This document shows positions 1 through 64,000 of a stretch of DNA of 64,000 nt, one piece after another. Under the pieces are notes generated by a model. The model ran no database searches and was not told the origin of the DNA. It saw only the letters and a list, made by a program, of their open reading frames with translations. The DNA comes from Qipengyuania algicida. Lineage in GTDB: Bacteria > Pseudomonadota > Alphaproteobacteria > Sphingomonadales > Sphingomonadaceae. A program made the translations under genes and the position numbers. The stretch lies in NCBI RefSeq assembly GCF_009828025.1, contig NZ_WTYA01000014.1, forward strand, positions 1-64,000, given 5' to 3'. How positions within the stretch are numbered: position 1 is the stretch's first letter; the number at the start of each line of letters is the position of its first letter.

Positions 1-51
1 CAAATACGGAGCAAGCCACCGCTCCAGATCCGCCTGCCAATCCTCGTCCAT
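1..51 (-). CDS. N-terminus of an IS701-like transposase (partial)
   Basis: The complement reads an ATG at 51-49 followed by MDEDWQADLERWLAPYL and then leaves the window. A GGAGG ribosome site lies at 62-58, six bases before the start. The short W-x-x-x-L-x-R-W-L-x-P pattern is how many IS701/IS4-type transposases (DDE nucleases) begin. Only 17 residues are visible, so the family is a recognition call and not a domain hit. The terminal inverted repeat of the element would be expected between about 60 and 200, but the other end is outside the window, so no repeat can be confirmed. Confidence 0.5.
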   Translation of the reverse strand, partial: MDEDWQADLERWLAPYL

Positions 52-222
52 CGCCAGCCTCCGTCAAAGCTGGCTCTCCATGAATCAGGGAAATCTCTCC
101 TTGGGAATCCCAAAAATCACACTTCTGCCAAAGTAGTGCTAGGCTTTCGTGGCCTCATCGTCGAACTAACCTTCAAGCATATCGGCACTTTGATCTGGCC
201 CTTCAGCGCAACGAACTTGCGA

Positions 223-603
223 TTATAGCACGTCCAAGGGTGGTGCCTCCGCATCAAGATATTGGCGAACGATCTTTAGGTCGTCGATGTGACCTTTCGT
301 CATCCGGTCTAGCGCACGGCGGCCGCCGAAGATCGGCGCCGCATTGGGCTGCTTCACCCAAGCGTCAGCCACGTCCTTGCGCGGCAGCAGCGTGTTGATC
401 GCTCGGTAGATACCAAGGACGTAGGATATCCGCAGGATTGTCTCCGCATCGACGTCCGGACCTCTCTCGTCCTTCCAAGAGCGGAGCGCCTCGCGGTCGG
501 ATTGGCCAAGTATAGCCGCCTCGTCGTCCTCGCTCAGGCCCCATTTCCTCGCGATATTGAAGAACGTACGAAGGCCGGGGCGGGCCAATGGATTTTCTCT
601 CAT
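223..603 (-). CDS. Xre/MbcA/ParS family antitoxin
   Basis: The 126-residue product has a helix-turn-helix-like N-terminal half (about residues 10-60) and a C-terminal toxin-binding half with the family pattern: RISYVLGIYRAINTLLP, then WVKQPN, F-G-G, and a terminal VRQYLDA. These proteins normally neutralise RES-domain (NAD-degrading) toxins and repress their own operon. I chose the ATG at 603 because AAGGA lies eight bases upstream; a GTG at 651 in the same frame has no clear ribosome site. The toxin gene is usually directly downstream, but here only about 170 bases separate the stop from a transposase start, so the partner is not in view. Confidence 0.8.
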   Translation of the reverse strand: MRENPLARPGLRTFFNIARKWGLSEDDEAAILGQSDREALRSWKDERGPDVDAETILRISYVLGIYRAINTLLPRKDVADAWVKQPNAAPIFGGRRALDRMTKGHIDDLKIVRQYLDAEAPPLDVL

Positions 604-680
604 GGCTTCTTTCCTTCTGTCTAGCCAATGGTCAAAATCTTCTGGCGACACTAGTGTCGATTAAGCGTCGTTCACATTCA

Positions 681-1016
681 ATGACAATGTTCAGTTGCCG
701 CCTACTTCAGGTATTAGCTGCGCCATCAGGATCGTATGAGCGCCCATCATACCAGTATGCTGTACGGCGACTCCGGGCAGGCTGCGAGCTTGCGGTGCTG
801 CAAGCGCCGATGCTCGATGGTCTTTCGCTTGATCCTTTCACGCTGGAGGATTTGGGCTTCATCTTCGTTCCTTCGCCATCGCCCGCCGCTTTGCTGAAGA
901 GGGCATCGAAATACCTTTCCCCCAGCGAGACGTACATCTTCATACAGCTTCGGATTCCTCGTCGCAGAAGCAATGCTAAGGCTCGGCAGTTGGATGACAT
1001 TATCGAAATCAAATGA
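681..1016 (+). CDS. hypothetical protein
   Basis: An open frame of 111 codons from ATG 681 (the frame stays open upstream to 588). I do not recognise the family. The product has a plausible amino-acid mix, including a segment LSLDPFTLEDLGFIFVPSPS and a basic C-terminus. It has no clear signal peptide or membrane segment. It diverges from the antitoxin gene and precedes roxA on the same strand. The opposite strand carries an open frame of similar length (707-1012), so the coding assignment is uncertain. Confidence 0.35.
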   Translation: MTMFSCRLLQVLAAPSGSYERPSYQYAVRRLRAGCELAVLQAPMLDGLSLDPFTLEDLGFIFVPSPSPAALLKRASKYLSPSETYIFIQLRIPRRRSNAKARQLDDIIEIK

Positions 1017-1108
1017 ATTGAACGACGTAGCGCCTTCCTGAATCGGCGCGCGGCAAAATCGCGTAAGGATCGGTTGAGTATCTTGCGCGGTTGGCGCTAC
1101 AGGCCAAT

Positions 1109-2254
1109 ATGGATTTCGACACCAGCGCCTTCCTTCGCGACTATTGGCAGAAGAGCCCTTTGTTCATCCGCAACCCTTGGCGGGGTTGGAACAATCCTTT
1201 GACGCCAGATGAGCTGGCCGGGCTGGCCTGTGAACATGGCGTGGAATCGCGGCTTGTGCGCCAGACTGCGCCTCGATCATGGGATTTGACCGATACCCCG
1301 TTGTCCAGCGCCGACTTCGCTGAGGAGGACACGGCGCCCTGGACGCTGCTCGTGCAGGCCGTCGATCATCACATACCCGAAGTTGCCGCATTGCTCGAAC
1401 AGTTCCGTTTTATTCCCAACTGGCGGATCGACGATGTGATGGTCAGTTACGCCAGCGATGGCGGCGGCGTGGGGCCGCATTTCGACCAATACGACGTTTT
1501 TCTGGTGCAGGGTCTCGGGCGGCGGCGCTGGCAGGTGGGCGCACGCTGTGACGAACGCACCGCTCTTCTTCCCCACGATAGATTGCGCCTGCTGGCGGAT
1601 TTTCAGCCGACAGACGAATGGGTACTGGAGGCTGGCGATATTCTGTACCTGCCACCCGGTTTCGCGCACGACGGGGTTGCGCTGGGCGAGGATTGCATGA
1701 CCTATTCGATCGGCTTTCGTGCGCCGTCACGTGCCGAGCTGGTCTCGGGCTGGGCCGATCATGTGATCGACCTGCTCGATGAAGACGACCGTTATTCCGA
1801 TCCTGACCTCACCCCCGCCGCCAATCCGGGCGAAATTGCACCCCAAGCACTCGACAGGCTGCACCATATGGTGACCGAAGCGCTGGCGGACCGCCACAGC
1901 TTCGCGCGCTGGGTTGGCGCTCTGGTCACCGCGCCCAAGTCCGATCTTATCGACTGGAGCCCCATGGAGTCCGTTACGCCGCAGGTAGTAGAGGCCGACC
2001 TGGCCGCAGGCGGGATACTGGAACGCAACCCGGCGTGCCGCTTCGCGCTCATCCGGTCAGGTTCGGAACGCCTGACGCTCTTCGTCGATGGCGATGCCCG
2101 CGATTGCGATGGCGCGGTAGCGCGTTTAGCCGAGCAGTTATGCGATCATGCATCATTGAAGGTCGACCCTGCATGGGCCGGTTCACCTGAAATCGTGGGC
2201 TTGATATGCGATCTTGCCAATAGCGGCAGCGTCGCGATCACGCCCTCCGTCTGA
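1109..2254 (+). CDS. roxA: JmjC-domain ribosomal oxygenase, RoxA/YcfD family
   Basis: This is a Fe(II)/2-oxoglutarate-dependent hydroxylase. Relatives hydroxylate an arginine of ribosomal protein L16 (or a histidine of L27) in the cytoplasm. The cupin fold carries the metal triad H-x-D...H: H124 and D126 in the segment GPHFDQYD, and H187 in LPPGFAHDG. The 381-residue length and the C-terminal winged-helix-like half match the bacterial family. The ATG at 1109 (AGG five bases before it) is preferred; an in-frame TTG at 1091 would add six residues. It converges on the pseudouridine synthase gene with ten bases between the stops. Confidence 0.9.
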   Translation: MDFDTSAFLRDYWQKSPLFIRNPWRGWNNPLTPDELAGLACEHGVESRLVRQTAPRSWDLTDTPLSSADFAEEDTAPWTLLVQAVDHHIPEVAALLEQFRFIPNWRIDDVMVSYASDGGGVGPHFDQYDVFLVQGLGRRRWQVGARCDERTALLPHDRLRLLADFQPTDEWVLEAGDILYLPPGFAHDGVALGEDCMTYSIGFRAPSRAELVSGWADHVIDLLDEDDRYSDPDLTPAANPGEIAPQALDRLHHMVTEALADRHSFARWVGALVTAPKSDLIDWSPMESVTPQVVEADLAAGGILERNPACRFALIRSGSERLTLFVDGDARDCDGAVARLAEQLCDHASLKVDPAWAGSPEIVGLICDLANSGSVAITPSV

Positions 2255-2264
2255 ACGCGAGCGG

Positions 2265-2807
2265 TCAGGTAGCACGCCATGTGCCGGTGGGCAGTCCGTC
2301 GAGCGTCCACTCACCGACTGCCCAGCGTACCAGCCGCAGCGTCGGATGTCCGACCGCCGCCGTCATTCGGCGGACTTGTCGGTTGCGACCTTCGCGAATG
2401 GTGAGGCGCAGCCAGCTGACGGGGATGGATTTGCGCACCCGGATCGGCGGGTGCCGCGGCCAGAGCATGGGGTCGGCGATACGCTCCACCATTGCGGGCA
2501 AGGTCACGCCGTCCTTCAGCCGGACGCCTTCTTGCAGCATGCGTAGCGGCTCTTGCGCTGGTTCGCCCTCCACCTGAACGAGATAGGTCTTGGTGAGCTT
2601 GAAACGAGGGTTGGCGATGCGCGCTTGCAGGCGGCCATCGTTGGTGAGGACCATGAGGCCTTCGCTGTCGAAGTCCAGCCGACCCGCCGGATAATAGCCC
2701 GGTGCATCGACGAGGTCGGCCAGCGTGGGCCGCGGTTCGCCCTGCCGTTCGTCGGTGAACTGGGAAAGCACGCCGTAAGGCTTGTTCAACAGGATGACGC
2801 CGGTCAT
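2265..2807 (-). CDS. 23S rRNA pseudouridine synthase, RluE-like
   Basis: The 180-residue protein is a stand-alone RsuA/RluB/E-type pseudouridine synthase catalytic domain without an S4 RNA-binding domain, as in RluE. It isomerises one uridine in rRNA. The catalytic aspartate is D45 in [11 protein letters not shown]. The family's second signature appears as [14 protein letters not shown] about residues 135-148. The start is the ATG at 2807. The gene ends ten bases from the convergent roxA stop. The target uridine cannot be read from sequence, so RluE is given as the closest family only. Confidence 0.88.
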
Positions 2808-3061
2808 GCCAGATCTCTTCCGGTCATCACAGCTCCATACGCCAAGGTTCTCTGGTGCCTTAACAGCCTACTCAACCTCAATTCTATCGACAATTTGAAG
2901 TCCCTGCCAAGTCCTTCTCCCTTTTGCGTACGGACAGATCCAAGCATGGACGATCGACGGCTTTTGGGTTTTCCCAATGATTTGAGTGCCCATCACTTTC
3001 ATGTCGGGTGCGCCATTTTGCGGGTGTGACCGGTGCGCTGGCGAATCGTTTGCTCGCCGCC

Positions 3062-3835
3062 TCACCCTCTTCTGGCGCTGTCCAATTCCTCGAAAGTGAC
3101 CGGATAGCCGAGATCATCCGGAATACTTAGCACAGGGCGACCGTCGCGTTGCTCGATGGTTGGGCTTATCGTGCGAATTGGCACGGTTTCAGCCTGCTTG
3201 CGAGCACCTTCGAAGCTCTCGAATTGGGCGAGGCGTTCCAGATTGCGGCGGGTAGGAAAGATGACGTCGATCTCTCCACGATCAGCCCGTCGGAGTGCTT
3301 CGGCAGCGCTGGTCCAGAACAGGCGCGTGTTCTCCGTCGTGTCGACTGCCACGTCGACTGCGCCGGTCCCGAGATCAGACAGATAGAAGCGCGTGTCAAA
3401 AATCCGGGTGTGCTTCATTCCTTTCGGCCACCATCGGGCATAGGGAATCAACGAACCGAGATCCAGCGTCAGCGAGAAGCGTTCAAGCACCGGCGCGAGG
3501 ACACCGTCGGCAACGAGTTGCGCCCGGATCTGGGCGGCTTGGTCGGCGCCGACACGTTGGTGCATACCGACGACCAGCCCGGTTTCCTCGATCGTTTCGC
3601 GGATCGCGGCAATGCGGTGTGCTGCTTCGTCGACCGTCATGGCATCGGCATGATAGGCAGCCATTTCGCGGTCGCCGGGATCGACCCGCCCGCCCGGAAA
3701 CACTGCCATCCCGCCCGCGAATGCCAACTGGCGCGAACGGACGACCATCAGAATTTCGGCTGCGCGCGCAGGATCTGGACGGCGAAAGATGACCAAAGTG
3801 GCGGCAGGAATTGCATTGGCTGGGTCTGTGGACAT
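3062..3835 (-). CDS. Nudix hydrolase
   Basis: A 257-residue Nudix-fold hydrolase of unknown substrate; relatives cleave nucleoside diphosphates linked to another group, such as CoA or NDP-sugars. The Nudix box is visible as GGRVDPGD... followed, after an insertion of about 20 residues, by RETIEETGL, so the spacing between the first glycine and the REx2EE core is longer than in the classic 23-residue box. That insertion is common in the CoA-pyrophosphatase/NUDT19-like branch. The open frame extends upstream to 4033, but MSTDPANAIPAATLVIFRRP at 3835 is the natural start. Confidence 0.85.
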   Translation of the reverse strand: MSTDPANAIPAATLVIFRRPDPARAAEILMVVRSRQLAFAGGMAVFPGGRVDPGDREMAAYHADAMTVDEAAHRIAAIRETIEETGLVVGMHQRVGADQAAQIRAQLVADGVLAPVLERFSLTLDLGSLIPYARWWPKGMKHTRIFDTRFYLSDLGTGAVDVAVDTTENTRLFWTSAAEALRRADRGEIDVIFPTRRNLERLAQFESFEGARKQAETVPIRTISPTIEQRDGRPVLSIPDDLGYPVTFEELDSARRG

Positions 3836-4020
3836 TATGACGTGTGTGCATGGCCTGTCCGCACTTGCCAAGTATCTTCGTGGCATTCGCCTGTCGGGAA
3901 ATTTGACACATGGTGCCAGACATCCTGCTGCGTTAACCATTGAGATGCCAGCGATTGTGCGATTTGTTGAGTTTGGCACGCACCGTGCATTGTTTTCCAT
4001 GTCTCTCGAGGTCTTCGAAT

Positions 4021-4053
4021 GAGGCGGAACCACTGGTCTCCCGGTTCCGCCTC
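4021..4053. repeat. perfect 11-bp inverted repeat
   Basis: GAGGCGGAACC at 4021-4031 is followed by its exact complement at 4043-4053, leaving an 11-base loop. It lies in the 325-base gap (3836-4160) between the Nudix gene and grxD, about 40 bases from the grxD terminator. There is no T-run on either side, so it is not a standard intrinsic terminator. It could be a second RNA-stabilising hairpin or a protein site. I see no gene in the rest of this gap. Confidence 0.6.
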
Positions 4054-4095
4054 TCCGATCTCCCGCTTCGTTCCCCCGGATGAAGCTCTAAACGG

Positions 4096-4130
4096 AAAAG
4101 CCGCCCACGACCCGGGGCGGCTTTTCTTTT
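4096..4130 (-). terminator. intrinsic terminator of bolA-grxD
   Basis: AAAAGCCGCCC at 4096-4106 pairs exactly with GGGCGGCTTTT at 4115-4125 across an eight-base loop. The stem is flanked by A- and T-runs on both sides, so it could stop transcription in both directions. It begins about 30 bases after the grxD stop on the minus strand, which makes it the likely end of that transcript. Confidence 0.85.
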
Positions 4131-4160
4131 TCAATGAGCACAAACTCGGCGCGATGCAGT

Positions 4161-4493
4161 TCAGCTTTCAGCTTTGGCGACCTGCTTCTCAGTCATCATT
4201 TCCTGCAGCTCACCGGCTTCGAACATTTCCATCATGATGTCACTGCCGCCGACGAATTCGCCCTTCACATAGAGTTGCGGGATGGTTGGCCAGTCGGAGT
4301 AGCTCTTGATGCCCTGGCGGATGTCCATGTCCTGCAGCACGTCGACGCTGTCGTAGGCGACGCCGCAATGGTCGAGGATCGCCACCGCACGGCTGGAAAA
4401 GCCGCATTGCGGGAACAGCGGCGTTCCCTTCATGAACAGGACGACATCATTGGCTTTGACGATGTCGGAAATGCGCGTCTTAACGTCGGACAT
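4161..4493 (-). CDS. grxD: monothiol glutaredoxin, Grx4 type
   Basis: A 110-residue single-domain monothiol glutaredoxin. The CGFS active site is at residues 30-33 (PQCGFSS), and the cis-proline/glutathione-binding region reads WPTIPQLYV with a following GGSDI. Members of this class bind a [2Fe-2S] cluster with glutathione and pass it to apoproteins, often as a heterodimer with BolA. The upstream bolA gene 40 bases away on the same strand supports that role. The ATG at 4493 gives the usual family length. Confidence 0.95.
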   Translation of the reverse strand: MSDVKTRISDIVKANDVVLFMKGTPLFPQCGFSSRAVAILDHCGVAYDSVDVLQDMDIRQGIKSYSDWPTIPQLYVKGEFVGGSDIMMEMFEAGELQEMMTEKQVAKAES

Positions 4494-4532
4494 GGCGACC
4501 GATCCTTGTCTGCTGGAATATCTTCGTGAGTG

Positions 4533-4766
4533 TCAGGTGGGTGCTTGGGTAGTCAGTTGCAAGGCGTGCAGCTCGCCGCCCATGCGCCCGCCGAGTGCGG
4601 AGTAGACGAGCTTGTGTTGCTGCACCCGGTTCTTGCCCGCAAACTGCGGCGCCTCGACATGCGCCGCGTAATGATCACCATCTCCGGCGAGATCGCGAAT
4701 CGTTACCGTGGCACCGGGCAATGCCTCGACGATAAGTCGTTCGATTTCCTGCGCCTGCATCGCCAT
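4533..4766 (-). CDS. BolA family protein
   Basis: A 77-residue BolA/IbaG-like protein with the class II KH-like fold: an N-terminal helix (AQEIERLIVEALPGATVTI), the central beta strand, and the C-terminal RVQQHKLVYSALGGRMGGELHAL, whose invariant histidine is the likely cluster ligand when paired with a CGFS glutaredoxin. It sits between the DUF1476 gene (four bases upstream) and grxD, and is probably co-transcribed with both. It is called BolA by family; whether it is BolA1 or the IbaG type is not decided. Confidence 0.93.
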   Translation of the reverse strand: MAMQAQEIERLIVEALPGATVTIRDLAGDGDHYAAHVEAPQFAGKNRVQQHKLVYSALGGRMGGELHALQLTTQAPT

Positions 4767-4770
4767 GGGA

Positions 4771-5097
4771 TCAGGACTGATCGGTCATGAACTGGCGACG
4801 GGCTTCTACAGTGTAGAACTCCAGCTTGGCGCGAATCTCGCTTTCCGGAACATCGCAACCCGCTTGGGTCAGATCGCCGAACACCTTCCGGATCACATCC
4901 TCGTGACCGGCTTCTTCGAAATCGGCCTGGACGACGGATTTCTTGTAGGCGTCGGCTTCTTCGTCGGTCAGATTCATGAGCCCGGCGGCCCATTCGCCGA
5001 GCAGGCGATTGCAGCGTGCGGCAATCTTGAAGCTGTTTTCCTCGTCGAACGCGAATTTCGCTTCTTCGCCGCGCTCACGGTCCCTGAAATTGGTCAT
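4771..5097 (-). CDS. DUF1476 protein, F1-ATPase inhibitor zeta subunit
   Basis: A 108-residue helical protein starting MTNFRDRERGEEAKFAFDEE, the hallmark N-terminus of the alphaproteobacterial zeta subunit. In Paracoccus this protein blocks ATP hydrolysis by the F1Fo-ATPase through its N-terminal segment while leaving synthesis intact. The body is a four-helix bundle (RNRLLGEWAA, EADAYKKSVV, GHEDVIRKVF and the last helix). It is four bases upstream of bolA, so the three minus-strand genes look like one operon. The family assignment is strong; the inhibitory activity is known only for relatives. Confidence 0.92.
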   Translation of the reverse strand: MTNFRDRERGEEAKFAFDEENSFKIAARCNRLLGEWAAGLMNLTDEEADAYKKSVVQADFEEAGHEDVIRKVFGDLTQAGCDVPESEIRAKLEFYTVEARRQFMTDQS

Positions 5098-5193
5098 CGC
5101 TTATCCTTTGTGTCGCCCGGATTGCTCCGGCGCTGGCAGTTGGCATCCGAGATAATGCCGAGGGCAGGGCGCATCAAGCGTGCAAAATCCCGC

Positions 5194-6192
5194 TTACGCC
5201 ATTGTCACGACGAGTTTGCCGATCGCACCGCGATCTTCCAGTTTGGCAATGGCTTCATGCGCGCGTTCGATCGGGTAGGTTTCGCTGACCAGCGGGCTGA
5301 TCTTGCCATCGCGCCATAGTGCGAACAATTCGTCGATATTCGCCGCATTGCGTTTGGGCTCGCGTGCCGTGAACGCGCCCCAGAACACGCCGCGAATATC
5401 GCAGCTCTTGAGCAACGTCAGATTGAGCGGCATCCTGGCGATCCCGGCGGGAAAGCCGATCACGAGGAAGCGACCTTCCCAGGCGATCGAGCGGAGCGCA
5501 GGTTCGGAATAATCGCCCCCGACAATATCATAGACGATGTCCGCACCGTCGGGGCCGACGGCATCTTTGAACTGCTGTGCCACCGCCTTTGAGGTGTCCT
5601 TGTCGAACGGAGCGCGTGGATAGATCACCACCTCATCCGCGCCGGCCTTGCGTGCGGCCTCGCCCTTTTCCTCGCTCGATACCCCCGCTACCACGCGGCA
5701 GCCATAGGCCTTGGCCAGTTCGACCGCCGACAGGCCTACGCCCCCCGCAGCGCCCAGCACCAGCACGGTTTCGCCAGCCTTGATGTCGCCGCGATCCTTC
5801 AGCGCGTGGATTGTGGTTCCATAGGTCATGAGCAGCGCTGAGGCTTCGACCAGATCGATACCCTCAGGTACGCGGAACAGGCGCGGTGCGGCGACCACGA
5901 CCTTCTCCTGCAAGCCGCCGTTGCCGACGCCAGCAATGACCCTGTCGCCGACGTTCCAGCCGGTGACGCCTTCGCCCAGCGCCTCGATCGTGCCGGAAAT
6001 CTCGCCACCTGGCGCGAACGGACGCGGCGGTTTGAACTGATAGAGGTCGCGGATGATCAGCGTGTCGGGAAAATTGATTGCGCAGGCGGCGACCTTGACC
6101 AGCACCTCACCCTTACCGGGGGCAGGTGCCGCGATTTCCTCGACGACCAGTGTTTCCGGCCCTCCGACCTCTTTCGACAAAACGGCTTTCAT
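5194..6192 (-). CDS. NADPH:quinone oxidoreductase family protein (zinc-free MDR)
   Basis: A 332-residue medium-chain reductase/dehydrogenase. The N-terminal GroES-like half includes [16 protein letters not shown] and [15 protein letters not shown]. The nucleotide-binding motif is [20 protein letters not shown] (about residues 143-162), and there is no structural-zinc cysteine cluster, which points to the quinone oxidoreductase/QorA-like branch. The start overlaps the leuD stop by four bases (ATGA), so translation is probably coupled to the leucine operon, although no step of leucine synthesis needs such an enzyme. The substrate is not known. Confidence 0.88.
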
Positions 6193-6791
6193 GCGGCTCT
6201 CTCCCGGTTCGTATCCAGCCAGGGCAGAGCCCCGGCGCGGTTATTTTCGTATTTTTCGATAGCATCGCCGCTCGCGAGGGTCAGGCCGATCTCGTCGGTC
6301 CCATCAAGCAGGCAGGCCTTACGGAACGGATCGATGTCGAAATGGAAGCGGTCTTGAAACTGGGTGGTCACGCTCTGTGCGCCGAGGTCGATGGCGATGG
6401 GATCGGTTTGCGCGACTTCCAGCAGCCGGTCGATCGCTTCTTGCGGCAGTTCGACGGTCAAAATGCCGTTTTTGAAAGCATTGCCGGAGAAGATGTCCGA
6501 GAAGCTCGGTGCGATGACCGCCTTGATTCCCAGATCTGTGAGTGCCCATGCGGCGTGTTCGCGGCTCGATCCGCAGCCGAAGTTGTCGCCGGTGATGAGG
6601 ATGCTGGCGCCTGCGAATTCCGGATCGTCGAACACGTTGCCGGGCTTGGCGCGAACGGTTTCGAACGCCCCCTTGCCGAGGCCATCGCGGGTGACGGTCT
6701 TGAGCCAGTGCGCGGGGATGATGACGTCCGTATCGACATTCGCGGCGCCGAAAGGAATCGCGCGTCCCTCTATGGTATCGACCGGCTGCAT
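6189..6791 (-). CDS. leuD: 3-isopropylmalate dehydratase small subunit
   Basis: The swivel subunit of isopropylmalate isomerase (leucine synthesis, 2- to 3-isopropylmalate). Clear family signatures are [17 protein letters not shown] near the start and [17 protein letters not shown] near residue 75, the aconitase-type substrate loop. At 200 residues it has the normal length. Its ATG shares one base with the stop of the small membrane gene upstream (TGATG), and its stop overlaps the next gene. With leuC two genes upstream, this is a leuCD operon with an insertion. Confidence 0.96.
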
Positions 6792-6949
6792 CAGTCGGTT
6801 TCGGGCGGTTCGCCCGAGGGGACCTTGCCCGGTGCGGCGGGCTTGTTCTTTCGCTCCTTGCGCTTGCCCGCATAGAGCATGGCTGCGGCCACTGCGGCCG
6901 ATCCGATTGCGCCTGCCAGTGCGGCGGCGGCTTTTCCCTTGTTGGTCAT
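6791..6949 (-). CDS. small membrane protein between leuC and leuD
   Basis: A 52-residue protein with one hydrophobic segment ([21 protein letters not shown]) followed by a basic stretch GKRKERKNK and a proline/glycine-rich acidic tail. I start it at the ATG of MTNKGK (6949); an in-frame ATG at 6985 would add 12 residues. It ends one base into leuD. I do not recognise a family. The position within leuCD, with coupled translation, suggests co-expression, but there is no evidence that it takes part in leucine synthesis. Confidence 0.7.
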
Positions 6950-7004
6950 GCCTTTTCCAATGCGGTTGCAGGACAATCGTTGCAAGCCCGATGTCCCATT
7001 GTTT

Positions 7005-8438
7005 TCACCGCAGCAGTTCGCGCACGTCTGTCAGACGTCCGGTAACGGCAGCGGCTGCGGCCATGGCGGGGCTCATCAGATGCGTCCTTGCGCCGGGGCC
7101 CTGCCGACCGACGAAATTGCGGTTGGAGGTGGAGGCGCAGCGCTCGCCCGCGGGCACTTTGTCCGGGTTCATCGCAAGGCAGGCGGAACAGCCCGGTTCG
7201 CGCCATTCAAAGCCTGCCTCGATGAAAATCCGGTCGAGCCCTTCGGCTTCCGCCTGACGCTTGACCAGCCCCGATCCGGGTACGGCGATGGCCCAGCGAA
7301 CATTCGCGGCCTTCTTGCGGCCCCTGAGCACTTCCGAAGCTGCCCGCAGATCTTCGATGCGGCTGTTGGTGCAACTGCCAATGAAGATATTCTCGACTGC
7401 GATTTCGGCCAGCGGTGTGCCGGGTTCCAGGCCCATGTAATCGAGACTGTTGGCGGCGGCTGTGCGCTTGGCAGGATCGGCAAAGCTGTCGGGGAAGGGC
7501 ACGCTGGCGCCGATGGCGGCGACGTCCTCTGGGCTTGTCCCCCAGGTGACGGTAGGCTCTACGTCGTTCGCGTCGATTACCACCGACTTGTCGAATTGCG
7601 CACCGGGATCGGTTGCCAGGCTGCGCCACCAGTCCACTGCGCGGTCCCATTCACTGCCATTCGGTGCGAAGGGGCGGCCTTCGAGCCAGTCAAATACCTT
7701 GTCGTCGGGCGCGATCAGGCCGGCGCGTGCGCCACCCTCGATGCTCATGTTGCATACGGTCAGCCGACCTTCGATACTCATCCGTTCGAACACCGGCCCG
7801 CGATATTCGATCACATGGCCAGTGCCTCCAGCGGTGCCGATCACGCCGATGATGTGAAGGATAAGGTCTTTGGGCGTGATGCCGGGACCAAGTTCGCTCT
7901 CGACCCGCACCTCCATGCTTTTGGACGGCTTGAGCAGCAACGTCTGCGTCGCCAGCACATGCTCGACCTCGCTGGTCCCGATGCCGAAGGCGAGCGCGCC
8001 AATCCCGCCATGCGCGGCGGTGTGGCTGTCACCGCAGACGATGGTGGTGCCGGGCAGCGAGAAACCCTGTTCCGGACCGACGACATGGACAATACCCTGC
8101 TCGGGTGCATTGGCGTCGATGTATTCGATCCCGAACTCTGCGGTGTTGCGTTCGAGCGCCGCGAGCTGCTGCGCGCTCTGCGGGTCCGCAATGGGGATCG
8201 GCGTGCCATCGGCGGCGAGGCGCGGCGTAGTCGGCAGGTTGTGATCGGGCACCGCCAGCGTCAGGTCGGGCCGACGGACCTTCCGCCCGGCCACACGCAG
8301 GCCGTCGAAGGCCTGCGGGCTGGTCACCTCATGGACGAGGTGACGGTCGATATAGACGATGCAGGTGCCGTCCGGGCGGCGATCCACGACATGTGCGTCC
8401 CAGATTTTTTCATACAATGTGCGGGGGCGACTGGCCAT
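7005..8438 (-). CDS. leuC: 3-isopropylmalate dehydratase large subunit
   Basis: The catalytic [4Fe-4S] subunit of isopropylmalate isomerase, 477 residues. The three cluster cysteines are C356 (FIGSCTNSR), C417 and C420 ([11 protein letters not shown]). It also shows the family segments [12 protein letters not shown] near residue 135 and [15 protein letters not shown] near 232. The start is the ATG at 8438. It lies 55 bases upstream of the small membrane gene and forms a functional pair with LeuD in the cytoplasm. leuB and leuA are not in the window. Confidence 0.97.
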
Positions 8439-8501
8439 GGCATTGGGCTAGGCTGGCCGCCCCCGTAGGGCAAGATGGGAAAACTTGGCTAAGCTCAAGG
8501 C

Positions 8502-8864
8502 CTAGCGACGGTAGCCTCGATTCCGATCATAGCGATGATCGTTGCGATCGATCAGTTGACGGCTCAACTTGTTGTGCACTCGGTCGATCTGTCGGTTGAG
8601 CGTGTTGAGCTCACCGCGCGAGAAGCCGCCGCGAGCATAGATACGCCATGTACGGTCGAGCTGGCGAACCTGTTGGTTGAGCATCCGTGCTTCTCGATTG
8701 GTGATCTGGTGACGGACCTGGGCGCGATCGACCTGCCGGTCGAGCTGGTTGATTTCAGCTTTTAGCCTGCCGCCATTGGCAAAGGTCGCGGCCGAGGCGG
8801 GAACTGCACCGACCGCCAGCGAGGCGACGAGAGCAGCGGCGAGGGGGAGTTTCCAGCGGTTCAT
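8502..8864 (-). CDS. secreted protein of unknown function
   Basis: A 120-residue protein with a clear signal peptide: MNRWK, a hydrophobic core, and a cleavage site after VPASA near residue 25. The mature part is helical and very rich in Arg, Asn, Gln and Asp (LDRQVDRAQVRHQI, LNRQIDRVHNKLSRQL), ending in a DRNDHRYDRNRGYRR tail. Two heptad-like blocks suggest a short antiparallel coiled coil in the periplasm. The composition resembles other small secreted proteins of sphingomonads; no function can be given. It diverges from the thioesterase gene across about 200 bases. Confidence 0.8.
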   Translation of the reverse strand: MNRWKLPLAAALVASLAVGAVPASAATFANGGRLKAEINQLDRQVDRAQVRHQITNREARMLNQQVRQLDRTWRIYARGGFSRGELNTLNRQIDRVHNKLSRQLIDRNDHRYDRNRGYRR

Positions 8865-8944
8865 TGTTCGGTTCCTTTAAAAGCGACCCGGTGGGCCGGT
8901 CGTTTTGGTTTAGGCCGAGTTTTATGAACGGCAGTGATATTCCA

Positions 8945-8987
8945 TGTCGCAAAATGTATCACTTGCGCAATGGTTTGTCGCAAAATG
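8945..8987. repeat. 12-base direct repeat in a divergent promoter region
   Basis: TGTCGCAAAATG occurs exactly at 8945-8956 and again at 8976-8987, a 31-base period or about three helical turns. The pair lies between the divergent genes at 8864 (minus) and 9071 (plus). Two sites on the same face of the DNA would suit a regulator dimer or tetramer, but no regulator gene is adjacent. Confidence 0.5.
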
Positions 8988-9070
8988 GCTGGTCTGCGGT
9001 AATCTCGATCAGATTTCGCTAACTGCGAATCTTCGTGCATTCGCCAGCTTTGCATGGCATACTTACATCC

Positions 9071-9472
9071 ATGTCAGCAGAGTCCCATTCTTTCCCGATT
9101 GCCGTCACGCACGATGATATCGACTTCATGGGACACGTGAACAATGCGCGTTACCTCAACTGGGTGCAGGATGCGGTGCTGGCGCATTGGAACAAGCGCG
9201 CTCCGGCAGAGGAAATCGCGGCCAAGGCATGGGTGGCGCTCAAGCATGAGATTACCTATCGCCGTCCGGCCTTCCTCGACGATGATGTGATTGCGCACAC
9301 CGTCCTTGAAGGGTTCAAGGGCGCGCGCGCATTCTACCACACGGTGATCAGTCGCGGCGAAGAGGTGCTGGCCGAGGTGCAGTCGGCGTGGTGCTGCATC
9401 GACGCGCAGACCCTGCGGCCCGCAAGAATCGGCGAGCATCTGCGTGGGTTCTTTTTCCCGCCCGACAATTGA
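9071..9472 (+). CDS. acyl-CoA thioesterase, YbgC/FadM-like hotdog fold
   Basis: A 133-residue hotdog-fold thioesterase of the 4-hydroxybenzoyl-CoA/YbgC branch. The active-site region reads HDDIDFMGHVNNARYLNW, with the aspartate (D in DIDFMGHVNN) that is catalytic in the family. It probably hydrolyses a cytoplasmic acyl-CoA of unknown chain type. The ATG at 9071 is preferred over an in-frame GTG at 9035. crtZ follows 18 bases downstream, so the two genes are likely co-transcribed. Confidence 0.85.
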   Translation: MSAESHSFPIAVTHDDIDFMGHVNNARYLNWVQDAVLAHWNKRAPAEEIAAKAWVALKHEITYRRPAFLDDDVIAHTVLEGFKGARAFYHTVISRGEEVLAEVQSAWCCIDAQTLRPARIGEHLRGFFFPPDN

Positions 9473-9490
9473 CCTATAGCACGCGCGATC

Positions 9491-10009
9491 ATGGCCGTGC
9501 TTGTCCCGCTCTCCATCGTTCTCGTTACCATCCTGGCGATGGAGATAGTCGCTTGGGCGAGCCACAAATACATCATGCACGGCTTCGGCTGGGGCTGGCA
9601 CCGCGATCATCACGAGCCGCATGACCGGATGCTCGAAAAAAACGACCTGTACGGATTGGTCGGTGCGGCGATGAGCATTTCGATGTTCGCGCTGGGCAGC
9701 CCGCTGGTCATGGGCGGATCAGCGTGGCCGCCCGCGACATGGATCGGCCTCGGCATCCTTGGCTATGGCATCATTTACACGCTGGTGCATGACGGGCTGG
9801 TCCACCAGCGGTATTTCCGCTGGGTGCCACGCAGCGGCTATGCCAAGAGGATCGTGCAGGCGCACAAGCTTCACCACGCCACCATCGGCAAAGAAGGCGG
9901 GGTGAGCTTCGGCTTCGTCTTCGCGCGCGATCCGGCGAAGCTGAAGGTGGAACTCAAACGCCAGCGCGAGGCGGGTATCGCCGTGGTCAGGGACAGTGTC
10001 GGCGCCTGA
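9491..10009 (+). CDS. crtZ: beta-carotene 3-hydroxylase
   Basis: A 172-residue membrane di-iron hydroxylase that adds 3-hydroxyl groups to the rings of beta-carotene on the way to zeaxanthin and related xanthophylls. The histidine ligands are all visible: H25/H30 (HKYIMH), H37/H40/H41/H44 (HRDHHEPH), H100/H105 (HDGLVHQ) and H125/H128/H129 (HKLHHA). There are four hydrophobic segments between them. It lies alone, away from any other crt gene in the window, which is common in yellow- or orange-pigmented sphingomonads. About 200 bases of apparently empty sequence follow. Confidence 0.95.
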   Translation: MAVLVPLSIVLVTILAMEIVAWASHKYIMHGFGWGWHRDHHEPHDRMLEKNDLYGLVGAAMSISMFALGSPLVMGGSAWPPATWIGLGILGYGIIYTLVHDGLVHQRYFRWVPRSGYAKRIVQAHKLHHATIGKEGGVSFGFVFARDPAKLKVELKRQREAGIAVVRDSVGA

Positions 10010-10214
10010 TCGTGGAACGTCATAGCGGGTTTTGAACACTGTGACTTTCCGAGAAAATCGATTTAATTCGTGACGTTTGCGTAAAAATCGACACCGCGCG
10101 GTGTGGCCTTTGGCCTACGCGATGTGTGGCTTTCGTGGCCTTTGTGTCTCGACGATGGGAAAGAGCAGTGCTCGCAATACCCATCCTGCTACCAAGTAGG
10201 AAAGCGCCTGCACC

Positions 10215-10562
10215 CTATTCGTTGCGGGTCGCGATCCAGCCTCCGGCAATCACCAGCACGGCGATCGAGATGAAATACCATGGTTCGCCGAGCGTGAAAT
10301 ACGTCACCACAGCGCCAATCGCCATGCTGGTGATCGCCAGCGTCTTGGCTCGGCGGCTGATCGCCTTGCGCTCGCGCCAGTCGGCGATCTGCGGCCCCCA
10401 GTGTGGATGGTCGAGGATCTTGCGCTCCCATTCGGGATTGCTGCGCGCGAAGCAATAGACCGCCAGCAGCAGGAACGGCACTGTCGGCAGCAGGGGAAGC
10501 GCCGCGCCCACCGCGCCCAATGCCACGAAGAACCAGCCAGCGACGAGATAGACGCGCCGCAT
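10215..10562 (-). CDS. DUF454 (YbaN-like) inner-membrane protein
   Basis: A 115-residue DUF454 protein. The N-terminal signature is AGWFFVALGAVGAALPLLPT followed by FLLLAVYCFARSNPEWERKIL; then come a basic cytoplasmic loop (ERKAISRRAK) and a C-terminal hairpin of two more hydrophobic segments. E. coli YbaN has the same layout and no assigned function. It starts six bases after the sufE stop, so it is probably the last gene of the long psp-sufE transcription unit. Confidence 0.88.
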   Translation of the reverse strand: MRRVYLVAGWFFVALGAVGAALPLLPTVPFLLLAVYCFARSNPEWERKILDHPHWGPQIADWRERKAISRRAKTLAITSMAIGAVVTYFTLGEPWYFISIAVLVIAGGWIATRNE

Positions 10563-10568
10563 CCGCGA

Positions 10569-10988
10569 TCAGCCCGCCGCAATCCGCGCGGCGTGATCGC
10601 GGACCAGCGCGATCATATTGGGCACACCCTGCGTGCGGTTGGAGGACAGCTGGTTCGAAAGGTCGAAGGGGGCGAGCGCGCCCGCCACGTCCATTGCCGC
10701 CACCTCGTCTGCCGGACGGTCCTGAACTGCGGAAATCACAAGAGCGACGATGCCTTTCGTGATCGCGGCATTGCTGTCGGCCAGAAAGTGCAGTTTGTCC
10801 TCGTCGCCGGTGGGATAGACCCACACCTGCGCGGAACAGCCGCGCACGAGCGTGGCATCGGTCTTGAGCGCAGCGGGCATGGGTTCTAGATCACGACCGA
10901 GTTCGATCAGCAGGCGATAGCGATCGTCGGCTTCCAGAAATTCATATTCTTCGAGGATATCGTCGAGGCTGCGCATGGGCGCGTCCAT
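10569..10988 (-). CDS. sufE: SufE family cysteine desulfurase activator
   Basis: A 139-residue SufE-like protein. The sulfur-accepting cysteine is C51 in RGCSAQVWVYP. SufE takes persulfide sulfur from the cysteine desulfurase SufS and stimulates it for Fe-S cluster assembly in the cytoplasm. I use the ATG at 10988 (MDAPMRSLDD); an ATG four codons later would also work. It begins 35 bases after the 59-codon membrane gene at the end of the Psp array. No suf operon is nearby, so this copy is isolated from its pathway. Confidence 0.9.
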   Translation of the reverse strand: MDAPMRSLDDILEEYEFLEADDRYRLLIELGRDLEPMPAALKTDATLVRGCSAQVWVYPTGDEDKLHFLADSNAAITKGIVALVISAVQDRPADEVAAMDVAGALAPFDLSNQLSSNRTQGVPNMIALVRDHAARIAAG

Positions 10989-11023
10989 GGCATTGGAGCG
11001 CGGATGCGTCCAGCGCTTGCGGG

Positions 11024-11203
11024 TTACAAAGTGCCGATTCCTCCGGGGCGGGTGAGCGCGTAATAGATCACATATATCCAGCTCAGGAACCCATGGATCG
11101 TCGCCCAGACGATCGATTTGTGCAGGCTCCAGCTGATCGCGACTGCCAGAGCGCTGCCAAGGCCGATGCCTGCGCGGGTGGCGTCGCCCCGTGCGCTGCT
11201 CAA
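11024..11203 (-). CDS. 59-residue membrane protein ending the Psp array
   Basis: A short frame with a TTG start at 11203 that overlaps the stop of the preceding gene by four bases (TTGA), a coupled arrangement like the ATGA overlaps upstream. It encodes a hydrophobic protein: MSSARGDATRAGIGLGSALA then SWSLHKSIVWATIHGFLSW and a YVIYYALTRPGG tail. There are two probable membrane segments, and no coiled coil. It is easily missed because of the TTG start and short length. I do not recognise a family with a known role. Confidence 0.65.
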   Translation of the reverse strand: MSSARGDATRAGIGLGSALAVAISWSLHKSIVWATIHGFLSWIYVIYYALTRPGGIGTL

Positions 11204-11433
11204 AGGTCAACCCCGCTGGCGATTGCCTCAAGCTTGCGGATGCGTTCCTTGAGATCGGACATCTCGATCCGCGCCGCGCCGAGCGCAGTCGAAGGGTCGC
11301 GGTCCTGCGCGCTGATATCCAGCTCCTTCTGCTTCAGCGCGAGCCAGCTGTGCCAAGCCCTCAGCAGGGCGGTGACCACCAGGCCAAGCCCGATCAGGGC
11401 GGTGGCTGCAATGACAATGGTCGGTTCCAACAT
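11200..11433 (-). CDS. PspB-like membrane coiled-coil protein (copy 6)
   Basis: A 77-residue protein with an N-terminal membrane segment (IVIAATALIGLGLVVTALL), a tryptophan-containing junction, and a charged helix ending MSDLKERIRKLEAIASGVDL. The last part aligns with the RVRVLERIVTD motif of the neighbouring copies but stops just after it, so the C-terminal EIEALR block is missing. It is the most divergent and shortest of the series and closest in size to classic PspB (about 75 residues). A gap of 33 bases separates it from copy 5. Confidence 0.7.
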   Translation of the reverse strand: MLEPTIVIAATALIGLGLVVTALLRAWHSWLALKQKELDISAQDRDPSTALGAARIEMSDLKERIRKLEAIASGVDL

Positions 11434-11466
11434 GATGACGTTCGATCCTTCCTGCTACCTGTCCGA

Positions 11467-11754
11467 TCAATTATCCTGCTTTTTCCGCAGGGCTTCTATT
11501 TCCTCGCTGATCCGCCGGGTTTCGCGCGCATCGAGCGAATTGCCATCGGTGGCGATGCGCTCGAGCACCTTGATCCGCTCACGCAGATCCTCGATCTCGC
11601 GTTCGAGCGAAGCGTCATGAGCGCGTGTTTCGAAATCCGCCGAATCCTGCCGGTAATCGTCGCGGTAATCCCGATGGGCGAGGCGTCGCTCGCGCATCAC
11701 TCGCGAGATGGCGACGACCGCGACAATAATGACAATGGCCGTCCACATGCTCAT
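11467..11754 (-). CDS. PspB-like membrane coiled-coil protein (copy 5)
   Basis: A 95-residue protein: short hydrophobic N-terminus (WTAIVIIVAVVAISRVM), then a very charged Arg/Asp stretch (RRLAHRDYRDDYRQDSADFE) and a coiled coil LEREIEDLRERIKVLERIAT, ending in EEIEALRKKQDN. The VLERIAT and EIEALR blocks match copies 1-4, but a six- to eight-residue insertion separates them. Its ATG overlaps the stop of copy 4 by four bases, so the two are translationally coupled. Confidence 0.75.
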   Translation of the reverse strand: MSMWTAIVIIVAVVAISRVMRERRLAHRDYRDDYRQDSADFETRAHDASLEREIEDLRERIKVLERIATDGNSLDARETRRISEEIEALRKKQDN

Positions 11755-12044
11755 CGGGCAGTTTCCTCCAGCAAATCGGCCTTGCGCAAATCCTCGATCT
11801 GCGCGGCCAGATCGGCGCCGCGATCGGTCGCCAGCCGTTCGAGCACCCGCATCCGCTGTTCCAGTCGTTCGACATGAGCGGCGTATTGGGCGGCCTTCTC
11901 GGCGGTGCTGTCGGCAAGCAGGCCGGCAGTATGCTCCTTGTAGCGCAGCCAGCGATTGAACATCGAGCTGCCGACGCCAACCACTACCGGGATGACGATC
12001 ACCAAGAATATGATCACGAGTACGAAATCAGCGTCCGAGCCCAT
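11751..12044 (-). CDS. PspB-like membrane coiled-coil protein (copy 4)
   Basis: A 97-residue protein with a strongly hydrophobic N-terminal segment (FVLVIIFLVIVIPVVVGVG), a short basic linker (RWLRYKEHTAG), then STAEKAAQYAAHVERLEQRM and RVLERLATDRGADLAAQIED. The AEKAAQYA block is shared with copies 1 and 2, so these three form a closer subgroup. Translation starts one base before the end of copy 3 (TGATG). Confidence 0.8.
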   Translation of the reverse strand: MGSDADFVLVIIFLVIVIPVVVGVGSSMFNRWLRYKEHTAGLLADSTAEKAAQYAAHVERLEQRMRVLERLATDRGADLAAQIEDLRKADLLEETAR

Positions 12045-12385
12045 CAGTTGGCATCCTTCTTGGTATCGCGCAGGCGGTCGATTTCATGCGTTAGCTGGTA
12101 ACCGCTGTCGGTGACGATGCGCTCAACATTGGCGAGGCGGTCCTTCATCGATCCGAGTTCGGCGCGCAGTTGGGCGTTCTCCTGCGTCAGCAGTTTCAAT
12201 CGTTCGGCGTTCTGTCCGTCGGAAGCGGGGCGCAGGGACTGGCCCCACATCCCTTCGAGCGGATAGCCGTGCTTGATCCGCAGGCGCGTGGTGTGGATCC
12301 AGCCCGCGATCCCCGCAGCGCCGAGACCCAGCCCAGCAAAGATAATCCACGGCAGGATCGGGATGATAACGTTGGCGGCGTCCAT
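12044..12385 (-). CDS. PspB-like membrane coiled-coil protein (copy 3)
   Basis: A 113-residue protein, the longest of the series. The N-terminus has a hydrophobic stretch (PWIIFAGLGLGAAGIAGWI), then a region not seen in the other copies (HGYPLEGMWGQSLRPASDGQ), and a helix LTQENAQLRAELGSMKDRL followed by ANVERIVTDSGYQLTHEIDR. It therefore keeps the common C-terminal motif but has a different middle. Its ATG shares one base with the stop of copy 2 (TAATG). Confidence 0.8.
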   Translation of the reverse strand: MDAANVIIPILPWIIFAGLGLGAAGIAGWIHTTRLRIKHGYPLEGMWGQSLRPASDGQNAERLKLLTQENAQLRAELGSMKDRLANVERIVTDSGYQLTHEIDRLRDTKKDAN

Positions 12386-12693
12386 TATGCTTTCTCCTTC
12401 CGCTGTACATTCAGCTGCACCCCGCTGGATTCTTCCACCTTTTGCTGGTCGCGCAGCGCCTCGATCTGGGTGGCGATGTCGTAGCCACGATCGGTGACGA
12501 TGCGTTCCAGCACGCGGACCCGGTCTTCCAGTTCCTTGACCTGGCTGGCGTATTGCGCGGCACGTTCGGCGGTATGTTGAGCGGTCGTGTGGACCTGCAT
12601 TTCGGCGATCTTGGTCTTGTGCTTGGTCCACAGCGCGACCATCGGAATGCCGCAGCCGAAGATGATTGCCACGATCGGGATGAGTTCACCCAT
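12385..12693 (-). CDS. PspB-like membrane coiled-coil protein (copy 2)
   Basis: A 102-residue protein: hydrophobic N-terminus (LIPIVAIIFGCGIPMVALW), a basic turn THKTK-like junction (TKHKTKIAEMQ), then TAERAAQYASQVKELEDRV and RVLERIVTDRGYDIATQIEA. The C-terminal 24 residues are almost identical to copy 1, which indicates recent tandem duplication or strong constraint. A cysteine sits in the membrane segment. Thirty bases separate it from copy 1. Confidence 0.82.
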   Translation of the reverse strand: MGELIPIVAIIFGCGIPMVALWTKHKTKIAEMQVHTTAQHTAERAAQYASQVKELEDRVRVLERIVTDRGYDIATQIEALRDQQKVEESSGVQLNVQRKEKA

Positions 12694-12723
12694 AGCTTGT
12701 TATCCCCTTGTTTGTGTCGGCTG

Positions 12724-13017
12724 TCAGTCGCGCAAACGTGCGTTGCCGCGGTCGTTCTCGATCCGCTGCTGGTCGCGCAGCGCCTCGATCTGTGTCGCGA
12801 CATTATATCCGCGATCGGTGACGATGCGTTCGAGCACCCGCACGCGTGCCTCCAGTTCGGCGGACTGGTTGGCATAGAGCGCCGCCTTCTCCGCCGCGGC
12901 CTGACTGGCCGAATCCATCTTGCGCGATTCCAGCCGGTTGCGCTGCTTGATCCAGATGATGCCGAGCACGAAAGCGAAGGGCAGCATGTGCTGAGCGAAG
13001 TTGAAGAACTGATCCAT
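12724..13017 (-). CDS. PspB-like membrane coiled-coil protein (copy 1)
   Basis: A 97-residue protein following pspC by 35 bases. It starts MDQFFNFAQHMLPFAFVLGI with one membrane segment, continues IWIKQRNRLESRKM, then AAAEKAALYANQSAELEARV and RVLERIVTDRGYNVATQIEA. The layout is the PspB layout (membrane anchor plus cytoplasmic coiled coil), but the helix is about 20 residues longer. PspB proteins help PspC and PspA sense membrane stress; whether this paralogue does so is inference from position and shape. Confidence 0.82.
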   Translation of the reverse strand: MDQFFNFAQHMLPFAFVLGIIWIKQRNRLESRKMDSASQAAAEKAALYANQSAELEARVRVLERIVTDRGYNVATQIEALRDQQRIENDRGNARLRD

Positions 13018-13052
13018 GATCCGGAGTATCCTTAAGACGGCTTGTTGAGTGA

Positions 13053-13427
13053 TCAGCGCAGTCGTTCGATCTCGGCGTTGAGGCGCGGGTTGCTGCTCAC
13101 GTAGAAGGTCTCGACTTCCGCCAGGCGGCGATCGATGTCCTTCATTTTCGAGCGGATCTCGCGCGCGGTGCGCTGAGGGCTCTGTCGCACGCGCTGCCAG
13201 TATTTGTTTTCCTCGTGATCCGAATAGAGATGCGGCGGCTTCTTGCTGAGCAGGATACCGGCGAGGAAATAGGCGGGCAGGGCAACGCCGGTCGAAAAGA
13301 CGAGGGCGATGAAAGCGAGCCTGATCCACAGGGCGTCTACCCCGGTGTAATCGGCTATGCCCGAGCACACTCCCATCAGCTTGGCGTTCTGCTTGTCGCG
13401 ATATAGTGTCGTGCGGGGGGTGTTCAC
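13053..13427 (-). CDS. pspC: phage-shock protein C
   Basis: A 124-residue PspC. The PspC domain covers about residues 5-62: LYRDKQNAKLMGVCSGIADY, the VDALWIRLAFIA segment, then a second hydrophobic stretch VALPAYFLAGILLSKKP. In the family it is an inner-membrane sensor that binds PspB and, on stress, releases PspF from PspA. The C-terminal tail is unusual: it ends RRLAEVETFYVSSNPRLNAE and IERLR, which resembles the coiled-coil motif of the PspB-like proteins next door. Its start overlaps the pspB stop by four bases. Confidence 0.93.
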   Translation of the reverse strand: MNTPRTTLYRDKQNAKLMGVCSGIADYTGVDALWIRLAFIALVFSTGVALPAYFLAGILLSKKPPHLYSDHEENKYWQRVRQSPQRTAREIRSKMKDIDRRLAEVETFYVSSNPRLNAEIERLR

Positions 13428-13720
13428 CGGCTTGCTCCCTTCTTTTCGGCAATGAGTTGTTCGAGTTCGCGCAGCTGCTGATTGTCGCTCTCGCTATCCG
13501 CAATCAGGCGGGCAGGGCGGAAATCCGGGTTGTCGCTGGCGACCAGTCTTTCGACCGTGTCCATCCGCGCGTCGAGGCGCTTGGCCAGGTTGTAGAGTTC
13601 CTCGAGCAGGACCTCGTCGTCGCTAGTGATGGTCGCGGAGGTCTTCCACTTGGTCACATAGTGCAGGATGATCCATGGCAAAGCGACAAACAGGACCAGC
13701 AGTATCGGTACGGCTTCCAT
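13424..13720 (-). CDS. pspB: phage-shock protein B
   Basis: A 98-residue PspB: an N-terminal membrane segment (MEAVPILLVLFVALPWIILH), the YVTKWKTS junction, and a coiled coil LLEELYNLAKRLDARMDTVE followed by RLVASDNPDFRP, which matches the ALESILDAEHPNWR ending of E. coli PspB. A further 30 residues of charged helix follow, making it longer than the E. coli protein (74 residues). It starts four bases after pspA and overlaps pspC, giving the conserved pspABC order. Confidence 0.92.
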   Translation of the reverse strand: MEAVPILLVLFVALPWIILHYVTKWKTSATITSDDEVLLEELYNLAKRLDARMDTVERLVASDNPDFRPARLIADSESDNQQLRELEQLIAEKKGASR

Positions 13721-13724
13721 CGAA

Positions 13725-14432
13725 TTATTCCCCCTTCTTGGCGGCGCTGTCGTCCGCTGACTCATTCAGCCCGAGCGCGCGCTTCATCTGTTCCAGTTCA
13801 TCGTCGACCGCATCGGTGCCTTCCAGCGCGGCGATCTCGTCGGCGAGCGAGAGCTTGTCTGCCTCGCTCGACAGCTTGAGCGCGTCGGCGCGGCCCTCGG
13901 CGTAATCGACTCGGCGTTCGAGCTGGTCGAAGCGGCTCAGTGCCTCGTCGACCCGTTCGTTGGTCATCAGGCTGCGCAGCTTCACGCGGTTCTCCGCGCT
14001 TTCGAGACGCGCGGCGATGGCGGTCTGGCGGCTGCGGGCCTCGCGCAGGCGATGCTGCAACTTGGCGATATCCTGCTCATAGGCGCGCAGCGCATCGTCG
14101 AGCACTGCGATCTCCTGCTTGAGCTGTTCGGACATGTCGCCCGCCTTCTTCTTCTCGACCAGTGCGGCGCGGGCGAGATCCTCGCGGTCCTTGCTCAGCG
14201 CCAGCTGCGCCTTTTCGGCCCAGTCGGCCTGCAGCTTGTCGAGTTTGACGGTGTGGCGGTGCATTTCCTTCTGGTCGGCGATGGTCCGCGCGGCACTGGC
14301 GCGAACCTCGACCAGCGTTTCCTCCATTTCGAGGATGATCATGCGGATCATCTTCTGCGGGTCGTCTGCCTTATCCAGCATATCGTTGAAATTGGCCGCG
14401 ATGATGTCGCGGGTTCGGCTGAAAATACCCAT
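13725..14432 (-). CDS. pspA: phage-shock protein A (PspA/IM30 family)
   Basis: A 235-residue all-helical ESCRT-III-like membrane-stabilising protein. The N-terminal amphipathic helix is canonical (MGIFSRTRDIIAANFNDMLD), followed by DDPQKMIRMIILEMEETLVE, as in E. coli PspA. In the family it binds stressed inner membrane and, when unstressed, inhibits PspF. The ATG at 14432 is the usual start, with GGAG nine bases upstream. The same frame, however, stays open for a further 75 codons upstream to a GTG coupled to the preceding gene, so a longer form is possible. Confidence 0.93.
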   Translation of the reverse strand: MGIFSRTRDIIAANFNDMLDKADDPQKMIRMIILEMEETLVEVRASAARTIADQKEMHRHTVKLDKLQADWAEKAQLALSKDREDLARAALVEKKKAGDMSEQLKQEIAVLDDALRAYEQDIAKLQHRLREARSRQTAIAARLESAENRVKLRSLMTNERVDEALSRFDQLERRVDYAEGRADALKLSSEADKLSLADEIAALEGTDAVDDELEQMKRALGLNESADDSAAKKGE

Positions 14433-14657
14433 CAATGGTGCTCCGCTGGAAAAAAACTCTTGGGCCTTGTCTACCACATCGCGTGTAGGAGTGGGGGACC
14501 GGCGCAGGCGCTCGACCTCCTCCTCGATCCGCGACAGGCGGCGCCCCTCTCCCGGTCGGGCCGAAGCCCCGCCTGCGCCGGCATTGCTGTCGCGCGGGGG
14601 ACTGTCGGGGGAGCGGGGCTCCGGCCCTAGGGGATCGTGGTCGGATGGCTTGTTCAC
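14433..14657 (-). other. in-frame coding-like extension upstream of PspA
   Basis: From GTG 14657, which overlaps the stop of the 51-codon gene by four bases (GTGA), a stop-free frame runs straight into pspA. It would add 75 residues: a Pro/Ser/Asp-rich stretch (NKPSDHDPLGPEPRSPDSPP), a Gly/Ala segment, and a charged helix RRLSRIEEEVERLRR. Most codons in the first two-thirds end in G or C, as real genes do here. It could be an N-terminal extension of PspA, or a vestigial separate frame; sequence alone does not decide. Confidence 0.45.
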
Positions 14658-14809
14658 GCCAGAATGGCCTGCGTGGTCGTGCTCACCATCATCGGTGAAG
14701 CGGCAACCGGGGTGATCTGCGTGCTCAGCACGACGAACGCAGCCATCGCGGTGATGCTGGCAAGCGCCGCCTGGCCAAGCCGGGTGCGAAAGAAGCGACG
14801 GTCGTACAT
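14654..14809 (-). CDS. 51-residue membrane peptide leading the psp operon
   Basis: The first frame after the sigma-54 promoter: MYDRRFFRTRLGQAALASIT then AMAAFVVLSTQ and a short polar tail. A GGAGA ribosome site lies seven bases before the ATG at 14809. A basic, aromatic N-terminus followed by one hydrophobic segment suggests an inner-membrane or secreted peptide. Similar short proteins beside psp genes are, as I recall, common in sphingomonads, but no function is known. It overlaps the GTG of the PspA extension by four bases. Confidence 0.7.
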   Translation of the reverse strand: MYDRRFFRTRLGQAALASITAMAAFVVLSTQITPVAASPMMVSTTTQAILA

Positions 14810-14841
14810 TTTGGTTCTCCAAAAACTGTTGTTCATGGGAT

Positions 14842-14857
14842 TGCAAGCTGCGTGCCA
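14842..14857 (-). promoter_or_regulatory. sigma-54 (-24/-12) promoter of the psp operon
   Basis: On the minus strand this reads TGGCACGCAGCTTGCA: a perfect TGGCAC, five bases, then TTGC. It lies about 33 bases upstream of the 51-codon gene and points at the pspABC array. A divergent pspF gene supplies the required activator. The sequence TTTAGTGCAA (minus strand, 14948-14939), close to the pspF start, could be part of a PspF upstream site, but that is a guess. Confidence 0.9.
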
Positions 14858-14956
14858 AACCGTTTTCGACTTGGATTTCCGCCACTTTTTCAGTGCCGAT
14901 GCACCCGAAACACGAAATTCTTGCCAAGATATGGTGGTTTGCACTAAATCTTGGGC

Positions 14957-15979
14957 ATGGAGCGGGAAGGGCAATTCATCGGCCAGTCTATGGCGTTTCT
15001 CGATGCGGTCGAGCGGACCAGCCGCGCGGCCCCGATGCAGCGCCCCGTGCTGGTGATCGGCGAGCGCGGGACCGGCAAGGAACTGATCGCCGAACGTCTC
15101 CATCGCCTGTCCTCCCGGTGGGACGAGCCGCTGGTCACCATGAACTGCGCGGCCCTGCCCGAAACGCTGATCGAAGCGGAACTCTTCGGCCATGAAGCGG
15201 GCGCCTTCACCGGTGCTACCAGAGCGCGGGCGGGAAGGTTCGAGGAAGCCGACAAGGGGACGTTATTTCTCGACGAACTGGGCACTTTGTCGATGGGCGC
15301 GCAGGAACGGCTGCTGCGCGCGGTCGAATATGGCGAAGTGACGCGCATCGGCTCCTCGCGCCCGATCCGGGTCAGTGTGCGGATCGTTGCCGCGACCAAC
15401 GAGGATCTTCCCGCCAAGGCGAAGCGTGGCGAGTTCCGTGCCGACCTGCTCGACCGTCTCAGTTTCGAGGTCATCACCCTACCGCCGCTGCGCGTGCGCG
15501 AAGGCGATGTTGCGGTGCTGTCCGATTATTTCGGCAGGCGCATGGCGGCCGAGTTGTCGTGGGAGGTATGGCCCGGTTTCGCCGAGCACGTTGCCCGCGA
15601 GATGGAGGATTACCGCTGGCCGGGCAATGTGCGCGAATTGCGCAACGTCGTCGAGCGGGCGGTCTATCGCTGGGACGACTGGAACGAGCCGATTGGCCAT
15701 GTCCAGTTCGACCCTTTCGACAGTCCGTGGAAGCCGGCAGGCCCTCCCGTCCAGCAGGAAACGCAAGCTCCGGCGGGTGGCGTGGCCAGTCCGGTCGAAG
15801 CTGCGACAAGCTACGACGCGATCGAAGACCTGCGCGCAGCCGTGGATGCGCATGAGCGCGCGATCCTCGAACATGCGCTGGGCAAGCATCGCTGGAACCA
15901 GCGCCACACCGCCAAGGCGCTCGGCCTCAGCTATGACCAGCTGCGCCACTGCATCAAGAAGCACGCGCTGACTGAATAG
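14957..15979 (+). CDS. pspF: sigma-54-dependent activator PspF
   Basis: A 340-residue enhancer-binding AAA+ protein with no N-terminal sensor domain, as expected for PspF. Walker A is GERGTGKE (35-42), the sigma-54 contact loop is GAFTGA (82-87), Walker B is GTLFLDEL (101-108), and the C-terminus has a Fis-type helix-turn-helix (HRWNQRHTAKALGLSYDQLR). PspA normally binds and inhibits it. I use the ATG at 14957; a TTG two codons upstream is also possible. It diverges from the sigma-54 promoter it should activate. Confidence 0.94.
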   Translation: MEREGQFIGQSMAFLDAVERTSRAAPMQRPVLVIGERGTGKELIAERLHRLSSRWDEPLVTMNCAALPETLIEAELFGHEAGAFTGATRARAGRFEEADKGTLFLDELGTLSMGAQERLLRAVEYGEVTRIGSSRPIRVSVRIVAATNEDLPAKAKRGEFRADLLDRLSFEVITLPPLRVREGDVAVLSDYFGRRMAAELSWEVWPGFAEHVAREMEDYRWPGNVRELRNVVERAVYRWDDWNEPIGHVQFDPFDSPWKPAGPPVQQETQAPAGGVASPVEAATSYDAIEDLRAAVDAHERAILEHALGKHRWNQRHTAKALGLSYDQLRHCIKKHALTE

Positions 15980-16068
15980 GCTCGCCGATAGTTATTTTCC
16001 GGTAGGCAATTCTACGTTGTACCGGAGCAACGCCATCGCTGCTCCTGCTGGGCTAGTCTTTGGAGAAG

Positions 16069-16452
16069 ATGCTACAGAAATCAGTCTCTCCTCTCGATCC
16101 GCTGAAATCGAATCGGCGTTTGCGCAGTCGGGCGCGGCTGGGGATTGGCGCTCGCCTGATGCTGATGGAGGGGGTGGTCCCGTGCAGGATCGACAATCTT
16201 TCGATTGGCGGTGCCCGCTTGCAACTCGATGTGCCCCTGAAGCTGGGATGTCCGGGCATCCTGACAATTCACGACACTGAAGCTTTCGGGGAGGTCGTGT
16301 GGCAGTCGCGCGGACGCGCAGGCTTTAAATTCGACGAATTGCTGGATGATTCGGAGGTCGTCCGCTTGCGCTATCTCGCGCCCAAAATCCTCATGAACGA
16401 ATCCAATCACGTCGAAATATTTGCACAGCAGTGGGTCGAAGGGCGCGCCTGA
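16069..16452 (+). CDS. PilZ-domain protein
   Basis: A 127-residue single PilZ domain. The c-di-GMP-binding signature is present: an arginine-rich start (NRRLRSRARLGIGAR) and the DNLSIGGARL motif about 30 residues later, followed by the beta-barrel segment GEVVWQSRGRAGFKFDEL. It probably acts as a small cytoplasmic c-di-GMP receptor. The ATG at 16069 has GGAGA close by; a TTG three codons upstream is an alternative. A diguanylate cyclase is encoded at 29286-30464, but no direct link is visible. Confidence 0.85.
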   Translation: MLQKSVSPLDPLKSNRRLRSRARLGIGARLMLMEGVVPCRIDNLSIGGARLQLDVPLKLGCPGILTIHDTEAFGEVVWQSRGRAGFKFDELLDDSEVVRLRYLAPKILMNESNHVEIFAQQWVEGRA

Positions 16453-16603
16453 AGGCGTCCTGCCAGTGAAAGCCATTGCATTGCGCGCATCGGCAGCCTA
16501 GATAGCGCGCACCCCGACATCGTCGTGACTTTGAAGGGCTGGCGCCGCAAGGGGCCGGCGCGAAACCTGATTGTCGCATCGATGGTTTATTTACGGAGCT
16601 GCA

Positions 16604-17170
16604 ATGGCCGATCTGGCGCGTCTGAACGAAATCATCGAACCCGAGGCAAAGGCGCTCGGATTCGACCTCGTGCGCGTGAAAATGATTGCGAGCGAGGCTG
16701 GCGATGGCGAGCAGGCCTTGCAGATCATGGCCGAGGATCCGGCAACCGGCCAGCTCGTGATCGAACAATGCGCCGCGCTGTCGCGCCGCGTGTCCGACCG
16801 GATCGATGAACTGGAGGAACAGGGCGAGGTTCTGATTCCCGGCGCCTATCACCTCGAAGTCAGCTCACCCGGCATCGATCGTCCGCTGACCAGGCCCAAG
16901 GATTTCACCGCATGGTCGGGCCACGAGGCCAAGATCAGCATGGACAAGTCCTATGACGGGCAGCGCAATCTGCGCGGTATCCTCGAAGGGATCGATGGCG
17001 AGCTGGTGACAATAGAGGATCGCAAGGCGGGCAGGCTTGCCATTCCGCTCGGTTCGATCCATGCGGCCAAGCTGATCCTTACCGATGAGCTGATCGCCGC
17101 GACCCGCCCGCTGGATACCAGCGGTGCCGACGAAATTATCGAAGTCAACGAAGAGAAGGCAGACAACTGA
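16604..17170 (+). CDS. rimP: ribosome maturation factor RimP
   Basis: A 188-residue RimP, needed for late maturation of the 30S subunit. The family centre is clear: LIPGAYHLEVSSPGIDRPLT about residues 75-95, followed by the SH3-like C-terminal domain. The ATG at 16604 is chosen because ACGGAG lies seven bases upstream and the product starts MADLARLNEIIEPEAKALGF. Its stop shares one base with the nusA start (TGATG), beginning the conserved rimP-nusA-ylxR-infB operon. Confidence 0.95.
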   Translation: MADLARLNEIIEPEAKALGFDLVRVKMIASEAGDGEQALQIMAEDPATGQLVIEQCAALSRRVSDRIDELEEQGEVLIPGAYHLEVSSPGIDRPLTRPKDFTAWSGHEAKISMDKSYDGQRNLRGILEGIDGELVTIEDRKAGRLAIPLGSIHAAKLILTDELIAATRPLDTSGADEIIEVNEEKADN

Positions 17171-18843
17171 TGGCCAGTGCCATTTCCGCCAACAAGGCAG
17201 AACTCCTCGCGATCGCGAATTCGGTCGCCTCGGAAAAGATGATCGACAAGGCGATCGTCATCGAGGCGATGGAAGAGGCGATTCAGAAAAGTGCGCGCAA
17301 CCGTTATGGCGCGGAAAACGACATTCGCGCCAAGCTTGACCCGCAGACCGGCGATTTGCGCCTGTGGCGCGTGGTCGAGGTGGTCGAAGAGGTCGAGGAC
17401 TACTTCAAGCAGGTCGATCTCAAGGCTGCGGAGAAGCTCGACAAGGATGCCAAGTTGGGCGACTTCATCGTCGACCCGCTGCCGCCGGTCGATCTGGGCC
17501 GCATCGACGCGCAGAGCGCCAAGCAGGTGATCTTCCAGAAGGTCCGCGATGCCGAGCGCGAGCGCCAGTTCAACGAATTCCATGACCGCGCGGGCGAAGT
17601 TATCACCGGCGTGATCAAGTCGGTCGAATTCGGCCATGTGATCGTCAATCTGGGCCGGGCCGAGGGCGTTATCCGCCGCGACCAGCAGATCCCGCGCGAG
17701 GCCGCTCGCGTCGGTGAGCGCGTCCGCGCGCTGATCACCAAGGTGGAGCGCAACAACCGCGGCCCGCAGATCTTCCTGTCGCGCGCGCACCCTGACTTCA
17801 TGAAGAAGCTGTTCGCGCAGGAGGTGCCCGAAATCTACGACGGAATCATCGAGATCAAGGCCGCCGCCCGCGATCCGGGCAGCCGCGCCAAGATCGGCGT
17901 GATCAGCCATGATTCCAGCATCGACCCCGTCGGCGCCTGCGTCGGCATGAAGGGCAGCCGCGTGCAGGCGGTGGTGCAGGAACTGCAGGGCGAGAAGATC
18001 GACATCATTCCTTGGTCGGAAGATCAGGCGACCTTCATCGTCAATGCGCTCCAGCCCGCGACTGTCGCGCGCGTCGTGCTCGACGAGGAAGAGGGCCGCA
18101 TCGAAGTGGTGGTCCCCGACGACCAGCTTTCGCTGGCCATCGGGCGCCGCGGCCAGAATGTGCGCCTCGCCAGCCAGCTGACCGGCAACCAGATCGACAT
18201 CATGACCGAGGAAGAGGCGAGCACCAAGCGGCAGAAGGAATTCTCCGAACGCTCCAAGATGTTCGAGGAAGAGCTCGACGTCGACGAGACGCTCAGTCAG
18301 CTGCTGGTCGCCGAAGGTTTCGCCGAGCTGGAGGAAGTCGCCTATGTCGAACTCGACGAGCTGGCGGGCATCGAAGGCTTCGACAGCGAGCTTGCGGAAG
18401 AGCTGCAAAGCCGTGCGCTCGAAGCGATCGAGCGCCAGGAAGCCGCGCATCGCGAGGCGCGCCGCGAACTCGGCGTGGAAGACGATCTCGCCGAGCTGCC
18501 GCATCTCACCGAAGCGATGCTGGTTACGCTGGGCAAGGGCGGCATCAAGACGCTCGACGATCTTGCGGACCTCGCGACCGACGAACTGATCGCCAGGAAG
18601 CGCGAGGCCCCGCGTCGCCGCAACAATTCGCCCGCCGGGGAGCTTGGTGGCCCGCCGATGCGGCGTCCGTCCGTGCGTGAACAGGACAAGGGCGGTGTGC
18701 TGGGCGAATACGGACTGACTGAAGAGCAGGGCAATGAGATCATCATGGCCGCTCGCGCGCATTGGTTTGAGGACGAAGAGCCTGCCCCGGCTGCCGAGGC
18801 TACTGCAACGCAGGAGGCCGCTGATGCGGACTCCGAACAATGA
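17170..18843 (+). CDS. nusA: transcription termination/antitermination factor NusA
   Basis: A 557-residue NusA. Order of domains: N-terminal RNA-polymerase-binding domain, S1 domain (starting near GEVITGVIKSVEFGHVIVNL), two KH domains (GACVGMKGSRVQAVVQEL and LAIGRRGQNVRLASQLTGN), and a C-terminal region with helix-hairpin-helix repeats (GFAELEEVAYVELDELAGIE). A charged, alanine-rich tail follows. Positions relative to rimP and infB are conserved. The last 20 bases overlap the ylxR start. Confidence 0.97.
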   Translation: MASAISANKAELLAIANSVASEKMIDKAIVIEAMEEAIQKSARNRYGAENDIRAKLDPQTGDLRLWRVVEVVEEVEDYFKQVDLKAAEKLDKDAKLGDFIVDPLPPVDLGRIDAQSAKQVIFQKVRDAERERQFNEFHDRAGEVITGVIKSVEFGHVIVNLGRAEGVIRRDQQIPREAARVGERVRALITKVERNNRGPQIFLSRAHPDFMKKLFAQEVPEIYDGIIEIKAAARDPGSRAKIGVISHDSSIDPVGACVGMKGSRVQAVVQELQGEKIDIIPWSEDQATFIVNALQPATVARVVLDEEEGRIEVVVPDDQLSLAIGRRGQNVRLASQLTGNQIDIMTEEEASTKRQKEFSERSKMFEEELDVDETLSQLLVAEGFAELEEVAYVELDELAGIEGFDSELAEELQSRALEAIERQEAAHREARRELGVEDDLAELPHLTEAMLVTLGKGGIKTLDDLADLATDELIARKREAPRRRNNSPAGELGGPPMRRPSVREQDKGGVLGEYGLTEEQGNEIIMAARAHWFEDEEPAPAAEATATQEAADADSEQ

Positions 18844-19561
18844 GCGCCTGACGCCCGACATCGCTGAAGTCTCTGCGGCCCGGAACGCTTCCGAGCCCGA
18901 GCGGCGCTGTGTGCTGACCGGCGAGACTGCGCCGCGCGCCGGACTGGTGCGGCTGGCGCTTTCGCCCGATGGCTTGGTGTTGCCCGACGTGCAGGCGAAG
19001 GCGCCCGGACGCGGCGCATGGATCGGCGTCGATCGCGCGACGCTGAACGCCGCACTGGCAGACGGCAGGCTTGAACGCGCATTGAAACGCGCGTTCAAGG
19101 ACGGTCGGCTCGACATACCTACGGATCTGGATATTCGTATCCAGCACGCGCTCGAGCGACAATTGCTTGACCGGCTGGGCTTGGAATTGCGCATAGGCAC
19201 ACTCATATTGGGAACCGAGCGCATTGCCGAAACCGCAAGAGCGGGCGGGGTTGCGCTCTTGCTTCATGCCAGCGATGCGAGCGAATCCGGTCGGAAAAGG
19301 CTCGATCAGGCGTGGCGCGTCGGGGAAGGGCGCGAAGGTTCGCGCGAGACTGGCATCATTCTGCCTCTGGACCGCAACGGCCTGTCTGTGGCACTGGGCC
19401 GCGACAACGTCGTTCATCTGGCGCTTGCCGAGGACCGGGCTGCAGAGCGTGTCGGGTCATTGCTGGTGCGCCTGCTGCATTTTCTGGGAGAGCCTTCTCC
19501 CGCCATATTGACCGATCGGGGCCATGGGGCACCGGTTGACGACGACGAATTGAATACGTGA
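18824..19561 (+). CDS. YlxR/DUF448 RNA-binding protein fused to an L7Ae-like domain
   Basis: A 245-residue protein. Residues about 20-100 form the YlxR domain with its signature ERRCVLTGETAPRAGLVRLA and the APGRGAWIGVDR motif. The C-terminal half (LGLELRIGTLILGTERIAET onward, with DNVVHLALAEDRAAERV) looks like an L7Ae/L30e-type RNA-binding domain. This fusion is common in alphaproteobacteria, annotated as RNA-binding protein or DUF448. The ATG at 18824, with AGGAGG upstream, lies inside the end of nusA. Confidence 0.88.
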   Translation: MRTPNNERLTPDIAEVSAARNASEPERRCVLTGETAPRAGLVRLALSPDGLVLPDVQAKAPGRGAWIGVDRATLNAALADGRLERALKRAFKDGRLDIPTDLDIRIQHALERQLLDRLGLELRIGTLILGTERIAETARAGGVALLLHASDASESGRKRLDQAWRVGEGREGSRETGIILPLDRNGLSVALGRDNVVHLALAEDRAAERVGSLLVRLLHFLGEPSPAILTDRGHGAPVDDDELNT

Positions 19562-19577
19562 AGGATTGAAGAGCTAC

Positions 19578-22100
19578 ATGAGCGAGGACACCGACAAGCC
19601 AACCCGTAAGCCGCTCGGCCTGAAAAGGTCGGTCGACGCGGGTGAGGTCAAGCAGACCTTCAGCCACGGCCGCACCAACAAGGTGGCGGTCGAGGTGAAG
19701 CGGCGCCGCAAGCTCGTGAAGCCGGGCGAAGCTGCTCCGCCACCACCTCCACCTCCGCCCCCGCCGCCGTCGCCACCTCCGCCGTCTCCGGCAGCGAAGA
19801 AGCCTGCCGCACGTAAGGCTCCGGCGGGCGAGACTCCGCAGGAGCGTGTCGCGCGCCTCCAGCGTGAAGCCGAGGAAGATCGCCTGCGCCAGGCCGAGGA
19901 AGCCCGCAAGCGCGAGGAAGAACAGGCGCGCCAGGCCGCGGAAGAAGAAAAGCGTCGAGCCGAGGACAACCGCAAGGCCGAAGAAGAAGCGGTCAAGCAG
20001 GCCGACGCGGCAGCCGAAGCGGCTGCTGCCGAGCCGGAAGTCGAGGAAGCTGCGCCTGCGGTCGAGGAACAGAGCGATTCCGGCGGCGACGCACCCGCTC
20101 CGCGTCGCTTTACGCCGGTCGCCCGTCCCGAGCCGAAGAAGCCCGAAAAGCGCAAGGCCAAGGACGAGAAGCGTCCTGCACCTGCGGCAGCAGAGCGCCC
20201 CGACAAGCGGCGTTCCGGCAAGCTTACCGTCACCCGCGCTCTCAACGAGGACGAAGGGCGCCGTGCGCGCAGCCTTGCTGCGCTCAAGCGTGCACGCGAA
20301 AAGGAACGCCGGATGCATGGCGGTGGCTCGTCCAAGCCGCGCGAGAAGCAGGTGCGCGACGTGGTCGTGCCCGAGGCGATTACCGTGCAGGAACTGGCCA
20401 ACCGCATGGCTGAAAAGGGCGCGGATCTGGTCAAGGAGCTGTTCAACCTCGGCATGATGGTGACCGTCAACCAGACGATCGACCAGGACACTGCCGAATT
20501 GCTGGTCGAACAGTTCGGTCACAACATCACCCGCGTCAGCGAAAGCGACGTCGATATAGACACGAGCGTCGATACCGATCCGGAAGAAAGCCTGAAGCAG
20601 CGTCCTCCGGTTGTGACGATCATGGGCCATGTCGACCACGGCAAGACCAGCCTGCTCGACGCGCTGCGTGGCACCAATGTGATCAAGGGCGAGGCCGGTG
20701 GCATCACCCAGCACATCGGCAGCTATCAGGTGAAGACGAAAGCGGGCGACAAGGTCACTTTCCTCGACACGCCGGGTCACGCCGCTTTCACCGAGATGCG
20801 CGCGCGCGGTGCCAATGTCACCGATATCGTGGTGCTGGTGGTTGCCGCTGACGACGGGATCATGCCGCAGACGATCGAGGCGATCAATCATACCAAGGCC
20901 GCAGGCGTGCCGATGATCGTGGCGATCAACAAGATCGACAAGCCCGAGGCCAATGCCAAGCGCGTCCGAGAGCGCCTGCTCGAACATGAAATCATCGTCG
21001 AAGCGATGGGCGGCGAGACGCAGGACGTCGAAATCTCGGCCAAGACCGGCCAGGGGCTCGACGAATTGATCGAGAAGATCGCGCTTCAGGCCGAACTGAT
21101 GGAACTGAAGGCCAACCCCGATCGCCCGGCGGATGCCACGGTGATCGAGGCGCAGCTCGACAAGGGTCGCGGGCCGGTCGCAACTGTGCTCGTCACCCGC
21201 GGTACGCTCAAGCGTGGCGATACCTTCGTGGTCGGCACCCAAAGCGGGCGCGTGCGCGCGATCGTCGACGATTCGGGCAAGCAGATCAAGGAAGCCGGTC
21301 CCTCGTCTCCGGTCGAGGTTCTTGGCCTCGGCGGCGTGCCGGGTGCGGGCGACCTGCTGACTGTGGTCGAGAATGAGCAGCGTGCCCGTGAAGTGGCCCA
21401 GTATCGTCAGGAAAAGGCGACCGAAAAGCGCACCGCGCTGGCCCCGACCAGCTTCGACACCATGTTCACCAATCTCGCCAACAACGTGATCGAATATCCG
21501 GTGGTGGTGAAGGCCGATGTGCAGGGTTCGGTCGAAGCGATCGTCAACGCGCTGCACAACCTCTCGAACGACGAGATCAAGGTGCGCGTGCTGCACGCCG
21601 GTGTCGGTGCGATCACCGAAAGCGACGTGGGTCTGGCAGCGGCTTCGAAGGCGCCGATCATCGGCTTCAACGTCCGCCCGAACGCCAAGGCGCGCCAGCT
21701 GGTCGAACGCGAGAAGGTGCGGATGATGTATTACGACGTCATCTACCACCTGACCGAGGAGATCGCCAAGGAGATGGCGGGCGAGCTGGGTCCGGAGCGG
21801 ATCGAACACGTCGTCGGCCGTGCCGAGGTCAAGCAGGTGTTCCCTGCCGGCAAGCGCGACAAGGCTGCGGGCCTGCTGGTGCTCGAAGGCGTCATCCGCA
21901 AGGGTCTTCACGCCCGTCTCACGCGCGACGACGTCATTGTTTCGGCCACGACCATCCAGTCGCTGCGCCGGTTCAAGGACGATGTCGACGAGGTCCGCGC
22001 GGGTCTCGAATGCGGTGTGGTGCTGGCCGATACCAACGACATCAAGGCCGGTGACAATCTCGAAGTGTTCGAGGTCGAGGAGCGTGAGCGGACGCTGTGA
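19578..22100 (+). CDS. infB: translation initiation factor IF-2
   Basis: An 840-residue IF-2, the GTPase that places initiator tRNA on the 30S subunit. The long N-terminal part is low-complexity: a run of prolines near residues 54-72 and charged Glu/Arg/Ala helices. The G domain begins near residue 345 with [12 protein letters not shown], followed by DTPGHAAF and NKIDKP. Domains II-IV follow at full length. The start is the ATG at 19578 ([20 protein letters not shown]); a TTG four codons upstream is unlikely. Confidence 0.97.
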
Positions 22101-22504
22101 CGGTCGCGCACGCGCTTGGCCACGCCCACGCAACATTGATGGGCGTGGAATTCGAAAGCTTCGACAGGAAGCGCGAGGAAATTACCTTGCGCTTCCACGC
22201 GCCTGACAGCTTCATCACTCCTCGAGGGTCGGTGCAGGGTGGGCTCGTCGCGGGGTTTCTCGACGAGGTGATGGGCTGGGCGCATGTCTGGGCAACCGAT
22301 CAGGTCGAAGCGCCGCTGAACCTGGAAATCAGCATGTCATTGCTGAAGCCGGTTCCCCCCGGGCCGCTGGTGGGCAAGGGCCGTGTAGTGCGGCGCGGTA
22401 AGCGGGTGATCTTCCTGGAGGGCGAACTGTTCGATCTGGCAGGAACCTTACTCGCCCGTTCGACCAGCACCGCCATTCCCACTCCGCGTCCAACGGGAAA
22501 GTAA
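22097..22504 (+). CDS. PaaI-type hotdog thioesterase
   Basis: A 135-residue hotdog-fold protein of the PaaI/YbgC-like thioesterase group. The motif [20 protein letters not shown] contains the G-G-x-x-x-x-x-x-D arrangement used for catalysis in the PaaI branch. It starts with GTG overlapping the infB stop (GTGA), so it is coupled to infB, and ends four bases before rbfA. Insertion of a thioesterase into the infB-rbfA operon is not part of the textbook cluster; the substrate is unknown. Confidence 0.82.
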
Positions 22505-22508
22505 ACTC

Positions 22509-22907
22509 ATGGCTCGCAACCAGTCCACGCCCGAACAGCAATCCGTCCGTGTCCTTAAGGTCGGAGAGCGGGTGCGGCATATCCTGTCCGAACTGCTCGC
22601 GCGGGGAGAGGTGCATGACGATGTGCTGACGGCGCATTCGGTCAGCGTGACCGAGGTGCGCATGACGCCCGACCTGCGCAACGCCAAAGCATTCGTTAAG
22701 CCGTTGCTGGGTGAGGATGAGGCCGCGGTGCTCAAGGCGCTGCGCACTAACACGGCGTTCTTCCAGCGCGAAGTCGCCAAGCGGCTCGGGCTGAAATTCG
22801 CGCCGAAGCTCAATTTCCAGCCTGATGAAAGCTTCGATGAAGCCGACCGGATCGAGCGGCTGCTCAGTGATCCGCGCGTTGCGCGCGATCTGGACGAGGA
22901 TGATTGA
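22509..22907 (+). CDS. rbfA: ribosome-binding factor A
   Basis: A 132-residue RbfA, a KH-like cold-shock factor that helps mature the 16S rRNA 5' end in the 30S subunit. The family features are [20 protein letters not shown] at the N-terminus, [18 protein letters not shown] in the middle, and the C-terminal [17 protein letters not shown]. It follows the thioesterase by four bases. The next gene in most genomes is truB, but here tdk, a protease and a secreted protein come between. Confidence 0.95.
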
Positions 22908-22913
22908 CACCCG

Positions 22914-22991
22914 CGTCATCCCGGCGAAAGCTGGGAGCTGTCGCAATTCTCACCGGGGCCGAAAGCGATTCCAGCTTTCGCTGGAATGACG
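22914..22991. repeat. intergenic inverted-repeat element
   Basis: The outer arms CGTCATCCCGGCGAAAGCTG (from 22914) and CCAGCTTTCGCTGGAATGACG (ending 22991) are imperfect complements, with an inner sequence of about 30 bases. This is the sort of CGTCAT...AAAGC...ATGACG repeat that is scattered between genes in many alphaproteobacterial genomes. It fills almost the whole rbfA-tdk gap. As RNA it would form a long hairpin. Confidence 0.7.
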
Positions 22992-23001
22992 GAACAGGAC
23001 A

Positions 23002-23586
23002 TTGGCCAAGCTCTATTTCTATTATGCCAGCATGAATGCGGGGAAGAGCTCGACCCTGCTGCAGGCCGCGTTCAATTACGGCGAGCGCGATATGCGGGTC
23101 TCTTTGTGGACCGCCGCGCTCGACAACAGGCCGGGTTTCGGCGCCATCAGCAGCCGGATCGGCCTGTCGAGCGATGCCCATCGCTTCGATGCCAAAACGG
23201 ATATCGAGCGTGCGGTGCTGGTCGACCATGAGGCGGAGCGGATCGCCTGCGTGCTGGTCGACGAAGCGCAATTTCTCACCCGCGATCAGGTGTGGCAATT
23301 GGCGCGGCTGGCGGACGAGGGCGATATTCCGGTGCTGTGCTATGGCCTCAGGACCGATTTCCAGGGCGAGCTGTTTCCCGGTTCAGCCGCGCTGCTCGGC
23401 ATTGCCGATGCGCTGGTCGAGCTGAAGGCGGTGTGCCACTGCGGCCGCAAGGCGACGATGAATTTGCGCGTCGACGAAAGCGGCGCGGCGGTAGGCGAGG
23501 GCGCGCAGACCGAGATCGGCGGCAATGATCGCTACGTCGCACTGTGTCGCAGGCACTTCAGCAAGGCCTTGGGGCGCACTACATAG
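23002..23586 (+). CDS. tdk: thymidine kinase
   Basis: A 194-residue type II thymidine kinase (ATP-dependent salvage of thymidine to dTMP). The Walker A loop is MNAGKSS (11-17) in AKLYFYYASMNAGKSSTLLQ, the catalytic region is VLVDEAQFLTRDQV, and a zinc lasso begins with CHCGRKATM. The start appears to be a TTG at 23002 (MAKLYFYYASMN), since no ATG fits the conserved N-terminus. It directly follows the intergenic repeat element, so it may depend on read-through from rbfA. Confidence 0.92.
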   Translation: MAKLYFYYASMNAGKSSTLLQAAFNYGERDMRVSLWTAALDNRPGFGAISSRIGLSSDAHRFDAKTDIERAVLVDHEAERIACVLVDEAQFLTRDQVWQLARLADEGDIPVLCYGLRTDFQGELFPGSAALLGIADALVELKAVCHCGRKATMNLRVDESGAAVGEGAQTEIGGNDRYVALCRRHFSKALGRTT

Positions 23587-23592
23587 GTACTC

Positions 23593-24294
23593 ATGTCCGA
23601 CACCATCCAGCTTGCCGTCATCCTGATCCCTTGCCTGATCGTGGCGATCGTGTTCCACGAGGTGGCACATGGTTATGTCGCGATGCTGCTCGGAGATCCG
23701 ACTGCGCGGGAGGAGCGGCGGCTGTCGCTGAACCCGCTGCGCCATGTCGACCCGATCGGCACGCTGCTGGTGCCCGGCGCATTGGCGTTGTTCGGCGGGC
23801 CGGTGTTTGGCTGGGCGAAGCCGGTGCCGGTGAACTTCCGACGGCTGAGGAATCCGCGGCTGGGTATGATATTGGTCGCTGCCGCGGGACCGGGAACGAA
23901 TTTCCTGCTCGCGGCGCTAGCGGCAATTGCGATCGGCAGCTTCGGCTTGCTCGGCCAGGTGCAAGTTGCCGCCGGGATGGCATTAGGCCCGGAGCCTTCG
24001 ATGCTGGCGCAGGGGTTGATGTATTTCCTGCTGATCAATCTGTTTCTCGCGCTGTTCAATCTTCTGCCAATCCCGCCGTTCGATGGCTCGCATATCGTCG
24101 AAGGCCTGCTGCCGCGCTCGCTCTCGCGCCAATATGCCAAGCTGCGGCAGCTGGGGATGCTGTTGTTCATCATCCTGATCGCAGCGGTATGGGTGTTTCC
24201 CAATGCGGGTATAATCGAGCGCCTGATCGGTCCGCCGGTCACTTGGCTGATGGGGCATTATCTGCTGCTGGCACAGGCGTTTGCCGGGCACTGA
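23593..24294 (+). CDS. site-2 protease family (M50) membrane metalloprotease
   Basis: A 233-residue multi-pass membrane protein. The zinc motif HEVAH is at residues 22-26 (IVFHEVAHGYVAML), and the second family motif is NLLPIPPFDGSHIVEG, whose aspartate is the third zinc ligand. There are about six hydrophobic segments and no PDZ domain, matching the short Rip/YwhC-like branch and not RseP. Members cut proteins inside the membrane; the substrate here is unknown. It follows tdk by six bases. Confidence 0.9.
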   Translation: MSDTIQLAVILIPCLIVAIVFHEVAHGYVAMLLGDPTAREERRLSLNPLRHVDPIGTLLVPGALALFGGPVFGWAKPVPVNFRRLRNPRLGMILVAAAGPGTNFLLAALAAIAIGSFGLLGQVQVAAGMALGPEPSMLAQGLMYFLLINLFLALFNLLPIPPFDGSHIVEGLLPRSLSRQYAKLRQLGMLLFIILIAAVWVFPNAGIIERLIGPPVTWLMGHYLLLAQAFAGH

Positions 24295-24422
24295 TCCGAT
24301 CGCGCGCAATCGTGCCGGAAAGCATTGCCAATTTGTAACGGACCTACGCCTGTTGGGACGCGTTTGATCGGTATTCCAAATGCGTCAGGGACGGGCGGAC
24401 ATAGTCACAGGAGATCAGACCC

Positions 24423-24806
24423 ATGATCCGTTCGCTGAACCTCGCTCTCGCCGCGCTCGCAATTGCCTGCGCACCGGCCATCGCCCAAGCCGCCCCGGCC
24501 ACATCCCCGCAGCATCAGGCTGAAGCGCGTGACGCCAGCATCCCCTTCGCCAATACGGTCGGGATCTGGAACTGGGAGGCGCGTGGCGATTCCACCGTCT
24601 ATTTCGAAAGCAACAATCGCCAATGGTACAGGGCGACCCTGATGGCGCCTTCTTTCGACCTGCCTTATGTGAATTATATCGGCATCGACGCAGGACCGAC
24701 CGGCACACTCGACCGGTTCGGCGCGGTCTATATCCACGGTCAGCGTTATCCGTTTTCGAGCTTTGTGAAGATCGACGGCAAGCCACCTGCTGCCAAGAAG
24801 CACTGA
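24423..24806 (+). CDS. DUF6491-like secreted protein
   Basis: A 127-residue protein with a signal peptide (MIRSLNLALAALAIACAPAI, cleavage near AQA-AP). The mature part contains TVGIWNWEARGDSTVYFES and NRQWYRATLMAPSFDLPY, the pattern I associate with DUF6491 proteins of sphingomonads and Caulobacter relatives. It probably folds as a small beta-rich periplasmic protein. A purine-rich leader with CAGGAG precedes the ATG. Function unknown; position just before truB looks incidental. Confidence 0.75.
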   Translation: MIRSLNLALAALAIACAPAIAQAAPATSPQHQAEARDASIPFANTVGIWNWEARGDSTVYFESNNRQWYRATLMAPSFDLPYVNYIGIDAGPTGTLDRFGAVYIHGQRYPFSSFVKIDGKPPAAKKH

Positions 24807-24838
24807 CAGGGTGCCAATCCGCCGCTAAGGCGCGGCGC

Positions 24839-25834
24839 ATGGAAGTAAAACCAAGTCCCAATGGCTGGATCGTGCTCGACAAACCCCGCGGCCTGGGCTC
24901 GACCCAGGCCGTAGCTGCGGTCAAGCGCGTGTTGCGGCAGGGCGGCTATGCCAGGACCAAGGTCGGCCATGGCGGCACGCTCGACCCGCTTGCCGAAGGG
25001 GTGTTGCCGATTGCGCTGGGCGAGGCGACCAAGCTTGCCGGACGGATGCTTGATGCGAGCAAGATTTATGAATTCACGATCCAGTTCGGCGACGAGACCG
25101 ACACGCTCGATACCGAGGGAGAGGTGATGGCGACCAGCCAGCATCGCCCGCCGCGCGCCGCTGTTGCGGCGATCCTCGACAGCTTTACCGGCCCGATCGA
25201 CCAGATTCCGCCCGCGTATTCGGCGATCAAGCTGGATGGAAAGCGCGCCTATGATCGTGCTCGTGCAGGCGAGGACGTGGAGATGCCCACGCGCCGAGTG
25301 ACGATCCATGCGCTCGAGCTGCTCGGACCGGTCGATGCAACACCGCTCGATTCCGCGTTCGCAACGACACTCGGTCGTCCCGATCCCTATGACCCTGCCG
25401 CGCCGCTCGAACTGGCCGACAGCGTGACGCTTCGCGCCCATGTTTCCAAGGGCACATATATCCGATCGCTGGCACGCGATCTCGCCCATGCCCTTGGCAC
25501 CCTGGGCCACGTTACCTATCTAAGACGTATCAAGGCCGGCCCGTTCCACGAGGATCAGGCGATTTCGCTGGACAAACTGGACGAAATCGGTAAGGGCGCG
25601 CCACTTCAAGACCACCTCCTGCCGCTGGAGGCGGGGCTGGACGACATCCCGGCCCTTTCCCTCGATCCCGATAGCGCGCAGGCGGTCCGACAGGGCCGGG
25701 TTCTTTCGGGGCTGCCCCAATCCGATGGGCTCTATCTTGCGCGCAGCGGCACCATGCCGGTCGCGCTGATCGAGATCACGGATGGCACGGCGAAAGTCGT
25801 GCGGGGTTTCAACTATCAAGATGTCGCGGAGTAA
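24839..25834 (+). CDS. truB: tRNA pseudouridine-55 synthase
   Basis: A 331-residue TruB that makes pseudouridine 55 in the T-loop of tRNAs. The catalytic aspartate is D49 in [19 protein letters not shown]. Other family blocks are [17 protein letters not shown] and [18 protein letters not shown]. The ATG at 24839 ([20 protein letters not shown]) is the natural start; an upstream in-frame extension overlaps the previous gene and is noise. rpsO follows after five bases. Confidence 0.96.
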
Positions 25835-25839
25835 AATGT

Positions 25840-26109
25840 ATGTCGGTTACCGCCGAAAAGAAGCAAGAGATCATCAAGGACAACGCCCAGGCCAAGGGTG
25901 ATACCGGATCGCCGGAAGTGCAGGTCGCGATCCTCACCGAGCGTATTCGCAACCTGACCGGTCATTTCAAGGACCACCACAAGGACAATCACTCGCGCCG
26001 CGGCCTGCTGATGATGGTCAACAAGCGCCGCAACCTGCTCTCCTATCTGAAAAAGAAGGACGTCGAGCGGTACAATGCGCTGATCCAGAAGCTCGGGCTT
26101 CGTAAGTAA
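25840..26109 (+). CDS. rpsO: 30S ribosomal protein S15
   Basis: An 89-residue S15, with the family ends [20 protein letters not shown] and [13 protein letters not shown] and the core [20 protein letters not shown]. It binds 16S rRNA early in 30S assembly. It sits between truB and pnp as in most proteobacteria. In E. coli S15 represses its own translation; no such structure is evident in the short truB-rpsO gap here. Confidence 0.98.
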
Positions 26110-26117
26110 GAGTTTCT

Positions 26118-26148
26118 CAGAGGGGCGGCTCCAAGGGCCGCCCCTCTG
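26118..26148 (+). terminator. strong hairpin after rpsO
   Basis: CAGAGGGGCGGC at 26118-26129 pairs perfectly with GCCGCCCCTCTG at 26137-26148 over a seven-base loop. No T-run follows, so termination may be partial or the hairpin may protect the rpsO 3' end while some transcripts continue to pnp. The remaining leader up to pnp (26149-26283) is GC-rich and could hold a processing site, but I see no defined motif in it. Confidence 0.65.
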
Positions 26149-26283
26149 CACATCCGGACCTCAAGCAATTCGGCTGGGGGCGGAAAATTGGGGCGCAGAC
26201 AGCCCCGCACCGGACCGGGACGGCTTACCCGGCACTGTAGGCCCCGCACCGCAATATGGCCGTGCGGGTCATAAGGAAAATCA

Positions 26284-28575
26284 ATGTTCGACACGAAAAC
26301 CGTATCGCTGGAGTGGGGCGGGAAAACCCTCACTCTGGAAACCGGCCGTATTGCCCGTCAGGCAGACGGCGCGGTCCTCGCCACTTATGGCGAAACCGTA
26401 GTGCTCTGCGCGGTCACCGCCGCCAAGAGCGTCAAGGAAGGGCAGGACTTCTTCCCGCTGACCGTTCACTACCAGGAAAAATTCTCCTCTGCCGGCCGGA
26501 TCCCCGGTGGCTTCTTCAAGCGCGAGCGCGGTGCGACCGAAAAGGAAACGCTGACCAGCCGCCTGATCGACCGTCCGGTGCGCCCGCTGTTCCCGGAAGG
26601 CTTTTACAACGAGATCAACGTGATCGCGCAGGTCTTCAGCTATGACGGCGAGTGCGAGCCCGACGTTCTGGCGATGATCGCTGCATCGGCTGCGCTGACC
26701 ATCTCGGGCGTGCCCTTTATGGGCCCGATCGGCGCCTGCCGCGTCGGTTTCAAGGACGGCGAATATATCCTCAATCCCAAGCAGGCCACTGCGCTCGCCG
26801 ATGACGGTCGCCTCGACCTCGTCGTCGCGGCCACCGGCAACGCTGTGATGATGGTGGAATCCGAAGCCAAGGAACTGAACGAGCAGGAAATGCTCGGCGC
26901 GGTCGCCTTCGCTCACGACAGCATTCGCCCGGTCGTCAACGCGATCATCGATCTTGCCGAACAGGCCGCCAAGGATCCTTGGGAAGTCGCGTCGCAGGAC
27001 GGCAATGAAGATATGAAGTCGGCGATCAGGACCATGATCGGCGACGATATCGCCAAGGCGTACAAGCTGACCGACAAGTCCGCCCGTTCGGACGCGCTCA
27101 ATACTGTGCGCGAGAAGGTCAAGGCGCATTACGCCAGCGACGAGTTCGACGGCCAGCAGCGCATGACCGCGATCAAGCTGACCAAGAAGCTCGAAGCCGA
27201 AATCGTGCGCGGCGCCATCCTCAAGGACGGCACCCGTATCGACGGCCGCAAGCTCGATCAGGTTCGCCCGATCGAGGCGATGGTCGGCGTGTTGCCGCGT
27301 GCTCACGGTTCCTCGCTGTTCACCCGTGGTGAAACGCAGGCGCTGTGCTCGACGACGCTCGGCACCAAGGAATCGGAGCAGATGATCGACGGGCTCGAAG
27401 GTCTGACCTACGAGCGCTTCATGCTGCACTACAACTTCCCGCCCTATTCGGTCGGCGAAGTGGGCCGTTTCGGGGCGCCCTCGCGCCGCGACACCGGCCA
27501 CGGCAAGCTCGCCTGGCGCGCGCTGCACAACGTGCTGCCGACGCATGACGACTTCCCCTATACCATCCGCGTTCTCAGCGACATCACCGAGTCCAACGGC
27601 TCGTCCTCGATGGCGACGGTTTGCGGCGGCTGTCTGTCGATGATGGACGCTGGCGTTCCGATCGAGCGCCCGGTGTCGGGCATCGCGATGGGCCTGATCC
27701 TCGAAGGGTCGGACTTTGCGGTCCTGTCGGATATCCTCGGTGACGAAGATCACCTTGGCGACATGGATTTCAAGGTTGCGGGCACCGAAGCCGGCATCAC
27801 CACGATGCAGATGGATATCAAGGTCGCCGGAATTACGCAGGAAATCATGGGCAAGGCGCTCGAACAGGCGAAAGCCGGGCGTGCTCATATCCTGGGTGAA
27901 ATGCAGAAGGCTCTCGGCACCGCGCGTTCCGAAGTCAGCAAGCATGCCCCGCGCATCGAGACGATCCAGATCGACAAGTCGAAGATCCGTGACGTGATCG
28001 GGACCGGCGGCAAGGTGATCCGCGAGATCGTTGCCGAAACCGGTGCCAAGGTCGACATCGACGACGAAGGCGTGATCAAGATCTCGTCCTCCGACCTCGA
28101 CCAGATCGAGGCCGCGAAGAAGTGGATTCTCGGCATCGTCGAAGAGGCGGAAGTCGGCAAGATCTACAACGGCAAGGTCGTCAACATCGTCGATTTCGGC
28201 GCGTTTGTGAACTTCATGGGCGGCAAGGACGGTCTCGTCCACGTCAGCGAAATGAAGAACGAACGGGTCGAAAAGCCGACCGATGTCGTCTCCGAAGGCC
28301 AGGAAGTGAAGGTCAAGGTGCTCGAGATCGATCAGCGCGGCAAGGTTCGCCTGTCGATGCGCGTCGTCGATCAGGAAACCGGCGAAGAGCTGGAAGACAC
28401 CCGTCCTCCGCGCGAACCGCGTGGCGACCGGGGTGATCGTGGTCCGCGTGGCGGCGGTGATCGTCGCGGTGGCCGTGGCGGTCGTGATCGTGGCCCGCGT
28501 GGTGGCGGCGATCGTGATCGTGGCGATCGCGGTGGCGACGGCCCGGCGCATGTACCGGACTTCCTCAAGGACTGA
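26284..28575 (+). CDS. pnp: polyribonucleotide nucleotidyltransferase (PNPase)
   Basis: A 763-residue 3'-to-5' phosphorolytic exoribonuclease. Two RNase PH domains (the first starts with [20 protein letters not shown]; the second holds [10 protein letters not shown]-type active-site segments) are followed by a KH domain ([20 protein letters not shown]) and an S1 domain ([15 protein letters not shown]). The tail is an Arg/Gly/Asp-rich run of about 40 residues and ends [10 protein letters not shown]. The RG run may bind RNA. A GGAA ribosome site precedes the ATG. Confidence 0.97.
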
Positions 28576-28596
28576 TTGCAGTCCTGACGAATCAAG

Positions 28597-28632
28597 AAGG
28601 GCCGCGCAGGAGCAATCCTCGCGGCCCTTTTC
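28597..28632 (+). terminator. intrinsic terminator of pnp
   Basis: AAGGGCCGCG at 28597-28606 pairs with CGCGGCCCTT at 28620-28629 and runs into TTTTCT. It begins 22 bases after the pnp stop. The convergent DUF1993 gene ends at 28674. Confidence 0.88.
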
Positions 28633-28673
28633 TATGCTTCAGGGTATTCCTGAGCGGTGCTTTGGTCGCCAGC

Positions 28674-29198
28674 TCAACCTTTCAGCGGGAGCGCGCCGAG
28701 AAAATCGCGCTTGCCGATCTGCAAGCCGTGCATACGCAACAGGTTGTATGTCGTGGCCGCATGGAAGAACAGGTTTGGCTGGCTGAAGCCGAACAGGAAG
28801 TTCTGAACCGTAAATTCCATTCGCAACTTGTCACCGATCGTAAAGACCATATCGTTGCCAGCGATCGCGTTGAGTTCTTCGGCGTCCCACGCTTCCAAAC
28901 CATTGATTGCCTGGACGATGAGGTCGCGTAGCCCGCCCAGGCTATCGGGCGCGGGAGCCATGTGCGGAGAAAAGTGTCCCGTCTTGCAGCTCTCAAGCGC
29001 GAGCGCGCTGTGTACCCAGCAGCTTTTGACCTGGTAGGCGAAGGGCAGCATATCCTCGATCAGCCGTGCTTCGAGAATATCCCCCTCGTAATATTCCTCT
29101 CCGGCGCAGGCTGCATCGGCCTTGTCGACAAGCTGCGATACCGAACCGAGAATCTGGAGCCAGTTGGGAACGAGCGCGTCATAAAGCGTCAGAGACAT
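28674..29198 (-). CDS. DUF1993 domain protein
   Basis: A 174-residue DUF1993 protein, probably a DinB-like four-helix bundle. The N-terminus MSLTLYDALVPNWLQILGSV and the C-terminal FFHAATTYNLLRMHGLQIGK match the family. The ATG at 29198 has GAAAGG upstream; an ATG 12 codons earlier is possible. No biochemical role is known for the family, and neighbours do not suggest one. Confidence 0.85.
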   Translation of the reverse strand: MSLTLYDALVPNWLQILGSVSQLVDKADAACAGEEYYEGDILEARLIEDMLPFAYQVKSCWVHSALALESCKTGHFSPHMAPAPDSLGGLRDLIVQAINGLEAWDAEELNAIAGNDMVFTIGDKLRMEFTVQNFLFGFSQPNLFFHAATTYNLLRMHGLQIGKRDFLGALPLKG

Positions 29199-29285
29199 GG
29201 TGTCGGCCTTTCGAGATTTGGTGGATTGCATCACGGTTCTAAACCAAGGTTATGCAATCTCGAAAGAGTTACCTTAGGGCGTTTG

Positions 29286-30464
29286 TCAGGCGTAACGCCG
29301 AAACTGTTCGAGCGCCGGGAAGTCGGTCAGCCGCAAGGAACGATCGCGTCCGGCACCCTTGGCGGCATATAACGCGCGGTCCGCCCGTTTCATGGCGCTT
29401 TCCATGCTGTCGTCGGCATCGATCGCGGCGAGTCCGGCGCTCGCTGTGACGGGGAAGGACAGTTCGGGTACGTTTTCGCGGACTGATCCCGTAATCCGCC
29501 TGCGTGCCATCTCCGCCGTGCGCTCCCATTGCGGCCCGTAAAGGAGCAGCATGAATTCCTCACCACCGAGCCGACCCGGAAAGCAGTTCTCTGTGCTGAG
29601 CGCTCTGGCTACGGCAACGAGAACCTCGTCGCCGATGTCGTGGCCATGACTATCGTTGACCCGCTTGAACAGGTCGCAATCGACCATCGCGACACCTGTC
29701 GGCCGCGCCGCGTCGGGATCGCGAAAGCGCCGTGCAAGTCCGCGCCTGTTTGCGATGCCGGTCAGCGGATCGAGCGAGCTTGCCATGGTCGCCGTACGGA
29801 CGTCGGCCATGGCGGCATCGCGCTGACGCAAAATTATCATATAGCCGTCCCCGATACCGGCCGCGGTAACGACGAACTCTATCAGGAACGCGATCAGTAT
29901 CGCTTCGAAATAAAACGGTGCGGCGCGTTGCAAGGCGAGTTCCCAGAACAGCGCCGCCAGTGCGACGCAAATGCCCGGAAGCCATGCTGCGCTCTGGAAC
30001 ATGGCCGCCCTACTGCCCGCGCGGACCGACGAGACCAATGCAACGACGAGCATGACGATAAGTCCGGCAAGCACGATGTCATGCAGCATATCGAGCTTCC
30101 CCGCAAACGCGATCGACGGCGCCAGAACGGTCAGCGATACACCGATCGGTAACATGCTCCACAGCAGGATGCGCGTGCGGCGAAGATCGAAGCGATCATC
30201 GATATATGTCGCAAGCAACGGCCCGATCAGGGCGAGGGCAATGTCGGTTGCGATGGTTCGCAACAGGATGGCATCGCTTGCGAATGCAAACAGAAGTTGC
30301 CCCGAGGGAGGGAAGGAAATTGCAATCGTGCCGACGGCAATAGCTCTGGCGGCGACCCAGAAGAGGAAGCGCCGCTGCATGATGCACGCAAGCAGGATTG
30401 CCGCGCATGCGAATACAGCGACGGCGGACATAAATGCCCCCAGCGTGAAACTCGCCCAATCCAA
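29286..30464 (-). CDS. membrane-bound GGDEF diguanylate cyclase
   Basis: A 392-residue protein: about 200 N-terminal residues with six or so membrane segments, then a GGDEF domain beginning SLDPLTGIANRRGLARRFRD. The active-site loop reads GGEEF (residues 300-304), an accepted active variant. The metal and substrate residues VDCDLFKRVNDSHGHDIGDE are intact, so synthesis of c-di-GMP from two GTP is likely. No RxxD inhibitory site precedes the loop. It lies alone between DUF1993 and gcrA. Confidence 0.9.
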   Translation of the reverse strand: MDWASFTLGAFMSAVAVFACAAILLACIMQRRFLFWVAARAIAVGTIAISFPPSGQLLFAFASDAILLRTIATDIALALIGPLLATYIDDRFDLRRTRILLWSMLPIGVSLTVLAPSIAFAGKLDMLHDIVLAGLIVMLVVALVSSVRAGSRAAMFQSAAWLPGICVALAALFWELALQRAAPFYFEAILIAFLIEFVVTAAGIGDGYMIILRQRDAAMADVRTATMASSLDPLTGIANRRGLARRFRDPDAARPTGVAMVDCDLFKRVNDSHGHDIGDEVLVAVARALSTENCFPGRLGGEEFMLLLYGPQWERTAEMARRRITGSVRENVPELSFPVTASAGLAAIDADDSMESAMKRADRALYAAKGAGRDRSLRLTDFPALEQFRRYA

Positions 30465-30523
30465 CTATTGGCCCCCCTGCCTGAACAGCCGAAACCTATC
30501 CGTCTATCTGTAGCTCTATCGTC

Positions 30524-30562
30524 GTCCTAAATGGCTAAAGAACGTCACTAATTTTTTAGGAC
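30524..30562. repeat. inverted repeat GTCCTAAA...TTTAGGAC
   Basis: GTCCTAAA at 30524-30531 has its exact complement at 30555-30562, 23 bases apart, in the gap between the gcrA stop (30589) and the upstream side of the GGDEF gene (30464). It could be a hairpin at the gcrA 3' end, or an operator for the GGDEF gene. The arms are AT-rich for this genome. Confidence 0.35.
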
Positions 30563-30588
30563 CTTTGTCGGCGTTATAGCCCTGGGGA

Positions 30589-31281
30589 TCAGCGCACGCG
30601 AGGGCCGCCGAAGGGCAGCGGCGGAGGAGGACGGCGGGCGCCACGCGGCAGCTGTGCCTGATAGGCGCGCCCGCAATGCTCGATACAATAGGGAAAGCCC
30701 GGATTGACCTGCTCCCCGCAGAAGTGGAAATCCGCTTCGCCGGGATGCCCCATCGGCCACCGGCATACCTTGTCGCTGAGATCGAGCAGGCTGGTCTTGT
30801 CCGCAATCTCGGCGCTCGGTTTGGCGGGAACGAGGCGCCGGGGCGGGGCGGGCGGAATCGGTGCCTGCTGGTCGCCGGGGCCTTGACGCAGGAAGCCGCC
30901 CGGTCCGACCGAGACAATTCGCGAAACATCGGCGTTCTTGTTCGGCAGTGGTTGCGAAGGAATCGGCGTGTTCGATGCAGCCGGGCGCGGTGCGGGCGCA
31001 GCTTCCTTTGCCGGAACCGGAGTCGGTTCGGGTGCGGCAGCACGCGGCTTGGGCGGCGCCTTCTTGGGCGCTGCTGCCGGTTTCGGCGGCGACGCAGGTT
31101 TGGCATTCGCCTTGTCGTTTGCCTTGACCGGCGAAGGGCGTGATTTCAAACCGAGCCGATGGGCCTTGCCGATGACCGCATTGCGGCTGACACCGCCGAG
31201 TTCGTCGGCGATCTGGCTGGCGGTCGAGCCGCTCTCCCACATTTTCTTGAGGGTCGCTATTCGTTCGTCGGTCCAGCTCAT
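30589..31281 (-). CDS. gcrA: GcrA cell-cycle regulator
   Basis: A 230-residue GcrA. The N-terminal DNA-binding domain begins MSWTDERIATLKKMWESGST and continues ASQIADELGGVSRNAVIGKA. A long Pro/Ala/Lys linker follows, then the sigma-70-contact C-terminal domain with CRWPMGHPGEADFHFCGEQV and YCIEHCGRAYQ. GcrA activates cell-cycle promoters, favouring CcrM-methylated GANTC sites. The open frame continues upstream to 31476, but the ATG at 31281 is the conserved start. It diverges from the ABC permease. Confidence 0.93.
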   Translation of the reverse strand: MSWTDERIATLKKMWESGSTASQIADELGGVSRNAVIGKAHRLGLKSRPSPVKANDKANAKPASPPKPAAAPKKAPPKPRAAAPEPTPVPAKEAAPAPRPAASNTPIPSQPLPNKNADVSRIVSVGPGGFLRQGPGDQQAPIPPAPPRRLVPAKPSAEIADKTSLLDLSDKVCRWPMGHPGEADFHFCGEQVNPGFPYCIEHCGRAYQAQLPRGARRPPPPLPFGGPRVR

Positions 31282-31363
31282 CACGTCACTCTTCGTTATC
31301 TCGGCAAGCGCGCTTGCCTGTTCATACTTGCCAGTCGCGGTGCATCGCCCTAGTCGCGGCCCT

Positions 31364-32251
31364 ATGGCCCAGCAAGCAAATCTCGCTGACACGCGTTCGA
31401 AGCAATCGACGCACAATGGCGCGCCTGTCCCGGACCGGTTTGCCCAACGCGGCGTCCCTGTCATAACCGGGATCAATCGCGTTGGATTGTGGAGTCTCTA
31501 TATTAAGGAGGTTCGCCGGTTTCTCAAGGTCCAGACGCAGACGATCTGGGCTCCGGCGATCACCACGCTGCTGTTTCTGGTAATATTCACCGTCGCACTC
31601 GGCCGTTCGGGCCACGGGGTCTATGGCTATCCGTTCGGAGATTTCGTTGCGCCAGGCCTGATCGTGATGGGCATGATGCAGAACTCTTTCGCCAATTCGT
31701 CCTTTTCGCTGTTGGCCGGCAAGATCCAGGGGACGATCATCGACCTGCTGATGCCGCCGCTCTCGGAAGGCGAACTGATGACCGGGATCGTGGCCGCCGC
31801 CGTCACCCGCGCCCTGCTGGTCGGCTGCACGGTGGCCGCAGCGATGTGGCTTTACCCCAATGTCCATCTCCACGCGGTGGAGCCATGGGCGATCGTATGG
31901 TTCGGGCTGATGGGCGCGATCCTGCTAGCCCTGATGGGACTGCTCGCGTCAATCTGGGCAGAGAAATTCGACCACAACGCTGCCGTCACCAATTTCGTGA
32001 TCGCACCGCTCTCGCTGCTGTCGGGGACGTTCTATACGATCGATCACCTGCACGGCGTGTTCCAGACCATCAGCCGCTTCAACCCGTTCTTCTACATCAT
32101 TTCGGGTTTTCGCTACGGCTTCCTCGGCCAGAGCGACATCGGCAGCGCGCAGGCGATTGTGTGGGCGGCTGTCGGACTGGGCGTATTCAACGCCGCTTTC
32201 GGCTTGCTGGTCTACCGGGTGCTGCGCTCGGGCTGGAACCTCAAGAGCTGA
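31364..32251 (+). CDS. ABC-2 type transporter permease
   Basis: A 295-residue ABC-2 permease of the YadH/NodJ-like group, with six membrane segments: after WSLYIKEVRRFLKVQTQTIW come ITTLLFLVIFTVALG, then GLIVMGMMQNSFANSSFSLL, and the family block PLSLLSGTFYTID near residue 220. Such permeases export drugs, polysaccharides or lipids with a separate ATPase. No ATPase gene lies beside it, so it must pair with one encoded elsewhere. The ATG at 31364 is chosen; the frame is open far upstream over gcrA. Confidence 0.88.
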   Translation: MAQQANLADTRSKQSTHNGAPVPDRFAQRGVPVITGINRVGLWSLYIKEVRRFLKVQTQTIWAPAITTLLFLVIFTVALGRSGHGVYGYPFGDFVAPGLIVMGMMQNSFANSSFSLLAGKIQGTIIDLLMPPLSEGELMTGIVAAAVTRALLVGCTVAAAMWLYPNVHLHAVEPWAIVWFGLMGAILLALMGLLASIWAEKFDHNAAVTNFVIAPLSLLSGTFYTIDHLHGVFQTISRFNPFFYIISGFRYGFLGQSDIGSAQAIVWAAVGLGVFNAAFGLLVYRVLRSGWNLKS

Positions 32252-32263
32252 GCCTTCCGAGCC

Positions 32264-32701
32264 TCAATGCGTCAGCGAGCGGCGCAGGCGATAACGCCCG
32301 TTCTCGAAGCGTTCGAACATGGAATGGACTTCCGGGTGTTCTACCGGTCCAGCGAGCGAATCCCCGACAAGGTTCTGTTGGCTGACATAGGCGAGATAGG
32401 ATCCCTCCTCGCTTTCTGCGAACAAGTGGTAGAACGGCTGGTTGCGATCGGGCCGGATGTCTTCGGGAATGGATTCGTACCATTCGTCACTGTTGGCGAA
32501 AACCGGATCGATATCGAAGACGACGCCGCGAAAATCGAACATCCGATGGCGCACGACGTCGCCCGGCGCGAATTGCGTGCGCACGCTGCTCGGCGCGTCT
32601 ATCGTGCGACCGGCGAGGGGAGAGAAGAACTGTGCTCGTTCCATATACGTGGGAATATGGGTGCGATAACCGATGGACTCAAGCGGGAGCGGCAAATTCA
32701 T
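32264..32701 (-). CDS. hspQ: HspQ (YccV) heat-shock protein
   Basis: A 145-residue protein whose last 100 residues are the HspQ/YccV domain: FAPGDVVRHRMFDFRGVVFD, then EWYESIPEDIRPDRNQPFYH and AYVSQQNLVGDSLAGPVEHP. HspQ binds hemimethylated DNA in vitro and modulates Lon protease specificity in enterics. The N-terminal 40 residues are extra compared with E. coli (105 residues); an ATG at 32644 (MERAQFFSPLAG) would shorten them. It converges on the permease gene. Confidence 0.88.
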   Translation of the reverse strand: MNLPLPLESIGYRTHIPTYMERAQFFSPLAGRTIDAPSSVRTQFAPGDVVRHRMFDFRGVVFDIDPVFANSDEWYESIPEDIRPDRNQPFYHLFAESEEGSYLAYVSQQNLVGDSLAGPVEHPEVHSMFERFENGRYRLRRSLTH

Positions 32702-32816
32702 CCCCAATCTCGCGCATTTCGGGCAAGCTTTGCGCTTGGCAAGCGCGATTGGCTCGGCTAACGGCTCCGGCTCCCGATCACTTGGCTGTCAAAGGCCATG
32801 CGATGCGCCTTGATGC

Positions 32817-32906
<90 letters not shown>

Positions 32907-33496
32907 GCCACCCCCAGCACCAGTCTCCTTTTACAGGGTCTTCGCGCAACCCGGCGGAACAGGCGGAGTTGCGCAGCTTGATCGGTAACAGCCGCGCCTT
33001 TGCCTAGCCGGAATGTCCGGGATTGGGGCGCAATGCGGAAGTCTGACTGTGTCTGGCTCAATGTCCGCAACGTTGTCGTCCGGAATGGCTCCTCCGGAAT
33101 GGCTCTTTCCTTATCAAAACATTGAAATGCTGCCCATCGCTCGCGGTCTTGGCGCCGTGCCTGCATCCGCTGAAATAGCTGACATTCCCGATGCTCGAAC
33201 GGCTACACGAAACGTGCCGTCGGTTCATCTGCCTGAGTGAGGTGCCCAACGGCAGGACTCAGAGTTGCCTGCTGGATGACTGGACCGGCCGCTTGTTGGA
33301 GGAAACCGGCTTCGAAGGCGAAATTTTTGTAACTCCAAATGCGGAGCAGGGCGCTTGGCGGCGTCTGAAGCTAAACTGCTAAGGAGCGCTGCATGAAATT
33401 GCCCCACACTTTCCCGTTCACACCGCCACCCCGCAAAAATGGAAGTTCAAGAAATGAACGGGACTCAATTGGCCGACAAATTGAGGCGTCCGCTTA
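32907..33496 (+). other. gap after tRNA-Ser with no convincing gene
   Basis: About 590 bases with only short open frames; the best is 63 codons at 33191-33382 (MLERLHETCRRFICLSEVPN...), which I do not recognise. Fragments such as GGAATGGCTCCTCCGGAATG and a nearby AATGTCCGGGATTGGGGCGC look like intergenic debris. I found no integrase gene and no second copy of the tRNA 3' end in the window. Confidence 0.5.
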
Positions 33497-34474
33497 ATGT
33501 TGGTAGCGATTCCTCTCGCCATTTTCCTTGAAGATAGGCTTCCCAGCTTGACGGAAAACACAGCGACGGTTTCGATTGCGTCGGTCGGACAGGCGAACTC
33601 AGGTTCAGGAGCAGTGTCCGGATCTATCGTTCAAGGCAACGAAACTGCCACAGCTACTCCGGCCAATAAATCCACTGCCAATGCCGAACCGGAAATCATC
33701 GTCACGGGGTCAACAAGCGACCGTCGGGAAGACCCTCTCTTCAAAGCGAACGAGACTTCGTTCGCTGCGGTCCAGAAGGTCGACGCGGCGGTGGTTCGAC
33801 CCGTGTCGTTGGCATACAAGCATGGTTTACCAAAACCAGTCAGGAACGGGTTGCACAATTTCCTTGAAAATCTTCATCAACCAGACGTGGCGATAAATTT
33901 CCTACTGCAGTTGAAGCCGGGAAAGGCAATCGAGACGATTGCTCGCTTTGGTATCAATACGACAATCGGTATCGCCGGATTGTTCGACATCGCCAAGCGA
34001 AAGCCATTCAACCTTCCCGATCGTCCGAATGGCCTTGCCGACACGCTGGGCTATTACGGGGTCAAACCCGGCCCATTTCTTTATTTGCCCTTGCTCGGAC
34101 CGACTACCGTGCGCGACCTATTCGGTCTTGCCATCGATCGATCGCTCCTGCCCTTGGCGGTTGGCTCGCCATTCACCAAACCCGCCTACAATATCGCCTC
34201 AGGCACAATTAAGGCACTCGATCACCGCATCCGGTTCGACGAACAGTTCCAGGCTCGGTCAGCCTCTGACAATCCATATGCCAGTATGCGTGCTCTCTAT
34301 CTGGATTCACGGGAGCGGGAGATTGCTGCGTTACACTCGCATCATCAGAGGGAAGACAAGACCTCAAACGCAGAAACGAACATATCGGTGACCGGTACCC
34401 CATCGCAAAAATCTCCAAAGTCCGGCAAACGGAAGATGCAGTATATCCCGCCTATCTCGGTATTCCCGATATGA
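33497..34474 (+). CDS. MlaA/VacJ family lipoprotein-like protein
   Basis: A 325-residue MlaA-domain protein. The domain (about residues 78-260) shows DPLFKANETSFAAVQKVD, AYKHGLPKPVRNGLHNFLEN and the ending YYGVKPGPFLYLPLLGPTTV. MlaA pulls misplaced phospholipids from the outer leaflet of the outer membrane. The N-terminus has a short hydrophobic stretch (MLVAIPLAIFL) but no lipobox cysteine, unlike typical MlaA, and is followed by 60 Ser/Thr/Ala-rich residues. No other mla gene is nearby. It is probably an accessory paralogue. Confidence 0.85.
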   Translation: MLVAIPLAIFLEDRLPSLTENTATVSIASVGQANSGSGAVSGSIVQGNETATATPANKSTANAEPEIIVTGSTSDRREDPLFKANETSFAAVQKVDAAVVRPVSLAYKHGLPKPVRNGLHNFLENLHQPDVAINFLLQLKPGKAIETIARFGINTTIGIAGLFDIAKRKPFNLPDRPNGLADTLGYYGVKPGPFLYLPLLGPTTVRDLFGLAIDRSLLPLAVGSPFTKPAYNIASGTIKALDHRIRFDEQFQARSASDNPYASMRALYLDSREREIAALHSHHQREDKTSNAETNISVTGTPSQKSPKSGKRKMQYIPPISVFPI

Positions 34475-34488
34475 GTGCGGGCCATGCG

Positions 34489-36843
34489 TCAGTGCCGATA
34501 CGATAGTGTGAGCCGAAACGTGGTGGGCGCCTGCGGTACATATTGTCGCGCAGCGAATATTCGCAGCGGGTTGCCATAAGCGAAGCTATCACCTCGGGCC
34601 CCGAACACATTGTCGAGCTTGATCGACAAGGCGAACGCGCCCCGCGTTGCTGAAATGCTCGCGGCGGCCGCGAGCGTGTTGCCCATGCCGCGATCCAGTG
34701 CCGGATCGAAGCTGAGCCGTGCAGGACCGAGATAGTTCAACCGGAAATTTGCATTCAGATCCCAGGGCCCGAACGTGACCTGCCTCGCGATTTCGAGACG
34801 CGAAGCCCAGTTAGGCACCACTGGGAGTCGGCGATCGTCCAGCAACAAACCGGTTTCGTTGCGCACGAGCAGCGCCGATTGGAGCGAGGTTCCTGCTGCA
34901 ACTGACCAACCGTGACGAAGGTTCAGCTTTGTGGACAACTCCGCACCGGAGATAGCGCCGGTCCCAGCGTTGATCGTTGCGATAATCCCACCCGGCAATA
35001 TACGATCGGACTGGATGCTGCTCCACCACGAATGATAAAGTTCCAGGCTGGTCGTGACCGGACCGAAACGCTGTCGCCAACCGCTTTCGAGGGTTGCGAG
35101 CTCATCTCCATCGAGCGGCACGGATGCCCCCGAAGCGTCCGAAGAGATTCCTCCCTGCCGGAACGACGAGCCATATCGAACATACGCAATACTATCGGCC
35201 CCTGCCTTGTATGCGAGCGCGACACTCGGCGTCAGCGCCCATCGTGAATGCGTATACTCGGCTGGCTGGGCGAAGGTGGTAAGCTCTTCCTTGAGGCTGT
35301 TGCGCGATGCGCGCAAGCCCAGACTGAGCTGCACTCTTGGCACCAGAATCCCGTTTACTTCTCCAAACAGCGAGGTTTCGAGCGTCGTCCGATTGATTGC
35401 GTCGATAACGGCGCTCCCATCGAATCCTTGAAGCTGTTGTGCACCACGATGGCGCGCCTGGAGATGGCTCAAACCTATCAGCCAATGGATCGGCGCCGAC
35501 GAACCGGTGAGGCGCGCTTCGCTGTCCCAAACAGTATAGGTTGCAGCATCGATGAGACGCTGGGGATCGGCGACACCCAACCCCGTGGCACCCTGTGTCG
35601 CATCATAGGTGCCGTCCACCGCATGGTGGGTATAGCCGGTCGACAATGTCAGATTGATCGCGCCCTTATAGGTCAGACTAAGTGATCCATGGATTAGGTC
35701 ATTATCCTGGGGCTCTGGTAATTGCACGGGCCGACTATAGCTTGCGGGCGAATAGACGTAGCTGCTGTCGCGTGAATTGAGCCACTGTGCCAACCCGCTG
35801 GCGTCCACGCGCCAACCATTGCCCGGCTCGATACCCAGAGCTGCCCTCAAACCGACGACACTCGATCGATTGGTGTCTTGCAAATTGCCCGTATCGATCC
35901 AGCCAGCGCTTTGATCGGCATAGGCCACCATTCGCACAGCAGCCGTTCCAGGTAACACGGGGAGATTTACTATTGCCGAGCCCGAGCTTGGTGCTCCGCC
36001 GTCAGCCACAAGCCCGCCTCCGAGCGAAGCTATAAACTGGGATTGCCCGAGCTCCGGCCGATTGCTGACGATGTGATAGACTCCGCCCATGGCTCCTGTG
36101 CCGTAAAGCGACCCCTGCGGCCCCTTGAGCACCTCCACCTTGCTGACATCAACCAGTCGAATATCTGGATCGGGTGCCTCATAGGTCAAACGCGTCTCGT
36201 CAAAGACGATTGCCACGGTCGACTGGCTGACGCCACCAAACGCACTGTCTGCAACGCCGCGAAGAAACAGGCGATTACGACCGGGACCTTGTCCAGCAAG
36301 CGACGCGCCGTCGACCCTGTCAGCGACGTATCCGGTGCCGTTCTGCGGCTGCACGGCATCCACCGGGGCCAGCGCGATGACCGCAACCGCGTCCGGGGTT
36401 GAACCAAGCTCAAGATCGCGTTTGGTCGCGGTGACGATTATCGGACTCGAGACTACTGATTTGATCGACTCCGTAGTGCCTGACGGCCTCGTTCGCCTGT
36501 CCGCCCTGCTCGGCGCTCGCTCGATCCGCCACGCGTTTGTGCCCACTGGTACGGCATGAAGGCCAGTATGTCGGAGCAGTCTGAACAGGGCTTCAGCCAC
36601 CGACATATGCCCGTGAATAGGCGGCGTTTCGAATTTGGGAAGCGCACCCACCGAACCGATCGATGCGTCAGTTTCCCGTGCGAGAATCGCGACAGCCTCC
36701 GGCAGGCTAACGGCCGGAATATCGATCGCGACTGACTTTGTTGATTGCGCGTGGAGTTCAGGGCTCCAGATGATAGACGTTGCCGCGAGCGACAATGCGA
36801 ATTGCCATAATCCTGGCGAGGTCTTTGACCGCCGACTTGCCAT
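34489..36843 (-). CDS. TonB-dependent receptor with N-terminal STN domain
   Basis: A 784-residue outer-membrane receptor of the FecA type. After a signal peptide (MASRRSKTSPGLWQFALSLA, ending ...LHAQS) comes an STN signalling domain (AIDIPAVSLPEAVAILARET...). The plug begins SSPIIVTATKRDLELG and contains VEVLKGPQGSLYGTGAMGGV, then a beta-barrel ending RLTLSYRH. STN domains contact FecR to trigger a sigma factor, and fecR/fecI-like genes lie directly upstream. The start at 36843 overlaps fecR by 86 bases; a start at 36897 is less likely. Ligand unknown, probably a siderophore. Confidence 0.88.
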   Translation of the reverse strand: MASRRSKTSPGLWQFALSLAATSIIWSPELHAQSTKSVAIDIPAVSLPEAVAILARETDASIGSVGALPKFETPPIHGHMSVAEALFRLLRHTGLHAVPVGTNAWRIERAPSRADRRTRPSGTTESIKSVVSSPIIVTATKRDLELGSTPDAVAVIALAPVDAVQPQNGTGYVADRVDGASLAGQGPGRNRLFLRGVADSAFGGVSQSTVAIVFDETRLTYEAPDPDIRLVDVSKVEVLKGPQGSLYGTGAMGGVYHIVSNRPELGQSQFIASLGGGLVADGGAPSSGSAIVNLPVLPGTAAVRMVAYADQSAGWIDTGNLQDTNRSSVVGLRAALGIEPGNGWRVDASGLAQWLNSRDSSYVYSPASYSRPVQLPEPQDNDLIHGSLSLTYKGAINLTLSTGYTHHAVDGTYDATQGATGLGVADPQRLIDAATYTVWDSEARLTGSSAPIHWLIGLSHLQARHRGAQQLQGFDGSAVIDAINRTTLETSLFGEVNGILVPRVQLSLGLRASRNSLKEELTTFAQPAEYTHSRWALTPSVALAYKAGADSIAYVRYGSSFRQGGISSDASGASVPLDGDELATLESGWRQRFGPVTTSLELYHSWWSSIQSDRILPGGIIATINAGTGAISGAELSTKLNLRHGWSVAAGTSLQSALLVRNETGLLLDDRRLPVVPNWASRLEIARQVTFGPWDLNANFRLNYLGPARLSFDPALDRGMGNTLAAAASISATRGAFALSIKLDNVFGARGDSFAYGNPLRIFAARQYVPQAPTTFRLTLSYRH

Positions 36844-37690
36844 CTTGGATTGAAAGAGTTCCCGAAAAGCGACGCTGGGCCAGCGCCGGAGAAACATTTA
36901 TGCGCAGCTGGCCGAAACGCGCAAGGTCGCTAACCACCACGGGAAGTGGCGTATCGTCATAACTAAGCCTACCTGTACGCCATTCGCCAACGGTGGCTGG
37001 CACGACCTTTGTCTCGATTGCCCGACGCGATTCCAAATCGAATCCGAACTGCTTGCCTGCTGAAAGTTTGATCGGCTCAGCCAAATTGTCGGAGGTCACT
37101 GTCAATGCGCCTTGAGCCACCGCAACGCGTGTACTCTGACCGTTCACCTGCACATCAAAGTCCGTGCCTATGTCGGAGATTTGCAGCGCGCCAGCCTTAA
37201 TCGTGAGACGCCTGCCATTCACATGCGCGATTGCGAAGTAGCCAGTCCCTATAAGCTCCATGACATGATCGCCGCGCCCGCTAACGACCAGTCGACTGTC
37301 AGGCGCCAGTGTGATGTGTGAACCATCTTCAAGAGCGATCTCGCGCGGGATGGTAGTGGTTGAATAGATAGTCGGCGTCGGCGAATGCAACTGAGGAACA
37401 AGAACAAGGCCTAACAGTGATGCGGCTATCGCTGTGCCCGCCCATATCGGCCACACCCGTTTGCGCCAAGATACCTTATGTTCACGGCTTGGATCATCTT
37501 CCACGGTTGCTAGTTCGCGGTCATAAACTGTTGCCAAGGCATCGGCCATTGCCACCTGGTCATAGGCTTCTCGATGGCGTGGATTCGCTTCAAGCCAGTC
37601 AGTGAATCCGTTCCAGTCCATGTCGTCACCTTCGCTGGCAAGATGCCAGCGAACTGCTTCATCAACGATGTGTCTGGAGAATTCCTTCAT
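36758..37690 (-). CDS. FecR family anti-sigma/signal transducer
   Basis: A 310-residue inner-membrane protein. The cytoplasmic N-terminus is a DUF4880 domain (HIVDEAVRWHLASEGDDMDW...WLEANPRHREAYDQV), followed by one membrane segment (AGTAIAASLLGLVLVPQL) and the periplasmic FecR domain (REIALEDGSHITLAPDSRLV). It relays receptor occupancy to the sigma factor. Its ATG overlaps the sigma-factor stop by four bases. The periplasmic C-terminus includes an STN-like segment (LPVVVSDLARFGQLRINVSP). Confidence 0.92.
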   Translation of the reverse strand: MKEFSRHIVDEAVRWHLASEGDDMDWNGFTDWLEANPRHREAYDQVAMADALATVYDRELATVEDDPSREHKVSWRKRVWPIWAGTAIAASLLGLVLVPQLHSPTPTIYSTTTIPREIALEDGSHITLAPDSRLVVSGRGDHVMELIGTGYFAIAHVNGRRLTIKAGALQISDIGTDFDVQVNGQSTRVAVAQGALTVTSDNLAEPIKLSAGKQFGFDLESRRAIETKVVPATVGEWRTGRLSYDDTPLPVVVSDLARFGQLRINVSPALAQRRFSGTLSIQDGKSAVKDLARIMAIRIVARGNVYHLEP

Positions 37691-38316
37691 CGATCCTTAC
37701 CGTCAGATGGCGTTCTTGCCTCGCGTCCGTCTACTTCCTTGGACGCCGCGCCATCGAAATATCCGGAGTTGGCCAAAGCATCACGAAGATGGCGCATTGC
37801 AGCAGCGATGTGTTTTTCTACCCCGCTGCGGCTGATACCCATCAAGCTCGCTATATTTGCTTGGCTGTGACCTTCAAATCTATAGAGAACAAGTGCGCGC
37901 CGAGCGCCGGGCGGCAACTGCGCGATTGCATCGCGAAGTACTTCGACCTCCTCCTCAACCAGCAGCGCATTTTCAGCACTGGGTGAAGGATCGCTGTGCA
38001 CGCTTTCAGTCGGTGCATAAGCGCCATCGTCGAGCCAGATGCGTTCTCTTCGCATACGCCGAGTTCGCTCGCGAACACGGTCGAGCACCAGATGATGCGC
38101 CATGCGAAACAGATATGCGCGGCCGTTCGCTATCGGTCCTGTAACGGTTGTCGCAGCCTTCAGCCACAGTTCTTGAAACAAGTCTTCGGCCTCATTCGAA
38201 TTCCCGCAACGAGCAGTCAGGAAACGGACTAGTTCTGGGCGATGCTCGTTTAGCAGCACGGTCAGGCCACCGCGTGTTGAAGTTCCATCATCATCGGTAT
38301 GCACGTTCGATTTCAA
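37687..38316 (-). CDS. FecI-like ECF sigma factor
   Basis: A 209-residue ECF sigma factor. Region 2 reads EAEDLFQELWLKAATTV and AYLFRMAHHLVLDRVRERTR; region 4 reads LPPGARRALVLYRFEGHSQA then NIASLMGISRSGVEKHIAAA. The region-4 helix is typical of FecI-type factors for iron-uptake genes. The start is probably a TTG at 38316. It heads the sigma-FecR-receptor unit. No Fur box was identified upstream by eye. Confidence 0.9.
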   Translation of the reverse strand: MKSNVHTDDDGTSTRGGLTVLLNEHRPELVRFLTARCGNSNEAEDLFQELWLKAATTVTGPIANGRAYLFRMAHHLVLDRVRERTRRMRRERIWLDDGAYAPTESVHSDPSPSAENALLVEEEVEVLRDAIAQLPPGARRALVLYRFEGHSQANIASLMGISRSGVEKHIAAAMRHLRDALANSGYFDGAASKEVDGREARTPSDGKDR

Positions 38317-38853
38317 ATGCTTGAAGCCAACCGTGAACTCCTAAAGCGAGCACGCTTCATCCGGCTGGTTGGGAATGTTAGCATTCGTACGATCAAGAGA
38401 GGAGCCATTGCTGAGCTGCAAGAATAGTTGAACGAACTCACCATAAGCGATCAGATTGAACTTGGTAGTCCACAATTGGTGATGCTCTGACCAATCATAA
38501 TACCGTCGCTCACGATAGCTTTCCTGATAATTTTTTTGGTCTCGCGGTTCGTTCACGCGGCGAGTTATGGCACCTTCTGGGCTGCATTCTGCCTGTCCGG
38601 TTCCGGCGCCGAAGTTGAGGAAGCTGACATTCGAACGAGGCAAGGGCTCGGTGAGCAGCCGCCGACAAAGCAGACGCTAAGCATCTCCAGTTGGCCCGAC
38701 AAAAGCTGAAACATGTTCTGGTGCAGACCGATGGCAACGGGACCAGAAGGCGACCGACTGGTTTCAGTGCCGCCTACTCATCCACTGCCCACTAAGGCGG
38801 ACTGGTACTGCGAATCCTTTGGTTCAGTTACATGACATCGATGTTTGCTCCGT
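38317..38853. other. 537-base gap without a supported gene
   Basis: Between the sigma-factor start and the beta-propeller gene stop. The only frame of note is 100 codons on the minus strand (38341-38643), an unrecognised sequence rich in Asn, Gln and Arg. It has no clear ribosome site. The region should contain the promoter of the sigma-factor unit and the 3' end of the receptor-phosphoesterase operon. Confidence 0.5.
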
Positions 38854-39864
38854 TCATCTAGCATGCTGCGGTTTCAGGATAAGGAAGTGAAAGCTTCCGG
38901 CAATCGCCTGAGGGCGCTTTCCTTGTTCGGATGGAGGATTGAACTTTGCCGTAGGCAGATAAATCATTCCTGACCTCAGATCGAGCGCGCCGGTCCTTGC
39001 ACCGACCTCGGTCGAAACACTCGCCAGCTTGCGAACTTTTGCTCCGCCAAGGTCCAGCACTTCGAGCGTACCGCTCTTGCCGCACGGGATGAGCGCGAGA
39101 CGGCGCACCGGATCCACCAGTACCGCGTCCGGTCCTGTACCAATTGGCACGGCCTGCTCGACCTTGTGCGTCATCACGTCGACAACTTCGGCGACGCCGT
39201 TGGCACAGGATGAGATGACGCGATCATGAGCCGCATCCAGCGCCATTCCTGTTGGCCCTTCGCAGCCAGGTAAAGCGATTGGCGTACCAGGCTTGCCGGT
39301 CGCCAGATTGACCGTCTCGATCTCGTTGCGGTCCTCATTATTGACGAACAAAGTGCGATGTGGCCCGATTACAGCATACTCGAGACCGGATTCTAGCGGG
39401 ATCTCCTTCACGATCTTGGCATTCTTTAGGTCGACTTCCGTGACCTTGCCCGCGTCAGCATTCATCGTGAGCAAATAGCCGCTCGCAGGATCAATGATCG
39501 CAGCATCAGGATCAGCTGGGACCGCGATCGATGCAAGCTGTTTGCCGCTTACCACATTGATAAGCCTTACAGTTGCGTCATGACCGCTGGTTACTGCGAT
39601 GTCATCAGTGCCAGCAATCGGTACGACTGCGTGACCATGATGGATCGAACCAATCATATGCACCGAATTTCCATGTGCGAGATCAACCATCGCGACCGCG
39701 TCCCCGTGCGTGACGAAAAGCCTATCGTGCACCGGATCGAAGGTTGAATAATCCCAACCCGCACCGTCGGGTAAAGCGATTGAGCCCGCATTCGCATAAG
39801 GTTGCGCCGAGGGTGCGGCGGCCACAAGACCGATACTCGCAACAGCGAGAAGAATATTGCGCAT
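38854..39864 (-). CDS. YncE-like periplasmic beta-propeller protein
   Basis: A 336-residue protein with a signal peptide (MRNILLAVASIGLVAAAPSA) and YVTN/YncE-type beta-propeller repeats, each with a pattern like DPVHDRLFVTHGDAVAMVDL, then GHDATVRLINVVSGKQLASI and VDVMTHKVEQAVPIGTGPDA. Such proteins bind partners or DNA-like ligands in the periplasm and often accompany TonB receptors. It is the third gene of the receptor-phosphoesterase unit. The ATG at 39864 has GGAG upstream in the sense strand; an upstream TTG would add 11 residues. Confidence 0.85.
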   Translation of the reverse strand: MRNILLAVASIGLVAAAPSAQPYANAGSIALPDGAGWDYSTFDPVHDRLFVTHGDAVAMVDLAHGNSVHMIGSIHHGHAVVPIAGTDDIAVTSGHDATVRLINVVSGKQLASIAVPADPDAAIIDPASGYLLTMNADAGKVTEVDLKNAKIVKEIPLESGLEYAVIGPHRTLFVNNEDRNEIETVNLATGKPGTPIALPGCEGPTGMALDAAHDRVISSCANGVAEVVDVMTHKVEQAVPIGTGPDAVLVDPVRRLALIPCGKSGTLEVLDLGGAKVRKLASVSTEVGARTGALDLRSGMIYLPTAKFNPPSEQGKRPQAIAGSFHFLILKPQHAR

Positions 39865-39907
39865 GGGAGTTTCCTTGTTTTGCGTACCCAAATTCAATCG
39901 TTTGTCG

Positions 39908-41077
39908 TTAGCGAGTTTGACCTGATCGGCTCACAGCGAAAAGCGGCGCCATCGTCGTCACGCCTTCATCCCCATCCGCGGCATGGCCCAGATAATGGGT
40001 AATCCCAAATGCGGCCTCGGTCGTGCGCAGAAGCGAGTAATGGTTGTAAGGCGTCGGATCCACGATTTGGCCGCTTCCATGATTTGTGATTACGATGGTG
40101 ACGATGTGGCCGCCACCGAAATTCGCCTTGCTTGACAAATTGTAACCACAGCAACCCTGTACGCCGGACTTGCGTGCCTCCTTGTTGTTCTCGTCGAAAG
40201 TGACGACGATCGCGCTGTTGTCGGCACCATGCCAGAATTTCGCATGAGTGATGGCGTCCACTAGCCGCCCGATTTCCGCATCGCCACGGTGGATCAGCGC
40301 TGGCGTATTCGTTTCGAGACAATTGGCTGGCACGCTTGGTCCATCATCCACGCCTCGGCCGTGCATTTCGTTGCATTGGTTGGGAATGATATGCGCGTAA
40401 TTGGGCACATTGCCTGAAGCGAGATCGGCCTTGAGCTGATCGAACCCTACGAAATGCTGTCGCAGTTCGAGGTAGCCTTCGGAATTGATGGAGTGGAAGT
40501 TCACGAAGCCGTTGTGCTTGGCGGCATAGATTTCGTAAGGCTTCCCTTTGATCGGATAGTCCGGCGTCGGCCAGCGCGGCACCAGTGAGCCGGCGGACGG
40601 TATGTCTTCCATATAGGATTTCCAGGTCAAACCTCGCGCAGCCAACTGGTCCATCAAGCTTGGCTTTGTCAGATCGTGATCTGCGTAGCCAGGCTTGTGC
40701 GAATCCTCGCAGAAATGGCTTTCCGTATCCTGACGACAGAAAAACGCATCGTCATCGTGAATGCCGAAAGTGTCGCCGCCGAGCATGGCGATGTAATTCC
40801 CCTCGCTGGAATGGACCTCGGCATAGAAGTGGCTAGCGAGGCCGTATTCGTGCGCCAGACGATGGATCACCGGTGTCCATGCCGGATGATCCATGATCTG
40901 ATGATAACCCTTGTTTTCCTCCACGATCACAAAAATATGCTGGTAGCGCGGCATAGCTCGCGGCGCTGACAACGTCCGAGCTGAGGTTCGAGGGGCGGGT
41001 GGATGGGATGCCGCCGAAAGCGAACCGATCAGAAGGACTCCGGCAAGGATTTTGCCAAAACGAGCTATGCTACGCAT
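39908..41077 (-). CDS. secreted phosphoesterase (phospholipase C/AcpA family)
   Basis: A 389-residue exported enzyme with signal peptide (FGKILAGVLLIGSLSAA). The phosphoesterase domain starts with RYQHIFVIVEENKGYHQIMD, the metal-site motif of the family (E-E-N), and ends with a second metal block AIVVTFDENNKEA. Other blocks are HSSEGNYIAMLGG and PNYAHIIPNQCNEMHG. It probably hydrolyses phosphomono- or diesters, perhaps phospholipid headgroups. It follows the receptor gene by five bases. Four cysteines suggest periplasmic disulfides. Confidence 0.87.
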   Translation of the reverse strand: MRSIARFGKILAGVLLIGSLSAASHPPAPRTSARTLSAPRAMPRYQHIFVIVEENKGYHQIMDHPAWTPVIHRLAHEYGLASHFYAEVHSSEGNYIAMLGGDTFGIHDDDAFFCRQDTESHFCEDSHKPGYADHDLTKPSLMDQLAARGLTWKSYMEDIPSAGSLVPRWPTPDYPIKGKPYEIYAAKHNGFVNFHSINSEGYLELRQHFVGFDQLKADLASGNVPNYAHIIPNQCNEMHGRGVDDGPSVPANCLETNTPALIHRGDAEIGRLVDAITHAKFWHGADNSAIVVTFDENNKEARKSGVQGCCGYNLSSKANFGGGHIVTIVITNHGSGQIVDPTPYNHYSLLRTTEAAFGITHYLGHAADGDEGVTTMAPLFAVSRSGQTR

Positions 41078-41082
41078 CTCGA

Positions 41083-43698
41083 TTATTTCCCGAAATTGAA
41101 GCGAATACCGGCCATATAGTCGGCCTGGTAATATTCACGCTGGATGGGATAGCGCGGATCGGATGACTGCGTGAATGCCAGCTTGGTGTTGGTAAGATTC
41201 TTTGCCGAGAAGAACACACTCAGCTGCTTGCTAAATGCATAGGAAATATCCGCGTCGAGCCGGAAGCGCGGCTGCGAATAGATGTCAGTCGCGCTGGAGT
41301 CTCCGACCCCGAAGATGTTCTTCGAGACATACGAAGCACCCAGATGGGCATCGACCGGTCCCTTCTCGTAGAACAGCGTGGCGTTGTAAGCGAAGTTCGA
41401 CGTCTGCGGCAGGGTTCCGTAAGAGATGGCCAGTGTGGCTGGATCCTGATGAATCCCGCCGCGCGAATGGAGTGCGGTCACATTGCCGTCGAATCCGAAG
41501 CCGCTCCACCAGCCTGGCAGGAACAGGAACTGCTGACGCATTTCCAGCTCCACGCCGTAAACATGCGCCGATCCGATGTCGTTGTAGCCGATAATCGTAC
41601 CTGACGAGCCACCGAAAGCTGGATCGGAAACATTGTTTATCTGCGTTTGCACGATATAATTGCTGAGCTGATCATAAAATCCAGTGATTGAGATAAGCCC
41701 TCCGGTGGGCGTGTAATATTCGGCCGCCAGATCAAAGTTATGGCCAATCGTAGGTTTGAGATTTGGGTTACCCCCGATGATGGTAGGCGTGCCGCTATTC
41801 GAAAATGACCGAGCTGCGGTAATCTGGTTGAAGCCTGGGCGAGCGATAGTGGTCGAATAGGCTCCGCGAAGCAGGAAATTCGGCGACATCTTGTACTTCA
41901 GGCTTAGATCCGGAAAGAAGTCCGAATAATTATGTGTCGCAACCGGCGAAACTCCCCCGGAGACCTGTGACGGATCGACCCGATAGGTGGCCTTGGTCGC
42001 TTCGAACCGAACGCCGCCGACAACCGACAATTGCCCGAAATTGCCGCTGTACTGCAGATAGCCGCCGTAAACGTCTTCCTTGTCGTTATAGTAGGCGTCG
42101 AGGCTCTCGATCAACGGACCTTGCGGAATCTGCTCGAACTTCGAGTAGATCGGCGTCGGGCCGATATTATATGCACCCCCATAATAGACCTGATCGCCGC
42201 CTTGACTGAAATCGGCGTAGCTGGCGCTAGGGTCGATGAAGTCGGCTTGGTATTGGTGGTTCACTCGCTTGCGTAGCCGCGCGCTGGCGCCCAACTGGAT
42301 TTTGGCATCTTCGCCGAACCCGACCGGGACACCGACATTGAAAACGCCCGACCATTCATCATCGCCGACATGCGAAACGCGATTGTTGCCGCCAAATGAG
42401 GTGTAGATCGACGGATCGGTGAGATTGACTCCGCCATTGGCGTCATACGTCGGAACTGCAGGATTGATGACGTTATTGTAGGTAGCGCTGAACGTGTTCG
42501 GCGTGCTCCAACCGCCGTACATCGAATAGGGAAATTCATCGTGACCATTGGTGTAGGCGAGTTTCGCATTGATGGTGACGCCGTTGTCGAACGTCGTGCT
42601 GCCGCCCGCTTCGATCAGATCGTTGCCTAGCACCTCACGGGTCGAAATGACCACTTCCTTGGCGGTCACGCCATTGCCGGTAATGTCACCAAGACTGCTG
42701 ATCGAGTTGATACTGTCGGCAAGACCATTGAGCTGATATTCGTGTTTGTAGGCGTTCTCGACATAGCCCGAATAAAGCCCACGCACATAAAATTTGGTCG
42801 AATCATTCGGCCGGAACACGAGACTGCCGGACAAGCCCTGCCGGGTACGGTGATAATCATACAGACGCGGCTGGAGATCGTCATAAAGCTTGCTGGCTAC
42901 GTAGGGATCGGTGCCAGCCGGAGCAGCCGACGGATTATTGATATAATCCGCCTCTACGTCGTTGATCCCGCGCTGGTCTTGATCGTAGGCATAGGAGAGC
43001 GTCAAGCTGAAGTGGTGTGCGCCCGAGGCGGTAGTGCCCCCAAAGCCGGCGCCGACGGTGATGTTGCCCTGATAGCGGCGCGAATTGCGTAGCGTCTCGA
43101 CGCCGAGTGCGCCCCCGCCCGACACCATCAGGCTCTTCTGCGGGTCGATTTCGCGCGGGAGAATGTTCACCGTACCGCCTAACCCCTCCGCATCCATTGC
43201 TGGGGTCACTGACTTGATCACTTCAAGGCCACCGAGAATACCCGCTGGAAAGGCGTCGAAGGCCACTGCGCGGCTGCCACCCTGCGGAGAAGCAGGGTTC
43301 GAGGGGGTCAGCTGCACGCCGTCATAGGTGGTCGCATTAAGGTCAGCATCAAGGCCGCGAATATTGATGAAGCGCCCCTCACCGCTATCCGATTCCATCT
43401 GGATACCGGGAATGCGTTGCAGTGCTTCGGCAGCATTTACGTCAGGGAGTGCGGTAATCTCGCTGGGCGTGCGAACATCCATGACGATCGACGCTGACTT
43501 CTTGATCTGGGCGGCCTGCTCGCGCTTGCCGGTGACGATGATCTGCCCGGCCGGTCCGGTCGTGGGTAATGCTGGTGCGGATGCAGCCGGATCGCCAACT
43601 GTCGGCGTTGGAGCTGCTCCCGTATCCTTGGCTAATGCGAGCTGGGGGCATGCGATTGCGAACACTGCCGTTGAGAGCAGCAAGCCGGTCCTGAACAT
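41083..43698 (-). CDS. TonB-dependent receptor paired with a phosphoesterase
   Basis: An 871-residue outer-membrane receptor. The signal peptide is followed by a plug with a TonB box region (GQIIVTGKREQAAQIKKSAS) and the plug core SEITALPDVNAAEALQRIPG and MDAEGLGGTVNIL. The barrel ends GIRFNFGK, with a terminal aromatic pattern as expected. It has the size and plug of Caulobacter-type receptors for organic substrates, not of small siderophore receptors. A strong AGGAGG lies before the ATG. With the enzyme and propeller it forms a three-gene uptake unit. Confidence 0.93.
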   Translation of the reverse strand: MFRTGLLLSTAVFAIACPQLALAKDTGAAPTPTVGDPAASAPALPTTGPAGQIIVTGKREQAAQIKKSASIVMDVRTPSEITALPDVNAAEALQRIPGIQMESDSGEGRFINIRGLDADLNATTYDGVQLTPSNPASPQGGSRAVAFDAFPAGILGGLEVIKSVTPAMDAEGLGGTVNILPREIDPQKSLMVSGGGALGVETLRNSRRYQGNITVGAGFGGTTASGAHHFSLTLSYAYDQDQRGINDVEADYINNPSAAPAGTDPYVASKLYDDLQPRLYDYHRTRQGLSGSLVFRPNDSTKFYVRGLYSGYVENAYKHEYQLNGLADSINSISSLGDITGNGVTAKEVVISTREVLGNDLIEAGGSTTFDNGVTINAKLAYTNGHDEFPYSMYGGWSTPNTFSATYNNVINPAVPTYDANGGVNLTDPSIYTSFGGNNRVSHVGDDEWSGVFNVGVPVGFGEDAKIQLGASARLRKRVNHQYQADFIDPSASYADFSQGGDQVYYGGAYNIGPTPIYSKFEQIPQGPLIESLDAYYNDKEDVYGGYLQYSGNFGQLSVVGGVRFEATKATYRVDPSQVSGGVSPVATHNYSDFFPDLSLKYKMSPNFLLRGAYSTTIARPGFNQITAARSFSNSGTPTIIGGNPNLKPTIGHNFDLAAEYYTPTGGLISITGFYDQLSNYIVQTQINNVSDPAFGGSSGTIIGYNDIGSAHVYGVELEMRQQFLFLPGWWSGFGFDGNVTALHSRGGIHQDPATLAISYGTLPQTSNFAYNATLFYEKGPVDAHLGASYVSKNIFGVGDSSATDIYSQPRFRLDADISYAFSKQLSVFFSAKNLTNTKLAFTQSSDPRYPIQREYYQADYMAGIRFNFGK

Positions 43699-44027
43699 TG
43701 TTTCCTCCTAGACTGAGTCGAAGGAATGGCTGGGCTTGGTCTGTGACGGATCTGTTTCAAATGCCTAAGGTGTCCAAAATGTATACTTTGATGGATCTCA
43801 ATTTTCGATTTTCTCTATTTAGTTTGAGCGAAAATGAATCCCGAACTCCGGCAAATTTTTGGATTTTCTCCAAAATATCTTGGCTCATGAGAATGATAGA
43901 CCCAAAACTCCGGCAAAAAGTGAAATATACCATTTGCCAAATTTTCAGCTTTTTAGGAACGAGCAAATATAACATCGATTTGTTTAACTGTCAGGTCGAA
44001 AATGACAAATAAACAGGAGAATAATCG
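43699..44027. other. AT-rich divergent intergenic region
   Basis: About 330 bases between the divergent receptor gene (43698, minus) and the lipoprotein gene (44028, plus). From about 43760 to 44010 it is strikingly AT-rich compared with both sides. AACTCCGGCAAA occurs at about 43843 and again near 43907, an imperfectly spaced direct repeat. The short open frames here look random. It probably holds both promoters; composition suggests foreign origin or binding of an AT-seeking nucleoid protein. Confidence 0.6.
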
Positions 44028-44756
44028 ATGAATTTTCTTTTGAAGGCGAGCGTCGCAATCATCGCGACTGCTGCTTCACTTACCGCCTGTTCGACCAAGC
44101 AATCTTCAAACAACGCAAATGCATCTACCTCGCAATCAACCGCCGCTCCAAACTCTGCGATGACATCGAGCCTCCAGCCAAGCGCAACCAATCGGTCATC
44201 CATTCTTGCGGCTGCCGAGCCTTTCGAAACATTAACCGAGCAAGCCCCTACTGCTTCCAAGACAGAATTGCTCAACTTGATTGCCAAAGCAAATCAGGCA
44301 GCGCAGACGGTTTCACCTTCACTTGATCCCCAGCATCAGGCCGACATGACAAATCACCTGAAGGCGATCTCCGGCGCTCAGACGACAAACAACAGGACTG
44401 AGATAGCGCTGGCTTCGGTGGAAGCTTACAGGACGCTTGTCGAAAGTGCAGGCGATGCCGGAAAGATTCCGCAAGCTGTCAGCCTGCTTGATTATTCAGG
44501 CTTCCGTTATCAGGCAGATCTGTCGGCCAGGCCGGTTCGCTGGTCGGATTCCGGGAACGCTGTTATGTTTGCCGAGCAGAAGTGGGCCAGCATTTCGGAT
44601 CGCGTGACCGACACTACTCTCAAGTCCGAATTCTCAAAATCTCTGGAAGACATGAAGAGCGCTCAGAAGGCCAGCGACGTGAAGGCCGCCAAGGCAGCTT
44701 CGACCAAAGAGCTCGACCTCGTCGACAAGCTCGAGAGCTTCTTCTCCAAACAATAG
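44028..44756 (+). CDS. putative lipoprotein of unknown function
   Basis: A 242-residue exported protein. The signal peptide ends in a lipobox LTAC with the cysteine at residue 21, followed by a Ser/Asn/Thr/Gln-rich linker of about 35 residues. The remainder is helical and Ala/Lys/Asp-rich, with KTELLNLIAKANQAAQTVSP and a C-terminal KAAKAASTKELDLVDKLESF. I do not recognise it. The gene is less GC-rich than average. A membrane-protein gene follows after 35 bases. Confidence 0.75.
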   Translation: MNFLLKASVAIIATAASLTACSTKQSSNNANASTSQSTAAPNSAMTSSLQPSATNRSSILAAAEPFETLTEQAPTASKTELLNLIAKANQAAQTVSPSLDPQHQADMTNHLKAISGAQTTNNRTEIALASVEAYRTLVESAGDAGKIPQAVSLLDYSGFRYQADLSARPVRWSDSGNAVMFAEQKWASISDRVTDTTLKSEFSKSLEDMKSAQKASDVKAAKAASTKELDLVDKLESFFSKQ

Positions 44757-44791
44757 CTTCGCCGATCCAGGCATTTCTCCGGAGGCTTCCC

Positions 44792-45571
44792 ATGACGGCC
44801 CATCAACAGCGTTCGATGCTGAATAAAGTCCCGTACGTCACTCTCTACTTCTGGGTCATAAAGATCCTCGCCACCACAGTTGGCGAGACGGGTGCCGATT
44901 TCCTCAACATCAAATTGGGTCTTGGATTGAATCTGACGTCGGTCGTCATGACCCTCGCGTTGGCCATTGCGTTGTTCATCCAGATGGGCAGCCGCCGCTA
45001 TGTGCCCTGGCAGTACTGGCTGGTTGTCGTTTTTCTGAGTATTGTCGGGACCCTCATCACCGATACCATGACCGACGAACTAGGGATCAGCCTTTATATC
45101 TCAACGACGGGGTTCACCCTGGCCCTCATCGCGACGTTTATATTCTGGTATCGAAGCGAGGGGACACTTTCGATCCATGACATTGATACGCCGCGCCGCG
45201 AAACGTTTTATTGGCTCGCGATCTTGTTCACATTCGCGTTGGGCACCGCTGGTGGAGATCTCGTCTCGGAAAAGGCAAATCTGGGCTATCTGACAGCAGG
45301 GCTGATTTTCGGTGGTCTTATCGCGCTGATTACGATCGGCTATTATGCGAAAGCACTTGGTCCAGTATTGGCGTTCTGGCTGGCCTATATCCTTACACGG
45401 CCGCTTGGTGCGTCGCTTGGCGATCTGATCACCCAGCCACATTCTAACGGCGGTATGGGAATGGGCACGATGCCGGTTAGTAGCGTATTTCTCGTCGTCA
45501 TCGTGTCGCTCGTGGCCTATCTTTCCGTGTCGCGGATCGACAGTCCGATGAATCACACCAGCAAAGCTTGA
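44792..45571 (+). CDS. COG4705-like polytopic membrane protein
   Basis: A 259-residue protein with about eight membrane segments. It begins MTAHQQRSMLNKVPYVTLYF, and the paired segments VGETGADFLNI and TAGGDLVSEKAN look like an internal duplication: each half has a conserved acidic Gly-rich motif at the same place. This layout fits the uncharacterised COG4705 family, often found beside two-component and metal-response genes. GGAGG precedes the ATG at 44792. Transport activity is possible but not shown. Confidence 0.78.
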   Translation: MTAHQQRSMLNKVPYVTLYFWVIKILATTVGETGADFLNIKLGLGLNLTSVVMTLALAIALFIQMGSRRYVPWQYWLVVVFLSIVGTLITDTMTDELGISLYISTTGFTLALIATFIFWYRSEGTLSIHDIDTPRRETFYWLAILFTFALGTAGGDLVSEKANLGYLTAGLIFGGLIALITIGYYAKALGPVLAFWLAYILTRPLGASLGDLITQPHSNGGMGMGTMPVSSVFLVVIVSLVAYLSVSRIDSPMNHTSKA

Positions 45572-45706
45572 ACTGTTGGCTGCGGCGCAATGTTTCTGTG
45601 GCTCAGGGCATAAGTTTGCAAAATTGTATCTCATGCGCGACCGTGTCGTGATGTAGGCGCTGCTAATCGAACTCTTGTGCATCTTCGCACGATTAAGGAG
45701 TCGCAA

Positions 45707-46018
45707 ATGAAACTGTTTTCAAAAATCGCGCTTGGCGCAGCCATCTTGGGCATGCCTCTGGCGGCTTATGCCGGAACCCAGATGCATGGCCCCAAGCCGC
45801 TGGTCAGCAAGGCACGCGCCGAGCAGATCGCGATGGCGAGGGCCCCAGGAGGCAAGATCGTCGATAGCGAGTATGAAAAGGAAGACGGCGGTTGGCGCTG
45901 GTCGTTCGACATCCGTCAAAACGGCAAGATCCACGAGATTGGCGTCGACGGCAAGACTGGTCGGATCGTCGAGAACAGCTGGGAGAACCCGGCCGCAGAA
46001 GCGAATGAGCCGGACTAG
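45707..46018 (+). CDS. PepSY-domain periplasmic protein
   Basis: A 103-residue exported protein: signal peptide (MKLFSKIALGAAILGMPLAA, cleavage near AYA-GT) and one PepSY domain (SKARAEQIAMARAPGGKIVD...WRWSFDIRQNGKIHEIGVDG). Small PepSY proteins often inhibit or sense in the periplasm next to two-component systems. The ATG at 45707 has TAAGGAG upstream. The response regulator starts 17 bases later, so this probably belongs with the kinase as an accessory sensor. Confidence 0.88.
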   Translation: MKLFSKIALGAAILGMPLAAYAGTQMHGPKPLVSKARAEQIAMARAPGGKIVDSEYEKEDGGWRWSFDIRQNGKIHEIGVDGKTGRIVENSWENPAAEANEPD

Positions 46019-46035
46019 AGCGTAAAGGGGGCATC

Positions 46036-46710
46036 TTGCGCATTTTGATAGCCGAAGATGACAGCGAGACCGCTGGCTACGTCTCTCGCGGTCTTAGCGA
46101 GGCGGGGCATAGCCCGGTCGTCGCCTCTGACGGCAGGGATGCGCTTCATCTGGCCCTTACCGAGGACTTCGATCTCATGATTCTTGATCGCATGATGCCA
46201 GGGATCGACGGGATCGAGGTTCTCCGGCGTGCTCGCGCTGGCGGAATTGGTGCGCCTGCGATCATGCTGACCGCACTCGGTCGTATAGAAGATCGGGTCG
46301 AAGGCCTCGATGCCGGGGCGGATGACTATCTGCTAAAGCCATTCGCATTCAGTGAGTTGATTGCGCGTGTAAACGCTATCTCTCGACGCAGCGCCCCGCA
46401 ACACGCTGTGACAAAGATTTCAAATGGACCATTTGAAATCGATTTGCTTGCCCGCGAGGTCCGGCGTGATGGAGAGCCAGTGATCCTGCAGCCCAAGGAA
46501 TTTCGGTTGTTCGAGGAACTGATGAAGAATGCAGGCGAATTCGTTACTCGAACGATGCTGCTCGAGAGGGTCTGGGACTTTCACTTCGATCCCCAGACGA
46601 AAATCGTCGAGACCCATGTCAGCCGGTTGCGTGCCAAGCTGAATGAAGGCGGTCGTGTGGACTGGATCGAAACGGCGCGTGGTGTCGGATATCGGATGCG
46701 CGCCGGATGA
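46036..46710 (+). CDS. OmpR-family response regulator
   Basis: A 224-residue regulator starting with TTG at 46036 (MRILIAEDDSETAGYVSRGL), with AGGGGG upstream. The receiver has the phospho-acceptor D51 (LMILDRMMPG), a threonine in ALG-preceding MLTALG and the conserved lysine in DYLLKPFAF. The C-terminal winged helix ends TARGVGYRMRAG. It overlaps the kinase gene by four bases. It probably controls the RND exporter that continues from the kinase. Confidence 0.93.
   Translation: MRILIAEDDSETAGYVSRGLSEAGHSPVVASDGRDALHLALTEDFDLMILDRMMPGIDGIEVLRRARAGGIGAPAIMLTALGRIEDRVEGLDAGADDYLLKPFAFSELIARVNAISRRSAPQHAVTKISNGPFEIDLLAREVRRDGEPVILQPKEFRLFEELMKNAGEFVTRTMLLERVWDFHFDPQTKIVETHVSRLRAKLNEGGRVDWIETARGVGYRMRAG
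46416..46440. repeat. perfect palindrome within the response-regulator gene
   Basis: GATTTCAAATGG at 46416-46427 and its exact complement CCATTTGAAATC at 46429-46440 flank one base. It lies in the region coding for the linker between receiver and DNA-binding domains. It may be a protein-binding site or an mRNA hairpin, or chance. Confidence 0.5.
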
Positions 46711-48050
46711 GAGGTCTGTTCGGCAGCGCTGCATACCGTATCGCATTTGCTTCATCCTTAGCCTTCGCGCTGGCCGTGCTTGGGATCGGCGCTGAATCCT
46801 ATTTAGCAGTGCAGAAGGCATTCGCTCTCCAGATAGATCAAACAATAGAGGAAGGAAGCAACGCGCTGTTGTCCGAGCTTAAGGACGAAGGATTGTCTGG
46901 ACTGGGTGAAGCGGTTACCCAGCGAGAGCGAATGGCAGGAAATTCGCTTGGCTTTGCCGTTTTCGATCCTGCCGGCAACAGAGTGGCAGGCGCACTCAAC
47001 ACCCCTATGCCGAGTGAAGGTTGGGCGCGGATTATCTTCACAGACCCAGGCGAAGGCCCGGACCCAGCTCGCGCAAAAACAACGATGTTGCCTAAGGGCT
47101 ATCGACTGACGGTCGCTGCAGATTTGGAACCGTTGGAAAGAATTGATGACCAGCTTTACGAGGTCTTCGCGTTCGGATTTTTAGCAGCCCTCGCGATCGG
47201 AACGGGAATTGCGTTAGCGCTTGGGGGCTATTTACGGCGCCGTCTGACGCAGGTCGAACGGGTTGCAAATGCCTTTGCCAGAGGCGACCGACTAGCTCGT
47301 GCGGAAGTTGGGCGGAGAGGCGACGAATTCGATCGCCTTGCCGCAGCTCTCAACGCAATGCTCGACAGAATTGCCGCGCTGGTCAACAATCTGAAACAAG
47401 TCACCAGCGATCTTGCGCATGATATGCGCACACCCCTTTCACGCCTTCGCGGACAGCTTGAGGTTCTCCACCGTGCCCATGGTCCGGAACGTGATATCTT
47501 GATTCAGGAGGCCTTGGAGCGGATCGACGACATCTTATCGCTTTTCAGCGCAATCCTGCGGATTGCCGAACTCGACGAGGGCGAACTGCACAAGCGCTTC
47601 GTTCCGATCGAGCTCGACACTCTGGTCACCGATCTAGTCGAAACCCATATTCCGCTCGCAGAGGACAGTGGCCATATTATTGAGGAAGCAGCGTGCGACG
47701 AGTGCCGCGTGATCGGCGACCGCGAGTTACTCGCGCAGGCATTGATCAATCTCATCGAAAATGCTGTGCGGCATACACCCGCAGGCACGAGGATATCGGT
47801 CGGCGCCCGCAAGGACGGAGACAGCTGCTGCGCCTTCGTCGCTGATGATGGACCCGGAATCGCCACAGATGATCTTGGCCGCGTAACCCAGCGCTTTGTA
47901 CGGCTTGATGCAGCTCGAACCAGCCCGGGGAACGGATTAGGCCTCAGCCTAGTCAAGTCTGTGGCGGAAGCACACGGGGGGCGGCTAGAGCTTAACGATC
48001 ACGAGCCGGGGCTCGCTGCGACGCTGATACTGCCGGGGATCGCCGCATGA
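46707..48050 (+). CDS. sensor histidine kinase
   Basis: A 447-residue membrane kinase. There are two membrane segments (near residues 12-30 and 155-175) with a periplasmic domain of about 120 residues between them, then HAMP, then the H-box with H238 (SDLAHDMRTPLSRLRG) and an ATPase domain (LINLIENAVRHTPAG, DDGPGIAT, GNGLGLSLVK). It pairs with the response regulator (ATGA overlap) and overlaps the outer-membrane channel gene downstream by four bases. Confidence 0.93.
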   Translation: MRGLFGSAAYRIAFASSLAFALAVLGIGAESYLAVQKAFALQIDQTIEEGSNALLSELKDEGLSGLGEAVTQRERMAGNSLGFAVFDPAGNRVAGALNTPMPSEGWARIIFTDPGEGPDPARAKTTMLPKGYRLTVAADLEPLERIDDQLYEVFAFGFLAALAIGTGIALALGGYLRRRLTQVERVANAFARGDRLARAEVGRRGDEFDRLAAALNAMLDRIAALVNNLKQVTSDLAHDMRTPLSRLRGQLEVLHRAHGPERDILIQEALERIDDILSLFSAILRIAELDEGELHKRFVPIELDTLVTDLVETHIPLAEDSGHIIEEAACDECRVIGDRELLAQALINLIENAVRHTPAGTRISVGARKDGDSCCAFVADDGPGIATDDLGRVTQRFVRLDAARTSPGNGLGLSLVKSVAEAHGGRLELNDHEPGLAATLILPGIAA

Positions 48051-49384
48051 GGCGACTAATGCCGCTGATAATGCTCAGCCTTTCCGGCTGCGCCACATAT
48101 CATGCTGTGCCCCTGAGCGAAGCGCCAGCGGCACTCGCGACTCCCTCACCGGCGGTTTTGGCTGAGGCGGCAAGTACAATCCGTCGACCTTGGCTGGCAC
48201 CGGTGAAGGTCGATCTTTCGCAGCCTTTGACGCAGGACGGCTTGGCGGCGATTGCGGTCATCAACAACCCTGATTTGGTAGCGCAACGCGCCCGCGAAGG
48301 CGTCAGCAATGCGCAGGTATTTGCAGCGGGGCTGTTGCCCGACCCTACCTTCTCGTTTGGCGCCAATAAAGTCCTCACCGGCCCCGACCCGTTTCTTGAC
48401 CTGTCAAGCACGCTGGGTCTGGATCTCAATGCGCTGCGGACGCGTGCGGTGTCTCGCCGGGTCGCGGTGGCGAATGCCGAAAAGGTCCGGCTCGATCTGG
48501 CCTGGTCGGAATGGCAAACCGCTGGTCAAGCTCGATTGCAGGCGGCAAAGGTTCTTTCGCTTACCCAAATTGTCGGTCTCGCCAAAGCCTCGGAGAATAT
48601 CACCCGATCCCTGCTCGATCGGATCAATCGAGCTGTCGGTCGGGGTGATATTTCGGGCGTCAGGCTGCAAGCGGCACGGATCGCTCTTTTGACCGCGAGC
48701 GAACAGCTACGGACTTCAGAAAGCAGTCTCGCTACCGCTAAGACCGAGCTGCGCAGGCAATTAGGCTTACCGCCGGGCTACAAGCTCGACCTCGCGCAGC
48801 CAGCCCTGCCGCCCCCGCCACCTTCGACCGAGAAACTCTTCAAACTTGCAGAAACGAACCGAACCGATCTCGCCGCCCTGCGTGCAGGCTACACTTCACA
48901 AGAGGCGACCGTGCGCAAGGCGATCATCGAGCAATTCCCGACGCTCAATCTGAATCTGAATGCGGCGCGCGACAGCGCAGGAAATTTTCTACTCGGTCCC
49001 TCGGTCGACTTCACGTTGCCGCTCTGGAACCGCAATCGCGGCAACATCGCCATCGAGCGGGCAACCCGAACCGCCCTGAAGGCCGAGTATAATGCGCGCC
49101 TGTTCCAGACACGCGCAGATATCGATGCTGCAGAGGCGGGTCTGCAAGTCGCCTATCGGCGACGAAACGATACGATCAAGCAATTGCCGCGCCTGCAACG
49201 CTATGCGGAGGCGACGCGTAAAGCGGCCAAGCGCGGCGATCTGTCACTCGAAGCTGCTCAAAACGCGGAGCAAGCCCTGCGCGATCGCGAGTTGGTTCTT
49301 GCGCAGGCCGATCAAACCATCGCCGAGCAATCAATCGCACTCGAACTCTTGACCGGCACGCCAAGGGAGGCCTGGCCCCAATGA
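48047..49384 (+). CDS. TolC-family outer-membrane efflux lipoprotein
   Basis: A 445-residue outer-membrane channel. The signal peptide has a lipobox ending LSGC (cysteine 15). Two outer-membrane efflux repeats are present, with long helices such as VRKAIIEQFPTLNLNLNAAR and QTRADIDAAEAGLQVAYRRR. It would form the exit duct of the RND pump encoded next. The gene is joined to the kinase and to the adaptor gene by four-base overlaps, so regulator, sensor and pump form one transcript. Confidence 0.9.
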   Translation: MRRLMPLIMLSLSGCATYHAVPLSEAPAALATPSPAVLAEAASTIRRPWLAPVKVDLSQPLTQDGLAAIAVINNPDLVAQRAREGVSNAQVFAAGLLPDPTFSFGANKVLTGPDPFLDLSSTLGLDLNALRTRAVSRRVAVANAEKVRLDLAWSEWQTAGQARLQAAKVLSLTQIVGLAKASENITRSLLDRINRAVGRGDISGVRLQAARIALLTASEQLRTSESSLATAKTELRRQLGLPPGYKLDLAQPALPPPPPSTEKLFKLAETNRTDLAALRAGYTSQEATVRKAIIEQFPTLNLNLNAARDSAGNFLLGPSVDFTLPLWNRNRGNIAIERATRTALKAEYNARLFQTRADIDAAEAGLQVAYRRRNDTIKQLPRLQRYAEATRKAAKRGDLSLEAAQNAEQALRDRELVLAQADQTIAEQSIALELLTGTPREAWPQ

Positions 49385-50403
49385 AGCGACTTTTTGCCCT
49401 TGCTGCCTGCGCGACACTCGTCGCCTGTTCATCGGGCTCTTCCAGCTCAAGCTCAAGCCCCACCCCTACAGCGCTCGTGAGCCTGGCAACCGCCGAAAGC
49501 GGTGCCGTTGCTTCGACGCAGACGATCTATGGCGCTGTTCTCCAGAATGCTGACACTCAATTTACCCTGTCGGCACCGGTCGAGGCCATTGTGAACCGCG
49601 TTGTGGCCTCGTTGGGGAGCGCTGTGTCAAGCGGGCAGCTCGTCGTCGCTCTGGCCCCCAGCGCCAATACCCGCGCAAATATAGCAACGCTTGATGCCCA
49701 ATTGCAGACCGCGCAGCAAGCTTATGCGCGCGCGCAACGTCTGCGCGCCGACGGCCTCGCCAGCGATGCAGATGTACAGTCTGCCCGAGCATCGCAAAAA
49801 ACTGCCCAAGCCAGCCTCAATGCGGCCACGACACAATCGCGAGAACTCTCACTGCGAGCTCCCGGGCCTGGCTATATCCAGTCGATTTCTGTCGTGCCTG
49901 GCCAACTTGTAAGCGCGGGAACAACCATCGCCACGATCAACCGGGCGGGCGCGTTGCGTGCTCGCTTTGGGATCGATCCAACCTTGATTTCTCGCCTTTC
50001 GCGTGAGGCGGGCCTTAAGCTTCAACAACCCGGTGGCGGCTCTTCCATCACCATTCCCATAGTTGCGGTCGATCCATCGGCTGACCCCAATACGCGGCTT
50101 GCCTCAATCTATGTTCGCGTACCTGAGAAATTCGGCACCGGAGCGGGTCAACCCCTACAGGGGGCGATTACGCTTCAGCAGGCAGGCAATGCGGTAACTG
50201 TGCCGTATGACGCCCTGCTCAACGATGGCGGCCAACCATACGTTTTCGTCGTCAAGAACGGGGTCGCCCATCGCCATGATGTGACCGTCGGTGCGTCCAA
50301 CGGCACCGTCGCGGCGATCAGCCAGGGCGTAAGCCCTGGAGATCAGGTCGTAACCCAGGGCGGTACTGCGCTTGAGGACGGGATGAAGGTGCGCACCAAG
50401 TGA
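49381..50403 (+). CDS. RND efflux periplasmic adaptor (lipoprotein)
   Basis: A 340-residue membrane-fusion protein: lipobox LVAC (cysteine 16), a Ser-rich linker, a lipoyl half-motif (SAPVEAIVNRVVASLGSAVS), a coiled-coil hairpin (LQTAQQAYARAQRLRADGLA SDADVQ) and a beta-barrel with the typical VPYDALLNDGGQPYVFVVKN. It links the inner-membrane pump to the TolC-like channel. The stop overlaps the permease GTG by four bases. Confidence 0.91.
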   Translation: MKRLFALAACATLVACSSGSSSSSSSPTPTALVSLATAESGAVASTQTIYGAVLQNADTQFTLSAPVEAIVNRVVASLGSAVSSGQLVVALAPSANTRANIATLDAQLQTAQQAYARAQRLRADGLASDADVQSARASQKTAQASLNAATTQSRELSLRAPGPGYIQSISVVPGQLVSAGTTIATINRAGALRARFGIDPTLISRLSREAGLKLQQPGGGSSITIPIVAVDPSADPNTRLASIYVRVPEKFGTGAGQPLQGAITLQQAGNAVTVPYDALLNDGGQPYVFVVKNGVAHRHDVTVGASNGTVAAISQGVSPGDQVVTQGGTALEDGMKVRTK

Positions 50404-53400
50404 AATCGACCCTGTCCAGTCACGCAAGAACTATTTGGCTCGCCATCCTTCTTTTGACCATCGGCGGAGTCGTTTCTGCCACGCAATTGCCGGTTAGTCT
50501 GTTCCCCCACATCAACTACCCGAGAGTAAAAATATCGGTCGACGCGGGTGAACGCGATCCTGCGCGGATGGTGGCGCAAATCACGCGCCCCACTGAGTTG
50601 GCATTGCGCTCGATCGAGGGGGTTACGCGCATTCGCTCGACCACGAGCCGCGGATCGGCCGAGTTGTCGCTCGATTTCAACTGGGGGCACGATATGGTCG
50701 CCGCTCAGCTGGCTACTCAAGGGGCACTCGCATCCCTACAGAGCAGCTTGCCACCGGGGGTCAAATTCGACGTCCGACGCATGGATCCAACAATCTTCCC
50801 CGTTTACGCGCTGTCTCTCACCTCACCGACACTTAGTCAGGAGGACTTGCGGCAGATCGCTGAATTGCAGATCCGGCCGGCGTTAACTTCCGTCAAGGGA
50901 GTGGCAGCTGTCGACGTGCAAGGCGGATCGCCACGCGAATTCGAGGTTCAACTCGATCTATCGCGCATGTCGGCGCTGGGCGTATCACCCACCGATGTCG
51001 CAACAGCTCTTGCCAATGCCAACGTCGTAATCGGTGCTGGGAAGGTCTCCGACCGTCATCGCCTCTACCTCGTTCTGGTTCAGAGCAGCATGGCAAATCC
51101 GCAGGACATTTCTGCGATCGCAGTAAAAACCGTAAATGCCAGCGGTGGCGGTAGTGTTGTGACACTTGGAAGCATTGCGATGGTCAAGCCCTCTGCCGCC
51201 CCAAATTACACGCTTGTCGATGCCAACGGAAAGCAGGCGGTACTGGTCAACGTCCGCCAATCTCTCAATGGTAATACCGTACAGGTAGTCAACGATGTGC
51301 AGAAGCAGATCAAGTCGATTGCCCTACCTGCCAGCGTCAAGGTATCCGCCTATTACGATCAGTCTCAGCTCGTCAAGGGAGCGGCTTCAGCAGTCCGTGA
51401 CGCAATTCTGATCGGTGCTGTCCTGGCCGGCCTAGTGCTGTTCCTGTTCCTTCGCTCTGCACGGTTGATGGCGATCACGGCGTTCATGTTGCCGGGTGTA
51501 CTCGCTGCAACCTGTCTAATTCTTTACGCGCTTGGCATGCATTTCGACATGATGACGCTGGGGGGCATGGCCGCGGCAGTCGGACTAATCGTCGATGATG
51601 CGGTGGTGATGCTCGAACACATCATGCGGCGGATGCAGGAGGGAAAGAGCAGCGATGCGCCGTCTTTGCTCGCGGCAGCTGCCGAAATGGGCAAACCACT
51701 TTTCGGGTCTACCGGGGCGACGATTGTCGTATTTATCCCTCTCGCCTTTATCAGCGGGGTAACGGGCGGATTCTTCAAGGCGCTCGCGATCACCATGGTG
51801 TCAGCGCTTGTTATTTCGCTGCTCTACGCAAGGTTCGTGATCCCGCTCATTTCAGCCCACTGGCTGCGCGATAAAGATGCAGAGGCGGCCGAAAAAGCCG
51901 GCTGGCTGATGAAGCATCTCGACTCGACATATGACCGAGCTGGCAAACGAGCATTTGTGCGGCCGGGCCTGTTCGTAATCGTGCTTGCCGCTGTGCTCGC
52001 CTTCGGCGGCTATCACGCCTACAGCAAGGTACCGTCGGGGTTCATGCCCAAGATGGATGAAGGGGGCTTTGTCCTTGACTATCGCGCCAAGCCCGGCGCT
52101 GCGCTCGCCGATACCAACCGGCTTCTCAAGCAGGTCGAGAAGATCATCATCGCTAACCCCGCAGTCGAGAGCTATTCCAGGCGCACAGGGCTACAGCTCG
52201 GCGGAGGGCTGACAGAACCAGACGAAGGCGATTACTTCATCCGTCTGAAGAGCGGTTCTCGCAAGCCAATCTGGACCGTCATGGACGAAATCCGCGGTCA
52301 AATTGAAAGTCAGGTTCCGGGCCTTCAGATTGACGTCGCCCAGCTGATGGAAGACCTCATCGGCGATCTGACTGCCGTACCGCAACCAATCGAGGTCAAA
52401 TTGTTCGGCAACGACCCGCAGGCCTTGGCGAAGACTGCCAAGGCGGTCGGCAACGCACTTGGCAAGATCAACGGCGTGGTGGACGTGGTTGACGGCTTGC
52501 GTGTTGCGGGTGACGCCATCCAGATTCAGGTCGATCCCGGTGCGGCTGCACAGCAGGGGCTCGACCCACAATCGGTTTCCAACCAGCTCGAAGCATTGGT
52601 CAACGGCACTCCGGCGACGCAAGTGCGGGTCGGTGAACAGATGATCGATATCAGGGTATCGAGCCCGTCAGATGTGCGCCAACGTGCCGCACAGATTGGT
52701 TCACTGCCGCTAGTCGCTCCCGATGGCCATACCGTTCGCGTCAGCCAGATTGCCAAAGTCTCGATCGAGGCGGGTCAAAAGCAGCTCACGCGCGAAAACC
52801 TGGCCCCCTTCATCGATGTCACGGCTCGCCTTAGCGGGACCAGTCTCGGCACTGCCATGAAGCAGGTCAAAAAGACTGTCGCCCAGCTCAAACTGCCGCC
52901 CTCAATTCGGGTTGAATACGGCGGCCTTTACGCCGAGCAGCAGAAGAGCTTCCGGGATCTCGCCATGGTATTTGCTGCCGCACTACTGCTAGCGGCACTG
53001 CTTCTGACATTGCTATATGAGAATATGGCCTGGACCGTGTCGGCGGTCGCAACAGTTCTTCTATGCGCGGCATCCGTTCTGATCGGTTTGTGGGTTACAG
53101 GCATCGAACTTGATATCTCGGCGCTTATGGGACTCACTATGGTCGTCGGTATGGCAACCGAACTCATCGTGTTCTTCTTCGCCGAAATTGACCGGGGCAA
53201 GCCGGTAACGCTCGCTGTGCTGCGTCAGGCCGGCGCCAAACGTCTGCGTCCGATTGTCATGAGCGCGCTGATTGCCATCCTTACCCTGTCGCCGCTTGCT
53301 CTTAGCTTCAGTCGCGGATCGGGTCTGCAGCGACCGCTCGCCACCGCCATCATATTCGGTCTGACTGCGGCAGTCCCCTTAGTTCTGCTGTTCCTTCCCG

Positions 53401-53447
53401 CGATGGTCCACGCAATCACCCACAAGCGTGAGGCGAAACGACAATGA
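50400..53447 (+). CDS. RND efflux permease, HAE-like
   Basis: A 1015-residue proton-driven pump subunit. It has the twelve-segment RND layout with two large periplasmic loops. The proton-relay motif in segment 4 reads AAVGLIVDDAVVMLEHIMRR, the paired-aspartate type of drug/organic-substrate pumps and not the metal-pump form. The start is GTG at 50400. The substrate is unknown. The N-terminal cytoplasmic segment is short, as the first membrane helix begins near residue 10. Confidence 0.93.
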   Translation: MKSTLSSHARTIWLAILLLTIGGVVSATQLPVSLFPHINYPRVKISVDAGERDPARMVAQITRPTELALRSIEGVTRIRSTTSRGSAELSLDFNWGHDMVAAQLATQGALASLQSSLPPGVKFDVRRMDPTIFPVYALSLTSPTLSQEDLRQIAELQIRPALTSVKGVAAVDVQGGSPREFEVQLDLSRMSALGVSPTDVATALANANVVIGAGKVSDRHRLYLVLVQSSMANPQDISAIAVKTVNASGGGSVVTLGSIAMVKPSAAPNYTLVDANGKQAVLVNVRQSLNGNTVQVVNDVQKQIKSIALPASVKVSAYYDQSQLVKGAASAVRDAILIGAVLAGLVLFLFLRSARLMAITAFMLPGVLAATCLILYALGMHFDMMTLGGMAAAVGLIVDDAVVMLEHIMRRMQEGKSSDAPSLLAAAAEMGKPLFGSTGATIVVFIPLAFISGVTGGFFKALAITMVSALVISLLYARFVIPLISAHWLRDKDAEAAEKAGWLMKHLDSTYDRAGKRAFVRPGLFVIVLAAVLAFGGYHAYSKVPSGFMPKMDEGGFVLDYRAKPGAALADTNRLLKQVEKIIIANPAVESYSRRTGLQLGGGLTEPDEGDYFIRLKSGSRKPIWTVMDEIRGQIESQVPGLQIDVAQLMEDLIGDLTAVPQPIEVKLFGNDPQALAKTAKAVGNALGKINGVVDVVDGLRVAGDAIQIQVDPGAAAQQGLDPQSVSNQLEALVNGTPATQVRVGEQMIDIRVSSPSDVRQRAAQIGSLPLVAPDGHTVRVSQIAKVSIEAGQKQLTRENLAPFIDVTARLSGTSLGTAMKQVKKTVAQLKLPPSIRVEYGGLYAEQQKSFRDLAMVFAAALLLAALLLTLLYENMAWTVSAVATVLLCAASVLIGLWVTGIELDISALMGLTMVVGMATELIVFFFAEIDRGKPVTLAVLRQAGAKRLRPIVMSALIAILTLSPLALSFSRGSGLQRPLATAIIFGLTAAVPLVLLFLPAMVHAITHKREAKRQ

Positions 53448-53514
53448 CGTCGAGCATAAGGCCGTCACCCGCCAGTCTGGGCGGCTGCTTTGTTATGATA
53501 GCTGTCGCTGTTCG

Positions 53515-54189
53515 TTAATGAAACCGAACGTCGATCCGGAAATGCAGCTTGTCGGACGGAATTGCCTGATCCGGGCGAGGAAACGGAGCGGCCCTGCGCA
53601 CCATATTTAAGGCAGCCCGGTCGAGCCGGACATTGCCGCTTGAAGCAGTCACCGCACTGTTGACCAAATCGCCCGTTAGCGTGACTTCGAAGCCGATGGT
53701 TACCTGCCCCGAGCTGGCCGATGTCGTGGGCTGTCGCGCAAGGATCAGCGCACGCAGCCTCGCCGAATAGGCTGCGAGCAAATCCGGCGGGGAGGAGGTT
53801 TGTGATACCGGCGCAGGCGAATGCAGAGACACGCTCGACATTGGTGGATGGTGAAGCGCGAATTGGGGCATTTCGATAGGGCCACGCACCGGGTCGATTT
53901 GTGTCACGATCCGATCAGCTGCGGAGTGCCGATGACGATAAGCAGATCGCGTGCTTGGGGAATTGAGCTTGGACGCGGGCTTCGGCTTTTCGCGCTGCTC
54001 GTCTCCCGGTTGTGTTGTCGGCGTCGAATGCGTCGTTGTGATGGTCACTAATGCCTGCTGTGCTGGCCTCGATGGCAGACAACCGGTACCCGCAAACTGC
54101 GCTGCTAGGACGAACAGACCCGCATTGATGAGGGCTGCAGCCGACAGCGCCGGTGCGCGCAGGCGGGAAGGTCGATCGATGTAACTCAT
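53515..54189 (-). CDS. TonB-like energy transducer
   Basis: A 224-residue TonB-type protein: one N-terminal membrane anchor (PALSAAALINAGLFVLAAQF), a Pro/Ser/Thr/Lys-rich periplasmic spacer, and a C-terminal TonB domain (SGQVTIGFEVTLTGDLVNSA followed by SGNVRLDRAALNMVRRAAPF). I place the start at the ATG at 54189. It lies 40 bases downstream of the copper-type receptor, so it is probably dedicated to that receptor. No exbB/exbD genes are nearby, so it must use ones encoded elsewhere. Confidence 0.83.
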   Translation of the reverse strand: MSYIDRPSRLRAPALSAAALINAGLFVLAAQFAGTGCLPSRPAQQALVTITTTHSTPTTQPGDEQREKPKPASKLNSPSTRSAYRHRHSAADRIVTQIDPVRGPIEMPQFALHHPPMSSVSLHSPAPVSQTSSPPDLLAAYSARLRALILARQPTTSASSGQVTIGFEVTLTGDLVNSAVTASSGNVRLDRAALNMVRRAAPFPRPDQAIPSDKLHFRIDVRFH

Positions 54190-54229
54190 CGATCGGTCGC
54201 ACCCCACGCTGCGCGCTGTTGGCCCATCT

Positions 54230-56377
54230 TTAGAACTCAAATCCCAGTCCGATGTTGAAGGATCGGCCACGCCCCGGCACCGGGCGCAGCACGTCGGTCG
54301 CCTTGTAATCGCCCAGCGATAGCCCCCCCAGCGGCAGAGAGTAAGCCTCGTCGAACAGATTGGTCACGTCGAGGCTCAGCCGCGCAGGGCCGATCTTGTA
54401 GGACGCGCCAAGATCGACCAACGTGTAGCCAGCCGTGGTCGGTTCGTTGCGAGTGGCATCGACGCGGGTCTTGTCGGCCACGAATTGCGCATCCGTGTGC
54501 AGTTCCAGTGGTCCGGCGTGATGCGACAGGCCGAGCCGCGCGTTGAACGGCATCTGGTGATAGACTGGCCCGCCATCTGTCAGATTGTTCCCGCGTTGCC
54601 ATGCCAGCGATCCGGTGAGATCGGTTCCGTCGCCGTCCTTACCCTTCGCCAGACGCAGCGAGCCGGAGACGTCCAGACCGTAGAATTCCGCTTCCTGATT
54701 GGCGAATCGCAACTGCACGAAAGGCGATGGCATGCCCATCATATCGGGCAGGATCTGGATGAAGCGCGCATCGATATAGTCGTGCACGCGGGTGTAGTAG
54801 GGCGAAATACGCAGTGTGTAGCCTTGCGCGCTGCCTCCCAGATCGAGCGCCGCGCTTACAGTATCGGCACGCTCCGGCTTGAGGTCGAGATTGCCGACAT
54901 AGCCGTTGCCATCGCCGAACCAGCCGATCATCCGGCTCGCCATGCCACCGCGGCCCCAGCTATATCGCTCGTAGATATTGGGCGAGCGGACCTTGTGCGC
55001 GAAGCCAAGCTCTATCGAGGCGCTGGGCGACAGGCGATAGGTCAGCAGTTCTGAACCCGACCAGTTGTTGTCCGTGCGCTGGTGGTCGGCGGCGTTGAAT
55101 GCAGCTGCCGCCATGACATCGGCCATCTGCATCATGCCGGTGCCATAGGGTTGCACATCGCCGGTGTTCATCGACACCCGGTCATAGCGGATGCCGAACG
55201 TCGAGGTGAATCGGTCACTCCATTTGGCGACCCATTCGCCATAGACGCCCAGCCGATCGCGGTGCGCGCCATTGACGTTCACGAAGGCATCGGGGCCCAT
55301 CATCATGTTCCCGGCCACCGGCGGCCAGTAATCGTTTAGCCATTGGTGGTGGTATTCGACCCCGAGATTGAGCGTGTGGCGATCCGACAGGCGCGGAGAC
55401 GCTTTGGCTGACGCATCGAAGCTGTGCACTTCAGTATTCATCGGCATCGACCCGGGCAGCTTGTCCTCGAGGAAATTCATCTCGTGGTCGGTGTCGCGAT
55501 AGCTCGCCCGCAGCACCAGATCGCCCCAGTCGAAATAGCCATCATAGCTGGCGTTGAGGAACCAGCTCTTGTTGTCGGTCATATCCATCCACTGGTTCGG
55601 GAATCCCTCGTAAGGGGCATATTGGAAGCCGCCTTTTAACTGCACGAGGCTGGCCCCGCCTTGCCACGCGAGGGCAAGAGACTGGTCGGTCTTGGCATAT
55701 TCGGTCGAGCGGACCTCTCCAAGATCGCCGCCGCCGTCATACTGGTCAGACTGTGTGTAGGAGCCGGTGTAGGTTGCGCTGAGATGTTGGCCCGCGACTG
55801 TCACGCTGGCCGATCCGCCGAAGCCATCGCCGTTGGAGCGATAGAAGCTCGATGCCTTGCCAGTCACCAGCATTCTCTTGCCGGTAGCGAAGCGTGGCGG
55901 CGCGCTTTCGACGGCAATGATCCCGCCGATGCTGTCCCCGCCATTGCTGACCGGGGCCACGCCAGTGAGCACAGTGATCGAGGCGATCGTCTGCGGATCG
56001 GTATAGGACAGCGGCGAATTCATGTCGTTGGGGCAGGCGGCATCGATGGCGAAACCGTCGACGGTGATGCCAAGGCGCTGCTCCGAAAGGCCGCGGATCA
56101 CCGGCATCGAGGAAATGCCGCCGCCGGTATTGGCACTGACACCTGGGAGCGTCGTCAGGATCTGGGCGGTATCGCTGGTCGATTGCTGATCGCGTGCGAG
56201 CCCTTTGCGCGTGATTTTCGTGCCCGCCTCGATCGGCATGGAGGCATTGTCGCCTCCAGCGCTATTGTCGACATCGATAGGGGCGATTTGCGTGGCATCC
56301 TGGGCCATCGCTGCCACCGGTGCGAGCGCGCAGCTCGACACCAGCGCAACGCGCAGGAGCTTGGTACAACTGGTCAT
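54230..56377 (-). CDS. copper-type TonB-dependent receptor (OprC/NosA-like)
   Basis: A 715-residue outer-membrane receptor with signal peptide ending VAAMAQ. The plug has the C-x-x-x-M site characteristic of copper receptors, C115 and M119 in ACPNDMNSPLSY. Barrel loops are strikingly Met-rich (NMMMGPDAF, GTGMMQMADVM, LPDMMGMPSPF). The barrel ends RSFNIGLGFEF. Family relatives bind copper ions in Pseudomonas. It lies between DUF2946 and tonB genes in one direction. Confidence 0.93.
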   Translation of the reverse strand: MTSCTKLLRVALVSSCALAPVAAMAQDATQIAPIDVDNSAGGDNASMPIEAGTKITRKGLARDQQSTSDTAQILTTLPGVSANTGGGISSMPVIRGLSEQRLGITVDGFAIDAACPNDMNSPLSYTDPQTIASITVLTGVAPVSNGGDSIGGIIAVESAPPRFATGKRMLVTGKASSFYRSNGDGFGGSASVTVAGQHLSATYTGSYTQSDQYDGGGDLGEVRSTEYAKTDQSLALAWQGGASLVQLKGGFQYAPYEGFPNQWMDMTDNKSWFLNASYDGYFDWGDLVLRASYRDTDHEMNFLEDKLPGSMPMNTEVHSFDASAKASPRLSDRHTLNLGVEYHHQWLNDYWPPVAGNMMMGPDAFVNVNGAHRDRLGVYGEWVAKWSDRFTSTFGIRYDRVSMNTGDVQPYGTGMMQMADVMAAAAFNAADHQRTDNNWSGSELLTYRLSPSASIELGFAHKVRSPNIYERYSWGRGGMASRMIGWFGDGNGYVGNLDLKPERADTVSAALDLGGSAQGYTLRISPYYTRVHDYIDARFIQILPDMMGMPSPFVQLRFANQEAEFYGLDVSGSLRLAKGKDGDGTDLTGSLAWQRGNNLTDGGPVYHQMPFNARLGLSHHAGPLELHTDAQFVADKTRVDATRNEPTTAGYTLVDLGASYKIGPARLSLDVTNLFDEAYSLPLGGLSLGDYKATDVLRPVPGRGRSFNIGLGFEF

Positions 56378-56508
56378 TGGTAGTTCCCGTCCTTGGGTAC
56401 TGCCACGCCCGCCCCGGCGAAGCGGTGACAGCGCGGCAAATTATTTCATGAAGTGAGCCGCGAAGAGGTCCACTCGCCAAGGCAAGCAGCATTCGACGCG
56501 CAACTGGT

Positions 56509-56937
56509 TCAGGATTGGACGGGAGGCGCTCTGGTCTGGGGACGGAGATGGGCAGCCTGATGCACCAGCAACTGGCCTAGAGGCAGGAAGGCCAGCGCCA
56601 GGGTGAAGGCCAGCAGAGCCTCGATCTGGATCGGGTCAGCCCCGGCTAGCGCGCCGCCGATCAGGCTGGTGAACGCGCAGTCGCTGTGTTTGGTCGATTG
56701 GTCGCTCTGGTGCCCGTGATGCCCGGCCTTCATCGGTATGGCCATTTCCATCTTCGCCAAGCCCGGGCTGCTAACGTCGCACACGGTCACGCTCAGCATC
56801 AAAGGACCATCCGACGGGCTGATCATGTAGCCGGTGGGAATGACCGCCTTGATGCTGAACGCCAGCAGGCAAAGCGCGATCAGCGCAAAGCGATTGCCAA
56901 AGATCCAGGTGCGAAGAGCGTCCACGGTCAGGGTCAA
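56509..56937 (-). CDS. DUF2946 membrane protein (copper-associated)
   Basis: A 142-residue protein starting with TTG at 56937. One N-terminal and one C-terminal membrane segment flank a His/Met/Asp-rich middle (MEMAIPMKAGHHGHQSDQST, then KHSDCAFTSL), a pattern typical of DUF2946 proteins that accompany copper receptors. It may hold or sense copper in the periplasm. It is 131 bases upstream of the receptor gene and likely heads the operon. Confidence 0.82.
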   Translation of the reverse strand: MTLTVDALRTWIFGNRFALIALCLLAFSIKAVIPTGYMISPSDGPLMLSVTVCDVSSPGLAKMEMAIPMKAGHHGHQSDQSTKHSDCAFTSLIGGALAGADPIQIEALLAFTLALAFLPLGQLLVHQAAHLRPQTRAPPVQS

Positions 56938-57200
56938 TATCGGAAGATGGTTAAGATGTCATCGGTAAGCATGGACTTCCGAAAACTGTCTCCGCTAACC
57001 GCCACTGTGCCTTCGATTGAAGCGTTGAGCGCAGCCGCGGCGCCGACAAGATCCGTTGCTCTGACCGTCTGAAAGGGAAGGGCCCGGAGACGCCTGTTCT
57101 GCTCGAAAATCTCGGATAGCTGAAGTGGTACCTCAGCCTTTCGCGCCAAGGTGGGACCCGCTTCGCGAAAAGGCGCAAGGTTGAGGTGGAATAGCGACAG
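56938..57200. other. intergenic region with a doubtful ORF
   Basis: About 260 bases upstream of the methyltransferase remnant. The minus strand has a 71-codon frame with a TTG start (57149-56934) that contains RATDLVGAAAALNASIEG, faintly like a chemoreceptor segment, but no family match can be claimed. The promoter of the copper operon should lie at its left end. Confidence 0.4.
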
Positions 57201-57504
57201 GTCAACACTTCATCGTGGGAATGGCCGGAAGATACTTTCGAGGCTGTGGTTGGGATCTTCATCCAATTCGCTGGTCCTGAATTGCGCAAGCATATCTTCG
57301 AAGGCTTCCATCAAGTACTGAAACCGGGCGGTCTTTTGAATCTCGAGGGTTGTCGTGAAGAGCAGCTGGCTTTCGGTACGGGAGGATCAGCTAACATCGA
57401 AAATCTACATCGAGGGACGCTTGCGTCTTGTGTTCTCAGGCTAGGAAATTGAGAAGGGCGTCGGTACAGCACTTCTCGATCTGACCGCACGCAAATCATG
57501 CTGA
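57201..57504 (+). pseudogene. remnant of a class I SAM-dependent methyltransferase
   Basis: From 57201 the + strand reads VNTSSWEWPEDTFEAVVGIF and continues IQFAGPELRKHIFEGFHQVL, then KPGGLLNLEG, which is the middle and post-motif region of a small SAM methyltransferase (IFIQFA...LKPGGLL). The frame then stops (57452) and the family's C-terminal end reappears one frame over as GVGTALLDLTARKSC up to 57504. The N-terminal SAM-binding glycine motif is missing. It is a decayed fragment with a frameshift and probable deletion. Confidence 0.6.
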
Positions 57505-57606
57505 ATATTCGTTAACTTGGTTCCTCACTTCTGGAATCCAGACCTGCGATTTGCGCGGCGTGGACAAATCGCGTCACGTGCGCTCTATAGTGTAGTCATG
57601 CTAGGT

Positions 57607-57801
57607 TCAGCTTTCAGCATAGCCGGTGTACGCAGTCTCGCCTCCGCACTGCGGCACAGCCCAGGTCGTCAACCTTTGGCTCAATAGAACGAGTAGACCG
57701 CCTATGCCGATCCATGTGAGGATGCCATACTCCGTCAATCCAAGTTGCGAACTACGCTCAATACTCTGACGGTACACAGCTAGGAGGCGATGACCTGGCA
57801 C
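57607..57801 (-). CDS. possible small membrane protein overlapping the kinase 3' end
   Basis: A 64-codon minus-strand frame whose first 14 codons overlap the end of the sensor kinase gene in another frame. It has one good hydrophobic segment, YGILTWIGIGGLLVLLSQRL, after a polar start MPGHRLLAVYRQSIERSSQL. There is no strong ribosome site visible. It could be a real trailing gene of the kinase operon or chance; I do not recognise it. Confidence 0.3.
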   Translation of the reverse strand: MPGHRLLAVYRQSIERSSQLGLTEYGILTWIGIGGLLVLLSQRLTTWAVPQCGGETAYTGYAES

Positions 57802-59137
57802 GAAACTTCACGATTGCCCGTAGCCCGCTTCCAGTAGAAGAAAGTCTGATATCAGCATGGATCGCTTCAGCAATCTCGCGGGCGATAGCGAGCCCAAGAC
57901 CAGATCCAGGTGCGATCTCATCGAAGCGTGAACCGACGTCGAACGCTCTGGCGATTTGGTACGGTTTCATTCCAGGTCCATCGTCAGAAATGGAAATCGA
58001 CATCGTTTCAGGGGTGAGCTGGCAGGACACTATTACTTTCCGACTTGCCCATTTCCCTGCATTGTCGAGCAGGATCGACAAAAGCTCCGACAGGTCCACC
58101 GGATCGACAGGTAGGCTCACTTCGTCCTTAGTGTCATGGCGATCCAGTTCGAACTCCTTCTCCGGGTGCAAACGGCGCATAGCGTTCAGGATCGGCATGA
58201 TAAGCTGGGGAAGAACACTCTCTTGACCGGGCACTCGTGCCACAGCCGCGAATCTCGCACGGGCAAGTTGATATTCGATTTGCTGTTCCATCATTTGTGC
58301 CTGATCGATCAACACCTTGGCACTGCCGGAACTGTCAGGATGTTCCGCCAATCGTTCCGCCTCATCGGTAATGACCGCGAGTGGCGTGCGTAGCCCGTGT
58401 GCCAGGTTACCCGCTTGGACCCGGGCTCGGACAATCATCTGCGTGTTCTGATCGATATAGGTGTTGAGGTCTGTCACAAGTGGAGCGATTTCCGCCGGAT
58501 AGTGACCTTGCAGACGATCCGCTCGTCCTTCGCGCAATCGGCCAATGGCGTAGCCGAGGCGATCAAGAGGTCGAAGACCGAAGTGAACCAGCGCGATTCC
58601 TGAGCCGAGCAATAGTATTGCGAGTACCAAAAGCCACAACGTCAGTTCGCGCGTGAAGCCGTCGATCAGCCTGTCCAGCTCGGACTTGTCGGTCGCGATG
58701 ACAAAATGAAGGTCGCCTCCCCCGGGCAGTCCACGTTCCAGCCCATAAGTGATGGCCGGGCCCGTTGGACCGGTTTCGATCAAATGGACGATATTTCGCG
58801 AATGGGCGACATCTTCGTCTAAACTACCACGCGTCATCGATGCCGAGCGCAGAGTTTTGCCGCCAGGAGCCCAAACCTGCCAATAAAAGCCTGACAGGGG
58901 CTCTTCATAACGCGGATCGGAAAGCAGCCGCGAAAGTTGTGGCCTGCCATCGGCATCAAGCCTTGTGAGCCGAGCAAGCTCACGCACATGGACCGCCAGC
59001 TCCTCATGGTAGGAATGCTCAACATGCTCGGTGAAGACGCGCACTGCAGAAAGCCAGATGGTCCCCACACCAATCACGGTCCACACCGTTATCGCCAACA
59101 GAAAGCGTAGGCGCAGGCTTCCGGGACGAGCCCTCAC
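57758..59137 (-). CDS. sensor histidine kinase
   Basis: A 459-residue membrane kinase starting with GTG at 59137 (overlapping the regulator stop, GTGA). Two membrane segments (near residues 12-31 and 165-186) enclose a periplasmic domain of about 130 residues. The H-box has H247 (GNLAHGLRTPLAVI); the ATPase part has LLSILLDNAGKWA, SDDGPGMKPY and GSGLGLAIARE. It is of the PhoQ/QseC-like group. It pairs with the regulator and faces a metal-type RND operon. Confidence 0.92.
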   Translation of the reverse strand: MRARPGSLRLRFLLAITVWTVIGVGTIWLSAVRVFTEHVEHSYHEELAVHVRELARLTRLDADGRPQLSRLLSDPRYEEPLSGFYWQVWAPGGKTLRSASMTRGSLDEDVAHSRNIVHLIETGPTGPAITYGLERGLPGGGDLHFVIATDKSELDRLIDGFTRELTLWLLVLAILLLGSGIALVHFGLRPLDRLGYAIGRLREGRADRLQGHYPAEIAPLVTDLNTYIDQNTQMIVRARVQAGNLAHGLRTPLAVITDEAERLAEHPDSSGSAKVLIDQAQMMEQQIEYQLARARFAAVARVPGQESVLPQLIMPILNAMRRLHPEKEFELDRHDTKDEVSLPVDPVDLSELLSILLDNAGKWASRKVIVSCQLTPETMSISISDDGPGMKPYQIARAFDVGSRFDEIAPGSGLGLAIAREIAEAIHADIRLSSTGSGLRAIVKFRARSSPPSCVPSEY

Positions 59138-59790
59138 GCTGCGAACCGATAACCGAGACCGCGCAACGTCTCGATTCTTTCACGGCCGATTTTGCGGCGC
59201 AACCTGCCAACAAGCACCTCGACTGTATTGAGTTCTCGTTCTGCTTCGAGTTCATAGAGATGCTCGAGGATATCGGCCTGCGGAAGGACCTGCCCTGCAC
59301 GACGCATGAACAAATGGAGCAGGCGGAATTCCTGACGGCTGAGCGATAGGGGTGAACCCGACATCTCTACCGCATGTGTCAGCGGATCGAGCGAGATATC
59401 GCCGGCCTCCAGTCGGCTTGCACGCCTGCCCTGATGCCGCCGGAATTGCGCATTCAGCCGCGCGAGCAATTCTTCAAAGCGAACCGGTTTGACCACGAAA
59501 TCGTCCGCTCCGGCATTCAGTCCTTCGACTTTTTCCTGCCAACTCCCGCGCGCGGTGAGGATCAAAACCGGAGTCTCAACCCCATGATCGCGCCAGCTAC
59601 GCAGAACCTCCAGTCCATCGCCATCCGGCAGGCCGAGATCGAGGATCGCCGCCGCCATCTTGTCGAGGTCGGGCCAGTCTTCCGCTTCTTCCCGTGTAGT
59701 CGCGAGATCGACTGCAAAATTGGCCGCACGCAAGCGCACCGCGAGGCGCGGCCCGAGTTCGGCGTCGTCTTCGACAAGCAGCAGGCGCAA
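59134..59790 (-). CDS. OmpR-family response regulator
   Basis: A 218-residue regulator. I place the start at TTG 59790 because the product then begins MRLLLVEDDAELGPRLAVRL, the usual family start, and GGGAG lies upstream; an ATG at 59832 in the same frame has no ribosome site and would add 14 residues. The receiver has the acceptor aspartate in AAILDLGLPDGDG, and the winged helix ends IETLRGLGYRFAA. It diverges from the RND operon and probably binds the inverted repeat between them. Confidence 0.9.
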   Translation of the reverse strand: MRLLLVEDDAELGPRLAVRLRAANFAVDLATTREEAEDWPDLDKMAAAILDLGLPDGDGLEVLRSWRDHGVETPVLILTARGSWQEKVEGLNAGADDFVVKPVRFEELLARLNAQFRRHQGRRASRLEAGDISLDPLTHAVEMSGSPLSLSRQEFRLLHLFMRRAGQVLPQADILEHLYELEAERELNTVEVLVGRLRRKIGRERIETLRGLGYRFAA

Positions 59791-59821
59791 ATTTGCAGGA
59801 CTCCCGGTTGGTCTGACTCGG

Positions 59822-59888
59822 CAATGCCGCATGAAACTGACAACAAGCTGCCAAACTGACAAGTTGGTGTCAGTTTCATGCGGCATTG
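59822..59888. promoter_or_regulatory. large inverted repeat (candidate operator) in the divergent promoter
   Basis: Two perfect 21-base arms, 59822-59842 and 59868-59888, flank a 25-base centre; with one mismatch the arms reach 24 bases (to 59818 and 59892). Within the left arm and centre, AAACTGACAA also appears as a direct repeat (from 59833 and again from 59853). The element fills most of the gap between the regulator start (59790) and the adaptor start (59897). Confidence 0.8.
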
Positions 59889-59896
59889 TCGACACC

Positions 59897-60991
59897 ATGA
59901 AGTATCTGGTCCGCCATGCGCTCGTCGCCCTTGTCACGTCAGCCATGCTTGCTGCCTGTTCGGGTGGTAATGGCTCCGCCGACTCTGCTCAGGAAGTTGA
60001 TCAGGAGAGCTCACTAGCCGGACTAGAAATCAAGACTGCCAAGGCGACTGCAGCTACTGACATTCCAGTCGCGACTGTCCCCGGACAAATCAATCTGCCT
60101 CCGCAGGCTCGAGTGGCCGTTACTGCACCGTTTCCCGGAGCTGCGGTGAAAATATATGTCATCGAGGGTCAGGCAGTACGGCGCGGGCAATCCCTTGCAC
60201 TCGTTCGTGCGGTCGAGCCGCTACGCATACGCGGCGATCTGGCTCGTGCAAGGGCAGAAGCGGACGTCGCAATTGCGCGCGCAAAGCGGCTGGAACAACT
60301 TGCCAGGGAAGGTGTGATTGCAGGCGCTCGCGCGGATGAGGCACGCGCACAGGCACGCCAAGCGCAGGCCAATCTGACGCAGGCACGGGGGCTGGCCACC
60401 CTTGCTGGATCCGGTCCCGACGGAACAATTACACTGCGCGCACCAATCGGCGGACGGGTGTCTCACGTCGGCATAGAAACCGGCGGTGCGGTGGACACGA
60501 TGACCGCGCCTTTCGTGATTGAGAACACCGGTGCCTATCAGATCGATTTGCAATTGCCCGAACGGCTCGCTCGTAGAGTGAAGCCGGGAATGCCGATCCA
60601 GGCGCGTGTGAACACGGATGGCAGCGGAGCTATAGCAGTTAGTGGAGAGGTTATCTCCGTGGCGCCCTCGATCGATCCCGCCACGCGCTCGATCATGGCC
60701 AAAGCAAGCATCGGTGCCGCGCCGGGTGTCGTCGCCGGACGCAATGTCAGCGTCAACATCAGCGATACTGCAAGCGGGAATGTATCGGGGGTTACCGTTC
60801 CAGCCAGCGCACTCGTGCGGCTCGATGACAAAGACACGGTGTTCGTGAAAGGCGTCAAGGGGTTTTTACCGCGCGCGGTCAAACTGGCTGCTAGAACCGG
60901 CGACACCGTGGTGATCGAGAAAGGGCTTCAGGCAGGCGAAGAGGTTGCGACAAGCAGCACTGCCGAGCTCAAGGCCATGGCAGCCAAGTAG
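59897..60991 (+). CDS. RND efflux periplasmic adaptor (lipoprotein), CzcB/CusB-like
   Basis: A 364-residue membrane-fusion protein. The signal peptide ends in lipobox LAAC (cysteine 21). Lipoyl halves (ARVAVTAPFPGAAVKIYVIE and TLRAPIGGRVSHVGI), an Ala/Arg-rich hairpin, and the barrel domain (TVPASALVRLDDKDTVFVKG) follow. The layout fits heavy-metal adaptors, though no N-terminal Met/His metal site is evident. The ATG at 59897 lacks a strong ribosome site. The permease starts seven bases after its stop. Confidence 0.9.
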   Translation: MKYLVRHALVALVTSAMLAACSGGNGSADSAQEVDQESSLAGLEIKTAKATAATDIPVATVPGQINLPPQARVAVTAPFPGAAVKIYVIEGQAVRRGQSLALVRAVEPLRIRGDLARARAEADVAIARAKRLEQLAREGVIAGARADEARAQARQAQANLTQARGLATLAGSGPDGTITLRAPIGGRVSHVGIETGGAVDTMTAPFVIENTGAYQIDLQLPERLARRVKPGMPIQARVNTDGSGAIAVSGEVISVAPSIDPATRSIMAKASIGAAPGVVAGRNVSVNISDTASGNVSGVTVPASALVRLDDKDTVFVKGVKGFLPRAVKLAARTGDTVVIEKGLQAGEEVATSSTAELKAMAAK

Positions 60992-60998
60992 CGCGTCG

Positions 60999-63900
60999 AT
61001 GCTCCAATCCTTCATCAGAAAGGCGCTCGACTTGAGGCTGGCAGTGCTCGCTCTGGCGGCGCTACTGGCGGGTATCGGAGGCTGGTCGTTCGCAAATTTG
61101 CCGATTGACGCCTTCCCAGACATCAGCTCGACCCAGGTCAAGATCATCCTCAAGGCGCCCGGCATGACGCCGGAGGAAATCGAGAGCCGGGTGATCACCC
61201 CGATCGAGATGGAAATGCTCGGCATCCCGAACCAGAGCGTGCTGCGCTCGGTCGCGAAATACGCCATTGCCGACATCACTATCGATTTCGCTGATGGGAC
61301 CGACATCTATTGGGCGCGCAACCAGGTGGCCGAACGGCTCAATGCTGTCATGGGCGACATGCCGACAAACGTTTCGGGCGGCATGGCACCGATCAGCACG
61401 CCACTTTCCGAGATGTTCATGTTCACACTGGAGGGGCCGCAATCACTGGCCGAAAAGCGTAAGGTACTCGACTGGACGATCCGTCCGGCCTTGCGCACCG
61501 TGCCGGGCGTGGCCGACGTCAACGCGCTAGGTGGCTACGCCGAAACATTCGAAGTGTCTCCCGACAACGCCGCGCTTGTAGCTGCGGGTCTATCAACGGC
61601 AGACCTCTCCGCAGCCATTGAAGATAGCAATCGGAACGACGGCGCGGGTCGCATTATCTCGGGCGAGGAAGCACTGATCGTGCGTTCGATCGGTGCGATC
61701 CGAACTCACGACGACCTCGCAAACGTGGTAGTTAAGACAGACAATGGAGCTGTAGTGCGATTGGGCGATGTCGCTCGGATCGGGACCGGGAGCCTGACCC
61801 GTTATGGAGCGGTCTCAAAGAACGGCGAAGGCGAAGCGGTCGAAGGATTGGTGGTTGGCCTTCGCGGAGCGGATGCCGGGAAGCTTGTTGACGGCGTCAA
61901 AGCCCGGCTTGAGCAGCTGAAACCGACACTACCCGCCGGAATGTCGATTCATGTGTTCTACGATCGCTCGGATCTAATTTCGCGGGCCGTCGGCACGGTT
62001 GAGGATGCGCTGCTCGAAGCGACAGTCCTCGTCGTAATCTTGCTGGTGCTCTTCCTTGGTGATTTCCGCGCGTCGGCGATCGTTGCCGTGGCATTGCCAA
62101 TGGCTGTTTTGCTCACTTTCATCTTTATGCGCGCGGTCGGACTAACCGCCAATCTGATGAGCCTGGGCGGCCTCGCCATTGCTGTCGGTATATTGGTCGA
62201 CGGTGCGATCGTGGTGGTCGAGAATGTGGTTGAGCGACTTTCCGACGAAAAGCACGCAACCGAGAGCAAGCTTCACACCATTTTCATCGCTACCACCGAG
62301 GTGGCAAAGCCGGTCGCTTCGGGCCTTGCGATCATCGCACTGGTGTTCCTGCCGCTTCTGTCTTTGCAGGGTCTGGAAGGAAAGCTGTTCTCACCGGTCG
62401 CGGTCACGATCGTGCTGGCGATTGTTTCGGCGCTTGTCCTCTCGCTCACCCTGGTCCCGGTGCTCGCGTACTACCTCCTCAAGGTGAAGCACGGACATCA
62501 CGAACCCTGGCTGATACGCAAGATCGCCCCAGGATATCACAAGCTTTTGGACGGCGCGTTTCGGCGCAAGTATCTCGTTTTCTCGATTGCAGGTATCGCA
62601 TTGATCCTGACCGGTGTTGCCTACTCGATGACAGGCAAAACATTCATGCCGACGATGGATGAGGGCTCCATCATCGTCCAGCTTAATAAGCTGCCGTCGA
62701 TCTCTCTCAAACACAGTGTCGAAGGGGACATGAAGGTGCAGCGGGCCTTGCTCAGGCAGGTGCCGGAGATCAAGGAAATTGTCGCTCGCGTCGGCTCCGA
62801 CGAACTCGGCCTCGATCCGATGAGCCTCAATGAAACCGATACCTTCCTCGTCCTCAAACCGCGCGAGGAGTGGTCTGTAGACAGTAAGGAAGCACTGCTC
62901 GACCGCATTCGTCAGGTGCTCAAGCAATTTCCCGGGATCGAACCCGCCTATACCCAGCCTATCGAGATGCGGACGTCCGAAATGCTCAGTGGAGCGCGTG
63001 GTGATCTAGCGATCAAGCTGTTTGGACCGGATTTGATGGAACTCTCGCGCCTCGCCGGAGAAATACAGACCCAGCTCGAAAGCATCGACGGTACCAGCGA
63101 AGCCATGACGATGGCGAACGACAGCGTCGACTATTTGCAGCTCGATATCGACCGTGTGGCAGCCGGGCGGCTAGGTATGTCCGTCAGCGACCTTCAGGAC
63201 GCAATGCGAGCCGAGGTCGAAGGTATTCGTTCGGGTGTCGTAACGGAAGGGATACGCCGTGTGCCCATCGTTATCCGTGCCGATACGATCACCTACCAGA
63301 GCGCCCAGCAATTCGTCGACACAGTTTATCGCAGCTCATCGGGAACGCTGGTGCGCGCGGGCGACATTGCCCGCGTCGACCAGATCGAAGGGCCGGTGAA
63401 ACTGGAGCATGAAAACGGATCGCGCTTCGCCATGGTTCAGGCGTTTGTTTCAGGGCGCGATCTCGTCGGCTATGTCGATGAAGCCAAGGCCTTGATCGGG
63501 AAGAACGTTAATCTTCCGCAAGGCTATCGGCTGGAATGGGGCGGCCAATTCGAAAACCAGCAGCGCGCGAGTGCACGGTTGATGGTGGTATTGCCGATTT
63601 CTATCCTGGTGATCTTCGCCATCCTCTATTTCACGCTCGGGTCGGTGCGCGCATCATTGCTGATCCTGACCAACATCCCCTTCGCTATGGTCGGCGGAAT
63701 GATCTCACTTGCCTTGTCGGGTGAGTATCTGTCCGTCCCCGCCTCAGTAGGATTTATCGCCCTGCTCGGCATCGCGGTGCTCAATGGCCTCGTGATGGTA
63801 AGTTACTTCCGTCAATTGCGGGAAAATGGAATGCCCCTTGCGCAAGCCGTCCGTCAGGGGGCAGAACGCCGTCTGCGCCCGGTCCTTATGACGGCCAGCA

Positions 63901-64000
63901 TTGCCGCATTCGGTCTCGTTCCGCTGTTGTTTGCGACTGGCCCGGGTTCGGAAATCCAGAGGCCACTTGCGATAGTTGTGATCGGCGGATTGGTGTCGGC
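60999..64000 (+). CDS. CzcA/CusA-like RND efflux permease (3' end outside window)
   Basis: The first 1000 residues or so of a heavy-metal-type RND pump; the frame is open to the window edge. It starts MLQSFIRKALDLRLAVLALA. The segment-4 motif reads AVGILVDGAIVVVENVVERL, with the D-G-x-x-x-x-x-E-N pattern of the metal-exporting (HME) group, unlike the paired-aspartate motif of the pump at 50400. Other family blocks are NLPIDAFPDISSTQVKI and GKTFMPTMDEGSIIVQL. Likely substrates are divalent or monovalent metal ions. The outer-membrane channel is not in view. Confidence 0.95.
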   Translation, partial: MLQSFIRKALDLRLAVLALAALLAGIGGWSFANLPIDAFPDISSTQVKIILKAPGMTPEEIESRVITPIEMEMLGIPNQSVLRSVAKYAIADITIDFADGTDIYWARNQVAERLNAVMGDMPTNVSGGMAPISTPLSEMFMFTLEGPQSLAEKRKVLDWTIRPALRTVPGVADVNALGGYAETFEVSPDNAALVAAGLSTADLSAAIEDSNRNDGAGRIISGEEALIVRSIGAIRTHDDLANVVVKTDNGAVVRLGDVARIGTGSLTRYGAVSKNGEGEAVEGLVVGLRGADAGKLVDGVKARLEQLKPTLPAGMSIHVFYDRSDLISRAVGTVEDALLEATVLVVILLVLFLGDFRASAIVAVALPMAVLLTFIFMRAVGLTANLMSLGGLAIAVGILVDGAIVVVENVVERLSDEKHATESKLHTIFIATTEVAKPVASGLAIIALVFLPLLSLQGLEGKLFSPVAVTIVLAIVSALVLSLTLVPVLAYYLLKVKHGHHEPWLIRKIAPGYHKLLDGAFRRKYLVFSIAGIALILTGVAYSMTGKTFMPTMDEGSIIVQLNKLPSISLKHSVEGDMKVQRALLRQVPEIKEIVARVGSDELGLDPMSLNETDTFLVLKPREEWSVDSKEALLDRIRQVLKQFPGIEPAYTQPIEMRTSEMLSGARGDLAIKLFGPDLMELSRLAGEIQTQLESIDGTSEAMTMANDSVDYLQLDIDRVAAGRLGMSVSDLQDAMRAEVEGIRSGVVTEGIRRVPIVIRADTITYQSAQQFVDTVYRSSSGTLVRAGDIARVDQIEGPVKLEHENGSRFAMVQAFVSGRDLVGYVDEAKALIGKNVNLPQGYRLEWGGQFENQQRASARLMVVLPISILVIFAILYFTLGSVRASLLILTNIPFAMVGGMISLALSGEYLSVPASVGFIALLGIAVLNGLVMVSYFRQLRENGMPLAQAVRQGAERRLRPVLMTASIAAFGLVPLLFATGPGSEIQRPLAIVVIGGLVS

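Follow-up and report, generated by a model that had tools for sequence, protein, structure and literature searches.

A long inverted repeat in the space between the gene of a response regulator (RR) and the gene of an RND adaptor very probably acts, judged from its sequence, as a switch that controls a metal-pump operon on one side and the genes of that operon's own regulator on the other. In detail, we hold it with a probability of about 0.78 to be a shared dyad-symmetric operator-promoter of class II, composed of two back-to-back boxes and serving the divergent adaptor-RND-outer-membrane factor (plus strand) and RR-histidine kinase (HK) (minus strand) operons. Comparison with related loci shows a half-site array, its linkage to these genes, a mirrored A and a fixed distance to the ATG. 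The window, i.e. the whole stretch of DNA analysed, comprises 64,000 nucleotides. It contains the following genes next to the element:

57758..59137, minus strand: sensor histidine kinase (Pfam HATPase_c)
59134..59790, minus strand: OmpR/PmrA-type RR (Pfam Response_reg and Trans_reg_C)
59897..60991, plus strand: RND periplasmic adaptor (Pfam HlyD_D23/HlyD_3; TIGR01730 131.7 bits, over the cut-off of 94.9)
60999..64000, continuing beyond the window, plus strand: CusA/CzcA-type HME-RND permease (TIGR00914 958 bits for 60999-63998, cut-off 701.5)

The RR start was placed in this analysis at the TTG at 59790, which has GGGAG upstream. With this start and the adaptor ATG at 59897, the space of 106 bases given by the initial annotation holds. 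The RR carries both a receiver domain and a winged-helix Trans_reg_C domain, as is typical of the OmpR/PhoB type, and scores highest for PmrA/QseB, not PhoB. Its best NCBIfam model is PmrA (194.8 bits, under the cut-off of 330), and it stays below the CzcR/SilR/CopR heavy-metal subfamily TIGR01387 (158 bits, cut-off 279.2). The closest PDB chains are named PhoP and BasR, the PhoP chain presumably being mycobacterial. Likewise, the kinase is below the cut-off of the heavy-metal HK model TIGR01386 (64.5 bits, cut-off 292.6). The adaptor has a signal peptide with a lipobox-like LAAC (lipobox read by eye). The reading frame of the permease closes on the element's own contig past the window (L002), and a gene for an outer-membrane efflux protein (OEP) lies downstream of it, outside the window. 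The HME-RND set, a permease above the CusA/CzcA cut-off with adaptor and outer-membrane factor, is complete, and metal transport is its predicted function.

The locus appears to be accessory. Of 296 genomes of the order, 21 (its own among them) gave an adaptor match at E<=1e-50, and none of these matches came from the 20 further genomes of the same genus that were listed. Past the window (L002 9311-9904, 10329-11045) the efflux operon is followed by a DUF2202 protein gene and then by a gene for an IS110-type transposase, which fits an accessory locus. Beyond the RR-HK operon, the minus strand of the window encodes a DUF2946 protein (56509-56937) and a TonB-dependent receptor (54230-56377; 157/472 bits for a copper receptor model, 163/324 for the haem/transferrin type). 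DUF2946 proteins are often neighbours of copper genes, and together with the receptor this one may hint at copper as the metal.

The inverted repeat and its conserved core

That the inverted repeat exists is confirmed, and its length far exceeds what chance would give. A repeat search gave arms of 36 nt each (59818-59853 and 59857-59892) with 86% complementarity. The second-longest perfect arm in the window measures 12 nt (spacer up to 60), and the longest perfect arms in 20 Markov-1 simulations of 64 kb were 10-14 nt. The initial annotation had described perfect arms of 21 bases, or 24 with one mismatch. The former is exact (left arm 59822-59842); the extension with one mismatch, read outward by eye, covers 25 positions, not 24. 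The additional direct repeat that it mentioned was recovered by the repeat search as AAACTGACAA at 59834-59843 and 59853-59862; a degenerate version, AAGCTGCCAA, lies at 59845-59854. The element and the half-sites that comparison with relatives reveals within it are:

59818-59892, no strand: long inverted repeat (repeat search; longest perfect arm 21 nt)
59838..59842, no strand: half-site H1, TGACA, outer, RR side
59849..59853, no strand: half-site H2, TGCCA, inner
59857..59861, no strand: half-site H3, TGACA, inner
59868..59872, no strand: half-site H4, TGTCA, outer, adaptor side

The conserved core is a 35-bp array of these four TGNCA half-sites (59838-59872) with a centre spacing of 11-8-11; the 11-bp distances of H1-H2 and H3-H4 are conserved. 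For the comparison, the best 80 of 155 confirmed RR relatives (loci L003-L082) were scored for TGNCA-N6-TGNCA-N3-TGNCA-N6-TGNCA on its 16 specified bases. In 26 of the 31 loci L003-L033 the array lies between the same two genes and matches at 14-16 bases; the labels of these 31 are mostly those of sphingomonads, several being metagenome bins with broad labels and one being Hoeflea. The other 49 loci (L034-L082) score at most 11/16. Among L003-L033 a divergent adaptor is found in 30 and an RND gene in 27; the contig ends first in L003, L013 and L028, and L005 has no RND gene in the fetched flank. The five exceptions (L019, L021, L022, L025, L030) retain one 11-bp pair, and L036 and L047 have an adaptor and lack the four-site array. 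The loci are mutually related, so these counts are not independent. The proposal that the repeat is the operator of a divergent RR/RND system is, with the array between the same two genes in 26/31 loci, very probably right as a prediction: a dyad-symmetric site lies between RR-HK and HME-RND operons, with the gene order kept in relatives, as in the CusR-type divergent operator.

From the window and the 26 loci we built a 71-nt sequence model (R1). At E<=0.01 it matched 44 of 397 genomes of the family, own genome included. Twenty-nine loci were taken from the stronger matches; 28 of them hold adaptor and RR homologues, and 14 of the 28 are new. The remaining match (L132) has no such genes, lies inside open reading frames and scores 11/16, and was taken as chance. 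With this model, first-pass candidates being partly scored, the own genome gave no second array up to E<=10, which speaks against a wider regulon there. A look for plasmid copies gave short partial matches in 18 records, all of them below 80% coverage of the query.

The long outer arms are a different matter. A search for the palindrome in related loci, as the initial annotation had suggested, recovers the core and not the perfect outer arms: conservation extends to the 35-bp array with mirrored -10-like positions and not to the long palindrome; outer arms as perfect as those of the window occur in 0 of 41 relatives compared. The flanks beyond the GYTT that adjoins the outer half-sites pair with each other at 15/16 positions in the window and at 11/16 in the best of the 41 relatives. 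The near-perfect pairing in the window may have arisen when template switching corrected an imperfect palindrome. Flank symmetry exceeding the shared consensus is weak at best in relatives: own flanks paired at 6.24/16 positions in the 41 relatives vs 5.79 (sd 0.26) after permutation (218 of 5000 permutations as high), and at 6.77 vs 6.08 for cross pairs in the 26 loci. Upstream of the RR, L019 has by eye a perfect palindrome with 18-nt arms around a lone TGACA-N6-TGTCA pair, a near-perfect two-way operator.

Distance to the start codon and predicted transcripts

Outside the outer half-sites, GYTT is followed by weaker conservation in which C and A stand out at flank positions 12-13. In four-site loci, A occupies position 13 in 42/43 cases on the adaptor side and in 40/43 on the RR side. 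This count excludes eight loci treated as one-pair (L019, L021, L022, L025, L030, L047, L087, L133), two of which (L087, L133) retain a third half-site. L088 has T in place of both flank A's. The near-invariant A on both sides is consistent with mirrored -10 elements, although only the A and in part the preceding C of the hexamer are conserved; a consensus promoter scan of the region found nothing. In -10 elements the base conserved best is an A eleven bases ahead of the start, which would place +1 at flank position 24. The resulting features are:

59821..59826, minus strand: -10-like CATTGC facing the RR, conserved A at 59825 (flank A in 40/43 loci)
59884..59889, plus strand: -10-like CATTGT facing the adaptor, conserved A at 59885 (flank A in 42/43 loci)
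59814, minus strand: predicted +1 of the RR-HK transcript, 11 bases past A 59825, with a 24-nt leader
59896, plus strand: predicted +1 of the adaptor transcript, leaderless, 11 bases past the conserved A, with the ATG at 59897

In 46 of 51 non-redundant orthologous loci an in-frame ATG or GTG is found at flank positions 24-26, which is 28-30 nt when counted from where the outer half-site starts. The set excludes loci that lack an adaptor, those with an RR under 55% identity and 17 duplicates. The anchor used for this count ignores the ATG, and its profile peaks only at 28-30. The five misses (L021, L022, L030, L047, L087) agree when anchored on their sole clear pair, with the frame of L021 not confirmed. 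A simpler anchor gave a start codon in 43/52, the misses being wrong anchors or unsettled frames (L014, L021); the frame of L014 is settled by the ATG-ignoring anchor. Two sets not used to find the rule follow it: seven new orthologous loci from the adaptor search alone have the start at 28-29, and 13 of the 14 new model-found loci have it at 28-30, L134 likewise by a pair-based count. The R1-model loci were selected partly on the flank A, while the ATG lies outside the model. The clear exception is L036, which encodes adaptor, RND and an RR of 52% identity, and in which 62 nt separate the half-site from the first in-frame ATG; it retains a half-site pair and a TACACA -10-like element.

Since -10, +1 and start codon stand at a fixed distance, the adaptor mRNA is predicted to be leaderless, its +1 coinciding with the ATG or lying no more than about 2 nt from it. 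This would explain why the adaptor lacks a ribosome site. The initial annotation had already remarked on this lack, and by eye no Shine-Dalgarno-like stretch is seen ahead of ATG 59897. In the relatives, Shine-Dalgarno-like 4-mers precede the RR in 35/52 loci vs 1/52 for the adaptor, about nine of the adaptor positions being wrongly anchored. The predicted 24-nt leader on the RR side contains GGGAG, and the leaders in relatives are mostly 11-51 nt. Lack of a leader may be more widespread among pump mRNAs of the order. Fourteen adaptor loci have no RR match or a best one below 55%. Ten of them (L092, L093, L096, L097, L098, L100, L101, L103, L104, L134) contain a.GTCA-N6-.GTCA pair and four do not; all ten have the start at 28-30, and nine the flank A.

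Proposed mechanism and alternative readings

From this pattern we infer binding by the RR, activation, the start sites, leaderless translation and metal as the signal. Two RR dimers would occupy two boxes back to back, each of two TGNCA half-sites at an 11-bp pitch, with the inner half-sites 8 bp apart from centre to centre. A pitch of 11 bp is usual for OmpR-type boxes, and its presence in each half of the array makes the palindrome readable as two ordinary OmpR-type boxes set back to back. The palindrome would then follow from one regulator having to face two ways. Each outer half-site would stand in for the -35 and bring polymerase to a weak -10 that lies eleven bases farther from the centre, the kind of recruitment by which OmpR/PhoB-type regulators act in class II activation. 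The phoA promoter has the same spacing, TGTCA-N11-(-10). Upon activation by the kinase, probably triggered by metal, the RR would turn on the pump and itself together, with the adaptor mRNA beginning at or next to its ATG and translated without a leader. The element probably serves two promoters through several RR protomers, in line with the suggestions of the initial annotation that the regulator binds as a higher-order complex or that the two promoters are coupled. At one-pair loci a single pair seems to serve both sides, because A is found on both flanks of the pair in six of seven such loci (L047 not being among the seven).

An extension of this reading is tentative. In this family, half-site, -10 and start codon may form a rigid cassette of about 29 nt that forces the first pump gene to be leaderless. 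The predicted starts are 82 bp apart around the dyad centre at 59855, and about 63 bp apart in one-pair relatives. Given the footprint sizes of polymerase, two cassettes might let two polymerases just meet at the dyad centre, one RR tetramer firing both promoters or alternating them. At 63 bp simultaneous occupancy should be impossible, so that one-pair relatives may have a built-in choice between regulator and pump.

The alternative that survives best, though we consider it unlikely, is that of a CusR/AgrR-type site, with a single inverted-repeat dimer site for the RR (H3-H4 or H1-H4) and the remaining copies as auxiliary direct repeats. E. coli CusR binds AAAATGACAAnnTTGTCATTTT between the divergent cusRS and cusC(F)BA operons (PMC11195947). 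AgrR binds a 6-4-6 inverted repeat, accompanied at some operators by further direct repeats, and may be a type II activator (PMC7380067). Some loci here also retain just one clear TGACA-N6-TGTCA pair. However, TGACA and TGTCA are separated by 6 bp, not by the 4 of the CusR box TGACAA-N2-TTGTCA, the four-site 11-8-11 order is kept in 26/31 loci, and the RR reaches 158 of the 279 bits for the CzcR/SilR/CopR family. Moreover, the pair is a direct repeat of.GTCA in the ten more distant loci, which points to tandem binding.

Far less likely than a single dimer site is an action of the palindrome as RNA, with 5'-leader hairpins controlling translation or termination. Either strand folds strongly (-50.2 kcal/mol, z -7.7; -52.6, z -6.4), but neither predicted transcript holds the palindrome, the starts at 59814 (-) and 59896 (+) being outside it. 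This makes the hairpins in both 5' leaders that the initial annotation had considered unlikely. No terminator-like site and no Rfam match was found, and the array is kept in relatives without well-paired outer arms. Readings as RNA hairpin, terminator or riboswitch were set aside on the predicted starts and the lack of conservation of the outer arms. Least probable of all is a mobile-element remnant or chance flank duplication, for which the IS110-type transposase gene downstream and the restricted occurrence of the adaptor within the genus might speak. Against it, a DNA search finds the element at a single place in its own 3.2-Mb, 21-contig genome, and other genera keep the core between the same genes.

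Read as an operator-promoter, the odd palindrome yields a concrete rule in which half-site and -10 are separated by 11 bases and followed by the start codon, with the mirror image on the regulator side. This rule predicts leaderless mRNA for metal-type efflux operons in sphingomonads. Direct-repeat pair, palindromic pair and four-site array form a natural series for how divergent control evolves, and the array is a motif for finding such systems.

Comparison with known systems

The element is a variant of the CusR-type divergent operator. With the E. coli CusR box it shares an OmpR-family RR and palindromic TGACA/TGTCA common to divergent regulator and HME-RND operons. In the CusR box, a single palindrome of 22 bp, TGACA and TGTCA stand 4 bp apart (PMC11195947); in contrast, the element described here has four half-sites at 11-8-11, mirrored -10 positions, a fixed start-codon distance and an RR under the family cut-off. 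In a limited search of open-licence literature we found no description of the four-site order, of mirrored -10 positions or of a start codon at fixed distance.

For AgrR of Cupriavidus metallidurans, positive autoregulation and a role as type II activator are proposed. Its box likewise combines inverted and direct repeats of one half-site, but with ATTACA half-sites and a 6-4-6 core (PMC7380067). The PHO box of PhoB consists of two 11-nt direct-repeat units, the best conserved E. coli motif being CTGTCAT (PMC4415409). The unit pitch is the same; unlike in the PHO box, two such boxes here face away from each other.

A precedent for the predicted leaderless adaptor mRNA of a metal-efflux operon is the czcI2 mRNA of C. 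metallidurans, whose start site is placed directly at the 5' end of the gene (PMC10127602). This too is a metal-efflux operon with a divergent promoter (PMC10127602, PMC7563307). There the first gene is czcI2, not the adaptor, and the divergent partner is zntA, which has its own regulator ZntR. CusR, AgrR and the PHO box already cover the parts of the system.
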